This document shows positions 1 to 64,000 of a DNA stretch of 64,000 nt, piece after piece. The notes under the pieces were generated by a model. The model had not been told where the DNA came from, did not search any database, and was given only the letters and a program-made list of their open reading frames with translations. Position numbers and translations under genes: made by a program. This DNA comes from Burkholderia cenocepacia (GTDB lineage Bacteria; Pseudomonadota; Gammaproteobacteria; Burkholderiales; Burkholderiaceae): contig NZ_CP060041.1 of assembly GCF_014211915.1 (NCBI RefSeq), positions 496,001 to 560,000 on the forward strand, written 5' to 3'. How positions within the stretch are numbered: the first letter of the stretch is position 1; every line of letters starts with the position of its first letter.

Positions 1-1
1 C

Positions 2-67
2 GATCTCGATGGCAAATCGCCGCGCGACGTCGCCGATGCATTCCTGCGCACCCACCCGCTACCTTGA
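2..67 (+). CDS. C-terminal end of an osmoprotectant-binding protein (partial)
   Basis: Only the last 21 codons are in the window; the gene begins upstream. The reading frame gives a tail ending DVADAFLRTHPLP and a TGA. This resembles the C-terminal helix of OsmF/OpuCC-type periplasmic betaine or choline binding proteins. The stop lies 11 bases before the permease start, so this should be the first or middle gene of the same operon. The identification rests on the tail and on the two transporter genes that follow. Confidence 0.6.
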   Translation, partial: DLDGKSPRDVADAFLRTHPLP

Positions 68-78
68 AGGAGCAACCG

Positions 79-728
79 ATGAGCGTATTCGACTATCTCG
101 CTTCGAGCTGGCCCGAGCTGCTGCAGCTCACGCTGCAGCACGTGTGGCTCGTCGCGATCGCCGTGGGCTGCGCGATCGTCGCCGGCGTACCGCTCGGCAT
201 CCTGATCAATCGCCACGACTGGCTCGCCGGGCCGCTGCTCGGCATTGCCACGCTCGTGCTCACGCTGCCGTCCATCGCGCTGTTCGGCCTGATGATCCCG
301 TTGTTCTCGCGCTTCGGCCAGGGTATCGGCGCCGCGCCCGCGATCACCGCCGTGTTCCTCTACTCGCTGCTGCCGATCATGCGCAACACCTACCTCGCGT
401 TGCACAACGTGGAGGCGGGGATCAAGGAAGCCGGCACCGGCATCGGCATGACGTCGTGGCAGCGCCTGCGCCTCGTCGAGCTGCCGCTGGCGGTGCCCGT
501 GATTCTCGCGGGCGTGCGCACCGCGGTCGTGATGAACATCGGCGTAATGACGATCGCCGCCGTGATCGGCGCGGGCGGCCTCGGCACGCTGATCCTGCGT
601 GCGATCGGACAGAGCAGCATGATGAAACTGCTGGTGGGCGCGGTGCTCGTGAGCCTGCTCGCGATCGTCGCCGACCGGCTGCTGCAGATGCTGCAACGTG
701 CATTGACACCGAAGGGAGTGCAGAAGAC

Positions 729-732
<4 letters not shown>
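79..732 (+). CDS. Osmoprotectant ABC importer, inner-membrane permease (OpuCB/YehW type)
   Basis: A 217-residue inner-membrane permease with about five to six hydrophobic segments. It has the EAG...G signature of binding-protein-dependent permeases (VEAGIKEAGTGIGM, near residues 115-128), which contacts the ATPase. Family members import glycine betaine, choline or related compatible solutes. I chose the ATG at 79 because AAGGAG ends six bases before it; a TTG at 64 is in frame but lacks a ribosome site. The stop overlaps the ATPase start by four bases (ATGA), which suggests translational coupling. The exact substrate cannot be told from sequence. Confidence 0.88.
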
Positions 733-1907
<1,175 letters not shown>

Positions 1908-1919
1908 GTCGCGCCCGGG

Positions 1920-1942
1920 CCGGCGCTTCGTGGCGCCGGTTT
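1920..1942 (+). terminator. Possible intrinsic terminator after the osmoprotectant operon
   Basis: A seven-base-pair GC stem (CCGGCGC / GCGCCGG) with a six-base loop is followed by only three T residues, 12 bases after the ATPase stop. The U-tract is weak, so this is a candidate only. Confidence 0.4.
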
Positions 1943-2062
1943 CGGGAAGCGGATCGATGCCGCGCGTTGCGGAAAAATGTCATCGCGTTCGTTCGAGCAT
2001 GCCGCGGCGAACACCGCTGGAACGAAAACCGTCATCCGGTTTTCCGGCACACGCGATCCGCC

Positions 2063-2440
2063 TCAGCGCTGCAGCGTGCGGACTTTTCCGTCGACCTTCA
2101 ACGTGCGCCGGTCGCGCGCGGCCTCGTATTCGACCGTCTGCGCCGGCGTGACCGCGCCATAGGATCGACCGTTCACATAGACGACGCCGTCGCGCAACTC
2201 GATCCTGTCGCCGTCGACCGTCGCAGTAGCCCGGTCGCCCTGCAATACCGCGCCCGAACACCCGGCGGTCGAGAAGCTGCGGACCGAGGTACCCGGCATC
2301 GCGGCGTTCCCGCCGGCCTGATCCGCCGCATGCGCGGCGCTGCACGGCGGTGCGTCCATCGCGCCGGCCGCATGGAGCGGCGCCGCCCCGATGCCGCTCC
2401 CGGCGAGCAACGCGATCGTCATCGGCAACAGCTTGTTCAT
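2063..2440 (-). CDS. Small exported protein of unknown function
   Basis: A 125-residue protein with an N-terminal signal peptide (hydrophobic core at residues 5-18, likely cleavage after AAPLHAAG). The start is supported by GGAG six bases upstream. The mature part holds two Cys residues (PPCSAAH and TAGCSG), which could form a periplasmic disulfide. It ends in a stretch of short beta-strand-like segments that includes VVYVNGRSYG. I do not recognise a family. It is convergent with the osmoprotectant operon and divergent from the MarR-GNAT gene. Confidence 0.65.
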   Translation of the reverse strand: MNKLLPMTIALLAGSGIGAAPLHAAGAMDAPPCSAAHAADQAGGNAAMPGTSVRSFSTAGCSGAVLQGDRATATVDGDRIELRDGVVYVNGRSYGAVTPAQTVEYEAARDRRTLKVDGKVRTLQR

Positions 2441-2662
2441 GGTGATCTCCGTGGTCCGTGGCCGTCGATCGAGGATCGGTCGATGCCCCTACGCGCAGGC
2501 CGGCCAGTATGCGGCCACTTCTGCGCCCCGGGCCATCCGCTTCTGTACCAGTCGCGAGCGTGCCGTTCCGGCTGCCCCCACGTCTCGTCGGCCTGGCCGT
2601 CCGGCCGCGCGCAAGCGCCGCCCCGAAGCAATCGGTCCCGCATGAAAATCCGCCTTGCTCAA

Positions 2663-2677
2663 GTTGCGACTCGCAAC
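2663..2677. promoter_or_regulatory. MarR-type operator, distal copy
   Basis: The perfect dyad GTTGCGA-C-TCGCAAC (7-bp arms, one-base centre) lies 39 bases before the MarR-GNAT start codon. A second copy follows 23 bases away centre to centre. Such short perfect palindromes in front of a marR gene usually mark autoregulation; the binding is inferred. Confidence 0.6.
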
Positions 2678-2685
2678 TATTATTG

Positions 2686-2700
2686 ATTGCGATACGCAAC
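2686..2700. promoter_or_regulatory. MarR-type operator, proximal copy
   Basis: ATTGCGATACGCAAC repeats the distal dyad with two changes on the left side and centre. It ends 15 bases before the MarR-GNAT ATG, just upstream of its ribosome site. Occupancy would block the promoter or early elongation. Confidence 0.55.
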
Positions 2701-2715
2701 CTTTCAGGAGCAACC

Positions 2716-3696
2716 ATGGACCTCATCGACGCACCGGCCAAGCCGCGCGACGCGACCATCCTCGAGCTGCGCGACTTCTCGCGCAAACTGGTGCGCGAGC
2801 TCGGCTTCATGCGCGCGACGCTGGCCGACAGCGACTGGGCACCGTCGGCCGTGCACGCGATCCTCGAGATCGGGATGGCGCCCGGCATCAACGCGAAGGA
2901 TCTCGGCGCGATCCTGCGGCTCGACAAGTCGAACACGAGCCGGCAACTCGCGCGGCTCGAAGCGGCCGGCGTCGTGGAGCGGCGCGTATCGAGCGAGGAC
3001 GCGCGCGCGATCGAGCTGTACCTGACCGCCGAAGGCAAAAAGCTTCAGAAAAGAATCGACACGTTCGCGACCGACCAGGTGTCGAATGCGCTGCGTCGCA
3101 TGATTCCGGCCGACCAGCAGGCGCTGCTGCGTTCGCTCGCGCTGTATGCCGATGCGCTCGCCCAGGACAACGCGGCCAGGGCGAGCGTCGCGCCCGCCGA
3201 CGCGCCGTCGATTCGCGAGGGCTATCAGCCCGGCTGCATCGGCGACATCGCGAGCCTGCATGCGCGCTTCTATGCGGAACACTGGGGTTTCGGCGCCTTC
3301 TTCGAACAGCGCGTGGCGACCGAGCTGGCCGCCTTCGCGGGTGCGCTGCCGGCCGACGGCAAGGCGCTCTGGCTGTGCCAGGAAGACGGCCGGACGCTCG
3401 CGTCGCTCGCGATCGACGGCGACCCGGCGACGGGCGTCGCGCACCTGCGCTGGTTCATCGTCAACGACGCGTTGCGCGGCTCGGGCGTCGGGCGTCGGTT
3501 GATGACGCTCGCGATGCGTTTCGTCGACGAGCACCGGTTTCGCGAAACCTACCTGTGGACCTTCAAGGGGCTCGATGCCGCACGCCATCTGTACGAGTCG
3601 TTCGGCTTTGCGCTGACGAGCGAATCCGCGGGCACGCAGTGGGGGACCGAGGTCGTCGAGCAGCGCTTCAGCCGGCCGGGGCCGTCCGGCGACTGA
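2716..3696 (+). CDS. MarR-GNAT fusion: winged-helix regulator with C-terminal N-acetyltransferase
   Basis: A 326-residue protein. Residues 1-150 form a MarR winged helix (INAKDLGAILRLDKSNTSRQLARLEAAGVVERR is the recognition helix and wing region, shown here in pieces: KSNTSRQLARLEAAG, VVERRVSSEDARAIE). Residues ~165-320 form a GNAT domain with the acetyl-CoA pyrophosphate loop RGSGVGRRLM. Such fusions may couple ligand acetylation to DNA binding. I chose the ATG at 2716 because AGGAG sits five bases upstream; the open frame extends further back but through the two operators. Acetyl acceptor and regulon are unknown. Confidence 0.85.
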   Translation: MDLIDAPAKPRDATILELRDFSRKLVRELGFMRATLADSDWAPSAVHAILEIGMAPGINAKDLGAILRLDKSNTSRQLARLEAAGVVERRVSSEDARAIELYLTAEGKKLQKRIDTFATDQVSNALRRMIPADQQALLRSLALYADALAQDNAARASVAPADAPSIREGYQPGCIGDIASLHARFYAEHWGFGAFFEQRVATELAAFAGALPADGKALWLCQEDGRTLASLAIDGDPATGVAHLRWFIVNDALRGSGVGRRLMTLAMRFVDEHRFRETYLWTFKGLDAARHLYESFGFALTSESAGTQWGTEVVEQRFSRPGPSGD

Positions 3697-3792
3697 TAGC
3701 GGCGGCCGCCGTCGCTGCGCAGGTCGTCATGCGTTCTCGTCTTGAATGACACATGCGCATCCCGACGAAAGGAATCGCATCGATCCCGTGAA

Positions 3793-4350
3793 CTATCGGG
3801 CCACCGGCGCCTGCTCCGCCGCAAACGCATCGTCGATGAACCGGATCACGTCGTCGAGCGACGACGTGCACACCGCGTCCGCGGCAAGCGACCGAAACGC
3901 ACCGTCCGGCCCGAAGCAGACGAGCGGCTTGCGCCAGCGCTGCGCGAGCGCAATTTCCTCGGCCGTACCGGGCCCGCCCGGCAGCGCGACGATCAGGTCG
4001 CTGCTCAGCACGTTCACGTAGTTGCGGTTGATCGTGTCCGGCGCGGCGCCCGGTTCGCGGCGCGGCAGCGGCGTGAGGACCGGGATGTCGACGAACGGAT
4101 GCGGATAGCCGTCGAGCGGCACGAAGCCCGCGACCGGATCGGCCTGCGTCGGCAGGATGCCGATCGACCGGCCGGCGCGACCGGGCACGCCGGCGAACGC
4201 GCGCGCGACCGCCAGCATCACGCCCTGCCCGCCGCCCGTCAGCAGGTTGAAGCCGGCCTGCGCGAGCCACGCGCCGAGCGGTTCCGAAAACGCGAGCCAC
4301 GGCTCCTTGCCCGAGCCCATCACGCCGATCGTCCTGTTGTTCCGTTGCAT
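3793..4350 (-). CDS. LOG-family (Rossmann fold, putative lysine decarboxylase/TIGR00725-like) protein
   Basis: A 185-residue cytoplasmic protein of the LOG-like superfamily. It has the nucleotide-binding GGGQGVM loop (about residues 39-45) and PGGPGTAEE (about 123-131), the conserved PGGxGTxEE motif. Characterised LOG proteins cleave cytokinin riboside phosphates, and many bacterial members have no known substrate. The start is ambiguous. ATG 4350 begins just before the first beta strand but has no good ribosome site. ATG 4398 overlaps the upstream MFS stop by four bases and would add 16 residues. It is probably co-transcribed with the MFS gene. Confidence 0.75.
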   Translation of the reverse strand: MQRNNRTIGVMGSGKEPWLAFSEPLGAWLAQAGFNLLTGGGQGVMLAVARAFAGVPGRAGRSIGILPTQADPVAGFVPLDGYPHPFVDIPVLTPLPRREPGAAPDTINRNYVNVLSSDLIVALPGGPGTAEEIALAQRWRKPLVCFGPDGAFRSLAADAVCTSSLDDVIRFIDDAFAAEQAPVAR

Positions 4351-4394
4351 CGTGGTTTCCGGTGAAATCGTGGCGGTGCATGCGCGCACCGTGC

Positions 4395-5642
4395 TCATTC
4401 GAGCTCGACGCCCTTGAGCTCGGGGATCAGGAACAGCGTCGCGACCATGTCGAGCACATAGAGGCCGGCGAGCAGCGCGATGGCTGTCTGGAACGAGTAG
4501 TGCGCGGCGAGCGCGCCGACCGCGACCGGGCCGAAGCCGCCGACCGCGCGGCCGATGTTCCACAGCACGTTCTGCGCGGTCGCGCGTGCGGCCGTCGGAT
4601 AGCCTTCCGACATCAGCGTCCCGTAGCCGCCGACCATCCCGTTGACGAACATCCCCATCAGCGCGCCGGCCCACAGCATCGCCGTCGGGTCCGACAGCCG
4701 CGCATAGGCGATGACCGTCACGACCGAGCCGAGCTGGTACAGCAGGAACGTCGGCTTGCGGCCGATGCGGTCGGCCAGTTGGCCGAACACCCAGACGCCG
4801 ATCATCATCCCGACGACGGTCGCCGCCGTCCACAGCCCCGATTTCGTCAGCGAGAAGCCCATCTGCTTCGACAGGAAGGTCGGCAGCCAGATCATGATCC
4901 CGTAGTAGCCGAAATTCTGGACCGAACACAGGATCGCGATGCCGACGCTCGTGCGCGCGGTGCGGCCGTCGGCGACGAGCATGCGGAACGCGTTGGATTT
5001 CGGCTGCGTCGCGCGCTGCACGAACGCTTCCGGCTCGTGCAGCTTGTTGCGCATCACCCACGCGAGCAGCGCGGGCAGCACGCCGACCACGAACATGCCG
5101 CGCCAGCCGATGTGGAGCAGCAGCAACGGCGTCAGCAGCGCGGCCAGCAGCACGCCGACCTGCCAGCCGAGCGCGACGTAGCACGACACGCGGGCGCGCT
5201 TGGCTGCGGGCCACGCTTCGGCCGCGAGCGCCATGCCGATCCCGAACTCGCCGCCGAGGCCGATGCCCGCGATGGTGCGATAGACGAGCAGATCCTCGAA
5301 ACCGCGTGCGAATGCGCACAGGCCGGTGAAGATCGCGAACAGCAGGATCGTCCAGGTCAGCACGCGCACGCGCCCGTAGCGGTCGCTCAGCGCGCCGAAC
5401 ACGATGCCGCCCGCGACCGCGCCGACCAGCGTCCACGTGACCAGCGCGCCGCCCTGCCCGGGCGTCAGGTGCAACGCCGCCGTGATCGCCGGCAGCATGA
5501 AGCCGAGGATCAGCAGGTCGAAGCCGTCCATCGCATAGCCGATCGCCGAGCCGGCCAGCGCTTTCCACGCGTACGCCCCGACCTGCTCGACGCGCGGGGT
5601 CGACGGGCCGCCGAGCGCCGAAGATTTCATGTTTGCTGCCAT
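4395..5642 (-). CDS. MFS transporter (aromatic-acid/sialate-type sugar porter-like)
   Basis: A 415-residue, 12-helix inner-membrane protein. The first helix motif GYAMDGFDLLILGFMLPAI and the loop motif GALSDRYGRVRV (between helices 2 and 3), repeated as GQLADRIGRKP in the second half, place it near the AAHS/sialate branch of the MFS. These are proton-coupled importers of aromatic or sugar acids. Its ATG at 5642 is preceded by no strong ribosome site. The LOG gene follows with possible start/stop overlap. Substrate is not predictable. Confidence 0.85.
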   Translation of the reverse strand: MAANMKSSALGGPSTPRVEQVGAYAWKALAGSAIGYAMDGFDLLILGFMLPAITAALHLTPGQGGALVTWTLVGAVAGGIVFGALSDRYGRVRVLTWTILLFAIFTGLCAFARGFEDLLVYRTIAGIGLGGEFGIGMALAAEAWPAAKRARVSCYVALGWQVGVLLAALLTPLLLLHIGWRGMFVVGVLPALLAWVMRNKLHEPEAFVQRATQPKSNAFRMLVADGRTARTSVGIAILCSVQNFGYYGIMIWLPTFLSKQMGFSLTKSGLWTAATVVGMMIGVWVFGQLADRIGRKPTFLLYQLGSVVTVIAYARLSDPTAMLWAGALMGMFVNGMVGGYGTLMSEGYPTAARATAQNVLWNIGRAVGGFGPVAVGALAAHYSFQTAIALLAGLYVLDMVATLFLIPELKGVELE

Positions 5643-5927
5643 GGTGTCCTGCCACGAATGTCCGGCGACATTCTAAGGCCTGTGCCCGCGAACGACGGAG
5701 GCGGACGCACGTCGGCCCGCGCTGGCGGGGCGGCAGGCGGAAAATGACAGGCAACGAGCGGAAAAGAGAAAAGAGAAGGGAAAACGTCGATCCGGTGCGG
5801 CGGCGAGGCCGGCGATGTCGCGATCAGGCCGGACACCGGATGAAAGACAGCAGGCGGGCGGAGGATTGCCGGCCGGCCCGCCCGCGCGAACCGGGCGGCG
5901 CCGGATGGCCTTGCAATGCGACGGGCT

Positions 5928-6257
5928 TCAGCCCTGATCGTCCCCGGGCCACCAGGTCTTGGCCTCGCGATCGACCGCAAGCGTTTCGAGATCCTTGCCT
6001 TCGAGCCATTTCGGCCGCGGGCCGCGCCCCGACCATGAGCGGCCGGTCGACGGATCGTAGTACTTGGCAGGCGCCTTGCGCTTGCGCTGGACGATGTAGC
6101 CGAGCGCACTCAGCACTTCCTGTTGCGAAATTCCCAGCAACTCGACCTGTTCCTTGAACGCCGCGAGCGCGGCCTGCTTCTCCTTCTGCTTCGCCTCTGA
6201 CAGCTTGATGTTCAGGTCCCGAAGTTGTGCTTCGAGTTCCTGCAGGGCCTGGGTCAT
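5928..6257 (-). CDS. H-NS family nucleoid-associated protein
   Basis: A 109-residue protein. Residues 1-50 are a charged coiled coil (oligomerisation). Residues ~62-100 hold the C-terminal DNA-binding domain with the H-NS signature YYDPSTGRSWSGRGPRPKWL. This family silences AT-rich, often foreign DNA. ATG 6257 is chosen because AGAGG lies eight bases upstream; a second in-frame ATG at 6278 has none. It lies immediately downstream of the retron-like unit, but nothing shows a functional link. Confidence 0.88.
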   Translation of the reverse strand: MTQALQELEAQLRDLNIKLSEAKQKEKQAALAAFKEQVELLGISQQEVLSALGYIVQRKRKAPAKYYDPSTGRSWSGRGPRPKWLEGKDLETLAVDREAKTWWPGDDQG

Positions 6258-6576
6258 GTATTCATCCTCTTTGGGCATGTTTTTGCAAAAAGCTCCGATG
6301 GCCGAACCTACCACGAAGTTCAGCCGATCGGGGCTGTCAAATAGGTGAATCGTCCACCTGAGCCGGCATGATTGCGCGATACGCACTAAACGACGTCGTG
6401 CGTCACTGACAGACAGGGCCAGGCCGGCAAAGGCGGCGCCGCGTACGCATGCAAGGGGCGAACGGCGGCGGCAAATGATCGCCGCGCGTGGCACGGGCGC
6501 GGCATGGCGCGAATGATAGCAGTGCGCGGCGTCGTGATGCAGAAGTCGCTGACCGGCGTCGCGCGGGCCCGACGGT
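6258..6576. other. Intergenic region upstream of the H-NS gene
   Basis: No gene is seen. A TTGACA (minus strand, at 6340-6335) could be a -35 box for the H-NS gene, but no good -10 follows at the right distance. Confidence 0.4.
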
Positions 6577-7926
6577 TCAGCGATCGCCGCCGCCGGGCTC
6601 CCACGCGATCCGGTCGAGCAGCGCGCGCAGCTTCGCGCCGCGCGCCGCGTTCAACGCCGCCGCATGCGCGACGCGTCCGGCCAGATGCGCACGAAAATCC
6701 GGATGCGCGTCGTGGTTCTGCGACGCCGGGCCATGCCGGATGCAATTGGTCAGGACGGCCTTCAGGCGATCGAACGCGTCGCGCGCCAGATTCGGATGAC
6801 GGTTGACGACCACGCCGGCCAGTTGCTGGCGCGCACCGCGCCGCATCACGCGGGTCTTGCGCAATTGCAGCGCGAAACCTTCCTCGAGCGCGATCGCGGC
6901 GACCCGGATCTGCAGCCGCTCGATGTCGCGCGCGAGCGCGCCGCCGCCGGAGAACGCGAGATCGTCCGCATAGCGCGTGTAGGTCGCATCGAGCGAACGC
7001 GCGAGCGCGGCGAGCCGCAGGTCGAACCGGAACGCGCACAGGTTCGCGAGCGCCGGCGACGTCGGCGCCCCCTGCGGCAGATGCCGTTCGCGATAGCGCT
7101 GGCGACCGATCCAGTCGAACCGGTCGCGCAGGTCCGGCGCGAGCAGCCGCGCCGACGGCACGCGATTGGTACACAGCCCGGTGAGCGTACGCGCGACTTC
7201 GGCCGGATACCCGAGCGTCGCGAACAGCGCATGGACGCGCGCGGCGCGCACCGACACGAAGAAATCCGCGAGATCGAAGCGCACGACGACCTCGCGATCC
7301 GCATGCGGCGCCGCGAACGACACGATCCCGTGCCCCTTGCGAAAACCGTGTACCGCGCCGTGCGGCGCAATGCGATCGAGCAGCCCGTGCAGGATGCGAC
7401 GCTGCGCTTCGCGCAGCCGTCCCTTCGGGATTTCGACGAGGCGGCACCCGCCGCTGCGCTTGTCGACCGCGACGTATGTGTAGTGATGCAGCGGCGTGGC
7501 GCTGCTGCGCGCGTCGACACGCCAGTGATCGGACAGCCAGTCGAGTTCCGGCACGCTCACCCCGAGCCAGCCGGCGAGATCGCCGGGCGTCGGCCAGTGC
7601 GGCACGTCGCAGCCGGCGAGCGGCACGGGCAGCGGTCGCTGGACCAGCGGCCGCCGCACGATGCGGATCACCACCGGCCGACGGTCGCCATACCATACGC
7701 GCACGAACGCGGGCGCCTCGGCCAGGATCGCCGCGAGCGCGTCGGTGTCGGTATCGACCCAGTCCGCACCGAAGCGGGCGAGCGCGAGGTCCGCGCAGTC
7801 GTGCGTCCACGGCGGTGCTTCGCCGAGCACGGCGGCCATCCGCGCGACGATGCCGTCGCGCTCGGGCGAACCGGCGAGCATCGCCTCGGCAATCGTGCGG
7901 GTGGTGTCGCGCAGGGATGAGTGCAT
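6577..7926 (-). CDS. Retron-type reverse transcriptase
   Basis: A 449-residue RNA-directed DNA polymerase. Residues 1-110 are an extension that I do not recognise. The fingers and palm follow: FDLADFF (217-223) with the first catalytic Asp, LPQGAPTSPALANL (283-296), catalytic YADD (319-322) and LAGVVVN (369-375). FAAPH (204-208) is at the place of the retron NAxxH motif, and LAG replaces the retron VTG. The C-terminal thumb recalls myxobacterial retron RTs. No maturase, endonuclease or Cas1 domain is present. An a1/a2-bounded ncRNA region ends 11 bases upstream of the ATG. There is no clear ribosome site. It should make msDNA; whether it defends against phage is unknown. Confidence 0.9.
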   Translation of the reverse strand: MHSSLRDTTRTIAEAMLAGSPERDGIVARMAAVLGEAPPWTHDCADLALARFGADWVDTDTDALAAILAEAPAFVRVWYGDRRPVVIRIVRRPLVQRPLPVPLAGCDVPHWPTPGDLAGWLGVSVPELDWLSDHWRVDARSSATPLHHYTYVAVDKRSGGCRLVEIPKGRLREAQRRILHGLLDRIAPHGAVHGFRKGHGIVSFAAPHADREVVVRFDLADFFVSVRAARVHALFATLGYPAEVARTLTGLCTNRVPSARLLAPDLRDRFDWIGRQRYRERHLPQGAPTSPALANLCAFRFDLRLAALARSLDATYTRYADDLAFSGGGALARDIERLQIRVAAIALEEGFALQLRKTRVMRRGARQQLAGVVVNRHPNLARDAFDRLKAVLTNCIRHGPASQNHDAHPDFRAHLAGRVAHAAALNAARGAKLRALLDRIAWEPGGGDR

Positions 7927-7937
7927 GGGAAACGGAG

Positions 7938-8103
7938 GCGGGACGATGGGTCAACGTGGCTGGTGCTGCGAGAGCCGTCGTTGCGCAACGCGCAACATGC
8001 GCACTTGCGACGCATCGGTGTATCGATCTGATCCACGGGGTAGCCCCGTAGTCCTGGAACATCGGCTGCCTGTTCCGGGCGTGTGCTTGACCCACCGCCC
8101 CGC
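7938..8103 (-). ncRNA. Candidate retron msr-msd non-coding RNA
   Basis: Read in the sense of the reverse transcriptase, the region opens with a1 (GCGGGGCGGTGGGTCAA, 8103-8087) and closes with a2 (TTGACCCATCGTCCCGC, 7954-7938). These pair over 17 bp with only two G-U wobbles. Directly after a1 comes AGC, whose G (position 8086) is the expected branching guanosine. Two small msr hairpins follow: GGAACA/TGTTCC (8078-8054 region) and ACGGGG-CTA-CCCCGT (8049-8035). The msd part has a hairpin at about 8012-7976 (CGTCG/CGACG enclosing TGCGCA/TGCGCA). Order and spacing match known retrons; msDNA production is inferred. Confidence 0.8.
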
Positions 8104-8109
8104 GTCGCG

Positions 8110-8139
8110 ACTTTAATCGGCGGCCGCGCCAGGTGTCAA
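8110..8139 (-). promoter_or_regulatory. Sigma-70-like promoter of the retron transcript
   Basis: TTGACA (8139-8134) is followed, 18 bases on, by TAAAGT (8115-8110, four of six consensus bases). A start seven bases downstream would be at about 8103, exactly the first base of the a1 repeat. Confidence 0.6.
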
Positions 8140-8178
8140 ATCGAGCCGAACGATGCGCGTCGCGCGGCGGCCTCGCGC

Positions 8179-8751
8179 TTATGCGCGCCGGCTGAACAGC
8201 TCGCTGAACGCGATCGGCGCCACGCCGATGCCGGCCAGGCCGTTCAGTATCGTCGCCCAGCTCGCGTCGGCCACGCTGACCGGAAACGACCGTACGCGAT
8301 GGGCGAGCAGCCAGAAGGTGCGCGTCATGCCGTCGCTCATCGCGACCTCGTAGCCGCTTGCCGCCGCCCAGTAGCCGACCGACGGCAACGTCACAGGTGC
8401 GTCGCGGCCGCTTCCGAACGCGGCGGCCGCCGTCGCGAACTTGCTGTCGAGCGACATGGCGCGGCGCGGTACGCAATCCTGCGAATTCTGTTTCGGGAAC
8501 GTGGGGCTCGTCTCGAGCCAGCGGCGATAGAACGTCTCCGCGTCGATATGGACGACGAACCGCTCCGCGCCACCCGGCTCGGCCTTCAGATAGCAGTCCG
8601 CCTGGTTCGGCACGGGAACGCGCCACGTCGCGCGCTTCGCACTCAGGTCGACCAGTTCGCAGGCCATCGACGGGCGCTGGGCGGGTATAGCGGCTCCGGA
8701 TTCGCGCAGGTCCTGTGCGCGAAGGATGCCGTTACGAAGACGTGTCAGCAT
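8179..8751 (-). CDS. Unknown protein upstream of the retron-like unit
   Basis: A 190-residue, probably soluble protein of no family I can name with confidence. ATG 8751 has GAGAGGG just upstream. Residues 30-70 contain two Cys residues (ACELVD, ADCYLKAE) and a further Cys lies at QDCVPRR. The C-terminal third is enriched in aromatic residues (VGYWAAASGYEVAMSDGMTRTFWLLAHRV). It is co-oriented with the reverse transcriptase. Its stop lies 39 bases before the retron -35 box, so it could be the retron's accessory gene or simply a neighbour. Confidence 0.7.
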   Translation of the reverse strand: MLTRLRNGILRAQDLRESGAAIPAQRPSMACELVDLSAKRATWRVPVPNQADCYLKAEPGGAERFVVHIDAETFYRRWLETSPTFPKQNSQDCVPRRAMSLDSKFATAAAAFGSGRDAPVTLPSVGYWAAASGYEVAMSDGMTRTFWLLAHRVRSFPVSVADASWATILNGLAGIGVAPIAFSELFSRRA

Positions 8752-8973
8752 GGGCCCTCTCTCTTTCTCTCGATTTTTTCGCGTGAGTCGGGGCCCGTCG
8801 CGCGATCCGCGCCGGCGCCGCGATGCGGTCGCCCGGTTCCCCGATGCTCCCGAACGAATCGGGAACCCGCGCAGTGTATCGCCTTTCGATGCAGGTACGA
8901 CAGGACTCCGTCACGCCCCATACGGCGCCACCGGCCAGCACGGCTGACGCGGCAAACGGGCCACCCCGCTTCC

Positions 8974-9729
8974 CTACATGTTGCCCGCCAGATGAAACCG
9001 CGACGCCGGATGCCACAGTCTGACCGACGTGGCGACCTGATCGCCGACCCACGTACGGCGTCGCAACAGCAAGCACGGTTCGCCGATTTCCATCACGAGA
9101 TGCCGACGCACCTGCGCATTGGGCTTCTCCGCGTAGATCCGGAACTCCGCACGCTGGATCGGCGCCAGTCGCACCATGTAGTGATTCGGCGTCTCGAGCG
9201 TGAAGTCCTGCTCCAGATACGCGGGAAACAACGCCGGATTCACGTAGCGATCCTCGAACTGGATCGGTTCGTCCTCCTCGTAATGGACGATACGCGAATG
9301 AAACACGGGCCCGGCGCGCAACCCGAGCGCATCGATCGCGTCCGGGTCGACGCTGCGCTCGATCAGCAGCACGCGCGCACTGTGCCGGTGGCCGCGCTCG
9401 GCAATCTCGTCCGCGATGTTGCGGATCTCCAGCACCGTCGACTCGTAATGCCGGCGCTCGACGAACGTGCCGGCCCCCTGGATGCGGGTCAGCACGCGCT
9501 CGGCCGTCAACTCGCGCAGCGCGCGCGACACCGTCATCCGGGCCACACCGAACTCCTTGACCAGCTCGGCCTCGGTCGGGATCGCGCCGCCGGGCTTCCA
9601 GTCGCCCTTCGCGATCCGCTCGACGACGTAGCGCTTGATCTGCTGGTAGGCCGGCAATGCCCGCGCCGGCACGGTGTCTGCCGATGCCGACGCCTGCCGG
9701 GCGGAAAGTCTGCGTTCCGTTTCGCTCAT
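8974..9729 (-). CDS. hutC: HutC-type GntR-family regulator
   Basis: A 251-residue regulator. Residues ~20-90 form the GntR winged helix (IPTEAELVKEFGVARMTVSRALRELTAE). Residues ~105-245 form the UTRA ligand domain of the HutC/FarR subfamily. HutC proteins repress histidine-utilisation genes and are released by urocanate. ATG 9729 has GAGGG four bases upstream. An in-frame ATG at 9783 overlaps the lyase-like gene stop by four bases and is the alternative. It is the last gene of the importer/lyase operon, so it is probably autoregulated through the site near 14603. Confidence 0.82.
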   Translation of the reverse strand: MSETERRLSARQASASADTVPARALPAYQQIKRYVVERIAKGDWKPGGAIPTEAELVKEFGVARMTVSRALRELTAERVLTRIQGAGTFVERRHYESTVLEIRNIADEIAERGHRHSARVLLIERSVDPDAIDALGLRAGPVFHSRIVHYEEDEPIQFEDRYVNPALFPAYLEQDFTLETPNHYMVRLAPIQRAEFRIYAEKPNAQVRRHLVMEIGEPCLLLRRRTWVGDQVATSVRLWHPASRFHLAGNM

Positions 9730-9779
9730 GCGCCCTCGACCGAATGAATATGGGGTGATCGGCTCGCCGTTGACCGTCG

Positions 9780-11273
9780 TCATCGCAACGACGGCGGCAC
9801 ACCGGCGACGATGCCGGCCGCGATCGCGATATCGTCCGCCAGCGGCCGGTCGTCGTGATACGCCGGCGCACGTTCGCGCACGTGTCGCCACAGCGCGTCG
9901 GTCGATGCGGCGCGCCCCGTTTCGCCCGGCTGCAGATCGTACGCCTGCGCGGCGGCCAGCAGCTCGATCGCGAGCACGCGCGTCGTGTTCTCGATGATGT
10001 CGAGCGCTTTCAGCGCGGCCGGCGTCGCATGACACAGGTGATCTTCCTGCAGCCCCGACGTGATGCCGCCGTCGAGGCTCGCCGGCGCCGCGAGCCGCTG
10101 ATTCTGCGCGACCAGCGCGACCGCCGTGTACTGCGCGATCATGAAACCCGAACAGCTGCCGCCCGGCGTGGCAAGAAACGCCGGCAGCCCGCTGACGAGC
10201 GGATTCACGAGTCGGTCGAGCCGCCGCTCGGCGATCGCCGCGACCTGCGCCATCGCGCTCGCGAGGCTGTCCATCGCGAGCGCGATGCCGGCGCCGACCG
10301 CATGCGCCTGCGAATGTACGGCCGGCGCCTCGCGCGTGCCGGCGACGATCGGATTGTCGGTGACCGATGCGAGTTCGCGATCGACGACCTCCGCCGTGAC
10401 GTCGAACACGTCGCGCGCCGCGCCATGCACGTGCGGAATCGTGCGCAGGCTGAGCGGGTCCTGCGTATGTCGGCCGCTCGCCGCGGCAAGCATGCCGCTG
10501 TCCGCCAGCAGCGCACGCAAACGGGCGCCGACCTGCCCGATACCGGGGGAAATCCGCAGCGCGAGCGAAGCCGGATCGAATGCGGCGAGTTGCCCGCCGA
10601 GGTTCTCGAAGCTCATCGCCGCAATCCAGTCGGCCCAGTCGAGCAACCGTTCCGCGCGGGCCAGCGCGAGCGCCGCCAGCCCCGTGACGCACGGCGTCCC
10701 GTTGACGAGGCTCAACCCTTCCTTCGCACCGAGGACGAGCGGTTCGCGGCCGATGCGCCGCAGCGCCTCGTCGCCGCGTATGCGTTCGCCGCGATGGCGC
10801 GCATGGCCGTGCCCGACGCAGACGAGCGCGACGTGCGCCATGTGGGTCAGGTATCCGACCGAGCCGTGCGCCGGCACTTCGGGAAGGCAATCGTGCTCGA
10901 GCAGCGCGACGAGCTGGTCGACGACGTCGGCACGCACGCCCGAATGCCCGTGCGCATAGTTGTTGATCGCGGCCGCGATGATCGCGCGCGTTTCGGCCGC
11001 GCCGAGCGGCATGCCGACGCCCACCGCGTGACTCATCAGGATGTTGTGCGACAACGTGCTCTGCTGGGCCGGCGACACGATCACGTCGCACAGCGCGCCG
11101 ACGCCGGTATTGACGCCGTAGGCGCGAATCCCGCGCGCGACGATCTCGTCGACGAGTTCGCGAGCGGCCACGACCCGCGCGCGCGTCTCGTCGGCCAATG
11201 CCAGCGGCTCGCCGGCCGCCACCGCCGCAACCTGTCGCCAGTCGAGCGGCCGCGCCGCACGGAATACGGTCAT
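9780..11273 (-). CDS. Histidine ammonia-lyase (HutH) family protein lacking the MIO triad
   Basis: A 497-residue HAL/PAL superfamily protein. It keeps YGVNTGVGAL, SHAVGVG, KEGLSLVNGT, QDPLSLRTIP, TDNPIV and QEDHL. In active HutH the sequence GSVGASGDLAPLAHMAL supplies Ala-Ser-Gly, which cyclises to the electrophilic MIO cofactor. Here residues 137-150 read GSVGYLTHMAHVAL: the three MIO residues are exactly missing, without a frameshift. It therefore should not perform MIO-dependent deamination; another lyase reaction, a binding role or loss of function are possible. It starts seven bases after the ABC ATPase stop. The amino acid handled by the operon is not certain. Confidence 0.85.
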   Translation of the reverse strand: MTVFRAARPLDWRQVAAVAAGEPLALADETRARVVAARELVDEIVARGIRAYGVNTGVGALCDVIVSPAQQSTLSHNILMSHAVGVGMPLGAAETRAIIAAAINNYAHGHSGVRADVVDQLVALLEHDCLPEVPAHGSVGYLTHMAHVALVCVGHGHARHRGERIRGDEALRRIGREPLVLGAKEGLSLVNGTPCVTGLAALALARAERLLDWADWIAAMSFENLGGQLAAFDPASLALRISPGIGQVGARLRALLADSGMLAAASGRHTQDPLSLRTIPHVHGAARDVFDVTAEVVDRELASVTDNPIVAGTREAPAVHSQAHAVGAGIALAMDSLASAMAQVAAIAERRLDRLVNPLVSGLPAFLATPGGSCSGFMIAQYTAVALVAQNQRLAAPASLDGGITSGLQEDHLCHATPAALKALDIIENTTRVLAIELLAAAQAYDLQPGETGRAASTDALWRHVRERAPAYHDDRPLADDIAIAAGIVAGVPPSLR

Positions 11274-11280
11274 GGCAGCC

Positions 11281-12072
11281 TCAGTTCGTGGTGCGGTCGT
11301 GGTGGCTCGACACGAATTGCCGGAAGCGCTCGGAGGTCTGGCCGCCGAAGACTTCGTCGGGCGTCCCGTCCGTATCGACCTCGCCCTGATGCAGGAACAT
11401 CACGCGGTTCGATACGTGGCGTGCAAAGCCCATTTCATGCGTGACGACCAGCATCGTGCGCCCCTCCTCCGCCAGCGAGCGCATCACGCGCAGCACCTCG
11501 CCGACCAGCTCCGGGTCGAGCGCCGACGTCGGTTCGTCGAACAGCATCACCTTCGGATGCATCGCCAGCGCGCGGGCAATGGCGACACGTTGCTGCTGGC
11601 CGCCCGACAGGTGCGCGGGATAGTAGCCGCGCTTGTCCGCGAGGCCAACGCGTGCGAGCAGCGCCTCGGCTTCCTCCACCGCTTCCGCGCGACCGCGCTT
11701 CTGCACCCGCAGCGGCCCTTCGACGAGGTTGTCGAGCACCGTCATGTGCGACCACAGGTTGAAGTTCTGGAACACCATGCCGAGCTGCGAGCGAATCCGG
11801 TCGACCTGGCGCCGGTCGCTCGGATGCAGCTTGCCGTCGCGGGCGCGCTTCATCGCCAGCTCTTCGCCCGCGAGCGCGACGGAGCCGTCGTCGGGGGTCT
11901 CGAGCAGGTTCAGGCAACGCAGGAACGTGCTCTTGCCCGATCCGCTCGCGCCGAGGATCGAGATGACGTCGCCCTCGTGTGCGTCGAGCGAAATGCCCTT
12001 CAGCACATGGTGATCGCCGAACGACTTGTGGATGTTTCGGACCGACAGCGCAACGGGAGCAGCGGTGTTCAT
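11281..12072 (-). CDS. Polar amino acid ABC importer, ATPase (HisP/ArtP type)
   Basis: A 263-residue ATPase with Walker [11 protein letters not shown]-loop [12 protein letters not shown], signature [15 protein letters not shown], Walker [15 protein letters not shown] and H-loop VTHEMGFA. The insertion with KLHPSDRRQ before VDRIRSQLG is typical of HisP-like ATPases for basic amino acids. AGGAG precedes the ATG. The next gene downstream is the MIO-less lyase, so uptake and use of the same compound are probably co-expressed. Confidence 0.9.
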
Positions 12073-12099
12073 CGGATTCTCCTGGAAAGAATGGCGCGC

Positions 12100-12846
12100 T
12101 CAGGACGCGACGCGCTGGGCATTGCGGGTCGCCGCGGCGGGCGCGCCGGACGGCTTCGGCGCACGCAGGTGCCCCGAGAGCCGCCATTCGAGCGCGCCGA
12201 GCACGCGCACGACGATGAAGTTCAGGCCCAGATAGATGATGGCCGCGCAGACGAACACTTCGGTCGTCCGGTAGGTTTGCTGAATGATCTGCTGCGCGAC
12301 GCCCGTCACTTCCCACACCGTGACGAGGCTCGCCAGCGCGGTCGACTTGACGAGCAGCACGGCTTCGGTCGAATACGCGGGCAGACACTGGCGCAACGCG
12401 ATCGGGCCGATCACGCGCCGCAGCAACGAGAAGCCCGACAGGCCGATGGAATACCCGGCCTCGATCTGCCCGACCGGTACGGCCATCAGCCCGCCGCGCA
12501 GGATCTCGGCCGTGTAGCCGGCCGTGCACAGCGCAAGCGACAGCACCGCGCAGACATACGGCTCGCGCAGCAGCGGCCACATGAAGCTCTCGCGGATCAC
12601 GCCGAACTGGCCGAGCCCGTAATACACGAGGAACATCTGGATCAGCAGCGGCGAGCCGCGAAACACGAGGATGTAAGCCCGTGCGAAGCGGTTCGGCAGC
12701 CAGCGCGGCGACACGCGCATCGTGACGATCACGAGCGACAGCAGGCCGCCGAGCACGAGCGATGCGAAGAACAGGCCGAGCGTGGTCGGCACGGCCGCGA
12801 GCAGTTGGCGCAGCGTATCGAGGAGAAAAGCGAAATCGATGGACAT
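12100..12846 (-). CDS. Polar amino acid ABC importer, permease (HisM type)
   Basis: A 248-residue inner-membrane permease with about five hydrophobic segments and the EAG-loop IEAGYSIGLSGFSLLRRVIGP. GGAG lies seven bases before the ATG. It forms a heterodimer with the neighbouring HisQ-type permease and connects the periplasmic binding protein to the ATPase. Confidence 0.9.
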   Translation of the reverse strand: MSIDFAFLLDTLRQLLAAVPTTLGLFFASLVLGGLLSLVIVTMRVSPRWLPNRFARAYILVFRGSPLLIQMFLVYYGLGQFGVIRESFMWPLLREPYVCAVLSLALCTAGYTAEILRGGLMAVPVGQIEAGYSIGLSGFSLLRRVIGPIALRQCLPAYSTEAVLLVKSTALASLVTVWEVTGVAQQIIQQTYRTTEVFVCAAIIYLGLNFIVVRVLGALEWRLSGHLRAPKPSGAPAAATRNAQRVAS

Positions 12847-12858
12847 GCCCGTACTCCG

Positions 12859-13581
12859 TCAGTTGCGCGCGAAATTGCGGCGGAACGACCGGCCGACGAT
12901 CGCCTCGGCCCGGTTGAACACACGGTTCGACAAGCCCGTCATCAGCAGATACAACGCACCGCCCGCGACGAAGAACACGAAGTACTGGTGAGTCGAGTTG
13001 GCTGCGATCTGGCTCGTGCGCAGCAACTCGGCAAGACCGGTGACCGAGATCAGTGCGGAATCCTTCAGGCTCAGTTGCCACACGTTGCCGATACCGGGCA
13101 ACGCGAAGCGCAGCACCTGCGGCACCAGGATGCGCCGCAGCACCATGCTGCGCGGCATGCCGATCGAGCGCGCCGCTTCGAGCTCGCCTTTCGACACGGC
13201 GAGCACCGCCGCGCGATAGACCTCGGCCTGATAGGCGCCCGAGATCATCCCGACCGCGAGCGCACCGATCACGAACGGCGGTACGCCGATGAAGCCTTCC
13301 GCGCCGAACCACTGGCCGACGGCCGTCACGAGCGTCGAGCCGCCGAAGTAGAACAGATAGATGACGAGCAGTTCGGGCACGCCCCGAAATACCGTCGTAT
13401 ACAAATCACCGAGCAGGCGGAGGGTGCGGTAGCGCGACAGCTTCGCGGCCGCGATCGCCGCGCCGATCACGGCGCCGACCGCGAGCGCGGCGAGCGTCAG
13501 CGCGACCGTCATCAATGCGGCGAGCAGCAGCACACCGCCCCAGCCTTCGGTACCGAAGCCGAGCATTTCAAGAATCGCCAT
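12859..13581 (-). CDS. Polar amino acid ABC importer, permease (HisQ type)
   Basis: A 240-residue inner-membrane permease, paralogous to the next gene, with the EAG-loop LEAARSIGMPRSMVLRRILVPQ. ATG 13581 (MAILEMLGFG) is chosen for the GGGAGG nine bases upstream; the open frame runs 138 bases further back without hydrophobic character. It lies 100 bases after the binding-protein stop and 12 bases before the second permease. Confidence 0.88.
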   Translation of the reverse strand: MAILEMLGFGTEGWGGVLLLAALMTVALTLAALAVGAVIGAAIAAAKLSRYRTLRLLGDLYTTVFRGVPELLVIYLFYFGGSTLVTAVGQWFGAEGFIGVPPFVIGALAVGMISGAYQAEVYRAAVLAVSKGELEAARSIGMPRSMVLRRILVPQVLRFALPGIGNVWQLSLKDSALISVTGLAELLRTSQIAANSTHQYFVFFVAGGALYLLMTGLSNRVFNRAEAIVGRSFRRNFARN

Positions 13582-13681
13582 GCGTGCCTCCCTGCATGCG
13601 TTGAGTGAATCCGCTGGATGCGTGCCGCCGCATCGCGCGTCGTTCGATGAACTTACGCGGCGGCGGCCGAACGCGCAGCGC

Positions 13682-14542
13682 TTACGGCGTGACGTCGGTC
13701 TTGAACCACTTGTCGGCAAGCTTCTTCACGGTGCCGTCCGCGAGCGCCGCGGCGATCGCCGTATCGAACTTCGTCTTCAGGTCGGCATCCTGCTTGCGGA
13801 ACGCCAGCCCTTCGCCGGGCCCCCAGATCGGGCCGCCGAGCTTCGGCCCCGCGAGCACGATCGACGCGTTGTCCTTTTTCGCGTTGTTCGCCGCGTAGTA
13901 CGTGACGTCGTCGAACGATGCATCGATGCGCCCGGCGACCAGATCGAGATCGCGTTCGGGCGACGTCTTGTACACGCGAATCGACGCGATGTCCTTGAAG
14001 CTGTCGTTGATGAATTTCGTGTAGACGGTGCCCGACTGGATACCGATCGTCTTGCCCTTCAGCTGCTTGCGCAGCGTGTCGACGGTAGGCTTGTCCGCGT
14101 TGGCGTCGCCTGTGAGCTTGACGATCGGTGCGCCGGGCGCGGCCTTCGGCAGGATCTTCGTATCGGTGACGGCGAACGTCGCCGGCGTCGCCGCATACGG
14201 ACGCGAGAACAGCAGGATCTTTTCGCGCTCCGGCGTGATCGAAATGGCATCCATCAGGACATCGAACTTGCCGGCCTGCAGGCCCGGAATCATCCCGTCC
14301 CAGTCCTGCGCGACCATGTTGCACTGCACCTTGATGCGCTCGCACACGTTGGCGAGCAGCTCCGGTTCGAAACCGCCCAGCTTGCCGCCCGGCAGCGTGA
14401 GGTTCCACGGCGCGTAGCCGCCTTCGAGCGCGACCGTCACCGTCTTCCATTCCTTTGCCTGCACCGGCGCCGCGAGCGTCGCCGCCGCAGCCGCGATGAC
14501 GCCGACCGTCCTGATTGCCCACTTGATGCGCTTGCCGTTCAC
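13682..14542 (-). CDS. Polar amino acid ABC importer, periplasmic binding protein (HisJ/LAO type)
   Basis: A 286-residue exported protein of the SBP_bac_3 family. It has a signal peptide with hydrophobic core VGVIAAAAATLAAPVQA, then GYAPWNLTLPGG, DWDGMIPGLQAGKFDVLMDAISITPER and the domain-2 IGIQSGT segment. This class binds His, Lys, Arg, ornithine and related amines. The start is probably the GTG at 14542, since AGGAG lies seven bases upstream. The in-frame ATG at 14572 has GAAGGG directly abutting it and would add ten residues before the signal peptide. Confidence 0.88.
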   Translation of the reverse strand: MNGKRIKWAIRTVGVIAAAAATLAAPVQAKEWKTVTVALEGGYAPWNLTLPGGKLGGFEPELLANVCERIKVQCNMVAQDWDGMIPGLQAGKFDVLMDAISITPEREKILLFSRPYAATPATFAVTDTKILPKAAPGAPIVKLTGDANADKPTVDTLRKQLKGKTIGIQSGTVYTKFINDSFKDIASIRVYKTSPERDLDLVAGRIDASFDDVTYYAANNAKKDNASIVLAGPKLGGPIWGPGEGLAFRKQDADLKTKFDTAIAAALADGTVKKLADKWFKTDVTP

Positions 14543-15061
14543 GAGAGTTCTCCTTGCGTTGAAGTTCGCCATCCCTTCGGTGCAGCAAGCCGCCTCAGGA
14601 ATTTGTCTATACAAGCATGCAAGAAGAAAAACAACGAGACAAGCGGTGATCAATAAAAACGGGTGAAACGCGGGAAATCCCCTAATTTCAAGGGTCTGGC
14701 GTGCATCGTCACGGGGAATTCCGGCACACGTTTGGTGCAATTCGAGTGGCCGAATCGCAAGGATGACTAGACAAATTCTGAATTCGACCACGAGGCCGCT
14801 CGACCCCGCGACGCATGCCTGAGGATTGGCGGCTCGCAATGCCTGCGCGTGGCCGCATCGATGGCGCCGTGCTGTGCGGCACTGCGTCTGCATCGGCGTC
14901 GCGCGGCCGCGCCATCGTCGGGGGGCGGATGCTTCGTTGGTCAAATGAATACCGGGCGGAAGATCGCCCGGCTGCCAGGTAGACGGCGAACGGCGGCACG
15001 CACCTCAGCGAATCGGCTCGTTGATATCGGCGATTGCCGCGAGCCGCGGCCGGTGTCGCGC
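14543..15061. other. Control region of the histidine-type importer operon
   Basis: No gene is seen. It carries the HutC-like dyad at 14603-14614 and, in opposite orientation, a related CTAGACAAATTC stretch at 14767-14778. The remainder up to the RmlD-like stop holds nothing I can support. Confidence 0.5.
14603..14614 (-). promoter_or_regulatory. HutC-like operator
   Basis: On the minus strand the site reads CTTGTATAGACAA (14615-14603), with TTGT/ACAA arms. HutC repressors of other bacteria bind sites built on TTGTATAGACAAG-like sequence. It lies about 61 bases before the binding-protein start, and a HutC-type regulator is encoded at the end of the operon. Confidence 0.6.
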
Positions 15062-16027
15062 CTACAGCGCCCGCGGCGCGTCGCGTAGCACGGTCCGCAG
15101 CGCCGTATCGAACGGCGTCGCGTAATCGATCCCGAGCGCGCGCACGCGCGCGGCATCGAGATGGCAGTCGTACGGGCGCGGTGTCGCGTCGGTCGGCTGC
15201 GTGATCGGCGTGAACGACGCGTCGATGCCGAGCGCGGCGGCAATTCGCTGCGCGATGTCGTACTTCGTCATCGGCTCCTCGCCCGACCAATGGCGAATGC
15301 CCGTGACGGATTCGCCCGCAAGATGGCGCAGCGTCAGGTCGCGAATGACCTGCGCGACGTCGGGCGTCCAGGTCGGGTAACGGATCGCCCATGCGTCCAT
15401 GCCGACTGCATCGGCGCCCGGCCGCGAAGACGCGACGACGGCCGGCACGAGGCTCGTGACGGCCGATTCGCTCCAGTCGGCGATCGGGCCGAACAGCAAC
15501 GGCAGGCGCAGCACGCACGACAGCGGCGACGCGGCAAGCAGCGCGACCTCGCCTTCGAGCTTGGTGCGGCCGTAGATGTTCAGCGGGTTCGGGGTCGCGT
15601 CTTCGCGGTAGGGCGCCGCCTTGCCGTCGAAGACGTAGTCGGTCGAAATGCCGAGCGTCCATGCGCCGTATCGCGTGGCGAGTGCGCCGATGCGGGCGGG
15701 CGCGGTGACGTTGATCGCGCGGGCCGCGTCCGGGTCGCGTTCGCAGACGTCGGGGCGGCGTTCGGCGGCGCAGAGAATCACCGCTGCCGGTCGGTGCGTT
15801 TCAAAAATGCGCTCGAGGGACGGCTGGTCGAGCACGTCCAGCTCGGCGATGTTTTCCGGCGGCAATGCGAGCAGTTTTGCACCGGCGCTTTGCGGGTTCC
15901 GTATGGTGGCGAGCAGCGTCAACGACGATTCGCGAGCCAGGCAGGCGGCAACCGCACGGCCGAGCAGGCCGGAGGCGCCGATGAGGAGGACGGTTTTGCG
16001 TACGGTCGACTGGGGTGAGTTTGGCAT
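15062..16027 (-). CDS. RmlD-like NAD(P)-dependent sugar-nucleotide reductase (SDR)
   Basis: A 321-residue extended short-chain dehydrogenase. It has the Rossmann motif GASGLLGRAVAA (residues 18-29), the RmlD-type segment ISTDYVFDG and the catalytic YGRTK with Tyr and Lys, followed by LEGEVAL. RmlD reduces dTDP-4-keto-rhamnose; MAT2B-like relatives are regulatory. No other rhamnose gene (rmlA, B or C) is nearby, so the substrate is uncertain. It is transcribed alone. Confidence 0.8.
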   Translation of the reverse strand: MPNSPQSTVRKTVLLIGASGLLGRAVAACLARESSLTLLATIRNPQSAGAKLLALPPENIAELDVLDQPSLERIFETHRPAAVILCAAERRPDVCERDPDAARAINVTAPARIGALATRYGAWTLGISTDYVFDGKAAPYREDATPNPLNIYGRTKLEGEVALLAASPLSCVLRLPLLFGPIADWSESAVTSLVPAVVASSRPGADAVGMDAWAIRYPTWTPDVAQVIRDLTLRHLAGESVTGIRHWSGEEPMTKYDIAQRIAAALGIDASFTPITQPTDATPRPYDCHLDAARVRALGIDYATPFDTALRTVLRDAPRAL

Positions 16028-16361
16028 GGGCGGCGATCAATCACGGAAACGAATGGATTATCGGGCCTATTGGATAGCATGAGCGATCACCGCGCAACGC
16101 TTCGGTCTACTGGCTCGCCTCCTGTCGCGAAGCTGATCGACTCCGTTCTTCTTCGATTTCGCGCCGGCCGCCGGCGTCGAGCAATGCGTGACCCTCGACG
16201 CGGATTCCGACGGCGAGCGCATGCGCTGAGCGCCGTGCTTCGGCACGACACCGGCTCGGTAGTCGGCCCGCGCGCCGATCGCTCCGTCGCCCGCAAAAAG
16301 CGAAACCCGGCACGCTTGCGCGCACCGGGCTCCCGATACCGAACGGAAACGCCGTCCCGCG
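16028..16361. other. Intergenic region between the RmlD-like and DoxX genes
   Basis: No gene is seen. It contains the terminator of the DoxX gene; nothing else is supported. Confidence 0.5.
16295..16329 (-). terminator. Intrinsic terminator after the DoxX gene
   Basis: In the minus-strand sense, CCCGGTGCGC-GCAA-GCGTGCCGGG forms a 10-bp stem (two G-U pairs) with a GCAA tetraloop, followed by TTTCGCTTTTT. It starts 33 bases after the DoxX stop. Confidence 0.65.
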
Positions 16362-16775
16362 TTACTTCCGATCAACCGAATACCGCCCCGGCCCGGTCAA
16401 TGCGAGCAACAGCAGTCCACCGATGATGCTCACGTTCTTGTAGAAGTTGATCATCGCCATGTACTGCTCCATCCCCTGCAACGCCCAGTAGCGATGGCCG
16501 ATCAGCGCGGTCGCGAGCGTATAGGCGGCGAACAGCAGTGCGAGCGGACGCGTATAGAAGCCGATAGCGATCAGCACGCCGCCGACCAGTTCGACCGCCA
16601 CCGCGATCACGGCCGCGAGCTCGGGCGCCGGGTTCCCCGTCGACGCCATATACGCGACCGTGCCCGAAAAACCGTTCAGCTTCTGCCAGCCGAACAGCAC
16701 GAACAGGATCATCATCAGCACGCGAGCCGCCAGCAGCAGCTCGTCCTTCTTCGACTCCAGCGAAACGTAACGCAT
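16362..16775 (-). CDS. DoxX-family membrane protein
   Basis: A 137-residue protein with four hydrophobic segments (LLAARVLMMILFVLFGW, LAAVIAVAVELVGGVLIAIGF, LALLFAAYTLATALIG, VSIIGGLLLLALTG). This is the DoxX arrangement, close to the E. coli YphA/YqjF group. Members are linked to thiol and redox stress but have no settled enzymatic role. AAGGG precedes the ATG by nine bases. Confidence 0.85.
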   Translation of the reverse strand: MRYVSLESKKDELLLAARVLMMILFVLFGWQKLNGFSGTVAYMASTGNPAPELAAVIAVAVELVGGVLIAIGFYTRPLALLFAAYTLATALIGHRYWALQGMEQYMAMINFYKNVSIIGGLLLLALTGPGRYSVDRK

Positions 16776-17319
16776 GGCAAATCACCCTTGAATTGACGGT
16801 TTGATGCAGCCGGTGCCGCTGCGCGCCGAATCGGCGCGCGAAGCCGGCAACGGACCACTCTTCGCACGATCGGACGGCAAGCCACATGGCCCGCCGCCGA
16901 AGAATCCGAAAGGCGACGCCGCGACTGGCGGCGCACGCCGGATCGGTTCTGGCAAAGCACGGGTGCAGTCTACTGTCCCGCCAAGAATCATCAATCCTTC
17001 AAAACATGATTCGCTGTCTCGATTAAGTGGACAATCAGGAAAGAGCGCCCCGTCGCTCCGACGGCCGTGGTTCATCGCAAACAAAATTTGAACCGACGCA
17101 AACAAACTTGTGCCAGGGCCTTTTGAGCAAAGACCTGCGATTTGATTCGAATAATGAAACACTCCAATTAATTCCATCAGTTTTATTAAAATAACGAAAC
17201 GATCACAATAATTCAGGGACGTTGACCAGAAGTAGTCAATTAACGCAATATCTGCATGGCCGCGAGCGCAAAGAGCGGTTGCGGTCACCAGCCTAATAAG
17301 CGTAAACAGGAGAGCATTA
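16776..17319. other. AT-rich intergenic region
   Basis: The stretch from about 16960 to 17320 is clearly poorer in G+C than its surroundings. It carries a 7-bp inverted repeat GAATCAT/ATGATTC (16985-17012) and TTGAC/GTCAA (17222-17239). An open frame at 16801-17091 lacks a ribosome site and recognisable sequence, so I do not call it. The region probably holds the promoter of the small gene at 17320. Confidence 0.5.
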
Positions 17320-17502
17320 ATGACTACAGCACGAGCAACAGAGCAGGCCGTCGAACTCGTCAAAACAGCACTCGCATCCGGTTTAGTCGCACCAGCCACT
17401 GGTGACCGATGGTTTACGGACCCTGCCAAAAATGGAGAGGAGCTCGGAAAATTTATCGGTGCAACCGTTGCCCGGATCGCCAAGGAAATAGACGCCCTGT
17501 AG
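17320..17502 (+). CDS. Small protein of unknown function with atypical codon use
   Basis: A 60-residue protein. AGGAG lies eight bases before the ATG, which supports translation. It is mostly helical with charged ends (EQAVELVKTALASGL, GEELGKFIGATVARIAKEIDAL) and has no signal peptide. Many codons end in A or T (ACA, GCA, GGA, TTA), unlike the neighbours, and the gene sits in an AT-rich patch. Recent acquisition is possible. No family recognised. Confidence 0.55.
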   Translation: MTTARATEQAVELVKTALASGLVAPATGDRWFTDPAKNGEELGKFIGATVARIAKEIDAL

Positions 17503-17537
17503 AAAATGGTGGCCTATTAAAAATTGGCGCAGCGCGA

Positions 17538-18380
17538 TCAGGCCTTGCGCGCGACGACACCCACCGGCGAAGCGGGCGCGCGTTTCGGTGCGGTCTTGTA
17601 GTGCGTGCTGTACAGCGCCGCGCCGACGAACACCAGCCCGCCGACCAGGTTGCCGAGTACCGTCGGGATCTCGTTCCACAGCAGATAGTCGACGACCGTG
17701 AAGTGGGCGCCGAGCATCAGGCCGGACGGGAACAGGAACATGTTCACGACCGAGTGCTCGAAGCCCATGTAGAAGAACACGAGGATCGGCATCCACATCG
17801 CGATCACCTTGCCCGGTACGGACGTCGACATCATCGCGGCGACCACGCCGGTCGACACCATCCAGTTGCACATCACGCCGCGCACGAACAGCGTGAGCAT
17901 GCCGGCGGCGCCGTGCGCCGCATAACCGAGCGTGCGTGCTTCGCCGATGCCGCCGATCTTCTGTCCGATTGCGTTCGGCGCTTCCGAAAAGCCGAATGTG
18001 AAGATGATCGCCATGAACAGCGCGACCGTCAGCGCGCCCGCGAAATTGCCGAAGAACACCAGCGTCCAGTTGCGGAACACGCCACCCCAGGTCGCGCCGG
18101 GCCGGCGATCGATCACCGCGAGCGGCGCGAGCGTGAAGACGCCGGTGAGCAGGTCGAAGCCGAGCAGGTACAGCATGCAGAATCCCACCGGAAACAGCAG
18201 CGAACCGGCTAGTGCGTTTCCGGTGTTGATCGTGATGCTGACCGCGAAGGCGGCGGCGAGCGCGAGGATCGCGCCCGCCATGTACGCGCGAATCAGCGTA
18301 TCGCGGGTCGACATCGACAGCTTCGATTCACCGGCATCGACCATCCTGGTGACGAATTCGTTGGGCGTGAGGTAGGCCAT
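17538..18380 (-). CDS. Formate/nitrite channel (FocA/NirC family)
   Basis: A 280-residue inner-membrane protein with six hydrophobic segments and the FNT repeats (AYMAGAILALAAAFAV, NWTLVFFGNFAGAL, MCNWMVSTGVV, FEHSVVNMFLFP with the conserved channel His). FNT proteins pass formate, nitrite or hydrosulfide. Nitrite is favoured here because the gene upstream encodes a nitrate/nitrite-sensing NIT-ANTAR antiterminator and the leader between them has an ANTAR-type attenuator. No nitrite reductase gene is in the window. Confidence 0.88.
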   Translation of the reverse strand: MAYLTPNEFVTRMVDAGESKLSMSTRDTLIRAYMAGAILALAAAFAVSITINTGNALAGSLLFPVGFCMLYLLGFDLLTGVFTLAPLAVIDRRPGATWGGVFRNWTLVFFGNFAGALTVALFMAIIFTFGFSEAPNAIGQKIGGIGEARTLGYAAHGAAGMLTLFVRGVMCNWMVSTGVVAAMMSTSVPGKVIAMWMPILVFFYMGFEHSVVNMFLFPSGLMLGAHFTVVDYLLWNEIPTVLGNLVGGLVFVGAALYSTHYKTAPKRAPASPVGVVARKA

Positions 18381-18407
18381 GGTGTGCGCTCGTAAAGTTG
18401 GACGGGC

Positions 18408-18454
18408 AAAAAAAACGCGCCAGGCACTCGCTCGACATGCGAGTGCCTGGCGCG
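18408..18454 (-). terminator. Attenuator terminator in the leader of the nitrite channel gene
   Basis: In the minus-strand sense, a perfect 16-bp stem (CGCGCCAGGCACTCGC / GCGAGTGCCTGGCGCG) with a 7-base loop runs straight into eight T residues. It ends 28 bases before the channel gene ATG and well after the preceding gene's stop, so it stops transcription inside the leader unless antiterminated. Confidence 0.88.
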
Positions 18455-18478
18455 GACGCTGTTATCCACGTGATCGGT

Positions 18479-18526
18479 CGCCACGGTTCGACATGGCGCG
18501 ATCGTCAGGCCGCCATTAGCCCGACG
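18479..18526 (-). promoter_or_regulatory. ANTAR-target-like tandem hairpins
   Basis: Upstream of the attenuator, minus strand. The first hairpin (18526-18503) has an 8-bp stem, a closing T-G pair and the hexaloop AATGGC, matching the A1/G4 rule for loops bound by ANTAR proteins. Four bases later a second hairpin (18498-18479, CGCCATG/CGTGGCG) has the six-base loop TCGAAC, which does not fit the A1/G4 rule. The second hairpin's 3' arm could also pair with the start of the terminator stem. The neighbouring gene encodes an ANTAR protein. Confidence 0.65.
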
Positions 18527-18708
18527 AGCGAGATGTTCGCAATTCTCGTACCAGTGACGGGGATATCGCGATGCAGGCTGGCCGGACGCGAAATGCCGGG
18601 GGAGAAAGCCGCGGCCGATCGCAGCGAATCGCACTCGCGCGGTGCAAACTGCACCTCGCGCATGCGCGTCGGGCGCAGCCGCGGTGCGTGAAGCGCCGTG
18701 CGTGCCGG

Positions 18709-20064
18709 TCAGGTCGTGCCGTCGTCGTGCGGTGTGTCCGGCGCGCTTCGCTGCGTACGACGTCGCGCGGAAGTCTGCGCGTGCTCGTCGACGAATCGCT
18801 CAGGCGACGTCAGCGCGTCTTCCGCGATATCGGCAAGCGGCCGATTGCCGTCCATCGACGCTTTCTGCAGCATCCGATACGCTTCGTCCTCCCGCAGGCT
18901 GAAGCGCGTCATCAGCGTATTTTTCGCGCGCTGCACGAGCTTTCGTTCGTAGAGCGCGCGACGCGCCGCGTCGAGCTCGACCTCCGCGCCGGCCAGTCGC
19001 GCCGATTGCGACTCCAGCAGGGATTTCAGGCTGGCGAGCGTCCCCACGTCGGAGCCGGAGAGGCGTTCCGGAAGTTCGTGAACCGCCGCGCGCGCCGACA
19101 ACGGATCGCCGGCGAAGAACCGGGCGAGCGCCTGGGTATGCGGGGGCGGATTGTTCCGCAATTGCGCCATCAGGCGCTCGGAGTCGCGCAGCGTTCGGTG
19201 CGCGTCGTCGATTCGCGCGTTGCACGTTTCCTGCACCTGCAGCGTCAGCGCAATCTGAAGGTGCCAGAGATCATCGATGCGGGCGCTCGCGGCGTCGAAC
19301 CATGCTTCGCTCAGGACGGCGTCGAGCGCATCGCCGGCGTGCGCCGTGCACAGTACGCGGCGCAGCTTCTCGAGCGCCGCCATGTGCGGCTCCGTCATGC
19401 GGGTTTCCCACCATGCGCTTTGCGCCGTGCTTGCGAAGCTCGCGAAGACTTCGAGACTGCGCTCCTGCGCGGCTATCAGATACAGCAGGCGCTGCTGCTG
19501 GTCCGCCGAAAACGTGCCCGCCGCGAACATGTGCGCGCCGACGGCGCGTTCCTGTCCCGCTTCCTCCTTGCCCTCGACGACATGGACGAGGGCAATCAGC
19601 ATGCGCGATACCGACGGGTCCGCCGCGCTGTCGGCAAATTGGAAAATCAGCTCCACGAGGCCGCCGATCACGGTACTGAACGCCTGGACGGAATCCGGCG
19701 CCGACAGTGCAAGATGGTCGATCTGTTCGCGCAGCACATCCAGCGATTCCAGGTCGAGCAGCACCCAGGCGATCAGCGACAGCAGACGCGACGTCGAACC
19801 GCGCGCGGGCGTCAGTTCCAGGTCCAGGCGCTCGCGCAACTGCGCGACGAGCGGCACCGATTCGCCGCGCGAAGCCGCGCGTTCGGCGACGAAGCGCTTG
19901 CCGCTCGACGCCAGATAGATGCTGGTGGCGCCGCGCTCGCGCTGCAGCGCATGGATCAGGCGGCCGAGCAGGTCGACCAATTCGATCTGCTCGGCCAGCT
20001 GGCGCAGGGACGCGATTTCCTGATGCTTGGCGAGCAGCGCGAATTGCAGGGCGGTGGCGGGCAT
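18709..20064 (-). CDS. NIT-ANTAR nitrate/nitrite-responsive antiterminator (NasR-like)
   Basis: A 451-residue cytoplasmic regulator. Residues ~35-300 are a helical NIT (nitrate- and nitrite-sensing) domain, including LIHALQRERGATSIYLASSG, the RERG start of the domain. A coiled-coil linker (ESQSARLAGAEVELDAARRALYERKLVQRAKNTL, cited in parts) leads into the ANTAR RNA-binding domain with MTRFSLREDEAYRMLQKASMDGNRPLADIAEDAL at ~390-425. NasR-type proteins bind paired hexaloop hairpins when nitrate or nitrite is bound and prevent termination. The likely target is the leader of the channel gene just downstream. I chose ATG 20064; the open frame extends 27 codons further. Confidence 0.88.
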   Translation of the reverse strand: MPATALQFALLAKHQEIASLRQLAEQIELVDLLGRLIHALQRERGATSIYLASSGKRFVAERAASRGESVPLVAQLRERLDLELTPARGSTSRLLSLIAWVLLDLESLDVLREQIDHLALSAPDSVQAFSTVIGGLVELIFQFADSAADPSVSRMLIALVHVVEGKEEAGQERAVGAHMFAAGTFSADQQQRLLYLIAAQERSLEVFASFASTAQSAWWETRMTEPHMAALEKLRRVLCTAHAGDALDAVLSEAWFDAASARIDDLWHLQIALTLQVQETCNARIDDAHRTLRDSERLMAQLRNNPPPHTQALARFFAGDPLSARAAVHELPERLSGSDVGTLASLKSLLESQSARLAGAEVELDAARRALYERKLVQRAKNTLMTRFSLREDEAYRMLQKASMDGNRPLADIAEDALTSPERFVDEHAQTSARRRTQRSAPDTPHDDGTT

Positions 20065-20613
20065 GGTGGAGACTGACCGTCGACAGGGACTCGGTGCAGT
20101 GTAGAGCGGACAATAATCGTCATTTTTTGACGCCTTGCAGGTCAAGATCCGTGACGAAGGCGCGGTCCGCAGCTTCGCTACCCAATACTACCCGAGCATG
20201 GGCGTGCAATGCCTCGGCAACATTCACAAGGCGCACTGCCAATAAACGCTCTCAATCTTTTGAGCCTGCCCGCCCGTAGACAATCCAAGGTTTCATGTCC
20301 GCTTCGGGCCGGCTACGATTTTCTACCCTCGGAATAGCCGACTTCTTTTAGAAACCGGCTCCGCACCCATCGTTCTTCTCCCACATTTTTCACAAGAATA
20401 ATTACAAAAAATTACCAGCCAATACCGATTTAATAATACGATAGCCCACCCAATCATTCTTACGTTTTCCCGACACCTCCACGATCCGTGGCGGGTGTCG
20501 GGCGAGAAGCGCGAGAAACGACACGCACGCGGATCGCCACGGACCCATCCGGATCGCCGCCGGCCGGCTCCATCGCCGTTCGCCACTGGATCGCCTTCAA
20601 CCGGAGCTCACCC
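20065..20613. other. Intergenic region upstream of fliD
   Basis: No gene is seen. The section from about 20330 to 20460 is AT-rich and could hold the fliD promoter, but I find no convincing sigma-28 or sigma-54 box. A strong hairpin follows at 20469-20502. Confidence 0.45.
20469..20502. repeat. Strong inverted repeat in the fliD upstream region
   Basis: Nested arms CCCGACACC/GGTGTCGGG and CCACG/CGTGG form a nearly continuous stem around ATC. No T tract follows on either strand, so it is not a terminator; it could be an operator or a structured 5' leader about 110 bases before fliD. Confidence 0.5.
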
Positions 20614-22128
20614 ATGCCAACGACCACGCCCGTCAACAGCGGCGCGAACGCGAACAGCCTGATGCAACAGGCGGCACAATCGATCATCAACGGCTCGACC
20701 GGCAATCCGGCGATGGATGTCGGCTCGCTCGTCAAGACGCTCGTGAACGCGAAAACGGCCGGCCGGGCCGCGGCGCTTGCCGCATCGCAAACGACCGGTA
20801 ACACGCGGATTTCCGCATTCGGCGCGCTGTCGTCCGCGCTCGGCGCGCTCGAGGCGGGCCTGACGTCGCTGAAGAACGGCGCGCTGCAGTCGACGTTCAA
20901 CGCGGTCGCGAGCGGCAAGGGCCTGACCGCGACGGCCGGCGCGGGCGCGGTCGCCGGCACCTACACGGTCGGCGTCACGCAGATCGCGACCGCGCAGGCG
21001 CTGTCTTCCGCCGGCTTCAACGGCAGCAAGGCGCTCGGTACCGGCACGCTGACGCTGTCGCTCGGCAGCCGGTCGTTCAAGGTCGAGGTCGGCGGCACGA
21101 ACAACACGCTCGCGGGCATCGCGGCGGCGATCAACGGCGCGGCGGGCAACCCGGGGATCAGCGCGACGGTCATCAACGGCACGGACGGCGCGCACCTCGT
21201 GCTGGCATCGTCGAAGACGGGCGCGGCGAACGCGATCAGCGTCGCGGTCGGCAACGTGTCCAACGACGGCGGCCTGTCGAACCTCGGCGTCACGTCGACG
21301 GCCGACCCGTCAGGCGGCGCATCGAAAATCGATTCGGCGAACGGCGCGGCCGCGTGGCGGCAGAGCACCGCCGCGCAGGATGCGAAGTTCACGCTCAACG
21401 GGATCGCATCGACCAGCGCGAGCAACGCGGTGTCGGGCGTGCTGACCGGTATCACGTTGAATCTGTCGGCGGCCGCGGTCAGCGCGACCGATACGCAGAC
21501 GTTGACGGTCAGCACCGACACGAAGTCGCAGGCCGCCACGATCACGAATTTCGTGAGCCTGTACAACACGGTGGTCAAGACGATGGGCGCGCTGTCGAGC
21601 TACACGGCCGGAGCCAGCTCGCAAGGCGCGCTGATCGGCGATTCGACGTTGAACACGATCCGCAACTCGCTCGCGTCGATCGTCGCGCGCGGCATCGACA
21701 GCGGCGCCACTACCGAGAAGGGCAACGGACACGTGAACCTGCTGTCGATCGGCATCAAGCTCGAGAAGGACGGCACGCTGAACGTCGACAGCGCGAAGCT
21801 CGACAGCGCGTTGTCTGCGAACCCGTCGGGCGTCGCGCGCCTGTTCAATCCGGAGAACGGGATCGGCACGCGCCTGGCCGACCAGATCACGCAGTTCACG
21901 AAGAAGAACGGGATGATCGACGTGCGCACGACCGCACTGACCGCCGATCTGAAGCGCGTCACGCAGCAGCAGTCGGATCTGTCCGACTATGCCGCGCAAC
22001 TGACGAAGCAATACCAGGCGCAGTTCACCGCACTCAACACGTTGATGGCGCGGATGAACACCAACACGCAGTACCTGACGCGATTGTTCGGGGGTGCGAA
22101 CAGCAGCGGCACGCTGTCCAGCAAGTGA
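20614..22128 (+). CDS. fliD: Flagellar hook-associated protein 2 (filament cap)
   Basis: A 504-residue exported cap protein that sits at the filament tip and folds flagellin subunits. The N-terminal FliD_N region (AMDVGSLVKTLVNAKTAGRAAAL, in parts) and the C-terminal FliD_C region (GDSTLNTIRNSL, LLSIGIKLEKDGTLNVDSAKLDSAL, ending in a coiled coil with LTKQYQAQFTALNTLMARMN) are both clear. Between them lies the Ala/Gly/Thr/Ser-rich variable D2-D3 part. It has no signal peptide, as expected for type III export. GGAG lies eight bases before ATG 20614. No other flagellar gene is nearby, so this is a stand-alone copy. Confidence 0.9.
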   Translation: MPTTTPVNSGANANSLMQQAAQSIINGSTGNPAMDVGSLVKTLVNAKTAGRAAALAASQTTGNTRISAFGALSSALGALEAGLTSLKNGALQSTFNAVASGKGLTATAGAGAVAGTYTVGVTQIATAQALSSAGFNGSKALGTGTLTLSLGSRSFKVEVGGTNNTLAGIAAAINGAAGNPGISATVINGTDGAHLVLASSKTGAANAISVAVGNVSNDGGLSNLGVTSTADPSGGASKIDSANGAAAWRQSTAAQDAKFTLNGIASTSASNAVSGVLTGITLNLSAAAVSATDTQTLTVSTDTKSQAATITNFVSLYNTVVKTMGALSSYTAGASSQGALIGDSTLNTIRNSLASIVARGIDSGATTEKGNGHVNLLSIGIKLEKDGTLNVDSAKLDSALSANPSGVARLFNPENGIGTRLADQITQFTKKNGMIDVRTTALTADLKRVTQQQSDLSDYAAQLTKQYQAQFTALNTLMARMNTNTQYLTRLFGGANSSGTLSSK

Positions 22129-22252
22129 GCGGCCGGGTCGCGCGAGAGGCGCGGCCCGGAGTTGTCGCTCATGCCCGGCGACGCGCCAGCGCTCGCCGGA
22201 TACGCATCATCACGGATAGCCGGCCCGCGGCTGTCCTTGAAGCAGGCAAAGG

Positions 22253-22899
22253 TCAGCCGAGACCTTCGACACGATCAGCGAACCGATCGATCGCACGCGA
22301 CACCTGACGCCCGAAATAGCCGGGCCGTTCGTGCTCGTACGCACGCAGCAGCGACGTGCATTCGCGCTCGGTCCAGCGCCACACGGGCCCCTGCTTCGCG
22401 AATACCGGATGATCGTGCAACTCGGCCGGTACCGCGTGCTCATCTTCCCACCCCAGAAATAAGCCTGGTAAGCACGGGCGAACGGCATGCCCAGCTGGTT
22501 CGCGACGGTCTCGTCGTGGCGCAGCGTGAAGTCGACGATCTCCTTGCGCGTGCGTCCGAGCGCATCGTCATGGCGCGCTTCGATCCAGCAGTGATACCGC
22601 GCGAGCTGCGACAGATGCCGCGCGGTGCGGCGCCGCTCGCGCGTCGTGCAGAGCGCGTACAGGTTGCCGCCGCCGAAATCCATCACTTCGCCGCCCGCGA
22701 ACGGCCGATAGGGCTTGCCGGTCAGCAGCGTCAGCACCCGCGCGCCGACGATCGCATAGTCGGCGCAGCGCATGTAGCCGCCGCGCGTCGTCGCTTCCGA
22801 TACGCTCCGGTGGACGACTTCGTCGATCACGGCGTGCAGCATGGCATCCACCGGCGCCGCCAGGATCGGCGGCCGGCTTGTCGTCGTTACGTGTTGCAT
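22253..22899 (-). pseudogene. Unknown conserved-looking protein, broken by a -1 frameshift
   Basis: From ATG 22899 the frame reads through GGYMRCADYAIVGARVL, KPYRPFAGGEVMDFGGGNLYAL and QLGMPFARAYQAYFWG. At a G-rich stretch near 22447-22454 it goes out of phase. One extra base there would continue as WEDEHAVPAELHDHPVFAKQ... and end naturally in VEGLG and TGA at 22253. The total length is 3n+2, as expected for one lost base. The restored protein would have 215 residues; I do not recognise its family. It may be a sequencing indel or a real mutation. An alternative ATG exists at 22947. Confidence 0.65.
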
Positions 22900-23317
22900 G
22901 GGCGAATGCGGCTTCAGCGGTTCGTCGTAAAAATCACTCCGCGGCATGGTATTACGAGCCGTTACAACGGATGGGCGCGGGATTGCGCAGATTTGTGCGC
23001 TTTTCTCGCGTCGCGCAAGACATGTCGACAGTCCGTCGGACATGGTCGATGCAACGCGCGGCAGGTTGGTCGGACGAACATCGACGCCGCGCTCGCGGAT
23101 CGCGGGCGGTTCGCGTTCATGATGTCGTGAATGACGGCAGGAGGAGCGCGGCGGCAGGCGTTGCCGCCATCGACGAGAGGGAAATCGCAACGAGTGCGCC
23201 GCGATTGCGGCGCATCGCGCAAAGCGGGTCGTGCTTGCAGGCAACGGGCGCGCCGGCCGCACGCACGGCACGCGATGCGATCACGTGCCACGCGACTGGC
23301 GCGGCACGCGTCGTACG
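22900..23317. other. Intergenic region
   Basis: No gene is supported on either strand; the open frames here are Arg-rich shadows. I see no terminator after the DapA-like gene. Confidence 0.45.
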
Positions 23318-24265
23318 TCATGACGCAGCGATCCGCCGGCGGAAATGTTCGGTGCCGGCGACGATCTTGTCGAGCACCGCGTCGAGCGCCCAGAATCGTT
23401 CGCGCACGTCGTAGTCGATCGCACGGCATTTGATCGACCCGAACGTGCCGATCCGCTGGTGATAGAGCTTCGCGAGCGCCGGGTAACCCAGCGCCTCCGA
23501 TACCGCCGAGACGACCAGGAACGTCGACAGTTCGTCGGCCAGCGCCGGATTCGACTCGCCGTGCGTGCGCAGCCACTGGTAGAGATCGGGATGGAAGTTC
23601 GTGAACACGCCGTTGAAACCGGCGGACCCGGCCTTCATCGCGTCCCAGGCGATCGCGGCGTTCGCGTTCAGGATCTTCAGCGGCGATCCCTCGGCAAGCG
23701 CGACGCGCCGCTTCACCGTCGCGAGATCGCAACTCACGTCCTTGAGCATCACGAACCGGCCCGTGTCGATGCACGCGCGCAGTTCGTCATCCGACAGAAG
23801 CCGCCGGTAAGGCGCCGGACATTCGTACAGGCCAAGCGGGAGATCAGACGGCAGTCGCGCGAGCAGCCGGTGGAGGTGGTCGAGCAACGCGGCGCTGCCC
23901 TTGCGTTGCGGATCGAGCCGGTTGGTCACGAGCACGACGCCCTGCGCGCCCGATTCGGCCGCCGCGCACAGTTCGGTAACCTGAGCGTCGAAATCGTCGC
24001 TGATGTGCCCGGACGCGACGACCGGCACGCGCCCGGCCACCCGCTCGACCACGAAGCGCGCGAGTGCCGCGCGTTCGGCGAGGCTCAGGAACTGCATCTC
24101 GCTCGATTGCGCAACCGCGAACAACGCGTCCGAACCGTGTGCCAGATACCATTCGATGAGCCGCTCGAGCCCGGCGTAGTCGATCGCGCCGGCGTCGTCG
24201 AACGGCGTCAACATCACCGGTACGATCCCCTCGATGGTCACGTTCGATTGCTGCGAGTGTTGCAT
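23318..24265 (-). CDS. DapA-family aldolase/dehydratase (class I, Schiff base)
   Basis: A 315-residue TIM-barrel enzyme of the dihydrodipicolinate synthase/N-acetylneuraminate lyase superfamily. It shows GIVPVMLTPFDDAGAIDY at the N-terminus, the conserved Tyr in GLYECPAPY and the Schiff-base Lys in MLKDVSCD. The usual glycine-rich GSTGE loop is replaced by AVAQSSEMQFLS, as in sugar-acid aldolases rather than true DapA. AAGGAG precedes the ATG. It is the last gene of the kinase/transporter cluster, so it probably cleaves a keto-deoxy sugar acid. Confidence 0.82.
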   Translation of the reverse strand: MQHSQQSNVTIEGIVPVMLTPFDDAGAIDYAGLERLIEWYLAHGSDALFAVAQSSEMQFLSLAERAALARFVVERVAGRVPVVASGHISDDFDAQVTELCAAAESGAQGVVLVTNRLDPQRKGSAALLDHLHRLLARLPSDLPLGLYECPAPYRRLLSDDELRACIDTGRFVMLKDVSCDLATVKRRVALAEGSPLKILNANAAIAWDAMKAGSAGFNGVFTNFHPDLYQWLRTHGESNPALADELSTFLVVSAVSEALGYPALAKLYHQRIGTFGSIKCRAIDYDVRERFWALDAVLDKIVAGTEHFRRRIAAS

Positions 24266-24308
24266 CGGTTTCTCCTTGCTTCAATGAATGCGGGTGCAGG
24301 CTGCCTGC

Positions 24309-25628
24309 TCAAGCCGGCAACGGTCCGGGCGCGGCGTTCGCGGCCTGTTCGGGAATCGGCTTGCGCACGAGCAGCAGGTAGGCCATCGCGCCGGCGAACG
24401 CAATCGCCGCCGCCGTGAGCAGCGCGGGCACGAACGACCACTTCTGCGCGATGATGCCGGTCAGGATCGGCGCCAGCGCGCCGCCGATGAAGCCGCCGAA
24501 ATTCTGGATCGCGCCGAGCGACGCGATGCGGCTCGGCGGCGCGGCCGCCGTCGCGAGTGCCCACGAGCACGCCGACGCCGCGTTGGCGAGAAAGATCACC
24601 ACCGAAATGCATGCGAGCGCAACCGTATTGCTCTGCACGAGCGCGGCCGGAATCGTGAACGCGACCATTCCGAGCATCGCGGCCACCACCGCGTTGCGCC
24701 GGCTCACGACCGGCGACCGGCTGCGCCGCGTGACGAGATCCGACAGCCAGCCGGCGACCAGCGAACCGACGAATCCGCACAGGAACGGCACCGATGCGGC
24801 AAAGCCCGTGCGGATCAGGCTCATGTGCCGCTCCATCGTCAGGTAGCCCGGCAGCCAGGTCAGGTAGACCCAGTTCAGGTACACGGAGCCGAAGAAGCCG
24901 ATCAGCATCCCCCAGGTCGTGCCGTGCGAGAACAGGCTGCGCCATTCGGCGAAGGTCAGTTTCGGCGCCGCGGCGACGCTCTGCGCATCGGCATCGAGAT
25001 AATTGCGCTCGGCGGCAGATAGTTGCGCGCGCACCGGATCGCGATAGAACGCGAACCACACGACGGCGACGACGAGGCCGAGCGCGCCGGTCACGATGAA
25101 CGCCCAGCGCCAGTGGAACGATGCAACGAGCACCGACAGCAGCAGCGGCGCAAGCGCGGTACCGAGCGGCGACGCGGCATTGAAAATACCGGTCGGCGTG
25201 CCGCGCGCCCGCAGCGGAAACCAGTTGCTCACCACGCGTGCGGCCGACGGGAATTGCGGCGCCTCGCCGATGCCGAGCACGATGCGCGCGACGATGAACC
25301 ATCCAAACGTGGACACGAGGCCGCCCGACGCCTGCGCGAACGACCAGACGATCAGCCCGATGCCGAGCAGCCGGCGCGGGCCGATGCGGTCGACCAGCCC
25401 GCCTACCGGAAACTGGCACAGCGCATAGCTCCAGGAGAATGCCGACAGCAGCAGCCCCATCTGCGCGAGCGACAGGCCGAGATCGCCGCGGATCGCCGAA
25501 CTCGCGACGGCCAGCGTGCCGCGATCGAGGTAGTTGACGATCCCGCTCGCCATCAACAGCGCGAGCGCGATGCGTTGACCGCGCCGAATCCGGGGCGGCG
25601 CGTGCGGAACAGGTGGGTTGTCGTTCAT
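24309..25628 (-). CDS. MFS transporter, anion:cation symporter (ACS, sugar-acid type)
   Basis: A 439-residue, 12-helix transporter. SGIVNYLDRGTLAVAS in helix 1, GGLVDRIGPRR after helix 2 and GIGEAPQFPSAARVVSNWFP in helix 4 are typical of the ACS branch (galactonate, glucarate, hexuronate importers). ATG 25628 is preferred over 25643 because GGAG lies nine bases upstream. It lies between the kinase and aldolase genes of the LacI-controlled cluster. Confidence 0.87.
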   Translation of the reverse strand: MNDNPPVPHAPPRIRRGQRIALALLMASGIVNYLDRGTLAVASSAIRGDLGLSLAQMGLLLSAFSWSYALCQFPVGGLVDRIGPRRLLGIGLIVWSFAQASGGLVSTFGWFIVARIVLGIGEAPQFPSAARVVSNWFPLRARGTPTGIFNAASPLGTALAPLLLSVLVASFHWRWAFIVTGALGLVVAVVWFAFYRDPVRAQLSAAERNYLDADAQSVAAAPKLTFAEWRSLFSHGTTWGMLIGFFGSVYLNWVYLTWLPGYLTMERHMSLIRTGFAASVPFLCGFVGSLVAGWLSDLVTRRSRSPVVSRRNAVVAAMLGMVAFTIPAALVQSNTVALACISVVIFLANAASACSWALATAAAPPSRIASLGAIQNFGGFIGGALAPILTGIIAQKWSFVPALLTAAAIAFAGAMAYLLLVRKPIPEQAANAAPGPLPA

Positions 25629-25688
25629 GTCGATTGTCTCCATGTCACTGGTAGAGGCCGGGTTCGGCCGTTCCGTCGCATGCGGAAT

Positions 25689-26615
25689 TCAGGTATCCAT
25701 ACGGTTGACTTCGTCGCGCGTCGGAATCGACGTCTGCGCGCCATGGCGCGTGACGCTGATCGCGGCCGCACGCTGGCCGAAGCCGATCGCGTCGTCCATC
25801 GACGCGCCGCCGGCCCGCGCGACCGCGAACCCGCCGACGAACGTGTCGCCGGCCGCGGTCGTATCGACGGCCGCCACCGCCATCGCACGATGGCGGCCGC
25901 GCCCTGCGCTGCCGCGCCAGCACACGCCGCGCGCGCCAAGCGTGACCAGCACGTTGCCGACGCCCTTCGCGCACAGCGCATCGGCGGCGCGCACGGCCGA
26001 TGCGTCGTCGCCCACGGCGATGCCGGTCAGCGACTCGGCCTCGGTTTCGTTGACGACGAGATAGTCGACCCGCGCCAGCAACGCATCGAAAAGCGGTTGC
26101 GCGGGCGCCGGATTGAGCAGCACCGGCGTGTGGTGGGCGCTTGCGCATGCAATCGCTCGCGCCACGCTGGCGACCGGCACTTCGAGCTGGCACACGAGCA
26201 GCGCGGCTCCGGCGATCGCGTCGCGCGCCGCGTCGATCCGGTCGGCATCGACGCATGCATTCGCGCCGGGCACGACGACGATGCTGTTCGCGCCACCGTC
26301 GTCGACCGTGATCGTGGCCACGCCGGTTGCCGTGCCTGCGATCCGGTGCAGGTGCGTCACGTCGATGCGCTCCGCCGCCAGCGCGCCGTGCAGGCGCGTG
26401 CCGAACGCGTCGTCGCCGACACAGCCGATCATCGCGACCGATGCACCGAGGCGCGCGGCCGCGACCGCCTGGTTGGCGCCCTTGCCGCCGTGAACGGTCT
26501 CGAACGTCGTACCGAGCAGCGTTTCGCCCGGCACCGGCAGGCGCGGCGCCCGTGTGACGAGGTCGATGTTGACGCTGCCGACGACAGCGATACGCGGTGA
26601 GGTGAGATCGCTCAT
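25689..26615 (-). CDS. rbsK: Ribokinase-like PfkB sugar kinase
   Basis: A 308-residue PfkB-family kinase. The N-terminal VGSVNIDLV and GGKGANQAVAAARLG and the C-terminal DTTAAGDTFVGGF, with the catalytic Asp in the GD pair, match ribokinase. It phosphorylates ribose or a related (deoxy)sugar with ATP. The LacI-type palindrome ends only a few bases upstream of the start codon, and no ribosome site is visible, so translation may be leaderless or start inefficiently. First gene of the kinase/MFS/aldolase operon. Because no ribose ABC importer is present, the substrate may not be ribose. Confidence 0.85.
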   Translation of the reverse strand: MSDLTSPRIAVVGSVNIDLVTRAPRLPVPGETLLGTTFETVHGGKGANQAVAAARLGASVAMIGCVGDDAFGTRLHGALAAERIDVTHLHRIAGTATGVATITVDDGGANSIVVVPGANACVDADRIDAARDAIAGAALLVCQLEVPVASVARAIACASAHHTPVLLNPAPAQPLFDALLARVDYLVVNETEAESLTGIAVGDDASAVRAADALCAKGVGNVLVTLGARGVCWRGSAGRGRHRAMAVAAVDTTAAGDTFVGGFAVARAGGASMDDAIGFGQRAAAISVTRHGAQTSIPTRDEVNRMDT

Positions 26616-26620
26616 GCTTG

Positions 26621-26638
26621 AATGTAACCGCTTACATT
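26621..26638. promoter_or_regulatory. LacI-type operator at the kinase start
   Basis: AATGTAA-CCGC-TTACATT has perfect 7-bp arms around a CG core, the usual design for LacI/GalR repressors. It sits five bases before the rbsK ATG on the minus strand; the divergent gene encodes a LacI-family protein. Confidence 0.75.
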
Positions 26639-26730
26639 TGAGATCGACAAAATGGCCGGAAAGGCCGTCGTCTCTGAAAATTTCGCGGTGCAGGTGTAAT
26701 CCATGTCTGACATAATACGGAACAGCATCA

Positions 26731-26746
26731 AGATAGCGCTTACATT
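26731..26746. promoter_or_regulatory. Second, half-conserved LacI operator
   Basis: AGATAGCGCTTACATT repeats the right half (CGCTTACATT-like) of the operator at 26621, with a poor left half. It lies 110 bases before the lacI-type ATG and about 108 bp from the first site, a spacing that would allow looping. Confidence 0.45.
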
Positions 26747-26856
26747 CTCACAGGATCGAATGAGGATGCAAGCGCGGCCACCATGAATCGAGGGTAAACA
26801 ATGACGCGACTGGCAACGCACGGCGCAGGCAGGCCTACCCCGCCGGGAGACCGCCA

Positions 26857-27954
26857 ATGAGCACGGCCCCGCCCCGCGGCGGCGCATCGCGGGCACGCCG
26901 CGGCAGCGGCCGCTCGGTGCTCGGCGACGTCGCGAAACTGGCCGGCGTGTCGACCGCGACCGTCTCGCGCGTGTACAACGACCCCGGCAAGGTGTCGGCC
27001 GACGTGCAGCAGCGCGTGCGCGACGCGGCGCTCGCACTGAACTGGATTCCGAATGCGGCCGGCCGCGCGCTGGCGTCCACGCGTACCCACATTACCGGCG
27101 CGATCATTCCGACCCTCGACGACCAGGTGTTCGCGTCGCAGGTCGCCGGCATGCAGACGATCATGGCCGAGCACGGCATCACGCTGTTCCTCGGCTGTTC
27201 GAACTACGACCCCGCGCAGGCGCTCGCGCAAGTGCGCGCGATGCTGTCGCGCGGCGTGGAAGCAGTGTCGCTGGTCGGCGAAGCGTACCCGCCCGAACTG
27301 TTCGAACTCCTTGCGATGCATCGCGTGCCGTACGTCGTCACGTATGCGTACCGCGACGACAGCCCGCACTGCTGCATCGGCTTCGACAACCGCGCGGCGT
27401 TCGCGCGGCTCACCACGCACCTGCTCGACCTCGGCCATCGCGACTTCGCGATCATCATGCAGCCGTCGACGGACAACGACCGTGTCCAGGCCCGCCTGCG
27501 CGGCATTCACGACACGCTGGCCGCGCACGGGCTCGCGGTGCGCCCCGTGCATCAGCACGAAGGCGCGGCCACGATCGCGTTCGGGCGAGCGAGCCTGCGC
27601 GCGATCGCCGGCAGCGATGCGGCGACGCGGCCGACCGCCGTGATCTGCGGCAACGACGCGCTCGCGCTCGGCGCGCTGCTTGAAGCGCAGGCGCTCGGCA
27701 TCGACGTGCCCGCGCAGTTGTCGATCACCGGGTTCGACGACGTCGCGCTCGCGCGCGAGATCCAGCCGCCGCTGACGACGATGTGGGTCGACACCGACGC
27801 GATCGGGCGCCAGGCCGCGCACGCGTTACTCGACGCGCTCGAGAACGGCGCCACGGGGCCCGGCCATGCCATCCAGCCCGAGTTGCGCATACGGGAATCC
27901 GCCGCGCCGCCGGCGCAGGCACAGGCACAGGCGCGCGCGGCACGCAGGAAATAG
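26857..27954 (+). CDS. LacI/GalR-family repressor
   Basis: A 365-residue regulator. Residues ~21-75 hold the LacI helix-turn-helix and hinge (VLGDVAKLAGVSTATVSRVYNDPGKVSADV). Residues ~85-345 form the periplasmic-binding-protein-like sensor (GAIIPTLDDQVFASQV, VICGNDALALGAL, SITGFDDVALAREIQPPLTT). The last 20 residues are an Ala/Gln-rich tail. GGGAG precedes the ATG. It is divergent from the rbsK/MFS/aldolase operon and should repress it through the palindromes between them. Inducer unknown. Confidence 0.9.
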   Translation: MSTAPPRGGASRARRGSGRSVLGDVAKLAGVSTATVSRVYNDPGKVSADVQQRVRDAALALNWIPNAAGRALASTRTHITGAIIPTLDDQVFASQVAGMQTIMAEHGITLFLGCSNYDPAQALAQVRAMLSRGVEAVSLVGEAYPPELFELLAMHRVPYVVTYAYRDDSPHCCIGFDNRAAFARLTTHLLDLGHRDFAIIMQPSTDNDRVQARLRGIHDTLAAHGLAVRPVHQHEGAATIAFGRASLRAIAGSDAATRPTAVICGNDALALGALLEAQALGIDVPAQLSITGFDDVALAREIQPPLTTMWVDTDAIGRQAAHALLDALENGATGPGHAIQPELRIRESAAPPAQAQAQARAARRK

Positions 27955-28049
27955 CCGGGCAGCGCCGGCTGACTGCATCACGTCGATCGGCAGCGTCTCG
28001 TCGAGATTGTCGAGCCACGCGTGGCTCGTCTTCGGCGCCGGCGACGACA

Positions 28050-29174
28050 TCACCCGTCGAACGGCACCAGCTCGTAACTCGTGCTGCGGCCGCCGGACGC
28101 CGAGCGACGCAGCATGCCCTGCTCGACGAGTTCCGTGATGTCGCGCAACGCCGTGTCCTGCGAGCATTTCGCGAGAGCCGCCCACTTGCTGGTCGTCAGC
28201 TTGCCTTCGAAGCCGTCGAGCAGGCGATTCATGACCTTGACCTGGCGTTCGTTCATCGCGACGCCCGCGCACCGCTGCCAGAAGCGCGCCTTGATCAGCA
28301 CCGCATCGAGCGTCGTGTGCGCATGATCGATGGCCCGGCCCAGCGTATTCAGAAACCACGCGAGCCACTCCGTGACGTCGAGCGAGCCGCGCTGCGTGCG
28401 CTCCAGCACGTCGTAATACGCGTTGCGCTCGCGCTGGATCTGCGCGGACAGGCTGTAGAAACGCTGCGGGCTTCGGTCCGCGCGCGCCAGCACCAGATCG
28501 CCGAGCGCGCGTGCGATACGACCGTTGCCGTCGTCGAACGGGTGAAGCGTGACAAACCACAGATGGGCGAGCCCGGCCCGGATCAGCAACGGTTCGGCCG
28601 GCGGCGCGTTGAGCCACGCGAGAAAACGCCCGATCTCGTCGGGCACGCGTGCGGCCGGCGGCGCCTCGAAATGCACGCGCTGCCGGCCGATCGGACCGGA
28701 AACCACCTGCATCGGCCCGCTCGCATCCGTGCGCCAGCCGCCGACCGTGATGCGCGACAGCCCCGAGTAGCCGGTCGGAAACAGTGCGGCATGCCACCCG
28801 AACAGCCGCGCTTCGGTGACCGGCGCCGCCGAATGGGTCGTCGCATCCAGCACCATGTCGACGACGCCCTCGACGTGGCGATCGACCGGCGCCAGCGCGC
28901 CGATATCGACGCCGAGCCGGCGCGCGATCGACGACCGGACCGATGCGACATTCAGGCTCTCGCCCTCGATCGCGCTGGTCTTCACGACGTCGTCCGTCAG
29001 CGCGGCCAGGCTCGCCTCGTCGCGCAACGCCAGCCCGACATCCGCCAGCCGCCCGGCCAGCATGCCTTGCGCACGGCTGACGTCGGCGAGCGGCGTGGCG
29101 AGGGCCGGGAGGTCGAAACGCCATGCCGGCCAGTCGGCTGCTTCCCAGATAAAGGTGTAATCTCCGCTCATCAT
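28050..29174 (-). CDS. Fic-family protein with N-terminal DUF4172 and C-terminal winged helix
   Basis: A 374-residue protein. Residues 5-50 resemble DUF4172 (TFIWEAADWPAWRFD). TSAIEG at 66-71 fits the inhibitory (S/T)xxxE(G/N) helix, here in class II (N-terminal) position. HPFDDGNGR at 211-219 is the complete catalytic Fic motif, with H211 and R219. Residues 325-370 (SKWAALAKCSQDTALRDITELVEQGM) look like a winged helix. Fic proteins AMPylate target hydroxyls and are held inactive by the inhibitory Glu. The start overlaps a palindrome that is repeated upstream. ATG 29171 is equally possible. Target unknown. Confidence 0.9.
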   Translation of the reverse strand: MMSGDYTFIWEAADWPAWRFDLPALATPLADVSRAQGMLAGRLADVGLALRDEASLAALTDDVVKTSAIEGESLNVASVRSSIARRLGVDIGALAPVDRHVEGVVDMVLDATTHSAAPVTEARLFGWHAALFPTGYSGLSRITVGGWRTDASGPMQVVSGPIGRQRVHFEAPPAARVPDEIGRFLAWLNAPPAEPLLIRAGLAHLWFVTLHPFDDGNGRIARALGDLVLARADRSPQRFYSLSAQIQRERNAYYDVLERTQRGSLDVTEWLAWFLNTLGRAIDHAHTTLDAVLIKARFWQRCAGVAMNERQVKVMNRLLDGFEGKLTTSKWAALAKCSQDTALRDITELVEQGMLRRSASGGRSTSYELVPFDG

Positions 29175-29184
29175 GCGGAGATTA
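29158..29184. promoter_or_regulatory. Fic-gene operator over the start codon
   Basis: TAATCTCCGC and GCGGAGATTA form perfect 10-bp arms with a 7-base centre that contains the two Fic ATG codons. A second copy with the same arms lies 52 bp away. A bound protein would cover the start of translation and probably the early transcript. Confidence 0.7.
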
Positions 29185-29211
29185 TCCGCTCATTCGCCGC
29201 GCGACTCAACT

Positions 29212-29234
29212 ATCTCCGCAAAATTTGCGGAGAT
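29212..29234. promoter_or_regulatory. Fic-gene operator, upstream copy
   Basis: ATCTCCGC-AAAATTT-GCGGAGAT repeats the arms and the 7-base spacing of the start-codon palindrome. The 52-bp centre distance equals about five helical turns, so two dimers would bind on the same face. It lies 38 bases before the Fic ATG and 30 bases from the convergent LysR stop. Confidence 0.7.
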
Positions 29235-29264
29235 TAATCGCCCCATTCACCGCAAAGCGGCCGG

Positions 29265-30182
29265 CTACCGTACCCGGCCCACCCCGTTCCCAGCCGTGGG
29301 CGCCGGCTCCCCGAGCCGCTCCGCGAGAAACCCGATGAACGTGCGCAGCGTGACGAACCCTTCCCGGTGCTGCGGAAACACCGCATTGAGCGTGATCGGC
29401 GGCGGCACGTACGCGTCGAGCACCGGCACGAGCGCGCCGCTGTCGAGCGCCGCGCCAACGATGAAGTGCGGCAGCAGCGCAATGCCGAGCCCCGCGATCG
29501 CGGCGTCGCGCACCACTTCGCCGTTGTTCGCGACGAGCGGCCCCTGCACGTCGAACGTCCGCACCGCACCGTCGACGCGGAACTCCCAGCCGACCCGCCG
29601 CTCGCGCCCGTACAGCACACAGGTGTGGCCGGCGAGATCGGCCGGCGTCTGCGGCGTGCCGTGCCGCTTCAGGTAGGCGGGGCTCGCGCACGCGATCATC
29701 CGCCACGCGCCGAGCGGACGCGCGATCAACGTGGAATCCTCGAGCGAGCCGATCCGCAGCACGAGGTCGAAGCCCTCGCCGATCAGGTCGACGCGCCGGT
29801 CGGTCAGGTCGAGGTTCAGCCGCACGGCCGGGTGCGCGGACAGGAATTCGGCGATCAGCGGCGACACGTGCGTGATCCCGAACGACAGCGGCGCGCTGAT
29901 CTTCAGCGAGCCATGCAGCTCGGTGCTGCGTACCGACATCGCCTGCTCGGCGTCGGCGATCTCCGCAAGGATGCGCTGCGCGCGCACGTAGAACTCCTGC
30001 CCCGATTCGGTCACCGCCAGATTGCGGGTATTCCGGTGCAGCAGCCGGACACCCAGCGACGCCTCCAGCGCCATCGTGCGCCGGCTGACGAACTGCTTGG
30101 ACAGCATCAGCTGATCGGCCGCCGCCGTGAAGCTGCCGGCGTCCACGGTCGCGACGAAGATCCTCAGGTCGTTGATTTCCAT
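29265..30182 (-). CDS. LysR-family regulator
   Basis: A 305-residue LTTR. Residues 1-60 form the helix-turn-helix (DLRIFVATVDAGSFTAAADQLMLSKQFVSRR). Residues ~90-295 form the effector-binding domain (GSLKISAPLSFGITHVSPLIAEFL and IAGLGIALLPHFIV). The segment ITLNAVFPQHREGFVTLRTFIGFL is typical of the YafC/DmlR-like group. ATG 30182 is chosen for GGAG eight bases upstream; a GTG at 30191 is in frame. Divergent from the pirin gene, which it may control through the dyad at 30225. Confidence 0.87.
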   Translation of the reverse strand: MEINDLRIFVATVDAGSFTAAADQLMLSKQFVSRRTMALEASLGVRLLHRNTRNLAVTESGQEFYVRAQRILAEIADAEQAMSVRSTELHGSLKISAPLSFGITHVSPLIAEFLSAHPAVRLNLDLTDRRVDLIGEGFDLVLRIGSLEDSTLIARPLGAWRMIACASPAYLKRHGTPQTPADLAGHTCVLYGRERRVGWEFRVDGAVRTFDVQGPLVANNGEVVRDAAIAGLGIALLPHFIVGAALDSGALVPVLDAYVPPPITLNAVFPQHREGFVTLRTFIGFLAERLGEPAPTAGNGVGRVR

Positions 30183-30224
30183 ATTGTCCACTCCATGGCG
30201 ACAGTCATTATCTCTACAGCGATT

Positions 30225-30237
30225 TATTTGTCAAATA
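30225..30237. promoter_or_regulatory. LysR-type operator between lysR and the pirin gene
   Basis: TATTTG-T-CAAATA is a perfect 13-base palindrome with the T-N11-A form of LysR boxes. It lies 43 bases before the LysR ATG and 75 bases before the pirin ATG. Confidence 0.55.
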
Positions 30238-30311
30238 GATTGACCTAAGATTCATCTCAACGAACGGCCGGCCTCACTTCCGAGGTCCGGCGACTTCAAG
30301 GACAAAAAATC

Positions 30312-31037
<726 letters not shown>

Positions 31038-31054
31038 CGCCCGTTCGGGAAACC

Positions 31055-31082
31055 GGGCCCCGCGGAAACGCGGGGCCCTTTT
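31055..31082 (+). terminator. Intrinsic terminator between the pirin and wrbA genes
   Basis: GGGCCCCGCG-GAAA-CGCGGGGCCC forms a 10-bp stem with a GAAA tetraloop, followed by TTTT. wrbA starts 18 bases later, so read-through or attenuation may set its level. Confidence 0.75.
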
Positions 31083-31099
31083 AATCGGAGATTCGCAAC

Positions 31100-31702
31100 A
31101 TGGCCAAGGTTCTCGTTCTTTACTACTCGTCCTACGGGCACGTCGAAACGATGGCGCAGCACATCGTGGAGGGCGCGAAATCGGTGCCCGGCGTCGAGGT
31201 CACGCTCAAGCGCGTGCCGGAAACGATCCCCGTCGACCAGGCCCGCGCGATCGGCGTGAAGGTCGACCAGGCCGCACCGGTCGCCACGGTGGACGAACTC
31301 GCCGACTACGATGCGATCATCTTCGGCACGCCGACCCGCTTCGGCAACATGGCCGGCCAGATGCGCACGTTCCTCGACCAGACCGGCGGCCTGTGGATGA
31401 AAGGCGCGCTCGTCGGCAAGATCGGCAGCGTGTTCGCGTCGACCGGCACGCAGCACGGCGGCCAGGAAACGACGATCACGTCGTTCCACACGACGCTGCT
31501 GCATCACGGGATGGTGATCGTGGGCGTGCCGTATGCGTGCAGCGGGCTCGTCAACATGAGCGAAATCACCGGCGGCACGCCGTATGGCGCGACCACGCTC
31601 GCCGGCGCGGACGGCAGCCGCCAGCCGAGCGCGAACGAGCTCGACATCGCGCGCTACCAGGGCAAGCACGTCGCGGAACTCGCGAGCAAGCTCGCGTCGT
31701 AA
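31100..31702 (+). CDS. wrbA: NAD(P)H:quinone oxidoreductase (flavodoxin-like)
   Basis: A 200-residue FMN enzyme that reduces quinones by two electrons and protects against quinone redox cycling. The FMN phosphate loop [37 protein letters not shown] and [12 protein letters not shown] are diagnostic of WrbA. GGAG lies nine bases before the ATG, just after the terminator hairpin of the pirin gene. Confidence 0.95.
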
Positions 31703-31753
31703 CGCGGGGGCCGCGCCCCTCGCTGCCCCGCAGTTGTGCGGTTCCGCACATGA

Positions 31754-31786
31754 ACGAACGGCGCCGGTTGAACCGGCGCCGTTCGT
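31754..31786. terminator. Bidirectional terminator-like hairpin after wrbA
   Basis: A perfect 14-bp stem (ACGAACGGCGCCGG / CCGGCGCCGTTCGT) with a TTGAA loop lies between the convergent wrbA and small exported protein genes. No T tract follows on either strand, so efficiency is doubtful. Confidence 0.5.
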
Positions 31787-31807
31787 GCTGTGCAACGCTT
31801 TCGACCG

Positions 31808-32113
31808 TTACTGCCCCGACGCCGGCGCGGCCGGCGCCGCCTTCGTCGCGGGCGCCTTCTGCACGGCGTTCTGCGGATAGTTGCTCTGGTCGCCGGTCAA
31901 CCGGTAGCCGCTGCCGGTGCCGATCGCCTTCAGGTCCGACGCGTGCCGCGCGCGGGCCGCCTTGCGCGCCGCCTTCTTCTGCGCCTTGTCGAGCTGCTTC
32001 TGCGCCGGCGCGGACGCCGGGTCCTGTGCGTATGCCGCCGGCACGGCGGTCAACGACAGACCGACCGACGCCGCTACTGCTACTGCCACCGAAACCACGC
32101 GAGACTGCTTCAT
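31808..32113 (-). CDS. Small exported basic/Ala-rich protein
   Basis: A 101-residue protein with a clear signal peptide (VVSVAVAVAASVGLSLTAVPAAYAQ). It then has a Lys/Ala/Arg-rich helix (KQLDKAQKKAARKAARARH) and a tail with GSGYRLTGDQSNYPQNAVQ. AAGGAG precedes ATG 32113. Such small periplasmic proteins are common in Burkholderia and have no assigned role. Confidence 0.72.
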   Translation of the reverse strand: MKQSRVVSVAVAVAASVGLSLTAVPAAYAQDPASAPAQKQLDKAQKKAARKAARARHASDLKAIGTGSGYRLTGDQSNYPQNAVQKAPATKAAPAAPASGQ

Positions 32114-32340
32114 GACCGATCTCCTTGTCGATTGTTGAGTGTGGGTCGGACACCGGCGCGCACGCGACGGCCTGCGACAACGGCACCGATGCAACGTTAG
32201 CCGATCGCCGCGCAAATGTCCGTGTGCGTTCCTGAATTGTCCTGATAACGTCACCGATACATGCGAGCCGGGGGCGCCGTCCTTTCGGCCTGTCGCCCCG
32301 CCATCAGGGAAACCGATACCCGGGCGGCGTGGGCCGGCGC

Positions 32341-33075
32341 TCAGATCCAGCGCGACAGCACCGGCAGCAGGATCGGCACGACGAACGCCGTCAGCACGCC
32401 GTTCAGCCCCATCCCGAGCCCGGCGAACGCGCCGGCTTCCTCGCTGACCTGGAACGCGCGAGCGGTGCCGATCCCGTGCGACGCGACGCCGAGCGCGAAA
32501 CCGCGCACGGCCGGCTCGTCGATCCGCAGCAGATTGAGAATCCCGCGCGCGCATACCGCGCCGAAGATCCCGGTCGAGATCACGAGCACGGCCGTGAGCG
32601 ACGGAATGCCGCCGATCTCCGCGGCGACGGCCATCGCGATCGGCGTCGTCGCCGATTTCGGCGCGAGCGACGCGATCGTCTGATGGGACGCCCCGAACAG
32701 CGCGGCGATACCGACCGCCGACACGATCGCGGTCAGCGAACCCGCGAGCAGGCCGACGAGCAGCGGCAACGCGGTGCGCCGCAGCTTCGACCACTGGCGG
32801 TACAGCGGCAGCGCGAGCGCGACGGTCGCCGGGCCGAGCAGGAAGTGGACGAACTGCGCGCCTTCGAAATACGTGGGATACGGCGTATGCGTGAGCGTCA
32901 GCAGCACGACGATCACCGCGACCGCGATCAGCACCGGATTCGCCAGCGGATTGAAACGCGCCCGCGCATAGACGGCCTGCGCGAACAGATACGCGACCAG
33001 CGTGATGGTCAGGCCGAGCAGCGGGCTCGCGGCGAGATAGACCCAGATCGCGCCGAGCTTCGGGAACGCCGTCAT
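32341..33075 (-). CDS. lrgB: LrgB-family membrane protein (murein hydrolase modulator)
   Basis: A 244-residue inner-membrane protein with about seven hydrophobic segments. It includes the conserved LAPKSATTPIAMAVAAEIGG and GVASHGIGTARAFQVSEEAGAFAGLGMGLNG (cited in parts), the hallmark of LrgB/CidB. LrgAB and CidAB are holin-like pairs that modulate autolysis; some act in pyruvate or glycolate movement. It overlaps lrgA by four bases (ATGA). Confidence 0.9.
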   Translation of the reverse strand: MTAFPKLGAIWVYLAASPLLGLTITLVAYLFAQAVYARARFNPLANPVLIAVAVIVVLLTLTHTPYPTYFEGAQFVHFLLGPATVALALPLYRQWSKLRRTALPLLVGLLAGSLTAIVSAVGIAALFGASHQTIASLAPKSATTPIAMAVAAEIGGIPSLTAVLVISTGIFGAVCARGILNLLRIDEPAVRGFALGVASHGIGTARAFQVSEEAGAFAGLGMGLNGVLTAFVVPILLPVLSRWI

Positions 33076-33443
33076 TGCGCGCCCTCCGCGGTGCCGCCCG
33101 CGCGGCGCTGGCGCCGCAGCAGCGCGCGCGTGACGAGCGCCGTCACCGCGATCGCGAGCGTCGTGCTGACGGCCAGCGCGACGACGACCGCGACCGCGTC
33201 GCCGCGCACGCGGTCGGCCGACACCATGATGCCGACGCCGGCCGGCACGAACAGCAGCGACAGGTGACGCAGCAGTTCGAGCGCGGTCGGCTCGATCGCA
33301 TCGGCGACCTGCGGGCGCAGCATCACGAAGCCGAACAGCAGCAGCATGCCGATCACGGGGCCCGGCACCGGCAGGCCGAACAGATAGGACACGCCTTCCC
33401 CGAGACACTGGAAGATCAGCAAGACCGCGAATGCCTGCAACAT
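33072..33443 (-). CDS. lrgA: LrgA/CidA-family holin-like protein
   Basis: A 123-residue membrane protein with four hydrophobic segments. LFGLPVPGPVIGMLLLFGFVM and LLRHLSLLFVPAGVGIM are the two conserved LrgA/CidA blocks. ATG 33443 begins directly at the first helix. The stop overlaps the LrgB start, so the two are co-translated. No LytSR-type regulator is adjacent. Confidence 0.88.
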   Translation of the reverse strand: MLQAFAVLLIFQCLGEGVSYLFGLPVPGPVIGMLLLFGFVMLRPQVADAIEPTALELLRHLSLLFVPAGVGIMVSADRVRGDAVAVVVALAVSTTLAIAVTALVTRALLRRQRRAGGTAEGAQ

Positions 33444-33625
33444 GAACCGCTTCTCCCGAACGTGGCCGCGCGAACGGGCAGCCGCGCGGCTGATGAGCCG
33501 GCGGCATGCGACGCCGGCGTGGACGATACGCGCGATCGTACCAACAATGACGGCGGGCGGGCGCGATCGCCATTCAACCGTTTCGCCCTGACCCGCTGCC
33601 GGGCCGGAACCAAACGCCCTCACGC

Positions 33626-33651
33626 AAAAACGGCGGGCACATGCCCGCCGT
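33626..33651 (-). terminator. Intrinsic terminator after the secreted esterase gene
   Basis: In the minus sense ACGGCGGGCA-TG-TGCCCGCCGT is a 10-bp stem followed by TTTTT, 35 bases after the esterase stop. Confidence 0.8.
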
Positions 33652-33685
33652 CCTGCCGTTCAGGGTCGAACGACCGCCGATCGCG

Positions 33686-34720
33686 TTACTTCAGCCGCGT
33701 CGCGATTTCGTTGGCCATCGCCTTCGTCGCGGCCTTCGTCGGCGCATCGTCGGCCAGCGCATTCAGCAGGCCGAAATCGTGAATCGTGCCGTCGTAGCGC
33801 GTGGTCGTCGCGTCCACGCCCGCCGCGTCGAGTTTGCGGCCGTACGCTTCGCCTTCGTCACGCAGCACGTCGAACTGCGCGACCTGGATCAGCGCGGGCG
33901 GCAGCCCCTTCAACTGCGCGACGCTCGCCCGCAGCGGCGACGCGTAGATCTCGTTGCGTTGCGCTTCGCTCTTCGTATAGGCGTCCCAGAACCACTTCAT
34001 CATCGGCCGCGTCAGGAAATGCCCCTGCTGATACGCGTTGTACGAACCCGTGTTGAAGTTGTGGTCCGTCACCGGCCACATCAGCCCCTGGAAGCGGATC
34101 GCGGGGCCGCCCTTGTCCTTCGCCATCAGTGCGACGACGGCCGACATGTTGCCGCCGACGCTGTTGCCCACCACCGCGAGGCGGCTACCGTCGACGCCGA
34201 TCTCCGCGCCGTGCGCGGCCACCCACTTCGTCGTCGCATACGCCTGGTTGATCGCGACCGGGTAACGCGCTTCCGGCGACGGCGTGTAGTTCACGAACAC
34301 CGCGACGGCGCCCGACTGCACGACGAGATCGCGCACGAGCCGCTCATGCGTCGGGAAATCGCCGAGCACCCAGCCGCCGCCGTGAATGAACACGAATACC
34401 GGCAGCGCGCCCGTCACGCCTTGCGGACGCACGATCGTGACCGGCACCGACAGGCCGTCCTGCTCGATCGTGCGGTTCGACACGTCGATGCCCGACAGAT
34501 CGACCTTCACGCCGTTCTGCGCGTCGACCAGCACCTGGCGCGCCTTCGCGGGGCTCAGCGTTTCGAGGCCCGGGCCCTTCTGGCCGTTCAGTGCGGCGAG
34601 AAACGCGCTCGTCTTCGCATCGGGACCGACGGTGTCAGCGCCCGCGGCGAACGCGGCAGGTGCGGTGGACAGTGCGGCTGCCACGGCGGCAGCGATCAAC
34701 AGCGGCTTGACGATCTTCAT
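33686..34720 (-). CDS. Exported alpha/beta hydrolase (HSL-type esterase)
   Basis: A 344-residue hydrolase with a signal peptide (LLIAAAVAAALSTAPAAFAAG). It has the oxyanion-hole motif IHGGGWVLGD, the nucleophile elbow GNSVGGN, and the Asp (FDVLRDEGEAYG) and His (TIHDFGLL) of the triad, as in hormone-sensitive-lipase-like esterases. AAGGAG lies seven bases before the ATG. It follows the frameshifted ohr gene by 57 bases on the same strand and is probably in its transcription unit under the TetR operators. Confidence 0.88.
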   Translation of the reverse strand: MKIVKPLLIAAAVAAALSTAPAAFAAGADTVGPDAKTSAFLAALNGQKGPGLETLSPAKARQVLVDAQNGVKVDLSGIDVSNRTIEQDGLSVPVTIVRPQGVTGALPVFVFIHGGGWVLGDFPTHERLVRDLVVQSGAVAVFVNYTPSPEARYPVAINQAYATTKWVAAHGAEIGVDGSRLAVVGNSVGGNMSAVVALMAKDKGGPAIRFQGLMWPVTDHNFNTGSYNAYQQGHFLTRPMMKWFWDAYTKSEAQRNEIYASPLRASVAQLKGLPPALIQVAQFDVLRDEGEAYGRKLDAAGVDATTTRYDGTIHDFGLLNALADDAPTKAATKAMANEIATRLK

Positions 34721-34777
34721 GGTGCAACTCCTTGGTCAGGTCTTTGAATGGCGATGAATGGTTTGCAGCGCGATTGA

Positions 34778-35202
34778 TCAGACGAGCGTGAGCGTGACGT
34801 CGATGTTGCCGCGCGTCGCATTCGAGTACGGGCAGACGATGTGCGCACGGTCGATCAGCGTTTGCGCGATGTCGCGATCGAGGCCCGGCAGCGAGATCTT
34901 CAGTTCGACTTCGATGCCGAAGCCGTTCGGGATCGCGCCGATGCCGACGCTGCCTTCGATCGCGGCGTCCGCGGGATCGCGATCTTGTCGCGCGCCGCGA
35001 CGAACTTCATCGCGCCGATGAAGCACGCGCTGTAGCCGGCGGCGAACAGTTGCTCGGGGTTCGCGCCCGCACCGCCCGCGCCGCCGAGTTCGCGCGGCGT
35101 GGTCAGCTTCAGGTCCAGGCCGCTTTCGGGCACCGTCGCACGGCCGTCACGGCCGCCGGTGGCTTTTGCATGGGCGCGGTACAGCACTTTTTCGATCGAC
35201 AT
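34778..35202 (-). pseudogene. ohr: Organic hydroperoxide resistance protein, broken by a -1 frameshift
   Basis: From ATG 35202 (AAGGAG six bases upstream) the frame gives [20 protein letters not shown] and [21 protein letters not shown] with the first redox Cys. Then it loses phase at CCGCGG (34969-34974). In the next frame the protein continues as [20 protein letters not shown] and ends [21 protein letters not shown] with the second redox Cys. One extra G there restores a 141-residue Ohr, the normal family length. Ohr reduces organic hydroperoxides with dihydrolipoyl thiols. Sequencing indel or true loss cannot be told apart. Confidence 0.85.
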
Positions 35203-35290
35203 GACAGACTCCTTTTTCAGCAAATGAATGAAACAGCCTTCGAACCGGGGACCGCGTGCCGGCGGCTGCTCCGCCGGCCTCGCATCAATT

Positions 35291-35306
35291 TATCTACTCA
35301 TAGATA
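35291..35306. promoter_or_regulatory. TetR operator upstream of ohr
   Basis: TATCTA-CTCA-TAGATA, perfect 6-bp arms, 89 bases before the ohr start. The identical 16-mer recurs in front of tetR at 36005, so one TetR protein should control both. Confidence 0.75.
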
Positions 35307-35354
35307 GACAAACATCCCCAAAAAATGCAGGCGGACATGCCACCTGCGCCAATC

Positions 35355-35376
35355 ATCTATCTACTACATGATAGAT
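35355..35376. promoter_or_regulatory. Related TetR site, intermediate copy
   Basis: ATCTATC and GATAGAT arms with an 8-base centre resemble the two perfect TATCTA/TAGATA sites but with four extra central bases. It lies between the tetR stop and the ohr operator; binding strength is uncertain. Confidence 0.45.
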
Positions 35377-35426
35377 AACGAGATCCAATAAAAGGCGGCG
35401 AACCGCCCGACTCCTTGCGCCGTCCG

Positions 35427-35993
35427 TCAGGACCGCGTTTTCCAGACGGCCTCGACATCCTCGAGACGCGCCCGCGTGTGAAACAACCGGCTGGCCAGCA
35501 CACTGCCCTGAAACGCCGCATACAACGTGCGCGCCGCGGTTTCGGGCTCGCCGCTGAACTGCAGCGTGCCTTCCTTCACGCCTTGCTTCAGCAATTCCGC
35601 GAGCCAGCGCTCGTTGGCCGTGAAGAACGCCTGCACGGCCTGCCGCACGTTCTCCGGCAGCGTTTCGATGTCGGCCGCGAGCATCCCGCACAGGCAGATC
35701 AGGTTGCCGTCGCCGAGCGTGCGGCCGAACATCTTCGCGTACAGGCTCAGCTTCACGTCGGCCGGCAACGCCGGATCGATCGTCCGCATGGCCGCGAGGA
35801 CTTCGTCGCTGTACGCCGCCACCGCTTCCAGCACGAGATCGTCCTTCGACGGGAAGTAGTAGTGGATGCTCGACGTCTTCACGCCCACCAGGTCGGACAG
35901 GTCTCGATAGCTGAAGCCGTTGTAACCGCGCTGCATCATCAACGTGATCGCGTGGTCGAGAATCTGTTCGCGGACGGTCGGTTTCGTTTCCAT
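35427..35993 (-). CDS. TetR-family repressor of the ohr/esterase unit
   Basis: A 188-residue regulator. Residues 5-52 form the TetR HTH (REQILDHAITLMMQRGYNGFSYRDLSDLVGVKTSSIHYYFPSKDDL, cited in pieces). The C-terminal ligand domain holds two Cys residues in LICLCGML, which could sense oxidants. A perfect operator sits 12 bases before its ATG and again in front of ohr. This suggests autorepression and joint control of ohr and the esterase. Confidence 0.88.
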   Translation of the reverse strand: METKPTVREQILDHAITLMMQRGYNGFSYRDLSDLVGVKTSSIHYYFPSKDDLVLEAVAAYSDEVLAAMRTIDPALPADVKLSLYAKMFGRTLGDGNLICLCGMLAADIETLPENVRQAVQAFFTANERWLAELLKQGVKEGTLQFSGEPETAARTLYAAFQGSVLASRLFHTRARLEDVEAVWKTRS

Positions 35994-36004
35994 GGATCGA
36001 ACTT

Positions 36005-36020
36005 TATCTACTCATAGATA
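36005..36020. promoter_or_regulatory. TetR operator at its own gene
   Basis: TATCTA-CTCA-TAGATA, identical to the site at 35291. It starts 12 bases upstream of the tetR ATG, so binding would block initiation or early elongation. Confidence 0.75.
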
Positions 36021-36131
36021 GATAGTCAAGCACTTTTTTGCAGCCCCGGCGGAAGATGTGCCGATGCCTGCCGGCCGGGCACTGCCCCGGCGGGCGGTGT
36101 GCCGCGCTCGGGCGCGGGCCGCGCCCTTCCG

Positions 36132-36728
36132 TCACTGCGGCTTCAACATCCGCTGAATGATCGTCCGCAGCATCGCGCGATGCGCGCGCGGCTTGAACCC
36201 CGGCTCGAACACGACGCGCCCGACCGCCCCTTCCGCCAGCGCGAGCAGCCAGGTCGCGACGAGATCCGGCTTCAGGCTTCCGTCGATCCGCCCTTGCGCG
36301 ACACCACGCTTGATCAGCGCGACCATCCGCCCTTTCACCTGCGCCTCGTTCGCCGCGAACAACGCGGCGACGTCCGGATTGCGCGTCGCCTCCGCCGCGG
36401 TCTCGACGCAGATGCGCGCATAGACGGGATCGCTCGACAGTTCCATCAACGTCAGCGCGATCTCCTCGATCGCGGCCAGCGCATCGTCGGCGTCCGCATG
36501 CTTCGCGAACAGCTCGGCCATCTCGCGCTGGTCGTCCTGCGCGATCGCCTCGATGATCGCCGCCTTGGTCGGGAAATAGTGAAACAGGTTGCCCGGGCTC
36601 ATCCCGGCCGCCTTGCAGATCGAGGCTGTGGACGTCGCATGGAAGCCGTCGCGCGCAAAACAGTCGATCGCGGCATCGAGGATCTGGCGCCGCTTCGCTT
36701 CCACTCTTTCAGGATCGATCTTTCTCAA
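36132..36728 (-). CDS. TetR-family regulator
   Basis: A 198-residue regulator with the N-terminal HTH (RRQILDAAIDCFARDGFHATSTASICKAAGMSPGNLFHYFPTK, cited in parts) and a BetI-like C-terminal domain (MALIKRGVAQGRIDGSLKPDLVATWLLALAEGAVGR). It is divergent from the hydrolase/ABC exporter pair, its probable target. A GACT-GATT-AGTC dyad lies at 36768-36779 in the shared upstream region. Confidence 0.87.
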   Translation of the reverse strand: MRKIDPERVEAKRRQILDAAIDCFARDGFHATSTASICKAAGMSPGNLFHYFPTKAAIIEAIAQDDQREMAELFAKHADADDALAAIEEIALTLMELSSDPVYARICVETAAEATRNPDVAALFAANEAQVKGRMVALIKRGVAQGRIDGSLKPDLVATWLLALAEGAVGRVVFEPGFKPRAHRAMLRTIIQRMLKPQ

Positions 36729-36767
36729 CGGGAACTCCGTGCTCGACGATGGCTCAAATATTTATTA

Positions 36768-36779
36768 GACTGATTAGTC
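36768..36779. promoter_or_regulatory. Candidate TetR operator between tetR and the hydrolase
   Basis: GACTGATTAGTC has 4-bp arms around GATT, in an AT-rich stretch between the divergent genes, 39 bases from the TetR ATG. Short and imperfect, so tentative. Confidence 0.35.
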
Positions 36780-36875
36780 GATCTATTATCTATGCGAGAC
36801 GTCGGGAGCGTCAAGGCAGCGTGCGCATGCATGTGTCGCCCGCGGCATCCGCTCACACAAACGATCAGAGGACCA

Positions 36876-37895
36876 ATGAAACGCATCGTCATCGCCGGTA
36901 TCGCACTCGTCCTGTTCGGCTGCGTCGCGGCGGGCGCGCTTGCGCTGCGCGGCCTGTCCGATTTCGAGCTGAAGGGCGCGAACGTATCGACACTGACGTT
37001 CCACGCGGGCGACGCCGACCTCGTCGGCACGCTCGCGCTGCCGGTGCACGCACCCGACGCGCCGATCGCGCTGCTCGTCCACGGCGACGGGCCGCGCACG
37101 CGCTTCTCGGACGACGCGATGCTGCCGCTCGTCAACAGCCTGCTCGACGCCGGCATCGGCGTGTTCGCTTGGGACAAGCAGGGCACCGGCCGCAGCAGCG
37201 GCGACTGGCTCGCGCAATCGATGCAGGACCGCGCGAACGAAACGGTCGCCGCGATGGCGCGCGTGCGCGCCGCCGCCGGCCCCATGCACAAGATCGGCCT
37301 GCTCGGTTTCTCGCAGGGCGGCTGGGTGATTCCGCGCGTGGCGAATGCGGTGCGGCCCGCGTTCTCGGTGATCGTCGGCGGCGCCGTCAGCTGGCGGCGC
37401 CAAGGCGCCTACCTGACGCGCCGGCAACTCGAGGCAACCGGCCTGCAGCCGGATCGAATCGATGCGACACTGGCCGCCGAGCGACGCAGCAACGACGCAA
37501 TCTTCGGCCGGGCGGACGTGCCGGCCGATCCGGCCCGGCGCCCGGACATCGAGCCGCGCCGCTTCGGTTTCATCGCGCTGAACTACCGGGAAGACGCATC
37601 GCAGGCGCTGGCGACGATGCAAGGGCCGGTGCTGGCCGTGTGGGGCGCGCTGGACCGCAACGTCGATGCGGCCGACGAAGCGAACGCTTACGCGCACGCA
37701 TTCGGGAAGCGGGCCGACCGGCACGTCGTCGTGGTGCCGGGCGCGACGCATGCGTTGCTGCGCGCCCGCTGGTTCGACTATCAGCTCGAGTCCGACTGGC
37801 CGAAATGGAAGACGTGGCTGTACATGGCGCTCGGGCGTCACGCTTATGCGCCGGACACGCTCGGCCCGATCGAGGCGTGGATCCGGTCGCAGTAA
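36876..37895 (+). CDS. Membrane-anchored or exported alpha/beta hydrolase
   Basis: A 339-residue protein. The N-terminus (IVIAGIALVLFGCVAAGALAL) is a signal or anchor; LFGC is lipobox-like but has Phe at -2. The fold shows LLVHGDGPRTRFSDD, VFAWDKQGTGRSSGDW, nucleophile LLGFSQGGW, Asp in VWGALDRNVD and His in GATHALL. AGAGG lies four bases before ATG 36876; the frame reaches back 28 further codons of non-signal sequence. It is followed 90 bases later by an ABC exporter on the same strand. Substrate unknown. Confidence 0.85.
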   Translation: MKRIVIAGIALVLFGCVAAGALALRGLSDFELKGANVSTLTFHAGDADLVGTLALPVHAPDAPIALLVHGDGPRTRFSDDAMLPLVNSLLDAGIGVFAWDKQGTGRSSGDWLAQSMQDRANETVAAMARVRAAAGPMHKIGLLGFSQGGWVIPRVANAVRPAFSVIVGGAVSWRRQGAYLTRRQLEATGLQPDRIDATLAAERRSNDAIFGRADVPADPARRPDIEPRRFGFIALNYREDASQALATMQGPVLAVWGALDRNVDAADEANAYAHAFGKRADRHVVVVPGATHALLRARWFDYQLESDWPKWKTWLYMALGRHAYAPDTLGPIEAWIRSQ

Positions 37896-37985
37896 GCGCG
37901 CGTACCGCGCGCCGCCGCGCAGGTCACAGGCATCACGCAATATCGGTCGCGCCCGCCCGCGCGACCGCATCAAGGAGAGGTTTCA

Positions 37986-39839
37986 ATGTACTCGTGGTTT
38001 GAACGGCGCCTGCCGACTTTCCCGCTCGAAGATCCCGTCACGCCGCCGAAAGGATTCTTCTCGTTCGTCTGGGCGTGCACGAAAGGTGCGCGCGGCTGGA
38101 TTCTGCTGATCGCGCTGACGTCGGCCGCGCTGGCCGCGTACGAAGCCGCGCTGTTCGCGATGATGGGGCACGTGGTCGACTGGCTGTCGTCGTCGACACC
38201 GGCCGGATTCGGCGGCCGCCACTTCGGCACGCTCGCCGGTTTCGCGGCGATCCTCGCCGGCAGCGCGCTGCTGATCGCGCTGCATACGATGGTCAAGCAC
38301 CAGGTGCTCGCGATCAATTTCCCGATGCGGTTGCGCTGGCTGTTTCACCGGCTGATGCTCGACCAGAGCCTGTCGTTCTACGCGAACGAATTCGCGGGCC
38401 GCGTGACGACCAAGATCATGCAGACCGCGCTCGCCGTGCGCGACGCGCTGTTCATGTCGGTCGACGTCGTGATCGGCGTCACCGCCTACCTGATCGGCAT
38501 CCTCGTGCTCGCCGCCAGCTTCGACTGGCGGCTGATGATTCCGCTCGCGCTGTGGGCGCTCGGCTACGGCGCGGCATGCGCGTATTTCGTGCCGCGCCTG
38601 GGCGCGGTCGGCAGCCGGCAGGCCGACGCCCGCGCGCTGATGACGGGCCGCATCACCGACGCGTATTCGAACATCACGACCGTGAAGCTGTTCTCGCATA
38701 CGCGACGCGAAGCCGATCACGCGCGGCGCGCGATGGAAGCGTTCAAGGCGACCGGCGACGCGCAGATGCGGCTCGTCAGCGCGTTCGAGATCGTCAACCA
38801 CCTGTTGTCGACGCTGCTGCTGATCGGCTCGGCCGGGCTCGCGCTGTATCTGTGGATGCACGGCGAGGCGAGCGCGGGCGTCGTCGCGGCCGTGATCGCG
38901 ATGGCGCTGCGTTTGTCGAGCTACTCGCACTGGATCATGTGGGAAATGACCGAGCTGTTCGAGAACGTCGGCACGATCCAGGACGGCATCAACACGCTGA
39001 CGAAGGTGCGCAGCGTGGTCGACGCGCCCGATGCGAAGCCGCTCACGGTGCAGCGCGGCGAAATCGTGTTCGACAACGTGCAGTTCGCGCACGAGGACAA
39101 CGATCGCGCGGTATTCGACGGGCTGAACCTGACGATCCGCCCGGGCGAGCGAATCGGCCTGATCGGCCGCTCGGGCGCCGGCAAGTCGACGCTCGTGAAC
39201 CTGCTGCTGCGTTTCTACGACGTGGGCGGCGGCTCGATCCGGATCGACGGGCAGGACATCGCGCACGTGACGCAGGACAGCCTGCGCGCCGCGATCGGGA
39301 TGGTCACGCAGGATACGTCGCTGCTGCACCGGACGATGCGCGAGAACCTGCTGTACGGCCGCCCCGAGGCGACCGAGCGCGAGATGCAGGATGCGGCCGT
39401 TCGCGCGGAGGCGTCCGAGTTCATCGGCCGGCTGCGCGACCGCCACGGCCGCAGCGGCTACGACGTCGAAGTCGGCGAGCGCGGCGTGAAGCTGTCGGGC
39501 GGCCAGCGGCAGCGCGTCGCGATCGCGCGCGTGATGCTCAAGGATGCACCGATCCTCGTGCTCGACGAGGCGACCAGCGCGCTCGACTCCGAGGTCGAGG
39601 TCGCGATTCAGCGCAGCCTCGACACCCTGATGAGCGGCAAGACGGTGATCGCGATCGCGCACCGGCTGTCGACGATCGCCGCGATGGACCGGCTGATCGT
39701 GCTCGACGAAGGGCGCATCGTCGAGGAAGGCACGCACCAGCAGTTGCTGCAGGCGGGCGGCATTTACGCGGCGCTGTGGGCGCATCAGAGCGGCGGGTTC
39801 CTCGGGGAGACGGCGGACGCGGAAAGCGTGGCGCAATAG
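37986..39839 (+). CDS. ABC exporter, fused membrane and ATPase domains
   Basis: A 617-residue half-transporter expected to homodimerise. Residues ~35-345 contain six hydrophobic helices (ABC type 1 exporter fold). Residues ~370-600 are the ATPase with Walker A GRSGAGKST, signature LSGGQRQRVAIARVML, Walker B ILVLDEATSALDSE and H-loop IAHRLST. It resembles MsbA/lipid or peptide exporters but carries no N-terminal peptidase. Downstream of the hydrolase and divergent from a TetR gene, so drug or lipid export is plausible. Confidence 0.88.
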   Translation: MYSWFERRLPTFPLEDPVTPPKGFFSFVWACTKGARGWILLIALTSAALAAYEAALFAMMGHVVDWLSSSTPAGFGGRHFGTLAGFAAILAGSALLIALHTMVKHQVLAINFPMRLRWLFHRLMLDQSLSFYANEFAGRVTTKIMQTALAVRDALFMSVDVVIGVTAYLIGILVLAASFDWRLMIPLALWALGYGAACAYFVPRLGAVGSRQADARALMTGRITDAYSNITTVKLFSHTRREADHARRAMEAFKATGDAQMRLVSAFEIVNHLLSTLLLIGSAGLALYLWMHGEASAGVVAAVIAMALRLSSYSHWIMWEMTELFENVGTIQDGINTLTKVRSVVDAPDAKPLTVQRGEIVFDNVQFAHEDNDRAVFDGLNLTIRPGERIGLIGRSGAGKSTLVNLLLRFYDVGGGSIRIDGQDIAHVTQDSLRAAIGMVTQDTSLLHRTMRENLLYGRPEATEREMQDAAVRAEASEFIGRLRDRHGRSGYDVEVGERGVKLSGGQRQRVAIARVMLKDAPILVLDEATSALDSEVEVAIQRSLDTLMSGKTVIAIAHRLSTIAAMDRLIVLDEGRIVEEGTHQQLLQAGGIYAALWAHQSGGFLGETADAESVAQ

Positions 39840-40015
39840 GCACTGCCCTGTCGCGATGCACGGGATGTCCGCGCGCCGCGTGTCGATCCGTTGCGCGCGC
39901 ATCCATCGCCGCCCCGCCTCATAACGATCCGACAATTTATTGGTTCCCTTGACGATGCGCGGTCCGTATCGTTCATCGATTCGTCAGACCAATCGACCAA
40001 CGGGGGAATCCAACG

Positions 40016-41188
40016 ATGAAACAGATCCGTTCATTCGCGCTGCTCGCCCTGCCGGCCGCGCTCGTCGCCGCCGGCGCGCACGCACAAAGCAGCGTCACGC
40101 TGTACGGCATCGCCGACGCGGGCATCGCATACGTCCACAACGCGAAGAACGCGAACGGCGGCAACGCGTCGAGCCTCGTGAAGTTCAGCAGCGGCAACCT
40201 GTCGGGCAGCCGCTGGGGGCTGCGCGGCATCGAGGATCTCGGCAGCGGCCTGTCCGCGCTGTTTCAGCTCGAGAACGGCTTCAACATCGGCACCGGCGCG
40301 CTCGGCCAGGGCGGGCGCGAATTCGGCCGCAAGGCCGTCGTCGGCCTCGCGAGCAGCACCTACGGCACCGTGACGCTCGGCCGCCAGTACGACCCGATCG
40401 TCGATCTCGTGCAGGGCCTCACGCAGGACAACTACTTCGGCGGCGTGTTCGCGACGCCGGGGGATCTCGACAACTACGACAACAGCCTGCGCGTCAGCAA
40501 CTCGGTGAAATACACGAGCCCGCTGATCTCCGGCTTCCAGTTCGAGGCGCTGTACGGCTTCGGCGGCGTCGCGGGCGCGACCGGCAGCGGCCGCACGTAC
40601 AGCTTCGGCGCGAGCTATGCGAACGGCCCGCTGTCGCTCGGCGCCGGCTACTTCTACGCGAACGGCGGCACGACGGTCGCGAACGGCGTGCGCACGTGGT
40701 CGAGCAGCTCGGACACGCTGTTCAACACCGTGATCAACCAGGGCTTCTCGAGCGCGAAGTCGATCCAGATCGTGCGCGTGGCCGGCCAGTACGTGGCCGG
40801 GCCGGCGACCTTCGGCCTCGCGTATTCGAATACGCAGTACGGCGCGGACACGCTGTCGGCATTCAGCCAGAACGCGAAGTTCAACAACGGCTCGGCATTC
40901 TTCAACTGGCAGTTCTCGCCGGCACTGCGCGCGGGCGTCGGCTACAACTACACGTCGCTGACGGGCCCGGCTTCCGCGCACTACAACCAGGTCAACCTCG
41001 GCGCGGATTACGCGCTGTCGAAACGCACCGACCTGTATGCGCTGTTCGGCTATCAGAAGGCCAGCGGCAACACGCTCGACGCGAGCGGAGCGACCGTGAA
41101 AGCGGCCGCGTCGGTCGGCTCGTACGGCGTGAATTCCGGCACCGATACGCAGGAACTCGCGATCGTCGGCATCCGCCACAAGTTCTGA
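40016..41188 (+). CDS. General trimeric outer-membrane porin (OpcP/OmpC type)
   Basis: A 390-residue outer-membrane protein with signal peptide LLALPAALVAAGAHAQS. It opens with SSVTLYGIADAGIAYVHNAK and has LSGSRWGLRGIEDLGSGLSALFQLENGF (cited in parts), the signature of beta-proteobacterial porins. It ends in Phe (GIRHKF), required by the BAM complex. The 16-strand barrel admits small hydrophilic solutes. A strong terminator hairpin follows. Confidence 0.92.
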   Translation: MKQIRSFALLALPAALVAAGAHAQSSVTLYGIADAGIAYVHNAKNANGGNASSLVKFSSGNLSGSRWGLRGIEDLGSGLSALFQLENGFNIGTGALGQGGREFGRKAVVGLASSTYGTVTLGRQYDPIVDLVQGLTQDNYFGGVFATPGDLDNYDNSLRVSNSVKYTSPLISGFQFEALYGFGGVAGATGSGRTYSFGASYANGPLSLGAGYFYANGGTTVANGVRTWSSSSDTLFNTVINQGFSSAKSIQIVRVAGQYVAGPATFGLAYSNTQYGADTLSAFSQNAKFNNGSAFFNWQFSPALRAGVGYNYTSLTGPASAHYNQVNLGADYALSKRTDLYALFGYQKASGNTLDASGATVKAAASVGSYGVNSGTDTQELAIVGIRHKF

Positions 41189-41211
41189 TCGTCACGTTGC
41201 ACGACGATCGC

Positions 41212-41248
41212 CGGCAGGCGCGCACCGCGGTGCGCGCCTGCCGCGTTT
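41212..41248 (+). terminator. Intrinsic terminator after the porin gene
   Basis: Arms CGGCAGGCGCGCACC and GGTGCGCGCCTGCCG (15 bp) are separated by GC and followed by CGTTT, 23 bases after the porin stop. The U tract is short. Confidence 0.6.
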
Positions 41249-41291
41249 ACACTGTCCCTCTTCACGTTCGTCACGACACAGGGAGCCCGGC

Positions 41292-41936
41292 ATGCTGACG
41301 GTATGGGGACGACGCAACGCATTCAATGTCCAGAAAGTGATGTGGCTCGTCGACGAGCTCGCGCTCGCGCATCGCCACGTGCCGGCCGGCGGCCGGTTCG
41401 GCGTGCTCGATACACCCGAATTCCTCGCGATGAACCCGCACGGACGCATCCCGGTGATCGACGACGACGGTACCGTCGTGTGGGAATCGCACAGCATCCT
41501 GCGCTACCTCGCCGCGCGTTACGGACGCCCCGGCTTCTGGCGCGACGATCCCGCCGAGCAGTCGCGGGCGGACCGCTGGATGGACTGGGCGCAAACCACG
41601 CTGCAGCCGGCATTCCTCAACGGCGTGTTCCGCGACTACTACCGCACGCCGCCCGAGCAGCGCGACACCGTCCGCGTCGAGCAGAGCATCGCGCAATGCG
41701 CGCAGTATTTCCGGGTGCTCGATACCGTGCTGGCCGGGCAGCCGTTTCTCGCGGGCGACGCGATCACGCTCGCCGACATCGCGGCCGGCACGCACCTTTA
41801 CCGGTATTTCGAGCTCGATATCGCGCGGCCCGACGTGCCGCATGTCGTGGCGTGGTACGAACGCCTGAAGGCGCGACCCGCGTATCGCACGAACGTGATG
41901 ATTCCGTTCGACGATCTGCGCGGCAAGCTCGGCTGA
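41292..41936 (+). CDS. Glutathione S-transferase
   Basis: A 214-residue cytosolic GST. The N-terminal thioredoxin-like domain reads MLTVWGRRNAFNVQKVMWLVDEL with the ~Asn/Ser region binding glutathione, NPHGRIPVIDDDGTVVWESHSIL with the cis-Pro and the Glu-Ser pair. The helical C-terminal domain carries FLAGDAITLADIAAGTHLYRY, with the N-capping box. It resembles theta/beta-like bacterial GSTs; substrate unknown. Confidence 0.9.
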   Translation: MLTVWGRRNAFNVQKVMWLVDELALAHRHVPAGGRFGVLDTPEFLAMNPHGRIPVIDDDGTVVWESHSILRYLAARYGRPGFWRDDPAEQSRADRWMDWAQTTLQPAFLNGVFRDYYRTPPEQRDTVRVEQSIAQCAQYFRVLDTVLAGQPFLAGDAITLADIAAGTHLYRYFELDIARPDVPHVVAWYERLKARPAYRTNVMIPFDDLRGKLG

Positions 41937-42098
41937 GCGACTGATCGACTGTTGCGCCGGCAGCGGAGCGGCTTGTTGGATGGTTGTAAGCACAACGGCG
42001 TATCGTGCCGACCTGTACGCCCGCCGGATGCATATGCGTCGTCGCGACGACGATCGTAGCCAAGCGGGTCATGACTGACCAACCACGCAGGCAAGGTG

Positions 42099-43256
42099 AT
42101 GAGCGCCCAGGACGTTCCGGTCGAGTTCGCTTCTCGGAAGGACAACGCGGTTGCCGTGCATCGAAACGCGGGGCTGGACGCGTTGCGGGCCTGCCTGACG
42201 CTGCTGGTGGTCTTTCACCATTGCGCGATCACGTACGGGGCAGTCGGCGGGTGGTACTACCACGAGGTGGCCGCAGGCCCGTCGGTGGCGTCCGCGCTGT
42301 TGACGCTCTTCTGCGCGATCAACCAGGCGTTCTTCATGGGCCTGTTCTTTTTCCTCGCGGGCTATTACACACCGCCATCCATCGAGCGCAAGGGCGCCGT
42401 CCGCTTCCTCGCCGACCGGTCTCTCCGGCTTGGCCTGCCGTTGCTCATCTACGGCTTCCTGATCGGCCCCGCGACGATTGCTCTGGCTCAGTCGGGCGCG
42501 GGTCATCCGTTTCCAGATACGCTGCGACATCTGTGGCAAAAAGGTACGTTCGAAAACGGACCGATGTGGTTCGCCGAGGCATTGCTGATTTTCAGCGTGG
42601 CGGCGGCGCTGCTGCATATCGTCTTCCCGCGCACCGTGGCGCGCGATACGAACCGCGTCGCGCGCGTCCCTTCCGACACGACGCTGGCCGCCGCCGCACT
42701 GCTCACCGGTATCGCGGCACTGGCATTGCGGTCGCGATGGCCGGTAGGTATCAACGTATGGGGGCTGCAGCTCGGCTACTTCGCGAGCTACGTCGTGTTG
42801 TACGCAGCGGGTTGCCGGACGGCGCGCGCGCACTGGATCGAGCATCTGCCGGCACCGCAGGTCCGACGTTGGTCACGCATCGCGCTCATGGCGTTGCCCG
42901 TCCTGCCGGTCGCCTACCTGATCGCGAAGCACGTGCCTGCGTGGCGCGGCCGTCCGCAGGACGTCATCTACGCATTCTGGGAGCCGCTGGTCGCGTGGGG
43001 CGCAATCCTGTTTCTCGTCGATCGTTTTCAACAGCGCTTCGACACATTGACGGGCGCGTGGCGGCCGCTGTCGCGACGCGCGTACGCCATCTACGTCATC
43101 CATCCGCCCGTGCTGGTCGCGGTCGCCCTCGCGTGGCGAAACGTACCGGCGTCCCCGTTCCTGAAATTCGCCGTGACCGGGAGCATCGCCTGCGTCGCGA
43201 GCTATCTGATTGCCGGCCTCCTGCTTCGCGTGCCGCGGTTCGCGTCGATTCTGTAG
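42099..43256 (+). CDS. Acyltransferase-3-family membrane protein
   Basis: A 385-residue inner-membrane protein with about ten hydrophobic segments. It has GLDALRACLTLLVVFHHCAITYG at the N-terminus; the His-His pair is at the site of the catalytic His of this family. The end with RAYAIYVIHPPVLVAVAL is also typical. Relatives O-acylate glucans, polysaccharides or lipids (OpgC-like). The start is uncertain: GTG 42096 and ATG 42099 are adjacent and the nearest AAGG is very close. Transcribed alone. Confidence 0.83.
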   Translation: MSAQDVPVEFASRKDNAVAVHRNAGLDALRACLTLLVVFHHCAITYGAVGGWYYHEVAAGPSVASALLTLFCAINQAFFMGLFFFLAGYYTPPSIERKGAVRFLADRSLRLGLPLLIYGFLIGPATIALAQSGAGHPFPDTLRHLWQKGTFENGPMWFAEALLIFSVAAALLHIVFPRTVARDTNRVARVPSDTTLAAAALLTGIAALALRSRWPVGINVWGLQLGYFASYVVLYAAGCRTARAHWIEHLPAPQVRRWSRIALMALPVLPVAYLIAKHVPAWRGRPQDVIYAFWEPLVAWGAILFLVDRFQQRFDTLTGAWRPLSRRAYAIYVIHPPVLVAVALAWRNVPASPFLKFAVTGSIACVASYLIAGLLLRVPRFASIL

Positions 43257-43291
43257 ACGCGTCGGCTCGCGCCGCTCGTTCGTACACGGTA

Positions 43292-43756
43292 TCAGCGGCT
43301 GGCGTCGCGCCGGGCGACGTCATAGACAGCCGCCGCGGTGACCCCGAATACCAGGTGCGCGATCAGCGTGATCGCGCCGCGCACCGCGATGAACCACGGA
43401 AAGATCGTCGTGAATCCGTACAGGTTCACGCCGTACAGGAGAAGCCCGAACGCGCCGCCCGCCAACAGCGCGGCCACGCGCGACAGATTGCGGACCAGCC
43501 GTGCCAGCACGGCCGCATAGACCAGCGAAAGCGCCGCATGGACGAGCGTCGCCACGCCCATGACCAGCGGATCGAAGCCGCCGGCACCGAGCACGCTTCG
43601 CCCCATCACGATCGCGGCCGTGAGGCGCGCGTCGCGCAACAGATTCCGGACGGCGTCATCGCCGGCGATTGCCCACAGCAGCAACTCGATGACGGTCGAT
43701 CCGACCGCCGCGCCGAACGCTGCCCAGAGAATCGGGACCCCACTCGCTCGTTTCAA
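43292..43756 (-). CDS. Small integral membrane protein of unknown function
   Basis: A 154-residue protein with four hydrophobic segments (VPILWAAFGAAVGSTVIELLLWAI, LVMGVATLVHAALSLVYAAVLARL, VAALLAGGAFGLLLYGVNLYGF, GAITLIAHLVFGVTAAAVY). No charged motif suggests an enzyme. It is convergent with the acyltransferase gene and lies 57 bases after the next upstream gene. Confidence 0.7.
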   Translation of the reverse strand: MKRASGVPILWAAFGAAVGSTVIELLLWAIAGDDAVRNLLRDARLTAAIVMGRSVLGAGGFDPLVMGVATLVHAALSLVYAAVLARLVRNLSRVAALLAGGAFGLLLYGVNLYGFTTIFPWFIAVRGAITLIAHLVFGVTAAAVYDVARRDASR

Positions 43757-43813
43757 TGATCGCCCTCATGGCGGGCCGGTCGATGCATCGAGCGAGCCGC
43801 CGTGCAAACCGGT

Positions 43814-44482
43814 TTACGACGCCCCTTCGCAGTCCGACCAGTATGCAAACGGGTCGCGATGTTTCGGATAGTGCTCGTCGAGCCATTTCAGCAGCGTCGC
43901 CCGCGCATTGTCCATGTCGGCCTTCAACGACGACGTCGTCAGTTCGTGCACTTCGACGGACTTTTCCCGATCGACCACGAAGCAGTTCCAGTCGGGACCG
44001 TCGAGATCCGGATCGTCGGACGCCTTCGACGACTTGCTCCAGCCGAAACGCTTGCGCGCATCGATGTAGTAGCGCGGATGCACCTTCAGATACGACATCT
44101 CGCCGCCCTGCAGGCTGCTCTCGGCGCGCAGCACGTCGCGTTCGTCGACGATCTGCGTGACTTCCGGCAACCGGCGCGAGCGCCATCCGGCAGGCAGCGT
44201 CGCCACTGCACGAATGCTGTCGTACGTGCCCCACTCGAGGCCCCACGCTTCGGCCATGCGTTTCATGAACGCGTCGGCGCTCGGATAACCGCGCAGCTGG
44301 ATGCGGGTCGACAACGTGACTTCCACCCCGCCGCGACCGCCGGATGCGCTCGACACCTCGTCGTCCGTCGCGAACGGATTGCCCGGACGCGGCGATTCGC
44401 GCTTCGCGTCCGCAGGGGCCAAGCCGGAAAAAAGTTGATCCAGCGCCGCACGCGCCTTCGACGATTTGTCTGGTCTATTCAT
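43814..44482 (-). CDS. Soluble protein of unknown function
   Basis: A 222-residue protein without signal peptide or membrane segment. ATG 44482 has AAGGGAA just upstream. The middle has VEVTLSTRIQLRGYPSADAFMKRMAEAWG and WGTYDSIRAVATLPAGWRSRRLPEV. The C-terminus is rich in Asp, Lys and aromatic residues and ends EHYPKHRDPFAYWSDCEGAS. I do not recognise the family. Its operon partner downstream is the small membrane protein. Confidence 0.68.
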   Translation of the reverse strand: MNRPDKSSKARAALDQLFSGLAPADAKRESPRPGNPFATDDEVSSASGGRGGVEVTLSTRIQLRGYPSADAFMKRMAEAWGLEWGTYDSIRAVATLPAGWRSRRLPEVTQIVDERDVLRAESSLQGGEMSYLKVHPRYYIDARKRFGWSKSSKASDDPDLDGPDWNCFVVDREKSVEVHELTTSSLKADMDNARATLLKWLDEHYPKHRDPFAYWSDCEGAS

Positions 44483-44716
44483 CGGTTCCCTTTTGTACAA
44501 ATTTGAACCCGTACTGCAATGGTTGGTGATTGCCCTGCCATCGGGCAAAGGCTCGATTCCGCTTCACTGCGGCGATCTCGCCGTTTTCTGCGGCTGCATT
44601 GTAACGATTTGGCGGCCGCGACCGAACGAACCGGGAGCGAGCGGCCGGCCGCAGTCGCGACGCGCGTGCTGGTGCTAGTGCCCAAGCGGTCGCTTGCGCG
44701 AACCGCCGGGTATGCG

Positions 44717-45694
44717 CTACCCCAGCGCCTTCACCATCCGCTCCATCAACGCGAGGACTTCCGGCCGATTCTCGCCCTTCGCATGCACGAAGTGATAGCT
44801 GAGCAGTGAATCGACCTCGTGACGGCTCACGCGCACGAGTGCGCTGCGCCGCAGATACGCATCCGCAAGCGGCGTGCGCGCAAGCGCCACGCCCAACCCC
44901 GCTTCGGCCGCCGCCAGCACGAGGTTGTAATCCTCGAACCGGCGATCCTGCGCACGCGGCTTGAACGGAATGCCGAGCGCGTCGAACCACGTGCGCCAGC
45001 CGGTCACGTCGGAATCGTGCAGCAACGGCATGTCGAGCAGCGCGGCGTCGCCCGTTGCGCGACGCATCCTGGCCAGTTGCGCGGCGAGCCGCGGATGCGC
45101 GACCGGATACAGCCGTTCCGGCATGAATGGACGGGTTTCCAGCCGACGCCAGTTGCCGCGCCCGTAGCGGATCGACAGATCGGCTTCGCCACCGGCGATA
45201 TCCACGTTGCGGAGCTCGATGCCGAGCTCGATGCGCAACGCGGGCGCTTCGCTCTCGAGCGCGGGCTGCCGCTCCAGCAGCCACAGCTGCGCAAACGCGG
45301 GCACCACGCTCATCCGCACCAGCCGCGGCGTACGCGGCGAGCGCCACTGATCGGCCGCGCCGTCGATGATCGCGAACGCCTGCTCGATCCGGCCAACGAA
45401 GCGTTGCCCGTCCGGCGTCAGGCGCACGCCGCGCGCATGCCGTTCGAACAGCGCCATCCCGAGCCAGTTTTCCACGGCGGCCACCCGTCGGCTGATCGCC
45501 CCGTGCGTGACGCCGGAGACGTCGGCAGCGGCGAGAAACGAACCCTCGCGCGCCACCGTGCAGACCGTCTCCAGGCTCGCGAGCGGCGGCCGCGGGCCCG
45601 GCATCGGCGCGGCGACCGACAGCCCGCCGGCGACCCGACGCGCACGCGCCGGACCGTCGGCACGCCGCGCGTCCGAGCTGTGAGCCATATTCAT
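44717..45694 (-). CDS. LysR-family regulator
   Basis: A 325-residue LTTR with an unusual Arg/Ala-rich 35-residue N-terminal extension. The HTH follows at ~38-95 (LASLETVCTVAREGSFLAAADVSGVTHGAISRRV, in parts), then the effector domain (GGEADLSIRYGRGNW, LVLAAAEAGLGVALARTPLA). It resembles GcvA-type regulators. The extension may be artificial: an in-frame ATG at 45604 starts just before the HTH. Divergent from the EamA exporter gene; ATCCGGAT (45695-45702) lies between them. Confidence 0.83.
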   Translation of the reverse strand: MNMAHSSDARRADGPARARRVAGGLSVAAPMPGPRPPLASLETVCTVAREGSFLAAADVSGVTHGAISRRVAAVENWLGMALFERHARGVRLTPDGQRFVGRIEQAFAIIDGAADQWRSPRTPRLVRMSVVPAFAQLWLLERQPALESEAPALRIELGIELRNVDIAGGEADLSIRYGRGNWRRLETRPFMPERLYPVAHPRLAAQLARMRRATGDAALLDMPLLHDSDVTGWRTWFDALGIPFKPRAQDRRFEDYNLVLAAAEAGLGVALARTPLADAYLRRSALVRVSRHEVDSLLSYHFVHAKGENRPEVLALMERMVKALG

Positions 45695-45751
45695 ATCCGG
45701 ATGTTGATCTGTGCGCTAGCTTAGCATCTCGCCACGCCGCACCATTGCCGC

Positions 45752-46651
45752 ATGAATACTCTTTCGTCATCGACGTCGCGCGGCGCGCGACAGCCGCTCG
45801 TCGCGGCAGCCGCGGTGGCGTTCACGATCGTCTCGTGGGCGTCCGCCTTCCCGTTCATCCGGATCGGCCTGCAGGGCCTCGCGCCGCTGCAGCTCGCGGC
45901 GGCGCGCTTCGCGACCGCGGCGGTGCTCGTGATCGCGTGGCTCGCATGGCGGCGGCCGCCGCTGCCGACGAAAGCCGATGCGTGGCGCTTTCTCGCGTGC
46001 GGCCTGCTCGGCATCGCACTCTACAACGCGCTGCTCAATACCGGCGAACAGACCGTGTCGGCCGGCGCGGCGAGTTTCATCGTGAACACGCTGCCGATCT
46101 TCACCGCGTTGCTGGCCGCCGTGTTTCTGCGCGAGCGCTTCAATCGCTGGGGCTGGCTCGGGTCGCTGGTCAGCCTGGCCGGCATCGCGGTGATCGCGCA
46201 AGGGCAGCCCGGCGGCCTCGTCCTCGGCTCCGGAAGCACGCTGATCCTCGGCGCGGCGCTGTGTTCGGCCAGCTATTTCGTGTTGCAGCGGCGGCTGATT
46301 CCCGTGTACGGCGCGCTGCCGTGCACCGCGTACACGCTGCTGGCCGGCGCGGTATTGCTCGCGCCCTGGCTGCCCTGCGCGCTCGTGTCGCTCGGCGGCG
46401 GGTCGCGCGACACGGCGCTGGCCGTCGTGGTACTCGGCGTCTTTCCCGCCGCGCTCGGGTACGCGACCTGGACTTTCGCGCTCGGCTACTTCGGCGCGGC
46501 GCGCGCGGCCAGCTTTCTCTACCTGACGCCGGCGGTCGCGACGCTGCTGTCGGTGGCGCTGACGGGAGAGCGGCCCGGCATCGCGACGGCGTGCGGCGGC
46601 GTGCTGGCGATTGCAGGGGTGATCGTCGTCGCGTTGCGCGGACGGTCGTAG
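45752..46651 (+). CDS. EamA-family (DMT) transporter
   Basis: A 299-residue, ten-helix inner-membrane protein made of two EamA repeats (AAAAVAFTIVSWASAFPFIRIGL, LGIALYNALLNTGEQTVSAGAASFIVNTLPIFTALLAA, FLYLTPAVATLLSVALTGERP, cited in parts). Members export amino acids, purines or drugs. Divergent from a LysR gene 57 bases away, a common regulator/exporter pair. Confidence 0.87.
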   Translation: MNTLSSSTSRGARQPLVAAAAVAFTIVSWASAFPFIRIGLQGLAPLQLAAARFATAAVLVIAWLAWRRPPLPTKADAWRFLACGLLGIALYNALLNTGEQTVSAGAASFIVNTLPIFTALLAAVFLRERFNRWGWLGSLVSLAGIAVIAQGQPGGLVLGSGSTLILGAALCSASYFVLQRRLIPVYGALPCTAYTLLAGAVLLAPWLPCALVSLGGGSRDTALAVVVLGVFPAALGYATWTFALGYFGAARAASFLYLTPAVATLLSVALTGERPGIATACGGVLAIAGVIVVALRGRS

Positions 46652-47270
46652 GGTCGAGCTTGCAGTGGATTGCATGGCGACGCTCCGAAAGCGCACGCGG
46701 GCCGGCCCAACACGCCCCCGTCTCTGCCGAACCCGATAAATGGTTCGGCCGGTGCAATCGGCACCCACTCACAGGCGCTACCGAACTTGACCGTTAGTTG
46801 CATCTCGGCAGCAATCGCTCTTGATGAAGCAGGACCCCGAAACCGGGGACGCGATTCTCGAGTGACCAAACTGTGCAGACAAATCGACCGAACAGTTCCC
46901 GATTGACCGCGCGTCAGTGTCCATGGCTTCGTCGCGGCGACCGGCCGAATAATGGATGCGGCCGTAAGGCCGACGACAGCGAATCGCAACCTGCGGCTCG
47001 CCGCAGTGCACGATTTCCGGCATCCGGAGCCTTCGACGGCCGGGCGTCGACCCGTGCCGCGCCGGCCCGCTACGGGATTCGCCGCAGCGCGCAAAAGCGG
47101 CTTCATATATATTCATACGATTGCGTGACGTCCAGCGGCAACGCAGGTCTGTCGGCCGGGCGCCATGCAAGTGAAGCCCGTGATGGGTATGGAGACTCGT
47201 CCGATCGCCCCGGCCCCGCAGCCGGCCAGTCGAGACGTCAATAGAAAGACATTCAATCCGGAGATGGCAG
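46652..47270. other. Gene-free region upstream of the LivK-type gene
   Basis: No gene is supported on either strand; open frames are short, Arg-rich and lack ribosome sites. An AT-rich spot at about 47103-47122 (TATATATTCATACGATTG) could be part of the promoter for the binding-protein gene. The length and lower coding potential could also reflect a decayed gene, but I cannot identify one. Confidence 0.45.
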
Positions 47271-48425
47271 ATGGAACGAAGCACTGTCGGCATGCGCTGC
47301 AAACCCCTGATCACCGTTGCACTGGCAGCCGCCGCGTTCGCGGCCGCGTCGAGCGCGATGGCCGACCAGGTCGTGAAGATCGGCAGCGTCGAACCGACGA
47401 CAGGCGGTATCTCGCACCTCGGCAAGGACAATGAGAACGGCGCGCGCCTCGCGGTCGAGGAAATCAACGCGAAGGGCCTTACGATCGGCGGCAAGAAGAT
47501 CACGCTGCAATTCGACGCGCAGGATGACGCGGCCGACCCGCGCCAGGCCACCCAGGTTGCGCAGAAGCTCGTCGACGACAAGGTCGTCGCCGTCATCGGC
47601 CACCTGAACTCGGGCACGTCGATTCCGGCGTCGAAGATCTACAGCGACGCGGGCATCGTGCAGATCTCGCCGTCGGCCACGAACCCGACCTACACGCAGC
47701 AAGGCTTCAAGACGACCTACCGCGTGGTCGCCACCGACGCGCAGCAGGGCCCCGCGCTCGCGAGCTACGCGCAGTCGAAGGGCGTGAAGAGCGTCGCGGT
47801 GGTCGACGATTCGACCGCGTACGGCCAGGGCCTCGCGAACGAGTTCGAGAAGAAGGCGAAGGCGCTCGGCCTGAAGGTGCTGTCGCACGACGCGACCAAC
47901 GACAAGGCGGTCGACTTCCGCGCGATCCTGACGAAAATCAAGGGCGAGAACCCCGACGCGATCATGTACGGCGGCATGGACGCCACCGGCGGCCCGCTCG
48001 CGAAGCAGGCGAAGCAACTCGGCCTGCGCGCGAAGATCCTGTCCGGCGACGGCGTGTGCACCGATTCGCTGGCCGAACTGGCCGGCCCGGCGGCCGACAA
48101 CGTGCTCTGCTCGCAGGCAGGCGCGGCGCTCGAGAAGATGCCGGGCGGCGCGGGCTTCCTCGCGAAGTACCAGAAGCGCTTCAACCAGGGCATCAAGTTC
48201 GATGCGCCGTTCGCGTATGACGCGGTCTACATCGTGGTCGACGCGATGAAGCGCGCAAACTCGACCGACCCGGCGAAGATCCTCGCGGCAATGCCGGCGA
48301 CGAAGTACGACGGCGTGATCGGCACGACGACGTTCGACGCGAAGGGCGACCTGACGCACGGGATCATCTCGATCTACGGCTACAAGGGCGGCAAGAAGAC
48401 TTTCCTCGACCAGGTGAAGATGTAA
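47271..48425 (+). CDS. Branched-chain amino acid ABC binding protein (LivK/LivJ type)
   Basis: A 384-residue periplasmic protein with signal peptide (LITVALAAAAFAAASSAMA) and the Peripla_BP_6 fold. VKIGSVEPTTGGISHLGKDNENGARLAVEEIN, ISPSATNPTYTQQGFKTTYRVVATDAQQGPALA and DDSTAYGQGLANEFEKKAKALGLK (cited in parts) are the usual blocks. It binds Leu/Ile/Val or related compounds and delivers them to LivHMGF. Those transporter genes are not adjacent. GGAG lies seven bases before ATG 47271; ATG 47292 is an alternative. Confidence 0.9.
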   Translation: MERSTVGMRCKPLITVALAAAAFAAASSAMADQVVKIGSVEPTTGGISHLGKDNENGARLAVEEINAKGLTIGGKKITLQFDAQDDAADPRQATQVAQKLVDDKVVAVIGHLNSGTSIPASKIYSDAGIVQISPSATNPTYTQQGFKTTYRVVATDAQQGPALASYAQSKGVKSVAVVDDSTAYGQGLANEFEKKAKALGLKVLSHDATNDKAVDFRAILTKIKGENPDAIMYGGMDATGGPLAKQAKQLGLRAKILSGDGVCTDSLAELAGPAADNVLCSQAGAALEKMPGGAGFLAKYQKRFNQGIKFDAPFAYDAVYIVVDAMKRANSTDPAKILAAMPATKYDGVIGTTTFDAKGDLTHGIISIYGYKGGKKTFLDQVKM

Positions 48426-48431
48426 TCCGAC

Positions 48432-48477
48432 GCGGCGCCGGCACGACGGGAACGCCACCCGTCGGCACCGGCGCCGC
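48432..48477. terminator. Long hairpin after the LivK-type gene
   Basis: Outer arms GCGGCGCCGG/CCGGCGCCGC and inner GACGGG/CCCGTC fold into one long GC-rich stem seven bases after the stop. No T tract, so a terminator function is only likely. Confidence 0.5.
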
Positions 48478-48512
48478 GCGGGCAGAATACCGATTCACGG
48501 AGACGAAGCATC

Positions 48513-48815
48513 ATGTGTGCAATGGCGTATGCGGAATTCCAACAGGAGTTGAAGAAGGCGCAGTTGACGGCGCGCGAGTTCGCCCGCCTGATCCGGATGA
48601 ACGAAAGTTCGATCACCAACTATTCGAGCAAGGGCACCGTCCCTTCCCACCTCGCGGTCATCGCGAAACTGATCGGCACGCTGGCCGCGCACGAGATCGA
48701 CTTCCGGCGCGTGATCCGACAAATGCGGATCGAGCCGAAACGGCCGCGCGGCGTCGGCGTGCTTCCCGCAGCGGAAAAACCGCGCTCGCGGAAAGCGGCG
48801 AAAGCCGACGCCTGA
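48513..48815 (+). CDS. Small helix-turn-helix DNA-binding protein
   Basis: A 100-residue basic protein. Residues 8-65 look like a Cro/XRE-type HTH (EFQQELKKAQLTAREFARLIRMNESSITNYSSKG, in parts; then VPSHLAVIAKLIGTLA). The tail is Lys/Arg-rich (RIEPKRPRG, PRSRKAAKADA) and may contact DNA backbone. GGAG precedes ATG 48513; ATG 48522 is also possible. No phage or toxin partner is next to it, so the target is unknown. Confidence 0.72.
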   Translation: MCAMAYAEFQQELKKAQLTAREFARLIRMNESSITNYSSKGTVPSHLAVIAKLIGTLAAHEIDFRRVIRQMRIEPKRPRGVGVLPAAEKPRSRKAAKADA

Positions 48816-48901
48816 CCAGCGCCGGCCCAGGTCGAAAGCGGCACGGGGATTGCCGCTCGACGCGCGAGGGACGCGCCCTTACGGGCTGCACCGCTACAGC
48901 A

Positions 48902-51900
48902 TCACCCCACCACCCGCACATGATCGAGCAGCGCCTGCAGCGGATGGCGCACCTGCTTCGACGACAGGCGTTTCACCTGGCTGCGACACGAATACCCGGT
49001 CGCCAGCGCCTCGCCCTCCTGCTGCGCCCCGTCGACGTGCGCGGCCCACGACTGCGCATAGATCGTCTTCGACGTCGCGAGATTGCGCGCCTCGTGCCCG
49101 TACGTGCCCGACATCCCGCAGCACCCGGTCGCCTGAACCTGCAAGCGCAGCCCGCGACGCGCGAACACCTGCGCCCATTGCTTGCCGCTGTCGGGCGCAT
49201 TGGTTCTTTCGGTGCAGTGCGGCAGCAACCGGTATGAAACCGTCGCCCCGCCCGCACCGGCTTGCGGCAGCGCATCCAGCAACCATTCCTGCGGCAGCGC
49301 GACCTTCGGCACGTCGGTGAGCCCGGTCACCTTCAGGTATTCCTGCCGATACGTGAGCGTCATCGCCGGATCGAGGCCGACCAGCGCGACACCCGAGCGC
49401 GCCAGTGCGGCCAGTTGCGTCGCGTTGCGGATCGCCGCCTTTTCGAATGCATGAAGAAATCCCTGCACGTGCAGCGCCTTGCCGTTCGGCGCGAGCGGTG
49501 CGAGCCACACCTGAAAGCCCAGGCGCGCCGCCAGCTCGATCAGCGTCGCCAGTTGCTCGGTATCGAAATAGCGCGTGAACGTGTCCTGCACGATGACGAC
49601 GCTGCGCGCGCGCTGCGCCTCGCTGAGCGCGGCGAGCGCATGCGGGTCGGCCGGCTTCACGCGCCATGCGCGGATCACGGCCGCGAGATCGAAGCGGCTC
49701 AGCAGCGGGCTATCGACCATGCCGACCTGGCGCTCGAGCAGCGTCCTCACCCAGCCGGCGCCCATCATCCCGTTGTACAGCGCGGGCACGCGCGCCATCC
49801 ACGGCATCGTGAATTCGAGCGAGCCGATCAGGTAGTCGCGCAACGGCCGCAGGTAACGCTGGTGATACAGCTGGAGAAAGCGCGAGCGAAACTCGGGCAC
49901 GTTGACCTTGACCGGGCACTGCCCCGCGCACGATTTGCATGCGAGGCACCCGGCCATCGCGTCGTACACCTCGTGCGAGAAATCCGCGTCGCCATCGAGG
50001 GCGTTGCGGGCGTTGCGACTGTTGCGCCAGCGCTCCGCCAGCCCGCGCAGGAACGGCTGCCGCGTGCGCGCCGCCGCGACGACGTCGACGCCGGCCTGCC
50101 CTTGCAGACGCAACCATTCGCGCATCAGCGACGCGCGCCCCTTCGGCGACTGCACGCGTTCGCGCGTCGCCTTCCACGACGGACACATCGCGTCGTCCGG
50201 ATCGAAGTTGTAGCACGCGCCGTTGCCGTTGCAATGCATCGCGGTGCCGTAGCTTTGCCACACGCGCTCGTCGATCTGCCGGTCGTGGTCGCCGCGCGTC
50301 GGCACCTCGTCGATCTTCAGCAGCCGCAGCGTAGGGTCCGGCGGCGTCGCGATCTTGCCCGGGTTGAACTGGTTGTGCGGATCGAACGCGGCCTTCAGCT
50401 GCTGCAGCGACGGATACAGCTCGCCGAAAAACGCCGGCGCATATTCGGAGCGCACGCCCTTGCCGTGCTCGCCCCATAACAGGCCACCATGGCGCTGCGT
50501 GAGCTCGGCCACCGCATCCGACACGGGCCGCACCAGCGCGGCCTGCTTCGGGTCCTTCATGTCGAGCGCCGGGCGCACGTGCAGCACGCCGGCATCGACG
50601 TGGCCGAACATCCCGTACTGCAGCCCGTGGCCGTCGAGCAGCGCGCGGAATTCGGCGATGTACGCGGCGAGGTTCTCGGGCGGCACCGCGGTGTCCTCGA
50701 CGAACGGCTGCGGCCGCGCCTCGCCCTGCACGTTGCCGAGCAGGCCGACCGCGCGCTTGCGCATCGCATACACGCGCTTCACCGCGTCGTCGCCGGCCGC
50801 GAGCGTATGGCCGAGACGCTCGACGCTCGTATCGGTGCGCAGATGCTCGACGAACGCACGCACGCGTGCATCGACGTCGCGTTCGTCGTCGCCGCTGAAT
50901 TCGATCAGGTTGATGCCGAGCGTCGGACGCGCGTCGTCCTGCGGGAAATACTCGGCCACGCTGCTCCACACGAAGTCCTTCATCGCCAGCATCAGTACCT
51001 TCGAGTCGACCGTCTCGATCGACAGCGGCGCGAGTTCGAGCAGCGCGCGCGCATCGCGCAGCGCGTCCATGAAGCCCGCGTAGCGCACGTTGACCAGCAC
51101 CGAATATTTCGGAATCGGCAGCACGTTGAGCTTCGCCTCGACGACGAAGCCGAGCGACCCTTCCGCGCCGCACAACACGCTGTTCAGGTTGAAGCGGCCG
51201 TCGGGTTCGCGCAGGTGCGCGAGGTCATAGCCGGTCAGGCAGCGATTGAGCTTCGGAAATTTCGCGTCGATCAGCGCCGCCTTGTCGTCGCTGATGCGTC
51301 GCGCGGTGCGATACACCTTGCCGACGCGGTCCTGCCGCGCGCAGCGGCGCGCCAGTTCTTCATCGTCGAGCGCGTCGCTGTGCAGCCGCTCGCCGCCCAT
51401 CAGCACGAAATCGAGTTCGAGCACGTGATCGCGCGTCTTGCCGTACGTGCAGCTGCCCTGCCCGCTCGCGTCGGTGTTGATCATCCCGCCGACGGTCGCA
51501 CGGTTCGACGTCGACAGCTCCGGCGCGAAGAACAGCCCGTGCGGCTTCAACGCCGCATTGAGCTGATCCTTGACGACGCCCGCCTCGACGCGCACCCAGC
51601 GCGCTTGCGCGTTGATTTCGAGGATCCGGTTCATGTTGCGCGACAGGTCGACGACGATGCCGTCGGTCAGCGACTGCCCGTTGGTGCCGGTGCCGCCGCC
51701 GCGCGCGGCCACCGCGACGTCGCGGTGCGCGGGTTCGGCCAGCAGTCGGGCCAGCAGCTGCACGTCATCCGCATGCGCGGGGCAGATCACCGCCTGCGGC
51801 AGGCGCTGGTAGATCGAGTTGTCGGTGGCCTGCACGGTCCGGTTCGCGTGGTCCGCACGGATTTCCCCGGCGAAGCCGGCCACCTGCAGCGCGGCGAGAA

Positions 51901-51958
51901 AATCGCGGTAAACGTTCGCGGACGGGCTGGCGGGACGGGGCAACGGGGCGATCGACAT
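48902..51958 (-). CDS. FAD- and Fe-S-containing D-2-hydroxyacid dehydrogenase (YdiJ type)
   Basis: A 1018-residue fusion. Residues ~50-280 are a PCMH FAD-binding domain (VAARGGGTGTNGQSLTDGIVVDLSRNMNRIL, in parts). Then comes an FAD-oxidase C domain with HVDAGVLHVRPALDMKD. Residues ~620-740 carry CNGNGACYNFDPDDAMCPS and the ferredoxin motif CLACKSCAGQCPVKV (CxxCxxCxxxCP). A CCG domain with GCCGMSGTYGHE follows. E. coli YdiJ oxidises D-2-hydroxyglutarate and D-lactate; electrons go to the quinone pool or another carrier. ATG 51958 is chosen; upstream frame codes for no conserved sequence. Divergent from a LysR gene. Confidence 0.88.
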   Translation of the reverse strand: MSIAPLPRPASPSANVYRDFLAALQVAGFAGEIRADHANRTVQATDNSIYQRLPQAVICPAHADDVQLLARLLAEPAHRDVAVAARGGGTGTNGQSLTDGIVVDLSRNMNRILEINAQARWVRVEAGVVKDQLNAALKPHGLFFAPELSTSNRATVGGMINTDASGQGSCTYGKTRDHVLELDFVLMGGERLHSDALDDEELARRCARQDRVGKVYRTARRISDDKAALIDAKFPKLNRCLTGYDLAHLREPDGRFNLNSVLCGAEGSLGFVVEAKLNVLPIPKYSVLVNVRYAGFMDALRDARALLELAPLSIETVDSKVLMLAMKDFVWSSVAEYFPQDDARPTLGINLIEFSGDDERDVDARVRAFVEHLRTDTSVERLGHTLAAGDDAVKRVYAMRKRAVGLLGNVQGEARPQPFVEDTAVPPENLAAYIAEFRALLDGHGLQYGMFGHVDAGVLHVRPALDMKDPKQAALVRPVSDAVAELTQRHGGLLWGEHGKGVRSEYAPAFFGELYPSLQQLKAAFDPHNQFNPGKIATPPDPTLRLLKIDEVPTRGDHDRQIDERVWQSYGTAMHCNGNGACYNFDPDDAMCPSWKATRERVQSPKGRASLMREWLRLQGQAGVDVVAAARTRQPFLRGLAERWRNSRNARNALDGDADFSHEVYDAMAGCLACKSCAGQCPVKVNVPEFRSRFLQLYHQRYLRPLRDYLIGSLEFTMPWMARVPALYNGMMGAGWVRTLLERQVGMVDSPLLSRFDLAAVIRAWRVKPADPHALAALSEAQRARSVVIVQDTFTRYFDTEQLATLIELAARLGFQVWLAPLAPNGKALHVQGFLHAFEKAAIRNATQLAALARSGVALVGLDPAMTLTYRQEYLKVTGLTDVPKVALPQEWLLDALPQAGAGGATVSYRLLPHCTERTNAPDSGKQWAQVFARRGLRLQVQATGCCGMSGTYGHEARNLATSKTIYAQSWAAHVDGAQQEGEALATGYSCRSQVKRLSSKQVRHPLQALLDHVRVVG

Positions 51959-52111
51959 GGGGCAAAGGCGCAATGTGGGTGGAGCCGGCCGGTTCACGCA
52001 CGCCAAAACATGATTTTTTGGCAAGTTTCCGCACAACCGGGAATTGCAGTATCTTTCGATCTTCCGCCATAAACAAACGAATTCTTACCCGGCGAAGCTT
52101 GCATAAAACTC

Positions 52112-53002
52112 ATGAATTACCGCCGCCTCACCCCGTCGATGTCGCTGCTGCTCGTGTTCGAGGCCGCCGCGCGGCATGAAAGCTACACGCGTGCGGCCGA
52201 AGAACTGTCGCTGAGCCAGAGCGCGATCAGCCGGCAGGTGCAGACGCTCGAGGATCAGCTCGGCGTGCCGCTGTTCCGGCGCGAGGGCCGCTCGGTCAAG
52301 CTGACCGAAGTCGGCCGCCGCTACTTCGCCGAGCTAAGCGGCGCGCTCGGGCGCATCCGCGGCGCGACGCTGCAGGCGATGTCGCACCAGGCCGGCGCCG
52401 GCACGCTGCGGCTGGCCACCCTGCCGACGTTCGGCTCGAAATGGCTGCTGCCGCACCTGCACGGCTTCTACGCCGCGCATCCGGGCGTGACCGTGCACCT
52501 TCATTCAAGGATCGGCGCGGTCGATTTCCTCCACGACGACCTCGACGCGGCGATCACCGTCGGCGCGGGCGACTGGCCGGGCCTGCACGCGCACCGGCTG
52601 TACAACGAGTTCCTGATCGCGATCGCGCCGCCCGACACGGGCCGCGGCCGCAAGGCCGACGCACGCATGCCGGCCTGGGCCGCAAGGCAGACGCTGCTGG
52701 GCGTGACGAGCAATCAGCAGGCCTGGGCAGAGTGGTTCTCGCACTATCGGCTCGACCATCGCCAGATGCGGATCGGTCCGAGTTTCGAGCTGACGTCGCA
52801 CCTGATCCAGGCCGTGCGCGCGGGAATGGGGATCGGGCTGGTGCCGAAGGTGCTGGTGGAGGACGAATTGAGCCGCGGCGAGCTCGTGTCGATCGGCGAC
52901 GCGATTACCAGCCAGCGCAGCTATTACCTCGTCTACCCGCCGGGCAACGAAACGCTGCCGTCGCTGGTCGCGTTTCGCGAATGGCTGCTGACGTCGTGTT
53001 GA
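52112..53002 (+). CDS. LysR-family regulator (GcvA-like)
   Basis: A 296-residue LTTR. HTH at 8-65 (LLLVFEAAARHESYTRAAEELSLSQSAISRQVQTLEDQLGVPLF, in parts). The effector domain starts with GTLRLATLPTFGSKWLLPHLHGFYAAHPGV, typical of the GcvA group. It is divergent from the ydiJ-type gene, 153 bases away, and probably regulates it in response to a hydroxyacid. Confidence 0.88.
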   Translation: MNYRRLTPSMSLLLVFEAAARHESYTRAAEELSLSQSAISRQVQTLEDQLGVPLFRREGRSVKLTEVGRRYFAELSGALGRIRGATLQAMSHQAGAGTLRLATLPTFGSKWLLPHLHGFYAAHPGVTVHLHSRIGAVDFLHDDLDAAITVGAGDWPGLHAHRLYNEFLIAIAPPDTGRGRKADARMPAWAARQTLLGVTSNQQAWAEWFSHYRLDHRQMRIGPSFELTSHLIQAVRAGMGIGLVPKVLVEDELSRGELVSIGDAITSQRSYYLVYPPGNETLPSLVAFREWLLTSC

Positions 53003-53022
53003 CGCATCGCGCGTAGCGAGCC

Positions 53023-53871
53023 TCACGCACGCCACTCGCCGAGAATCTGCTCGGCAAGGTAGTCGCACGGCGGCCGCGCGGACTGCGCGCTGCGCGCGAG
53101 CACGACCTCGAGTTCGCCGAGCGACGGCAGCCCGTGGCTCTCCGACAGCTGCAACAGGTGATCGGGCACGCAGCAGCGCGCGAGCGGCGCGATCGCGAGG
53201 CCGGCCTCGACCATGCTGAGCAGCCCGAGGAAACTCGGGCTTTCGTACGACATCCGGAACGGAATCTTCCGCCGGTTCAGCGCCTTGATCGCATGGTCGC
53301 GCGCCGTGCTGCCATGCGAGAACAGCGCAACCGGCAGCGGCCGCTCTTCCCACACGTTCCGTTTCGGCGATCCCGTCCAGACGATCGGCTCGAGCCGGAT
53401 CAGCTCGCCGGACACGCCCTTGACCCGGGTCAGGCACGCGAGGTCGACCGTGTTGTCCTTCAGCATCGGCACGAGCGCACTGCTCGGCTGGCCGATCACG
53501 CGCACTTCCACGCGCGGATGCATCGCGGCGAACTTCCCGAGCACCTGCGGCAGCAGCGACGAGATGTAATCGTCGGGCACGCCGATCGTCACGCGGCCGC
53601 GGATCTCCGGACGCACGACCGACGCCCACGCCTCGTCGCGCATCGCGAGCATCCGGCGGCCATAGTCGGCGAGCATCCTGCCGTCGTCGGTCGGCGTCAC
53701 GTTGCGCGTGTCGCGGATGAACAGCGGCTTGCCGAGCGCGTCTTCCAGCGTCCTGATCTGCATGCTCACCGCCGACGGCGACCGGTGCACGGCCTGCGCA
53801 CCCTGCGCAAACGATCCGGATTCCGCGACGGCCACCACCATCGCGAGCACATCGAGGTCGAGCTTCTTCAT
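53023..53871 (-). CDS. LysR-family regulator (possible repressor/activator of lysE)
   Basis: A 282-residue LTTR with HTH (LDVLAMVVAVAESGSFAQGAQAVHRSPSAVSMQIRTLE, in parts) and effector domain (GRVTIGVPDDYISSLLPQVLGKF, MVEAGLAIAPLARCCVP). It is divergent from the LysE-family exporter gene. A perfect 7-bp-arm palindrome lies between the two. It ends 20 bases from the convergent GcvA-like gene. Confidence 0.87.
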   Translation of the reverse strand: MKKLDLDVLAMVVAVAESGSFAQGAQAVHRSPSAVSMQIRTLEDALGKPLFIRDTRNVTPTDDGRMLADYGRRMLAMRDEAWASVVRPEIRGRVTIGVPDDYISSLLPQVLGKFAAMHPRVEVRVIGQPSSALVPMLKDNTVDLACLTRVKGVSGELIRLEPIVWTGSPKRNVWEERPLPVALFSHGSTARDHAIKALNRRKIPFRMSYESPSFLGLLSMVEAGLAIAPLARCCVPDHLLQLSESHGLPSLGELEVVLARSAQSARPPCDYLAEQILGEWRA

Positions 53872-53883
53872 TTTAATTCAGAA

Positions 53884-53906
53884 AAACTGATCAATCGATT
53901 CAGTTT
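53884..53906. promoter_or_regulatory. LysR-type operator between lysR and lysE
   Basis: AAACTGA and TCAGTTT form 7-bp arms with the 9-base centre TCAATCGAT. It lies 12 bases before the LysR ATG and 76 before the LysE ATG, as expected for a divergent LysR control site. Confidence 0.6.
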
Positions 53907-53982
53907 ATCCCGTTTTACTGTTCGCCTCCAGCGCCGGACAATGAACGCCGTCAGCACTCATTCGACGCAGGAAGCGGAAAAC

Positions 53983-54630
53983 ATGCAAACGTCCGGATCG
54001 CTCTACGGGTTTCTCGTCATCGGCGGCATGCTCGCGGTCACGCCGGGGCCGAACATGGTCTACGTGATGTCGCGCTCGATCGCGCAAGGGCGGGCGGCGG
54101 GCCTCGTTTCGCTCGCGGGCGTGATGCTCGGCTACCTGTTCTACATGTTCGCCGCGGCGTTCGGCATCACGACGCTGTTCATGAGCGTGCCCTATGCGGG
54201 CAGCGTGCTGGGCGCGGTCGGGGCGACCTATCTGCTGTACCTCGCATGGCAGGCGGTGCGGCCCGGCGGCCGCTCGCCGTTCGAGGTGAAGACGCTGCCG
54301 AACGAGCAGCCGCTGCGGCTGCTCGCGATGGGCGCGACGACCAGCGTGCTGAACCCGAAGCTCGCGATGCTGTTCGTGTCGCTGTTGCCGCAGTTCATCG
54401 ACTACGGGCATGGCAGCGTGTTCGGCCAGTCGCTGTTTCTCGGCTCGCTGCTGATCGCCGCGTTCGCGTCGGCCAACGGGCTGGTGGCGATCTGCTCGGG
54501 CAGCCTGGCGAAGTTCCTGCACGGCCGCCCGACGCTGCTGCTCGCGCAGCGCTGGGCGATGGGCGCAGTGCTCGGCGGCCTCGGCGTGGAAATGCTCGTC
54601 GAGGCGTCGAAGTCGGCGGGCATCGCGTAA
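53983..54630 (+). CDS. LysE/RhtB-family amino acid exporter
   Basis: A 215-residue, six-helix inner-membrane exporter. AVTPGPNMVYVMSRSIAQGRAAGLVSLAGVMLGYL (in parts) with the conserved PGPN motif, and SVLNPKLAMLFVSLLPQF, are diagnostic. It exports amino acids or homoserine lactones. I prefer ATG 53983 (AGGA upstream) to ATG 53941, which has no ribosome site; both give normal lengths. Paired with the divergent LysR gene. Confidence 0.88.
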   Translation: MQTSGSLYGFLVIGGMLAVTPGPNMVYVMSRSIAQGRAAGLVSLAGVMLGYLFYMFAAAFGITTLFMSVPYAGSVLGAVGATYLLYLAWQAVRPGGRSPFEVKTLPNEQPLRLLAMGATTSVLNPKLAMLFVSLLPQFIDYGHGSVFGQSLFLGSLLIAAFASANGLVAICSGSLAKFLHGRPTLLLAQRWAMGAVLGGLGVEMLVEASKSAGIA

Positions 54631-54689
54631 GCATCGTGCCGCCGCGCGGGCCCGCACGATCGCGGGCCGCACGCGGGCGGCGGCCCGCG

Positions 54690-55793
54690 TCACGCGGCAA
54701 CGGCCTGCCGCTGCGCCTCGAGTTCGCGCACGAGCGGCAGCACGCGCTTGCCGAAATACTCGACTTCCTCGATGAAATGCAGGAACCCGGCCAGCACCAG
54801 ATCGACGCCGATCGCCTTCAGCGCGACGATCCGCTCGGCGATCTGCTGCGGCGTGCCGATCAGGTTCGTGCGGAAGCCGTCGTTGTACTGCACGAGATCC
54901 TCGAACGTCGATTTCGCCCAGTTGCCTTCGCCTTCGGGCGACGCCTTGCCGGCCTGCTTCACCGCATCGCCGAACGCGTGCACGGCCTCGACGTGCGCAT
55001 GCCGGATGATGTCGTCGAGCACGGCCTTCGCTTCTTCCTCGGTGTCGCGCGCGATCACGAATGCATTGACGCCGATGCGCACGCGATGGTTGTTCGCCGC
55101 CGCCTTCGCGCGAATGTCGTCGATCTGCGCCTTCAGGTTCTCCGGCGTATTGCCGTTCGTGAAATACCAGTCCGACACGCTCGCCGCGTTGTCGCGCGCC
55201 GCGCGCGAACTGCCGCCCTGGAAGATTTCCGGATGCGGCTTCTGCACCGGCTTCGGGCTCAGCGTGTAATCGTTGAAGCGGTAGAAGTCGCCCTTGAACG
55301 TGAAATTGTCCTGCGTCCAGATACCCTTGAGCGCCTGGATGAATTCCTTCGAGCGTCGATAGCGTTCGTCGTGCTCAAGCCATGGCTCGCCGATCGCGGT
55401 GAATTCGCCCTTGAACCACCCGCTCACGACGTTGATCGCGATGCGTCCGTTCGAGATGTGGTCGATCGTCGCGAGCTGCTTCGCGACCACGGCCGGATGC
55501 CATGGCCCCGGCAGGATCGCGGCGAGCACCTTGAGCTTCGTCGTCGCATGCAGCAGCGCCTGGCTGAACGACACCGACTCGTGCTGGTATTCCGCGCCGT
55601 AGCCGGCCGTGAAGCGGATCTGGCTCAGCGCGTAGTCGAAGCCGGCCGCCTCGGCCGTGCGCGCGAGCTTCTGGTTGTATTCGAGGCTCCAGTCGGTGCG
55701 CTGCTCGATCGTGCTGACGACGAGGCCGCCGCTGACGTTCGGCACCCAGTACGCGAATTTGACGCCATCGGCGGAAGGGTCGGGAAGGCTCAT
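54690..55793 (-). CDS. sfnG: FMNH2-dependent dimethyl sulfone monooxygenase
   Basis: A 367-residue bacterial-luciferase-fold enzyme. It oxidises dimethyl sulfone to methanesulfinate with reduced FMN from a partner reductase. KFAYWVPNVSGGLVVSTIEQRTDWSLEYN (in parts) at the N-terminus, RFTAGYGAEYQHESVSFSQ and the NVVSGWFKGEF segment are characteristic of SfnG rather than SsuD. The FMN reductase msuE lies 37 bases upstream on the same strand and sfnR is divergent, which supports the assignment. Confidence 0.92.
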   Translation of the reverse strand: MSLPDPSADGVKFAYWVPNVSGGLVVSTIEQRTDWSLEYNQKLARTAEAAGFDYALSQIRFTAGYGAEYQHESVSFSQALLHATTKLKVLAAILPGPWHPAVVAKQLATIDHISNGRIAINVVSGWFKGEFTAIGEPWLEHDERYRRSKEFIQALKGIWTQDNFTFKGDFYRFNDYTLSPKPVQKPHPEIFQGGSSRAARDNAASVSDWYFTNGNTPENLKAQIDDIRAKAAANNHRVRIGVNAFVIARDTEEEAKAVLDDIIRHAHVEAVHAFGDAVKQAGKASPEGEGNWAKSTFEDLVQYNDGFRTNLIGTPQQIAERIVALKAIGVDLVLAGFLHFIEEVEYFGKRVLPLVRELEAQRQAVAA

Positions 55794-55830
55794 GAAGGTG
55801 TCCTGGTCGAAGGGGAAACGAAAAAGCGGC

Positions 55831-56391
55831 TTACGCGGCCGCGGCGGAAAGCACGGGCGCGCGCAGTTGCGGCACCGCGCGATTCACGGCGAGCGCGATG
55901 CGCTCGCGCAACGCCGGACTGGCGATCTGGTACTGGTCGAAATCGCTTTCGGACGCATACACGCCGATCGGCAGCGTGCGCGCCTGGAAGAAGCTGAACA
56001 GCGGGCGCAACTGATGGTCGATCACGAGCGCGTGCCGCTCGCTGCCGCCGGTGGCCGCGAGCAGCACCGGCACGTCGACGAGCGCGTCATGGCGCACGAG
56101 GTCGAACAGGTGCTTGAAGAGGCCCGTGTACGACGCGCGATACACCGGGCTCGCGACGACGAGTGCGTCAGCCGTCTCGATCGCGCGGATCAGCGCATCG
56201 AGATCAGGCGGTACCTGCGCACGCGTGAGCGCGCCGGCCAGCCGGCTGCCGATCTCGCCGAGTTCGATCAATCGCGTCTCGATCGGCAGCGCGGCGCCGA
56301 GCGCCGTGACGATCGCGTCGGTCAGCGCGAGCGTGCGCGACGGCCGCTGCAGGCCGCCCGATATCGCGACGACGTTGAGGGTATGGCTCAT
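55831..56391 (-). CDS. msuE: NADH-dependent FMN reductase for the sulfone monooxygenase
   Basis: A 186-residue flavodoxin-like reductase. VVAISGGLQRPSRTLAL is the FMN phosphate loop; VVASPVYRASYTGLFKHLFDLV is the conserved core of the SsuE/MsuE family. It supplies FMNH2 to SfnG. It is the first gene of the pair, transcribed from a sigma-54 promoter 55-70 bases upstream. Confidence 0.9.
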   Translation of the reverse strand: MSHTLNVVAISGGLQRPSRTLALTDAIVTALGAALPIETRLIELGEIGSRLAGALTRAQVPPDLDALIRAIETADALVVASPVYRASYTGLFKHLFDLVRHDALVDVPVLLAATGGSERHALVIDHQLRPLFSFFQARTLPIGVYASESDFDQYQIASPALRERIALAVNRAVPQLRAPVLSAAAA

Positions 56392-56445
56392 GCAATGCGT
56401 TCCCGTGGTGAAGCCGCGCGCAATGCGGCGATACCGGTTCGGGTC

Positions 56446-56461
56446 AGCAAGGAGCGTGCCA
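56446..56461 (-). promoter_or_regulatory. Sigma-54 promoter of msuE-sfnG
   Basis: On the minus strand TGGCAC-GCTCC-TTGCT matches the -24/-12 consensus (TGGCAC-N5-TTGCW) completely. It lies 55 bases before the msuE ATG. The divergent gene encodes a sigma-54 activator with the GAFTGA motif. Confidence 0.88.
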
Positions 56462-56476
56462 TTGGTTCGGGTGCGT

Positions 56477-56491
56477 GACGGAAATTTCGTC
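56477..56491. promoter_or_regulatory. Candidate SfnR enhancer element
   Basis: GACG-GAAATTT-CGTC is a near palindrome just upstream of the sigma-54 promoter. The motif GTGACGGAA (56476-56484) recurs inverted at 56587-56595 (as TTCCGTCAC). A pair of repeats upstream of -24 is where sigma-54 activators bind. Confidence 0.45.
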
Positions 56492-56844
56492 TGCACCGCG
56501 AAGTTTCTCGCCATCGCCCGTCAGAAATGGCGCTCGGCCAAATGCGCGGCAGTGGCAAGCGTTCCGGCTCACGCGTCACATCGATATTCCGTCACGCGAT
56601 GAACCCCGTGCAGCGGATCTGCTGATGCGATGCTGATCAGGCAGCAGCGCATCACGCGCGATAGCGCTGAATTTGATGCCGTGACATCACTGCACCGCCG
56701 CTCTTCCGCGCCATGGCGGGTTCCGCAGCAATCGCGCTTTGGTTATCAGAAATCGATGCTTTTCGCGCGCGGCGAAACGTTCAACACTTTGCTGGTTACG
56801 CAGCAGCCGGCCCGCATTGCCCGGCCATCCAACGGTTCATCGCC

Positions 56845-57972
<1,128 letters not shown>

Positions 57973-58217
57973 CGGCATCCGGCGGGCGCCGTCGCTCGGC
58001 CCCGGCGCCATCGCAGCGCGATCCGTGCCGCAACGTCCGAACCTGATGTATCTTGGCGCGAAGCGTACGTTTCGTTGCCCACCCCGCACCCGGTCGCCCG
58101 TTACGCGGCCATCCGCGACCGGCAACGACGCACGCACGATCCTCCGCAACACGAAAGCCGACCGGCGCCCGTGCGCGCCCCGGCCGAGCCCTGTTCACCC
58201 GTCCGGAATCCGTCGCC

Positions 58218-59927
<1,710 letters not shown>

Positions 59928-59944
59928 CGCGCGCGCAGCCGCGC

Positions 59945-60232
59945 TCAGACGCCCTCGACCAGCACCGCGCGATAGCGCGCGCCCTTGAACCGGTGCTGGA
60001 CGACCGCCTGGTATTCGGGGCCGCGATACCACGCGTGCGCGGCCTCCTTCGACGGGAACTCGACGATCACGACGCCTTCCGGGCCTTCACCCTCGAGGAT
60101 TTCCTGCGGCCCATAGGCGGCGAGCACCTTCACCGGATGGCCGGCAAGGGTCGCGCCGACCTGGCTCGCGTAGATGTCGAGCTCATGCTGGTCCTGCGTG
60201 CTTTCCCGCGTAAAGACGATGTAGGTCGCCAC
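59945..60232 (-). CDS. DUF1330-family small protein
   Basis: A 95-residue protein with a dimeric alpha/beta-barrel (ferredoxin-like) look. The YIVFTRESTQDQHELDIYASQVGATL start, VVIVEFPSKEAAHAWYRGPEYQAVVQHR and final ARYRAVLVEGV are the DUF1330 pattern. Biochemical role unknown. Convergent with the dihydroxyacetone kinase, 17 bases apart. Confidence 0.85.
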   Translation of the reverse strand: MATYIVFTRESTQDQHELDIYASQVGATLAGHPVKVLAAYGPQEILEGEGPEGVVIVEFPSKEAAHAWYRGPEYQAVVQHRFKGARYRAVLVEGV

Positions 60233-60496
60233 GATATGCGCTCCTGATCAAGGGTGAAAAAAGGGACGCCACGCGCGGCACGGTCCGAGGAATCCGGCGT
60301 GGCAGCGCGCAGCTTACCGCCGTTCGCCAGCCGGCGCCGCGACGAGCCGGCCACGGCCTCCGCGGGCCGCCCCGCCCCGGCACGGGAAAACCCCGATTCC
60401 CACATCGTCCTATGACATCCGGCATCGCAAATTGGCGGGATTACTTTGATCCTCGTCGGCGCCCGCCCGGGCGCATGCTGATAGCGAGGACCCCTC

Positions 60497-61882
60497 ATGC
60501 GATACGTGCCATCGTGGACTTCCGTTTCCGCCGCGTCGTCGATTCCCGACGACGCGACCACCCAACGCGGCGACGAGCCGCACAGCCTGCCGCGGGTCGC
60601 GATCGCGGCCGCCGCGCTCGGCAATGCGACCGAATGGTTCGATTACGGCATTTACGCGTACGGCCTCGCGTACATTTCCGCCGCGCTGTTTCCCGGCAAC
60701 ACCGCGAGCGCGACGCTGTTCGCCCTCGGCACGTTTGCGATCTCGTTCCTGATCCGCCCGCTCGGCGGCCTGTTCTGGGGGCCGCTCGGCGACCGGCTCG
60801 GCCGCAAGCGCGTGCTCGCGCTGACGGTCCTGACGATGTCGGGCGCCACGTTGCTCGTCGGCGTGCTGCCGAGCTATGCGACGGCCGGCTGGCTCGCGCC
60901 GGCCGCGCTGATCGTGCTGCGCATGGTGCAAGGCTTCTCGACCGGCGGCGAATACGGCGGTGCGGCGACCTTCATCGCCGAATACGCACCCGATTCGCGG
61001 CGCGGCCTGTGCGGCAGCTTCCTCGAATTCGCGACGCTCGCCGGCTTCTCGCTCGGCGCGTTCCTGATGCTCGGCTTCGCGCTGCTGCTCGGCGATTCGG
61101 CGATGCATGCGTGGGGCTGGCGCCTGCCGTTCCTCGTCGCGGCGCCGCTCGGCCTGATCGGCTTCTACCTGCGCTCGCGTCTCGAGGAAACGCCGGTGTT
61201 CCGCGAGCTGGAGGAGCAGGCGCACCGTTGCGAGAAAAACGCCACCGCCGCGCTGCCGATCCGGCTGCTGCTGGTGCGCTATGCGAAGCCGCTGCTGCTG
61301 CTCGGCGGGCTGGTCGTCGCGCTGAACGTCGTCAACTACGTGCTGCTCGCGTACATGCCGACCTACATGCACAAGGAACTCGGCGTGAGCGAGAACATGT
61401 CGCTGCTGATTCCTCTGATCGGCATGCTCGCGATGATGGTGCTGCTGCCGTTCGCCGGCTGGCTGTCGGACCGCGTCGGCCGCAAGACGATGTGGTGGTT
61501 CTCGCTCGTCGGGCTGTTCGTCGCGGCCGTGCCGATGTTCACGCTGATGACGCACGGCCCGCTCGGCGCGTTCATCGGCTTTGCGGTACTCGGCGTGCTC
61601 TACGTGCCGCAGCTCGCCACCATTTCCGCGATGTTCCCGGCGATGTTCCCGACCCACGTCCGCTATGCGGGCATGGCGATTGCGTACAACGTGTCGACGT
61701 CGCTGTTCGGCGGCACCGCGCCGATCGTCAACGACTGGCTGATCGGCAAGACCGGCAACGCACTGATTCCCGCGTACTACATGATGGCTGCGTGCGCGGT
61801 CGGGCTGGTCGCGCTGCTGGCGGTGATCGAGACGCGCGGGTGTTCGCTGCGTGGGGAAACGCTTCCCGGTCAGCCGGGTTGA
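60497..61882 (+). CDS. ProP-like MFS metabolite:H+ symporter
   Basis: A 461-residue, 12-helix transporter of the MHS family (proline/betaine, alpha-ketoglutarate, citrate). NATEWFDYGIYAYGLAYISAALFP, GPLGDRLGRKRVLALTVLTMSG, GFSTGGEYGGAATFIAEYAP (in parts) and GWLSDRVGRKTMWW are diagnostic. It lacks the long C-terminal coiled coil of E. coli ProP, so osmosensing is unlikely. GAGG lies seven bases before the ATG. A strong hairpin terminator follows. Confidence 0.88.
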   Translation: MRYVPSWTSVSAASSIPDDATTQRGDEPHSLPRVAIAAAALGNATEWFDYGIYAYGLAYISAALFPGNTASATLFALGTFAISFLIRPLGGLFWGPLGDRLGRKRVLALTVLTMSGATLLVGVLPSYATAGWLAPAALIVLRMVQGFSTGGEYGGAATFIAEYAPDSRRGLCGSFLEFATLAGFSLGAFLMLGFALLLGDSAMHAWGWRLPFLVAAPLGLIGFYLRSRLEETPVFRELEEQAHRCEKNATAALPIRLLLVRYAKPLLLLGGLVVALNVVNYVLLAYMPTYMHKELGVSENMSLLIPLIGMLAMMVLLPFAGWLSDRVGRKTMWWFSLVGLFVAAVPMFTLMTHGPLGAFIGFAVLGVLYVPQLATISAMFPAMFPTHVRYAGMAIAYNVSTSLFGGTAPIVNDWLIGKTGNALIPAYYMMAACAVGLVALLAVIETRGCSLRGETLPGQPG

Positions 61883-62185
61883 CCCGCGCGCCGGCGGTTC
61901 CCGGCATCCCATAAACGGCATCCATTGCATCGCCCGCCTTCCGGCAACGGACGGCGGGCGATGCGCATTTCGGGCGGCGAAGGCCGCTGTCGAATTGTTG
62001 TCGTCCGGACAACACGATGTGCACCCCTGCGGCGCTGTTGGCGTGTGTAGGCCGTCACTACAATCGCTGACATGCTCGATCGGAATCCGGGCGCACCGAA
62101 ATGCGCGACCTTCGCGATCGCGCTCGCGAACCGCTCTGCGCCGCGCAGTGCGGACTACCTCACTCAAAGAACAGGATTACTGAAC
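61883..62185. other. Intergenic region before the MBL hydrolase gene
   Basis: No gene is supported. It contains the MFS terminator and a perfect inverted repeat GTTGTC-GTCCG-GACAAC (61998-62014) that may be an operator for the hydrolase gene. Confidence 0.45.
61927..61964 (+). terminator. Terminator hairpin after the ProP-like gene
   Basis: Arms GCATCGCCCGCC/GGCGGGCGATGC (12 bp), with inner TCCG/CGGA around GCAA, followed by GCATTT. Lacks a long T tract. Confidence 0.6.
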
Positions 62186-63118
62186 ATGAACGCACCCATC
62201 CGCAACGTCCAGCCGGTCATCGACCGCCTGGGCAACGAAGGTTCAGGCGAGCTCGTTCCGTCCCGCTACGCCGTGCGCATCGGCGATGTCGACGTCGTGC
62301 TGATCAGTGACGGCGTACTGCCGCTGCCGACTTCCACCATGTCCACCAATGTGAGCGAAGCGGACCGCAACGCCTGGTTCGACGGCCGTTTCCTGCAACG
62401 CGACATGTTCGACTGGGCGCTCAACATCGCGCTCGTGCGCAGCGCCGATCGCCTGATCCTGATCGATTCGGGCGTGGGCGATGGCTTCGAATACTTCACG
62501 CGCGCCGGGCGCTCGGTGATGCGCGTGGAATCGGCCGGCATCGACCTGGCCGCGATCACCGATATCGTGATCACGCATATGCACATGGATCACGTCGGCG
62601 GGCTGAACGTCGACGGCGTCAAGGCGAAGCTGCGCCCCGACGTACGCATTCACGTATCGGCAGCGGAAGTGGCGTTCTGGAACAATCCGGACTTCAGTAA
62701 GACGGTGATGCCGGACACCGTTCCGCCCGCGCTGCGCAAGGCGGCGGCGAGGTTCGTCGAACTGTATGGCGAAAACATCGTGCAATTCGACCGCACCGTG
62801 GAAGTCGCCGCGGGCGTGTCGGCGCGCGTGACGGGCGGGCATACGCCGGGGCACTGCGTGGTCGACATCGCATCGAACGGGGAAAAGCTGACGTTCGCGG
62901 GCGACGCGATCTTCGAAGTCAACTTCGACCATCCCGACTGGCAAAACGGCTTCGAACACGATCCGGACGCGGCGGTCGACGTGCGTCTCGCGCTGTTCAA
63001 CGAAGCGGCCGACACTGGCGCACTGCTGGCCGCGGCGCATGTCGCGTTCCCGTCCATCGGGCATGTTGCACGGAACGGCGACGGCTTCCGTTTCGTTCCG
63101 GTCGTGTGGGATTACTGA
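62186..63118 (+). CDS. MBL-fold metallo-hydrolase (possible quorum-quenching lactonase type)
   Basis: A 310-residue metallo-beta-lactamase-fold enzyme. Metal ligands are visible in THMHMDHVGG (HxHxDH), GGHTPGHC and the Asp in FAGDAIF. The layout with IDSGVGDGFEY and an insertion before THMHMDH recalls the AttM/AidC group and related hydrolases of esters or lactones; the function is only inferred. ATG 62186 has AGGA ten bases upstream, and the frame upstream is Ala/Arg-rich. Confidence 0.85.
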   Translation: MNAPIRNVQPVIDRLGNEGSGELVPSRYAVRIGDVDVVLISDGVLPLPTSTMSTNVSEADRNAWFDGRFLQRDMFDWALNIALVRSADRLILIDSGVGDGFEYFTRAGRSVMRVESAGIDLAAITDIVITHMHMDHVGGLNVDGVKAKLRPDVRIHVSAAEVAFWNNPDFSKTVMPDTVPPALRKAAARFVELYGENIVQFDRTVEVAAGVSARVTGGHTPGHCVVDIASNGEKLTFAGDAIFEVNFDHPDWQNGFEHDPDAAVDVRLALFNEAADTGALLAAAHVAFPSIGHVARNGDGFRFVPVVWDY

Positions 63119-63185
63119 ATGACGATCGGTAGCCGGCGCGCACCGTACACCACGCATTGACGTTTTCCCGCACCGTACCGGCAAG

Positions 63186-63218
63186 AAAAAACGCCGCCGC
63201 ACTTGCATGCGGCGGCGT
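63186..63218 (-). terminator. Intrinsic terminator after the aminotransferase gene
   Basis: In the minus sense ACGCCGCCGCA-TGCAAG-TGCGGCGGCGT pairs over 11 bp and runs into TTTTTT, 41 bases after the stop. Confidence 0.85.
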
Positions 63219-63258
63219 CATCTCGCGCGTCGAAACGCGCATCAGGACCACTTGAATA

Positions 63259-64000
63259 TCACGCGACAGCCGAAATATTCCGCTCGGCGACCTCGTCCAC
63301 CGCCTTCTTCACGATCCCGACGATCTCGTCGGCTTCCTCGCGCGTCATCACGAGCGGCGGTGCAAAGCCGAGAATGTCGCCGTGCGGCATCGCCCGCGCG
63401 ATCACGCCGCGCTGCAGCGCGGCAGCCGACACCTGCGCACCGATCTTCAGCGCGGGATCGAACGGCGTGCGCGCGTCCTTGTCGGCCATGAATTCGAGCG
63501 CGGCCAGCATCCCGACGCTGCGCACCTCGCCGACGAGCGGATGCGTGCCGAACGCGTCGCGCAGCTTCGCGCCGAAATACTTGCCCACTTCCGCCGCGTT
63601 GCCGACCAGGTTCTCGCGCTCCAGAATCGCGAGGTTCGCGAGCGCGGCGGCCGCGCACACCGGATGGCCCGAATACGTCCAGCCGTGCCCCATCGGCCCG
63701 TGTTCCTGCGAGCCGCGCGCGATCACGTCCCACACCTTCTCGCCGACGATCACGCCCGACAGCGGCGCATACGCACTCGTCAACCCTTTCGCGACGGTAA
63801 TCAGGTCGGGCTCGATCCCGAAGTGCTGCGCACCCATCTTCGAACCGAGCCGCCCGAACCCGCACACGACTTCATCGGAGATCAGCAGGATGTCGTGCTT
63901 GCGCAGCACGGCCTGGATCGCGGGCCAGTAGCCGGCCGGCGGCTCGATGATCCCGCCGGTGCCCATCACCGGCTCCGCGATGAACGCGGCGACCGTGTCG
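63259..64000 (-). CDS. Class III PLP-dependent aminotransferase (C-terminal part)
   Basis: Cut by the window edge; 247 residues of the C-terminal part are present and the reading frame continues beyond 64000 (EPVMGTGG precedes the first Met). DEVVCGFGRLGSKMGAQHFGIEPDLITVAKGLTSAYAPLS (in parts) carries the Asp that holds the PLP pyridine nitrogen and the Schiff-base Lys in AKGL. The overall type is that of beta-alanine/omega-amino acid:pyruvate transaminases. Substrate not determinable here. A strong terminator follows. Confidence 0.9.
   Translation of the reverse strand, partial: DTVAAFIAEPVMGTGGIIEPPAGYWPAIQAVLRKHDILLISDEVVCGFGRLGSKMGAQHFGIEPDLITVAKGLTSAYAPLSGVIVGEKVWDVIARGSQEHGPMGHGWTYSGHPVCAAAALANLAILERENLVGNAAEVGKYFGAKLRDAFGTHPLVGEVRSVGMLAALEFMADKDARTPFDPALKIGAQVSAAALQRGVIARAMPHGDILGFAPPLVMTREEADEIVGIVKKAVDEVAERNISAVA

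Follow-up and report, generated by a model that had tools for sequence, protein, structure and literature searches.

A folded RNA (8103-7938) and the reverse transcriptase (RT) gene that follows it (7926-6577) very probably form a retron whose clade is marked by a conserved RNA of its own and by the lack of a partner gene common to its lineages; the pair is predicted to make short, branched, RNA-linked DNA. Both lie on the minus strand of the window, the whole 64,000-nucleotide stretch of Burkholderia cenocepacia DNA that was analysed. Judged from sequence comparison, the locus is a retron, because its a1/a2 stem covaries, a covariance model of its RNA finds matches across phyla, and the RNA and RT occur together; these lines of evidence bear out the retron proposed in an earlier note made from the letters alone.

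The retrons whose working is understood so far are mostly phage alarms made of three parts. The retron described here represents a large clade whose RNA can be recognised in six phyla, which is present in 44 of the 65 Burkholderia genomes sampled, and which shows no shared third gene; the purpose of partnerless retrons, an old question, becomes testable. Our covariance model also allows annotators to find a locus that Rfam lacks, and such compact RNAs are possible DNA-writing parts. Retrons as such, an RT clade that falls under PADLOC's retron models, and retrons that have no clear effector (the last in the available text of PMC8867640 and PMC12548924) are known already. What is added here is an RNA family absent from Rfam, its covariation across phyla, its strict pairing with the RT, its separation from the myxobacterial retrons, and the missing partner. 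A literature search, beyond whose reach lay the central retron surveys and PADLOC's RNA models, returned no description of this RNA.

Organisation of the locus

Across 8139-6577 the minus strand carries a promoter-like site, the folded RNA and the RT gene, in that order, with the following features:

8110..8139, minus strand: sigma70-like promoter TTGACA-18-TAAAGT, a consensus match and not proof
8103-7938, minus strand: retron RNA of 166 nt, closed by the 17-bp a1/a2 stem
8087..8103, minus strand: a1 arm of the outer stem, from fold and covariation
8086, minus strand: candidate branching (priming) guanosine inside AAGC, its role taken from known retrons
8056..8076, minus strand: msr hairpin 1, which varies among lineages
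8033..8051, minus strand: msr hairpin 2, CUACGGGGCUACCCCGUGG, with a GGGG-NNA-CCCC core; predicted RT-recognition element
7963..8011, minus strand: msd hairpin with lower stem, internal loop and upper stem (7996-7980); predicted template of the hairpin DNA
7938..7954, minus strand: a2 arm of the outer stem, from fold and covariation
6577..7926, minus strand: retron-type reverse transcriptase of 449 aa, start codon 11 nt past a2
7627..7926, minus strand: codons of the N-terminal ~100 residues of the RT, a five-helix domain; candidate built-in sensor or effector
8179..8751, minus strand: PFIN-domain (plasmid fertility inhibition) gene of 190 aa, 75 nt upstream of the RNA and outside the core

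Most of what the earlier note had read in this region can be read there again. The outer stem has 17 pairs, two of them G-U, as claimed; the "166 nt" given for the separation of its arms is correct as the outer span of the RNA but not as the distance between the arms, which is 132 nt. The AGC reported next to a1 is present as AAGC (8088-8085), and the two small hairpins and the further one near a2 lie at 8076-8056, 8051-8033 and 8011-7963. TTGACA-18-TAAAGT, said to be placed for a start at a1, is the sole promoter-like site in 7850-8250 (shuffle mean 0.1), and transcription is predicted to start at or beside 8103, the first base of a1. The promoter bases are alike in most Burkholderia rows of the alignment and not in the Paraburkholderia rows.

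The RT has FAAPH in region X, LAG replacing VTG in region Y, and an intact YADD. The first two motifs are as previously read, and the RT clade is indeed divergent, but the motifs argue for this only weakly, because retron RTs often carry variants of this sort and VTG is kept by several RTs of the window RT's own clade. In the available text of Toro & Nisa-Martinez 2014 (PMC4244168), VTG is found in 47% of retron RTs and I or L stands first in 26%, while NAXXH is found in 59%, the H always being kept. Ahead of the RT fold lies the five-helix domain, with its helices within residues 5-78, for which no match was found in the PDB.

Fold and covariation of the RNA

Folding of the RNA together with a few bases beyond its ends (8110-7935) yields -82.7 kcal/mol, compared with -67.4 (sd 4.0) for 200 shuffles, of which none did as well (z = -3.8). 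Among relatives within Burkholderia the sequence of the RNA is largely shared, and a covariation test therefore needs distant relatives. Loci were fetched for the best 80 of 562 relatives; a screen of 79 gave candidate a1/a2 arms in 65, some of them wrong, and the window was combined with 25 of the 79 into an alignment of 26 sequences (A2) that reaches from Burkholderia to Planctomycetota and Actinomycetota.

The earlier note had set conservation of a1/a2 with compensatory change beforehand as one part of the test of its reading, and the stem came through this part: unguided RNAalifold on the 26 sequences recovered 16 a1/a2 pairs, 15 of them with pairing-preserving changes on both sides. For the structure named above, 89.8% of cells in the 26 sequences are paired, compared with 70.9% after shuffling and at most 47.6% with slid partners; changes on both sides occur in 27 of its 34 pairs, and the helix of msr hairpin 2 is 99.5% paired. 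The coordinates of A2 were corrected by eye, so all these pair counts lean towards those choices. Since, moreover, slid controls favour a structure derived from the sequences themselves, and related rows can beat shuffles without any structure, a covariance model was built, and its 35 matches outside the training set serve as an independent check on the A2 counts.

A U-U mismatch interrupts the lower stem of the window's msd where the other 25 sequences pair (columns 131-162), and an A-C stands at a pair that is unmade in 12 of the 26 sequences. One idea about mismatched msDNA stems is that they might titrate mismatch repair.

The RNA family beyond Burkholderia

The covariance model was searched against 81 sources (the window and the best 80 of 562 relatives; 1.27 Mb) and matched at E<=1e-4 in 61 of them, that is, in 60 loci and the window, with 35 of the 61 absent from its training set. 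All 61 matches lie on the RT strand and 5' of the RT match, that in L064 overlapping it by two bases, and the median distance between the RNA and the extrapolated start of the RT is 14 nt (range -44 to 324). The base following a1 is G in 57 of the 61 and the preceding base is A in 59; the GGG and CCC of hairpin 2 are kept in all 61, its outer G in 59 of the 60 that have a letter there, and its outer C in 60 of 61. The sources matched at this threshold belong to Pseudomonadota, Acidobacteriota, Planctomycetota, Verrucomicrobiota, Myxococcota and Actinomycetota, as given by record titles and taxonomy, which can err for the several loci that are metagenome bins. As far as alignment and model can tell, then, the outer stem, msr hairpin 2, the A-G step that follows a1 and the hairpin of the msd have been kept across six phyla with compensatory changes.

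No match at E<=1e-4 was found in the remaining 20 of the 81 sources (best 80 of 562). In four Actinobacterial sources among these a weaker match lies in the right place (E 0.0015-0.0072), as it does in another four sources (E 0.015-0.18); the other twelve have no match in the right place, and they include seven from the sister clade described below and L013, whose contig begins inside the RT. Rfam returned no match to the RNA at up to E 1 in 5000-12000.

Distribution within the genus

The family RT (at least 56% identity) is present in 44 of 65 Burkholderia genomes, one copy in each, with the match split over two contigs in G057 and lacking its first 113 residues in G047. The RNA accompanies it in 43 of the 44, again in single copy (once, for example, in G000), G047 being the RT-bearing exception; none was found in the 21 genus genomes without the family RT. 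In the genomes compared, it lies ~12 nt ahead of the RT. The RT itself evolves with a dN/dS of 0.20-0.37 between the window and 15 relatives, and of 0.14-0.37 over 19 pairs.

Neighbouring genes and the question of a partner

Ec86/Eco1, Ec67/Eco2, Ec78/Eco7 and Eco8 each have a known partner protein or a fused effector domain. The window retron differs from these in having no cross-lineage partner and in carrying an N-terminal five-helix domain. Among the clustered flanks and next neighbours of the best 80 of 562 relatives, no gene common to the lineages was found. Two genes recur downstream of the RT: an H-NS-like one (cluster c3) in 12 of the 81 clustered sources, and an MFS one (c2) in 14, of which one, L071, lies outside Burkholderia. 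The 128 neighbours of RNA-bearing loci match H-NS in 12 cases and PFIN in eight, followed by pentapeptide repeat, glyoxalase and LD_SV2 with three each among Pfam families, and no PADLOC family is matched more than twice. Neighbour strand was compared at 52 loci outside Burkholderia and Paraburkholderia whose RNA matches at E 0.18 or better. Upstream neighbours share the retron's strand in 25 cases and lie opposite in 24, and for downstream neighbours the figures are 25 and 22; all these counts come from the best 80 of 562. Neighbour strand is thus a coin flip in these lineages, which supports the absence of a cross-lineage partner.

Retrons of this general kind have precedents. According to the available text of PMC8867640, some retrons lack a clear association with an effector gene, and Retron-Bth1 is described in that of PMC12548924 as having no obvious effector and an unclassified RT; a cross-phylum RNA family, as found here, is not described in the available text of either.

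Perhaps, instead, the effector is a separate gene that changes from lineage to lineage, with the PFIN protein serving in Burkholderia as a toxin or nuclease restrained by the RT-msDNA particle, and other genes serving elsewhere. We consider this unlikely, although the PFIN gene does keep close company with the retron. Strong PFIN matches occur in 21 of the 65 genus genomes, all 21 beside the retron RNA and on the same strand, and none elsewhere in the 65 genomes, including those without the RT; partial matches in G002, G044 and G046 also lie beside the RNA, and weak ones (E 7e-5 to 5e-4) occur in G025 and G052. Outside Burkholderia and Paraburkholderia, the neighbour lies within 60 nt and on the retron's strand in 11 of 49 cases upstream and in 10 of 47 downstream (best 80 of 562), as a lineage-specific partner might, and in three Pseudonocardiaceae loci a pentapeptide-repeat gene comes directly after the RT. 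Against this, 23 of the 44 RT-bearing genomes have no strong PFIN match, and L002 and L003, with RTs 94 and 90% identical to that of the window, have a GntR-family gene nearest upstream. The eight neighbours that match PFIN, moreover, equal the size of the all-Burkholderia cluster c6 (best 80 of 562), and a promoter-like site separates the PFIN gene from the RNA. The PFIN gene may be an accessory particular to its lineage and on its way to loss, or it may be a bystander; we prefer a retron whose clade shares no partner.

The three pentapeptide-repeat genes overlap the 3' end of the RT or sit within 23 nt of it, and each is a possible partner specific to Pseudonocardiaceae:

L051:8975-9565, L055:9052-9675 and L061:9050-9634: pentapeptide-repeat genes directly after the RT

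One of the 128 neighbours matches JetD (Wadjet plasmid defence); by its sequence this is taken to be L015:6835-7575, the upstream neighbour in Paraburkholderia solitsugae.

Integrity of the retron

The locus is predicted to be functional as a retron. It is very unlikely that it has decayed or fallen silent, with its parts persisting and no msDNA being made. The U-U mismatch in the window's msd stem would fit such decay, as would a genome, G058, left with two RT fragments and no RNA, but the 449-aa frame is intact and keeps YADD, its dN/dS with the 15 relatives is as low as given above, a promoter-like site is present, and the RNA and RT stand together in 43 of 44 genomes.

Relationship to the myxobacterial retrons

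The earlier note had assigned the retron to the Mx162-like group, an assignment that the analysis does not support. The likeness to Mx162, Sa163 and their kin lies in a retron RT with an extended N-terminus (for Mx162, in the available text of PMC6868368), and the same text reports vertical inheritance for Mx162. By that text, too, the Mx162 transcript measures 241 nt and its msd 162 nt, and the branch site has CAGC; the window RNA, by comparison, is ~166 nt long, with AAGC and a 17-bp stem. In PADLOC, which keeps msr-msd covariance models (PMC9252829, in its available text), the best models for the window RT are two protein models, RT_other (481.2 bits) and RT_outgroup (455), the latter labelled retron, with RT_XIII third (306.6); no description of an RNA, a partner or an activity was found for RT_other or RT_outgroup. 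The window RT and those of L088 and L062 together score 481-540 on RT_other, 455-511 on RT_outgroup and 255-307 on RT_XIII, whereas four RTs of the myxobacterial clade (L089, L091, L101 and L110) score best on RT_XIII, at 473-607 bits, and 290-381 on RT_other; for L101 the two scores are 472.6 and 289.9. It is from these myxobacterial scores that Mx162, Sa163 and kin were equated with RT_XIII. Named relatives of L101 include proteins of ~480-500 aa from Sorangium, Hyalangium and Pendulispora, and L100, L101, L102 and L110 are provisionally labelled "Mx162-like".

In myxobacterial retrons, as in the window, the RNA lies 5' of the RT. An RT tree of 67 rows has two sister groups, of 20 and 46 rows. 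The former (SH-aLRT 82) holds 13 of the 14 rows labelled myxobacterial together with 7 RNA-less rows, and the latter (SH-aLRT 88, with a core of 39 rows at 99) holds 41 rows labelled RNA-bearing, 7 of which rest on weak matches (E 0.0015-0.18), 4 labelled RNA-less and 1 labelled myxobacterial. L044, L098, L103 and L104, for which no frame was fitted, are left out of the tree; it keeps the over-long frames of L039 (1044 aa) and L079 (800 aa), its outgroup is one long row, and its myxobacterial rows are genomes and three named proteins, with no verified Mx162 sequence among them. Placing the RT in a retron tree, as the earlier note had suggested, thus sets it beside the myxobacterial retron RTs and not among them (SH-aLRT 82 and 88). 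At RTs of the myxobacterial clade the model gave no significant match to the RNA with its GGGG-NNA-CCCC hairpin; it matched at E<0.001 at 2 of 26 Myxococcota loci, L087 and L088, both with window-clade RTs. The 26 loci offer little sequence to search (94,787 bases together), and a distant common RNA could escape the model.

Membership of the window retron in the myxobacterial Mx162 group is accordingly highly improbable. RT_XIII as third-best model, the sister position in the tree, the extended N-termini of both and the vertical inheritance reported for Mx162 (PMC6868368, in its available text) speak for it; the separation of the clades by PADLOC scores and tree, and the lack of a significant RNA match at myxobacterial-clade RTs, speak against it in a comparison made without a verified Mx162 sequence. 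Because PADLOC scores and tree separate the two clades, and the RNA model is significant among the Myxococcota loci only at those of the window's clade, the window retron is, on present alignments, a sister of the myxobacterial retrons and not one of them.

Proposed mechanism and function

We propose that a single transcript would run from a1 into the RT gene and that pairing of a1 with a2 would close the RNA; the later steps follow known retrons by analogy. The RT would bind the msr, most likely at the near-invariant GGGG-NNA-CCCC hairpin, and prime on the 2'-OH of G8086 beside a1, copying the msd from ~7955 towards ~8015-8030. Removal of the template would leave a hairpin msDNA of very roughly 60-75 nt, and the RT-msDNA particle itself may be the working unit. 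That the RNA is instead a structured leader controlling RT translation, or a template used otherwise, as in DRT2 and DRT9, is very unlikely, although the RT start lies 11 nt past a2, so that a1/a2 folding could affect translation.

Since the clade shares no third gene, we regard the five helices at the N-terminus of the RT as the likeliest output or sensing part, although we rate this assignment as less likely than not. By analogy, a role against phages is the default guess; a housekeeping role also fits the near-core, single-copy distribution in Burkholderia. Perhaps the clade is a new two-part type of at least six phyla, in which the N-terminal domain of the RT takes on sensing or killing and so makes a separate effector unnecessary, and in Burkholderia a near-core, vertically inherited gene that provides the host with a constant service and is not a swappable defence. 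We offer this broader reading only as a tentative one.

In plasmid and phage collections, three large replicons of Burkholderia were the only ones to match above 80%. Taken together with the distribution in the genus, the dN/dS values and the recurrent downstream genes, this makes the Burkholderia retron look like a settled chromosomal gene and not a mobile cassette. Two genomes deserve separate mention. In G058 (C3:268891-269234), only two fragments of the RT are left (residues 1-42 and 353-447) and the RNA is missing, a natural loss within the genus. In G017, contig C1 carries six weak RT matches of near-equal score (E 4.5e-5 to 5.8e-5), which are possibly copies of a group II intron.
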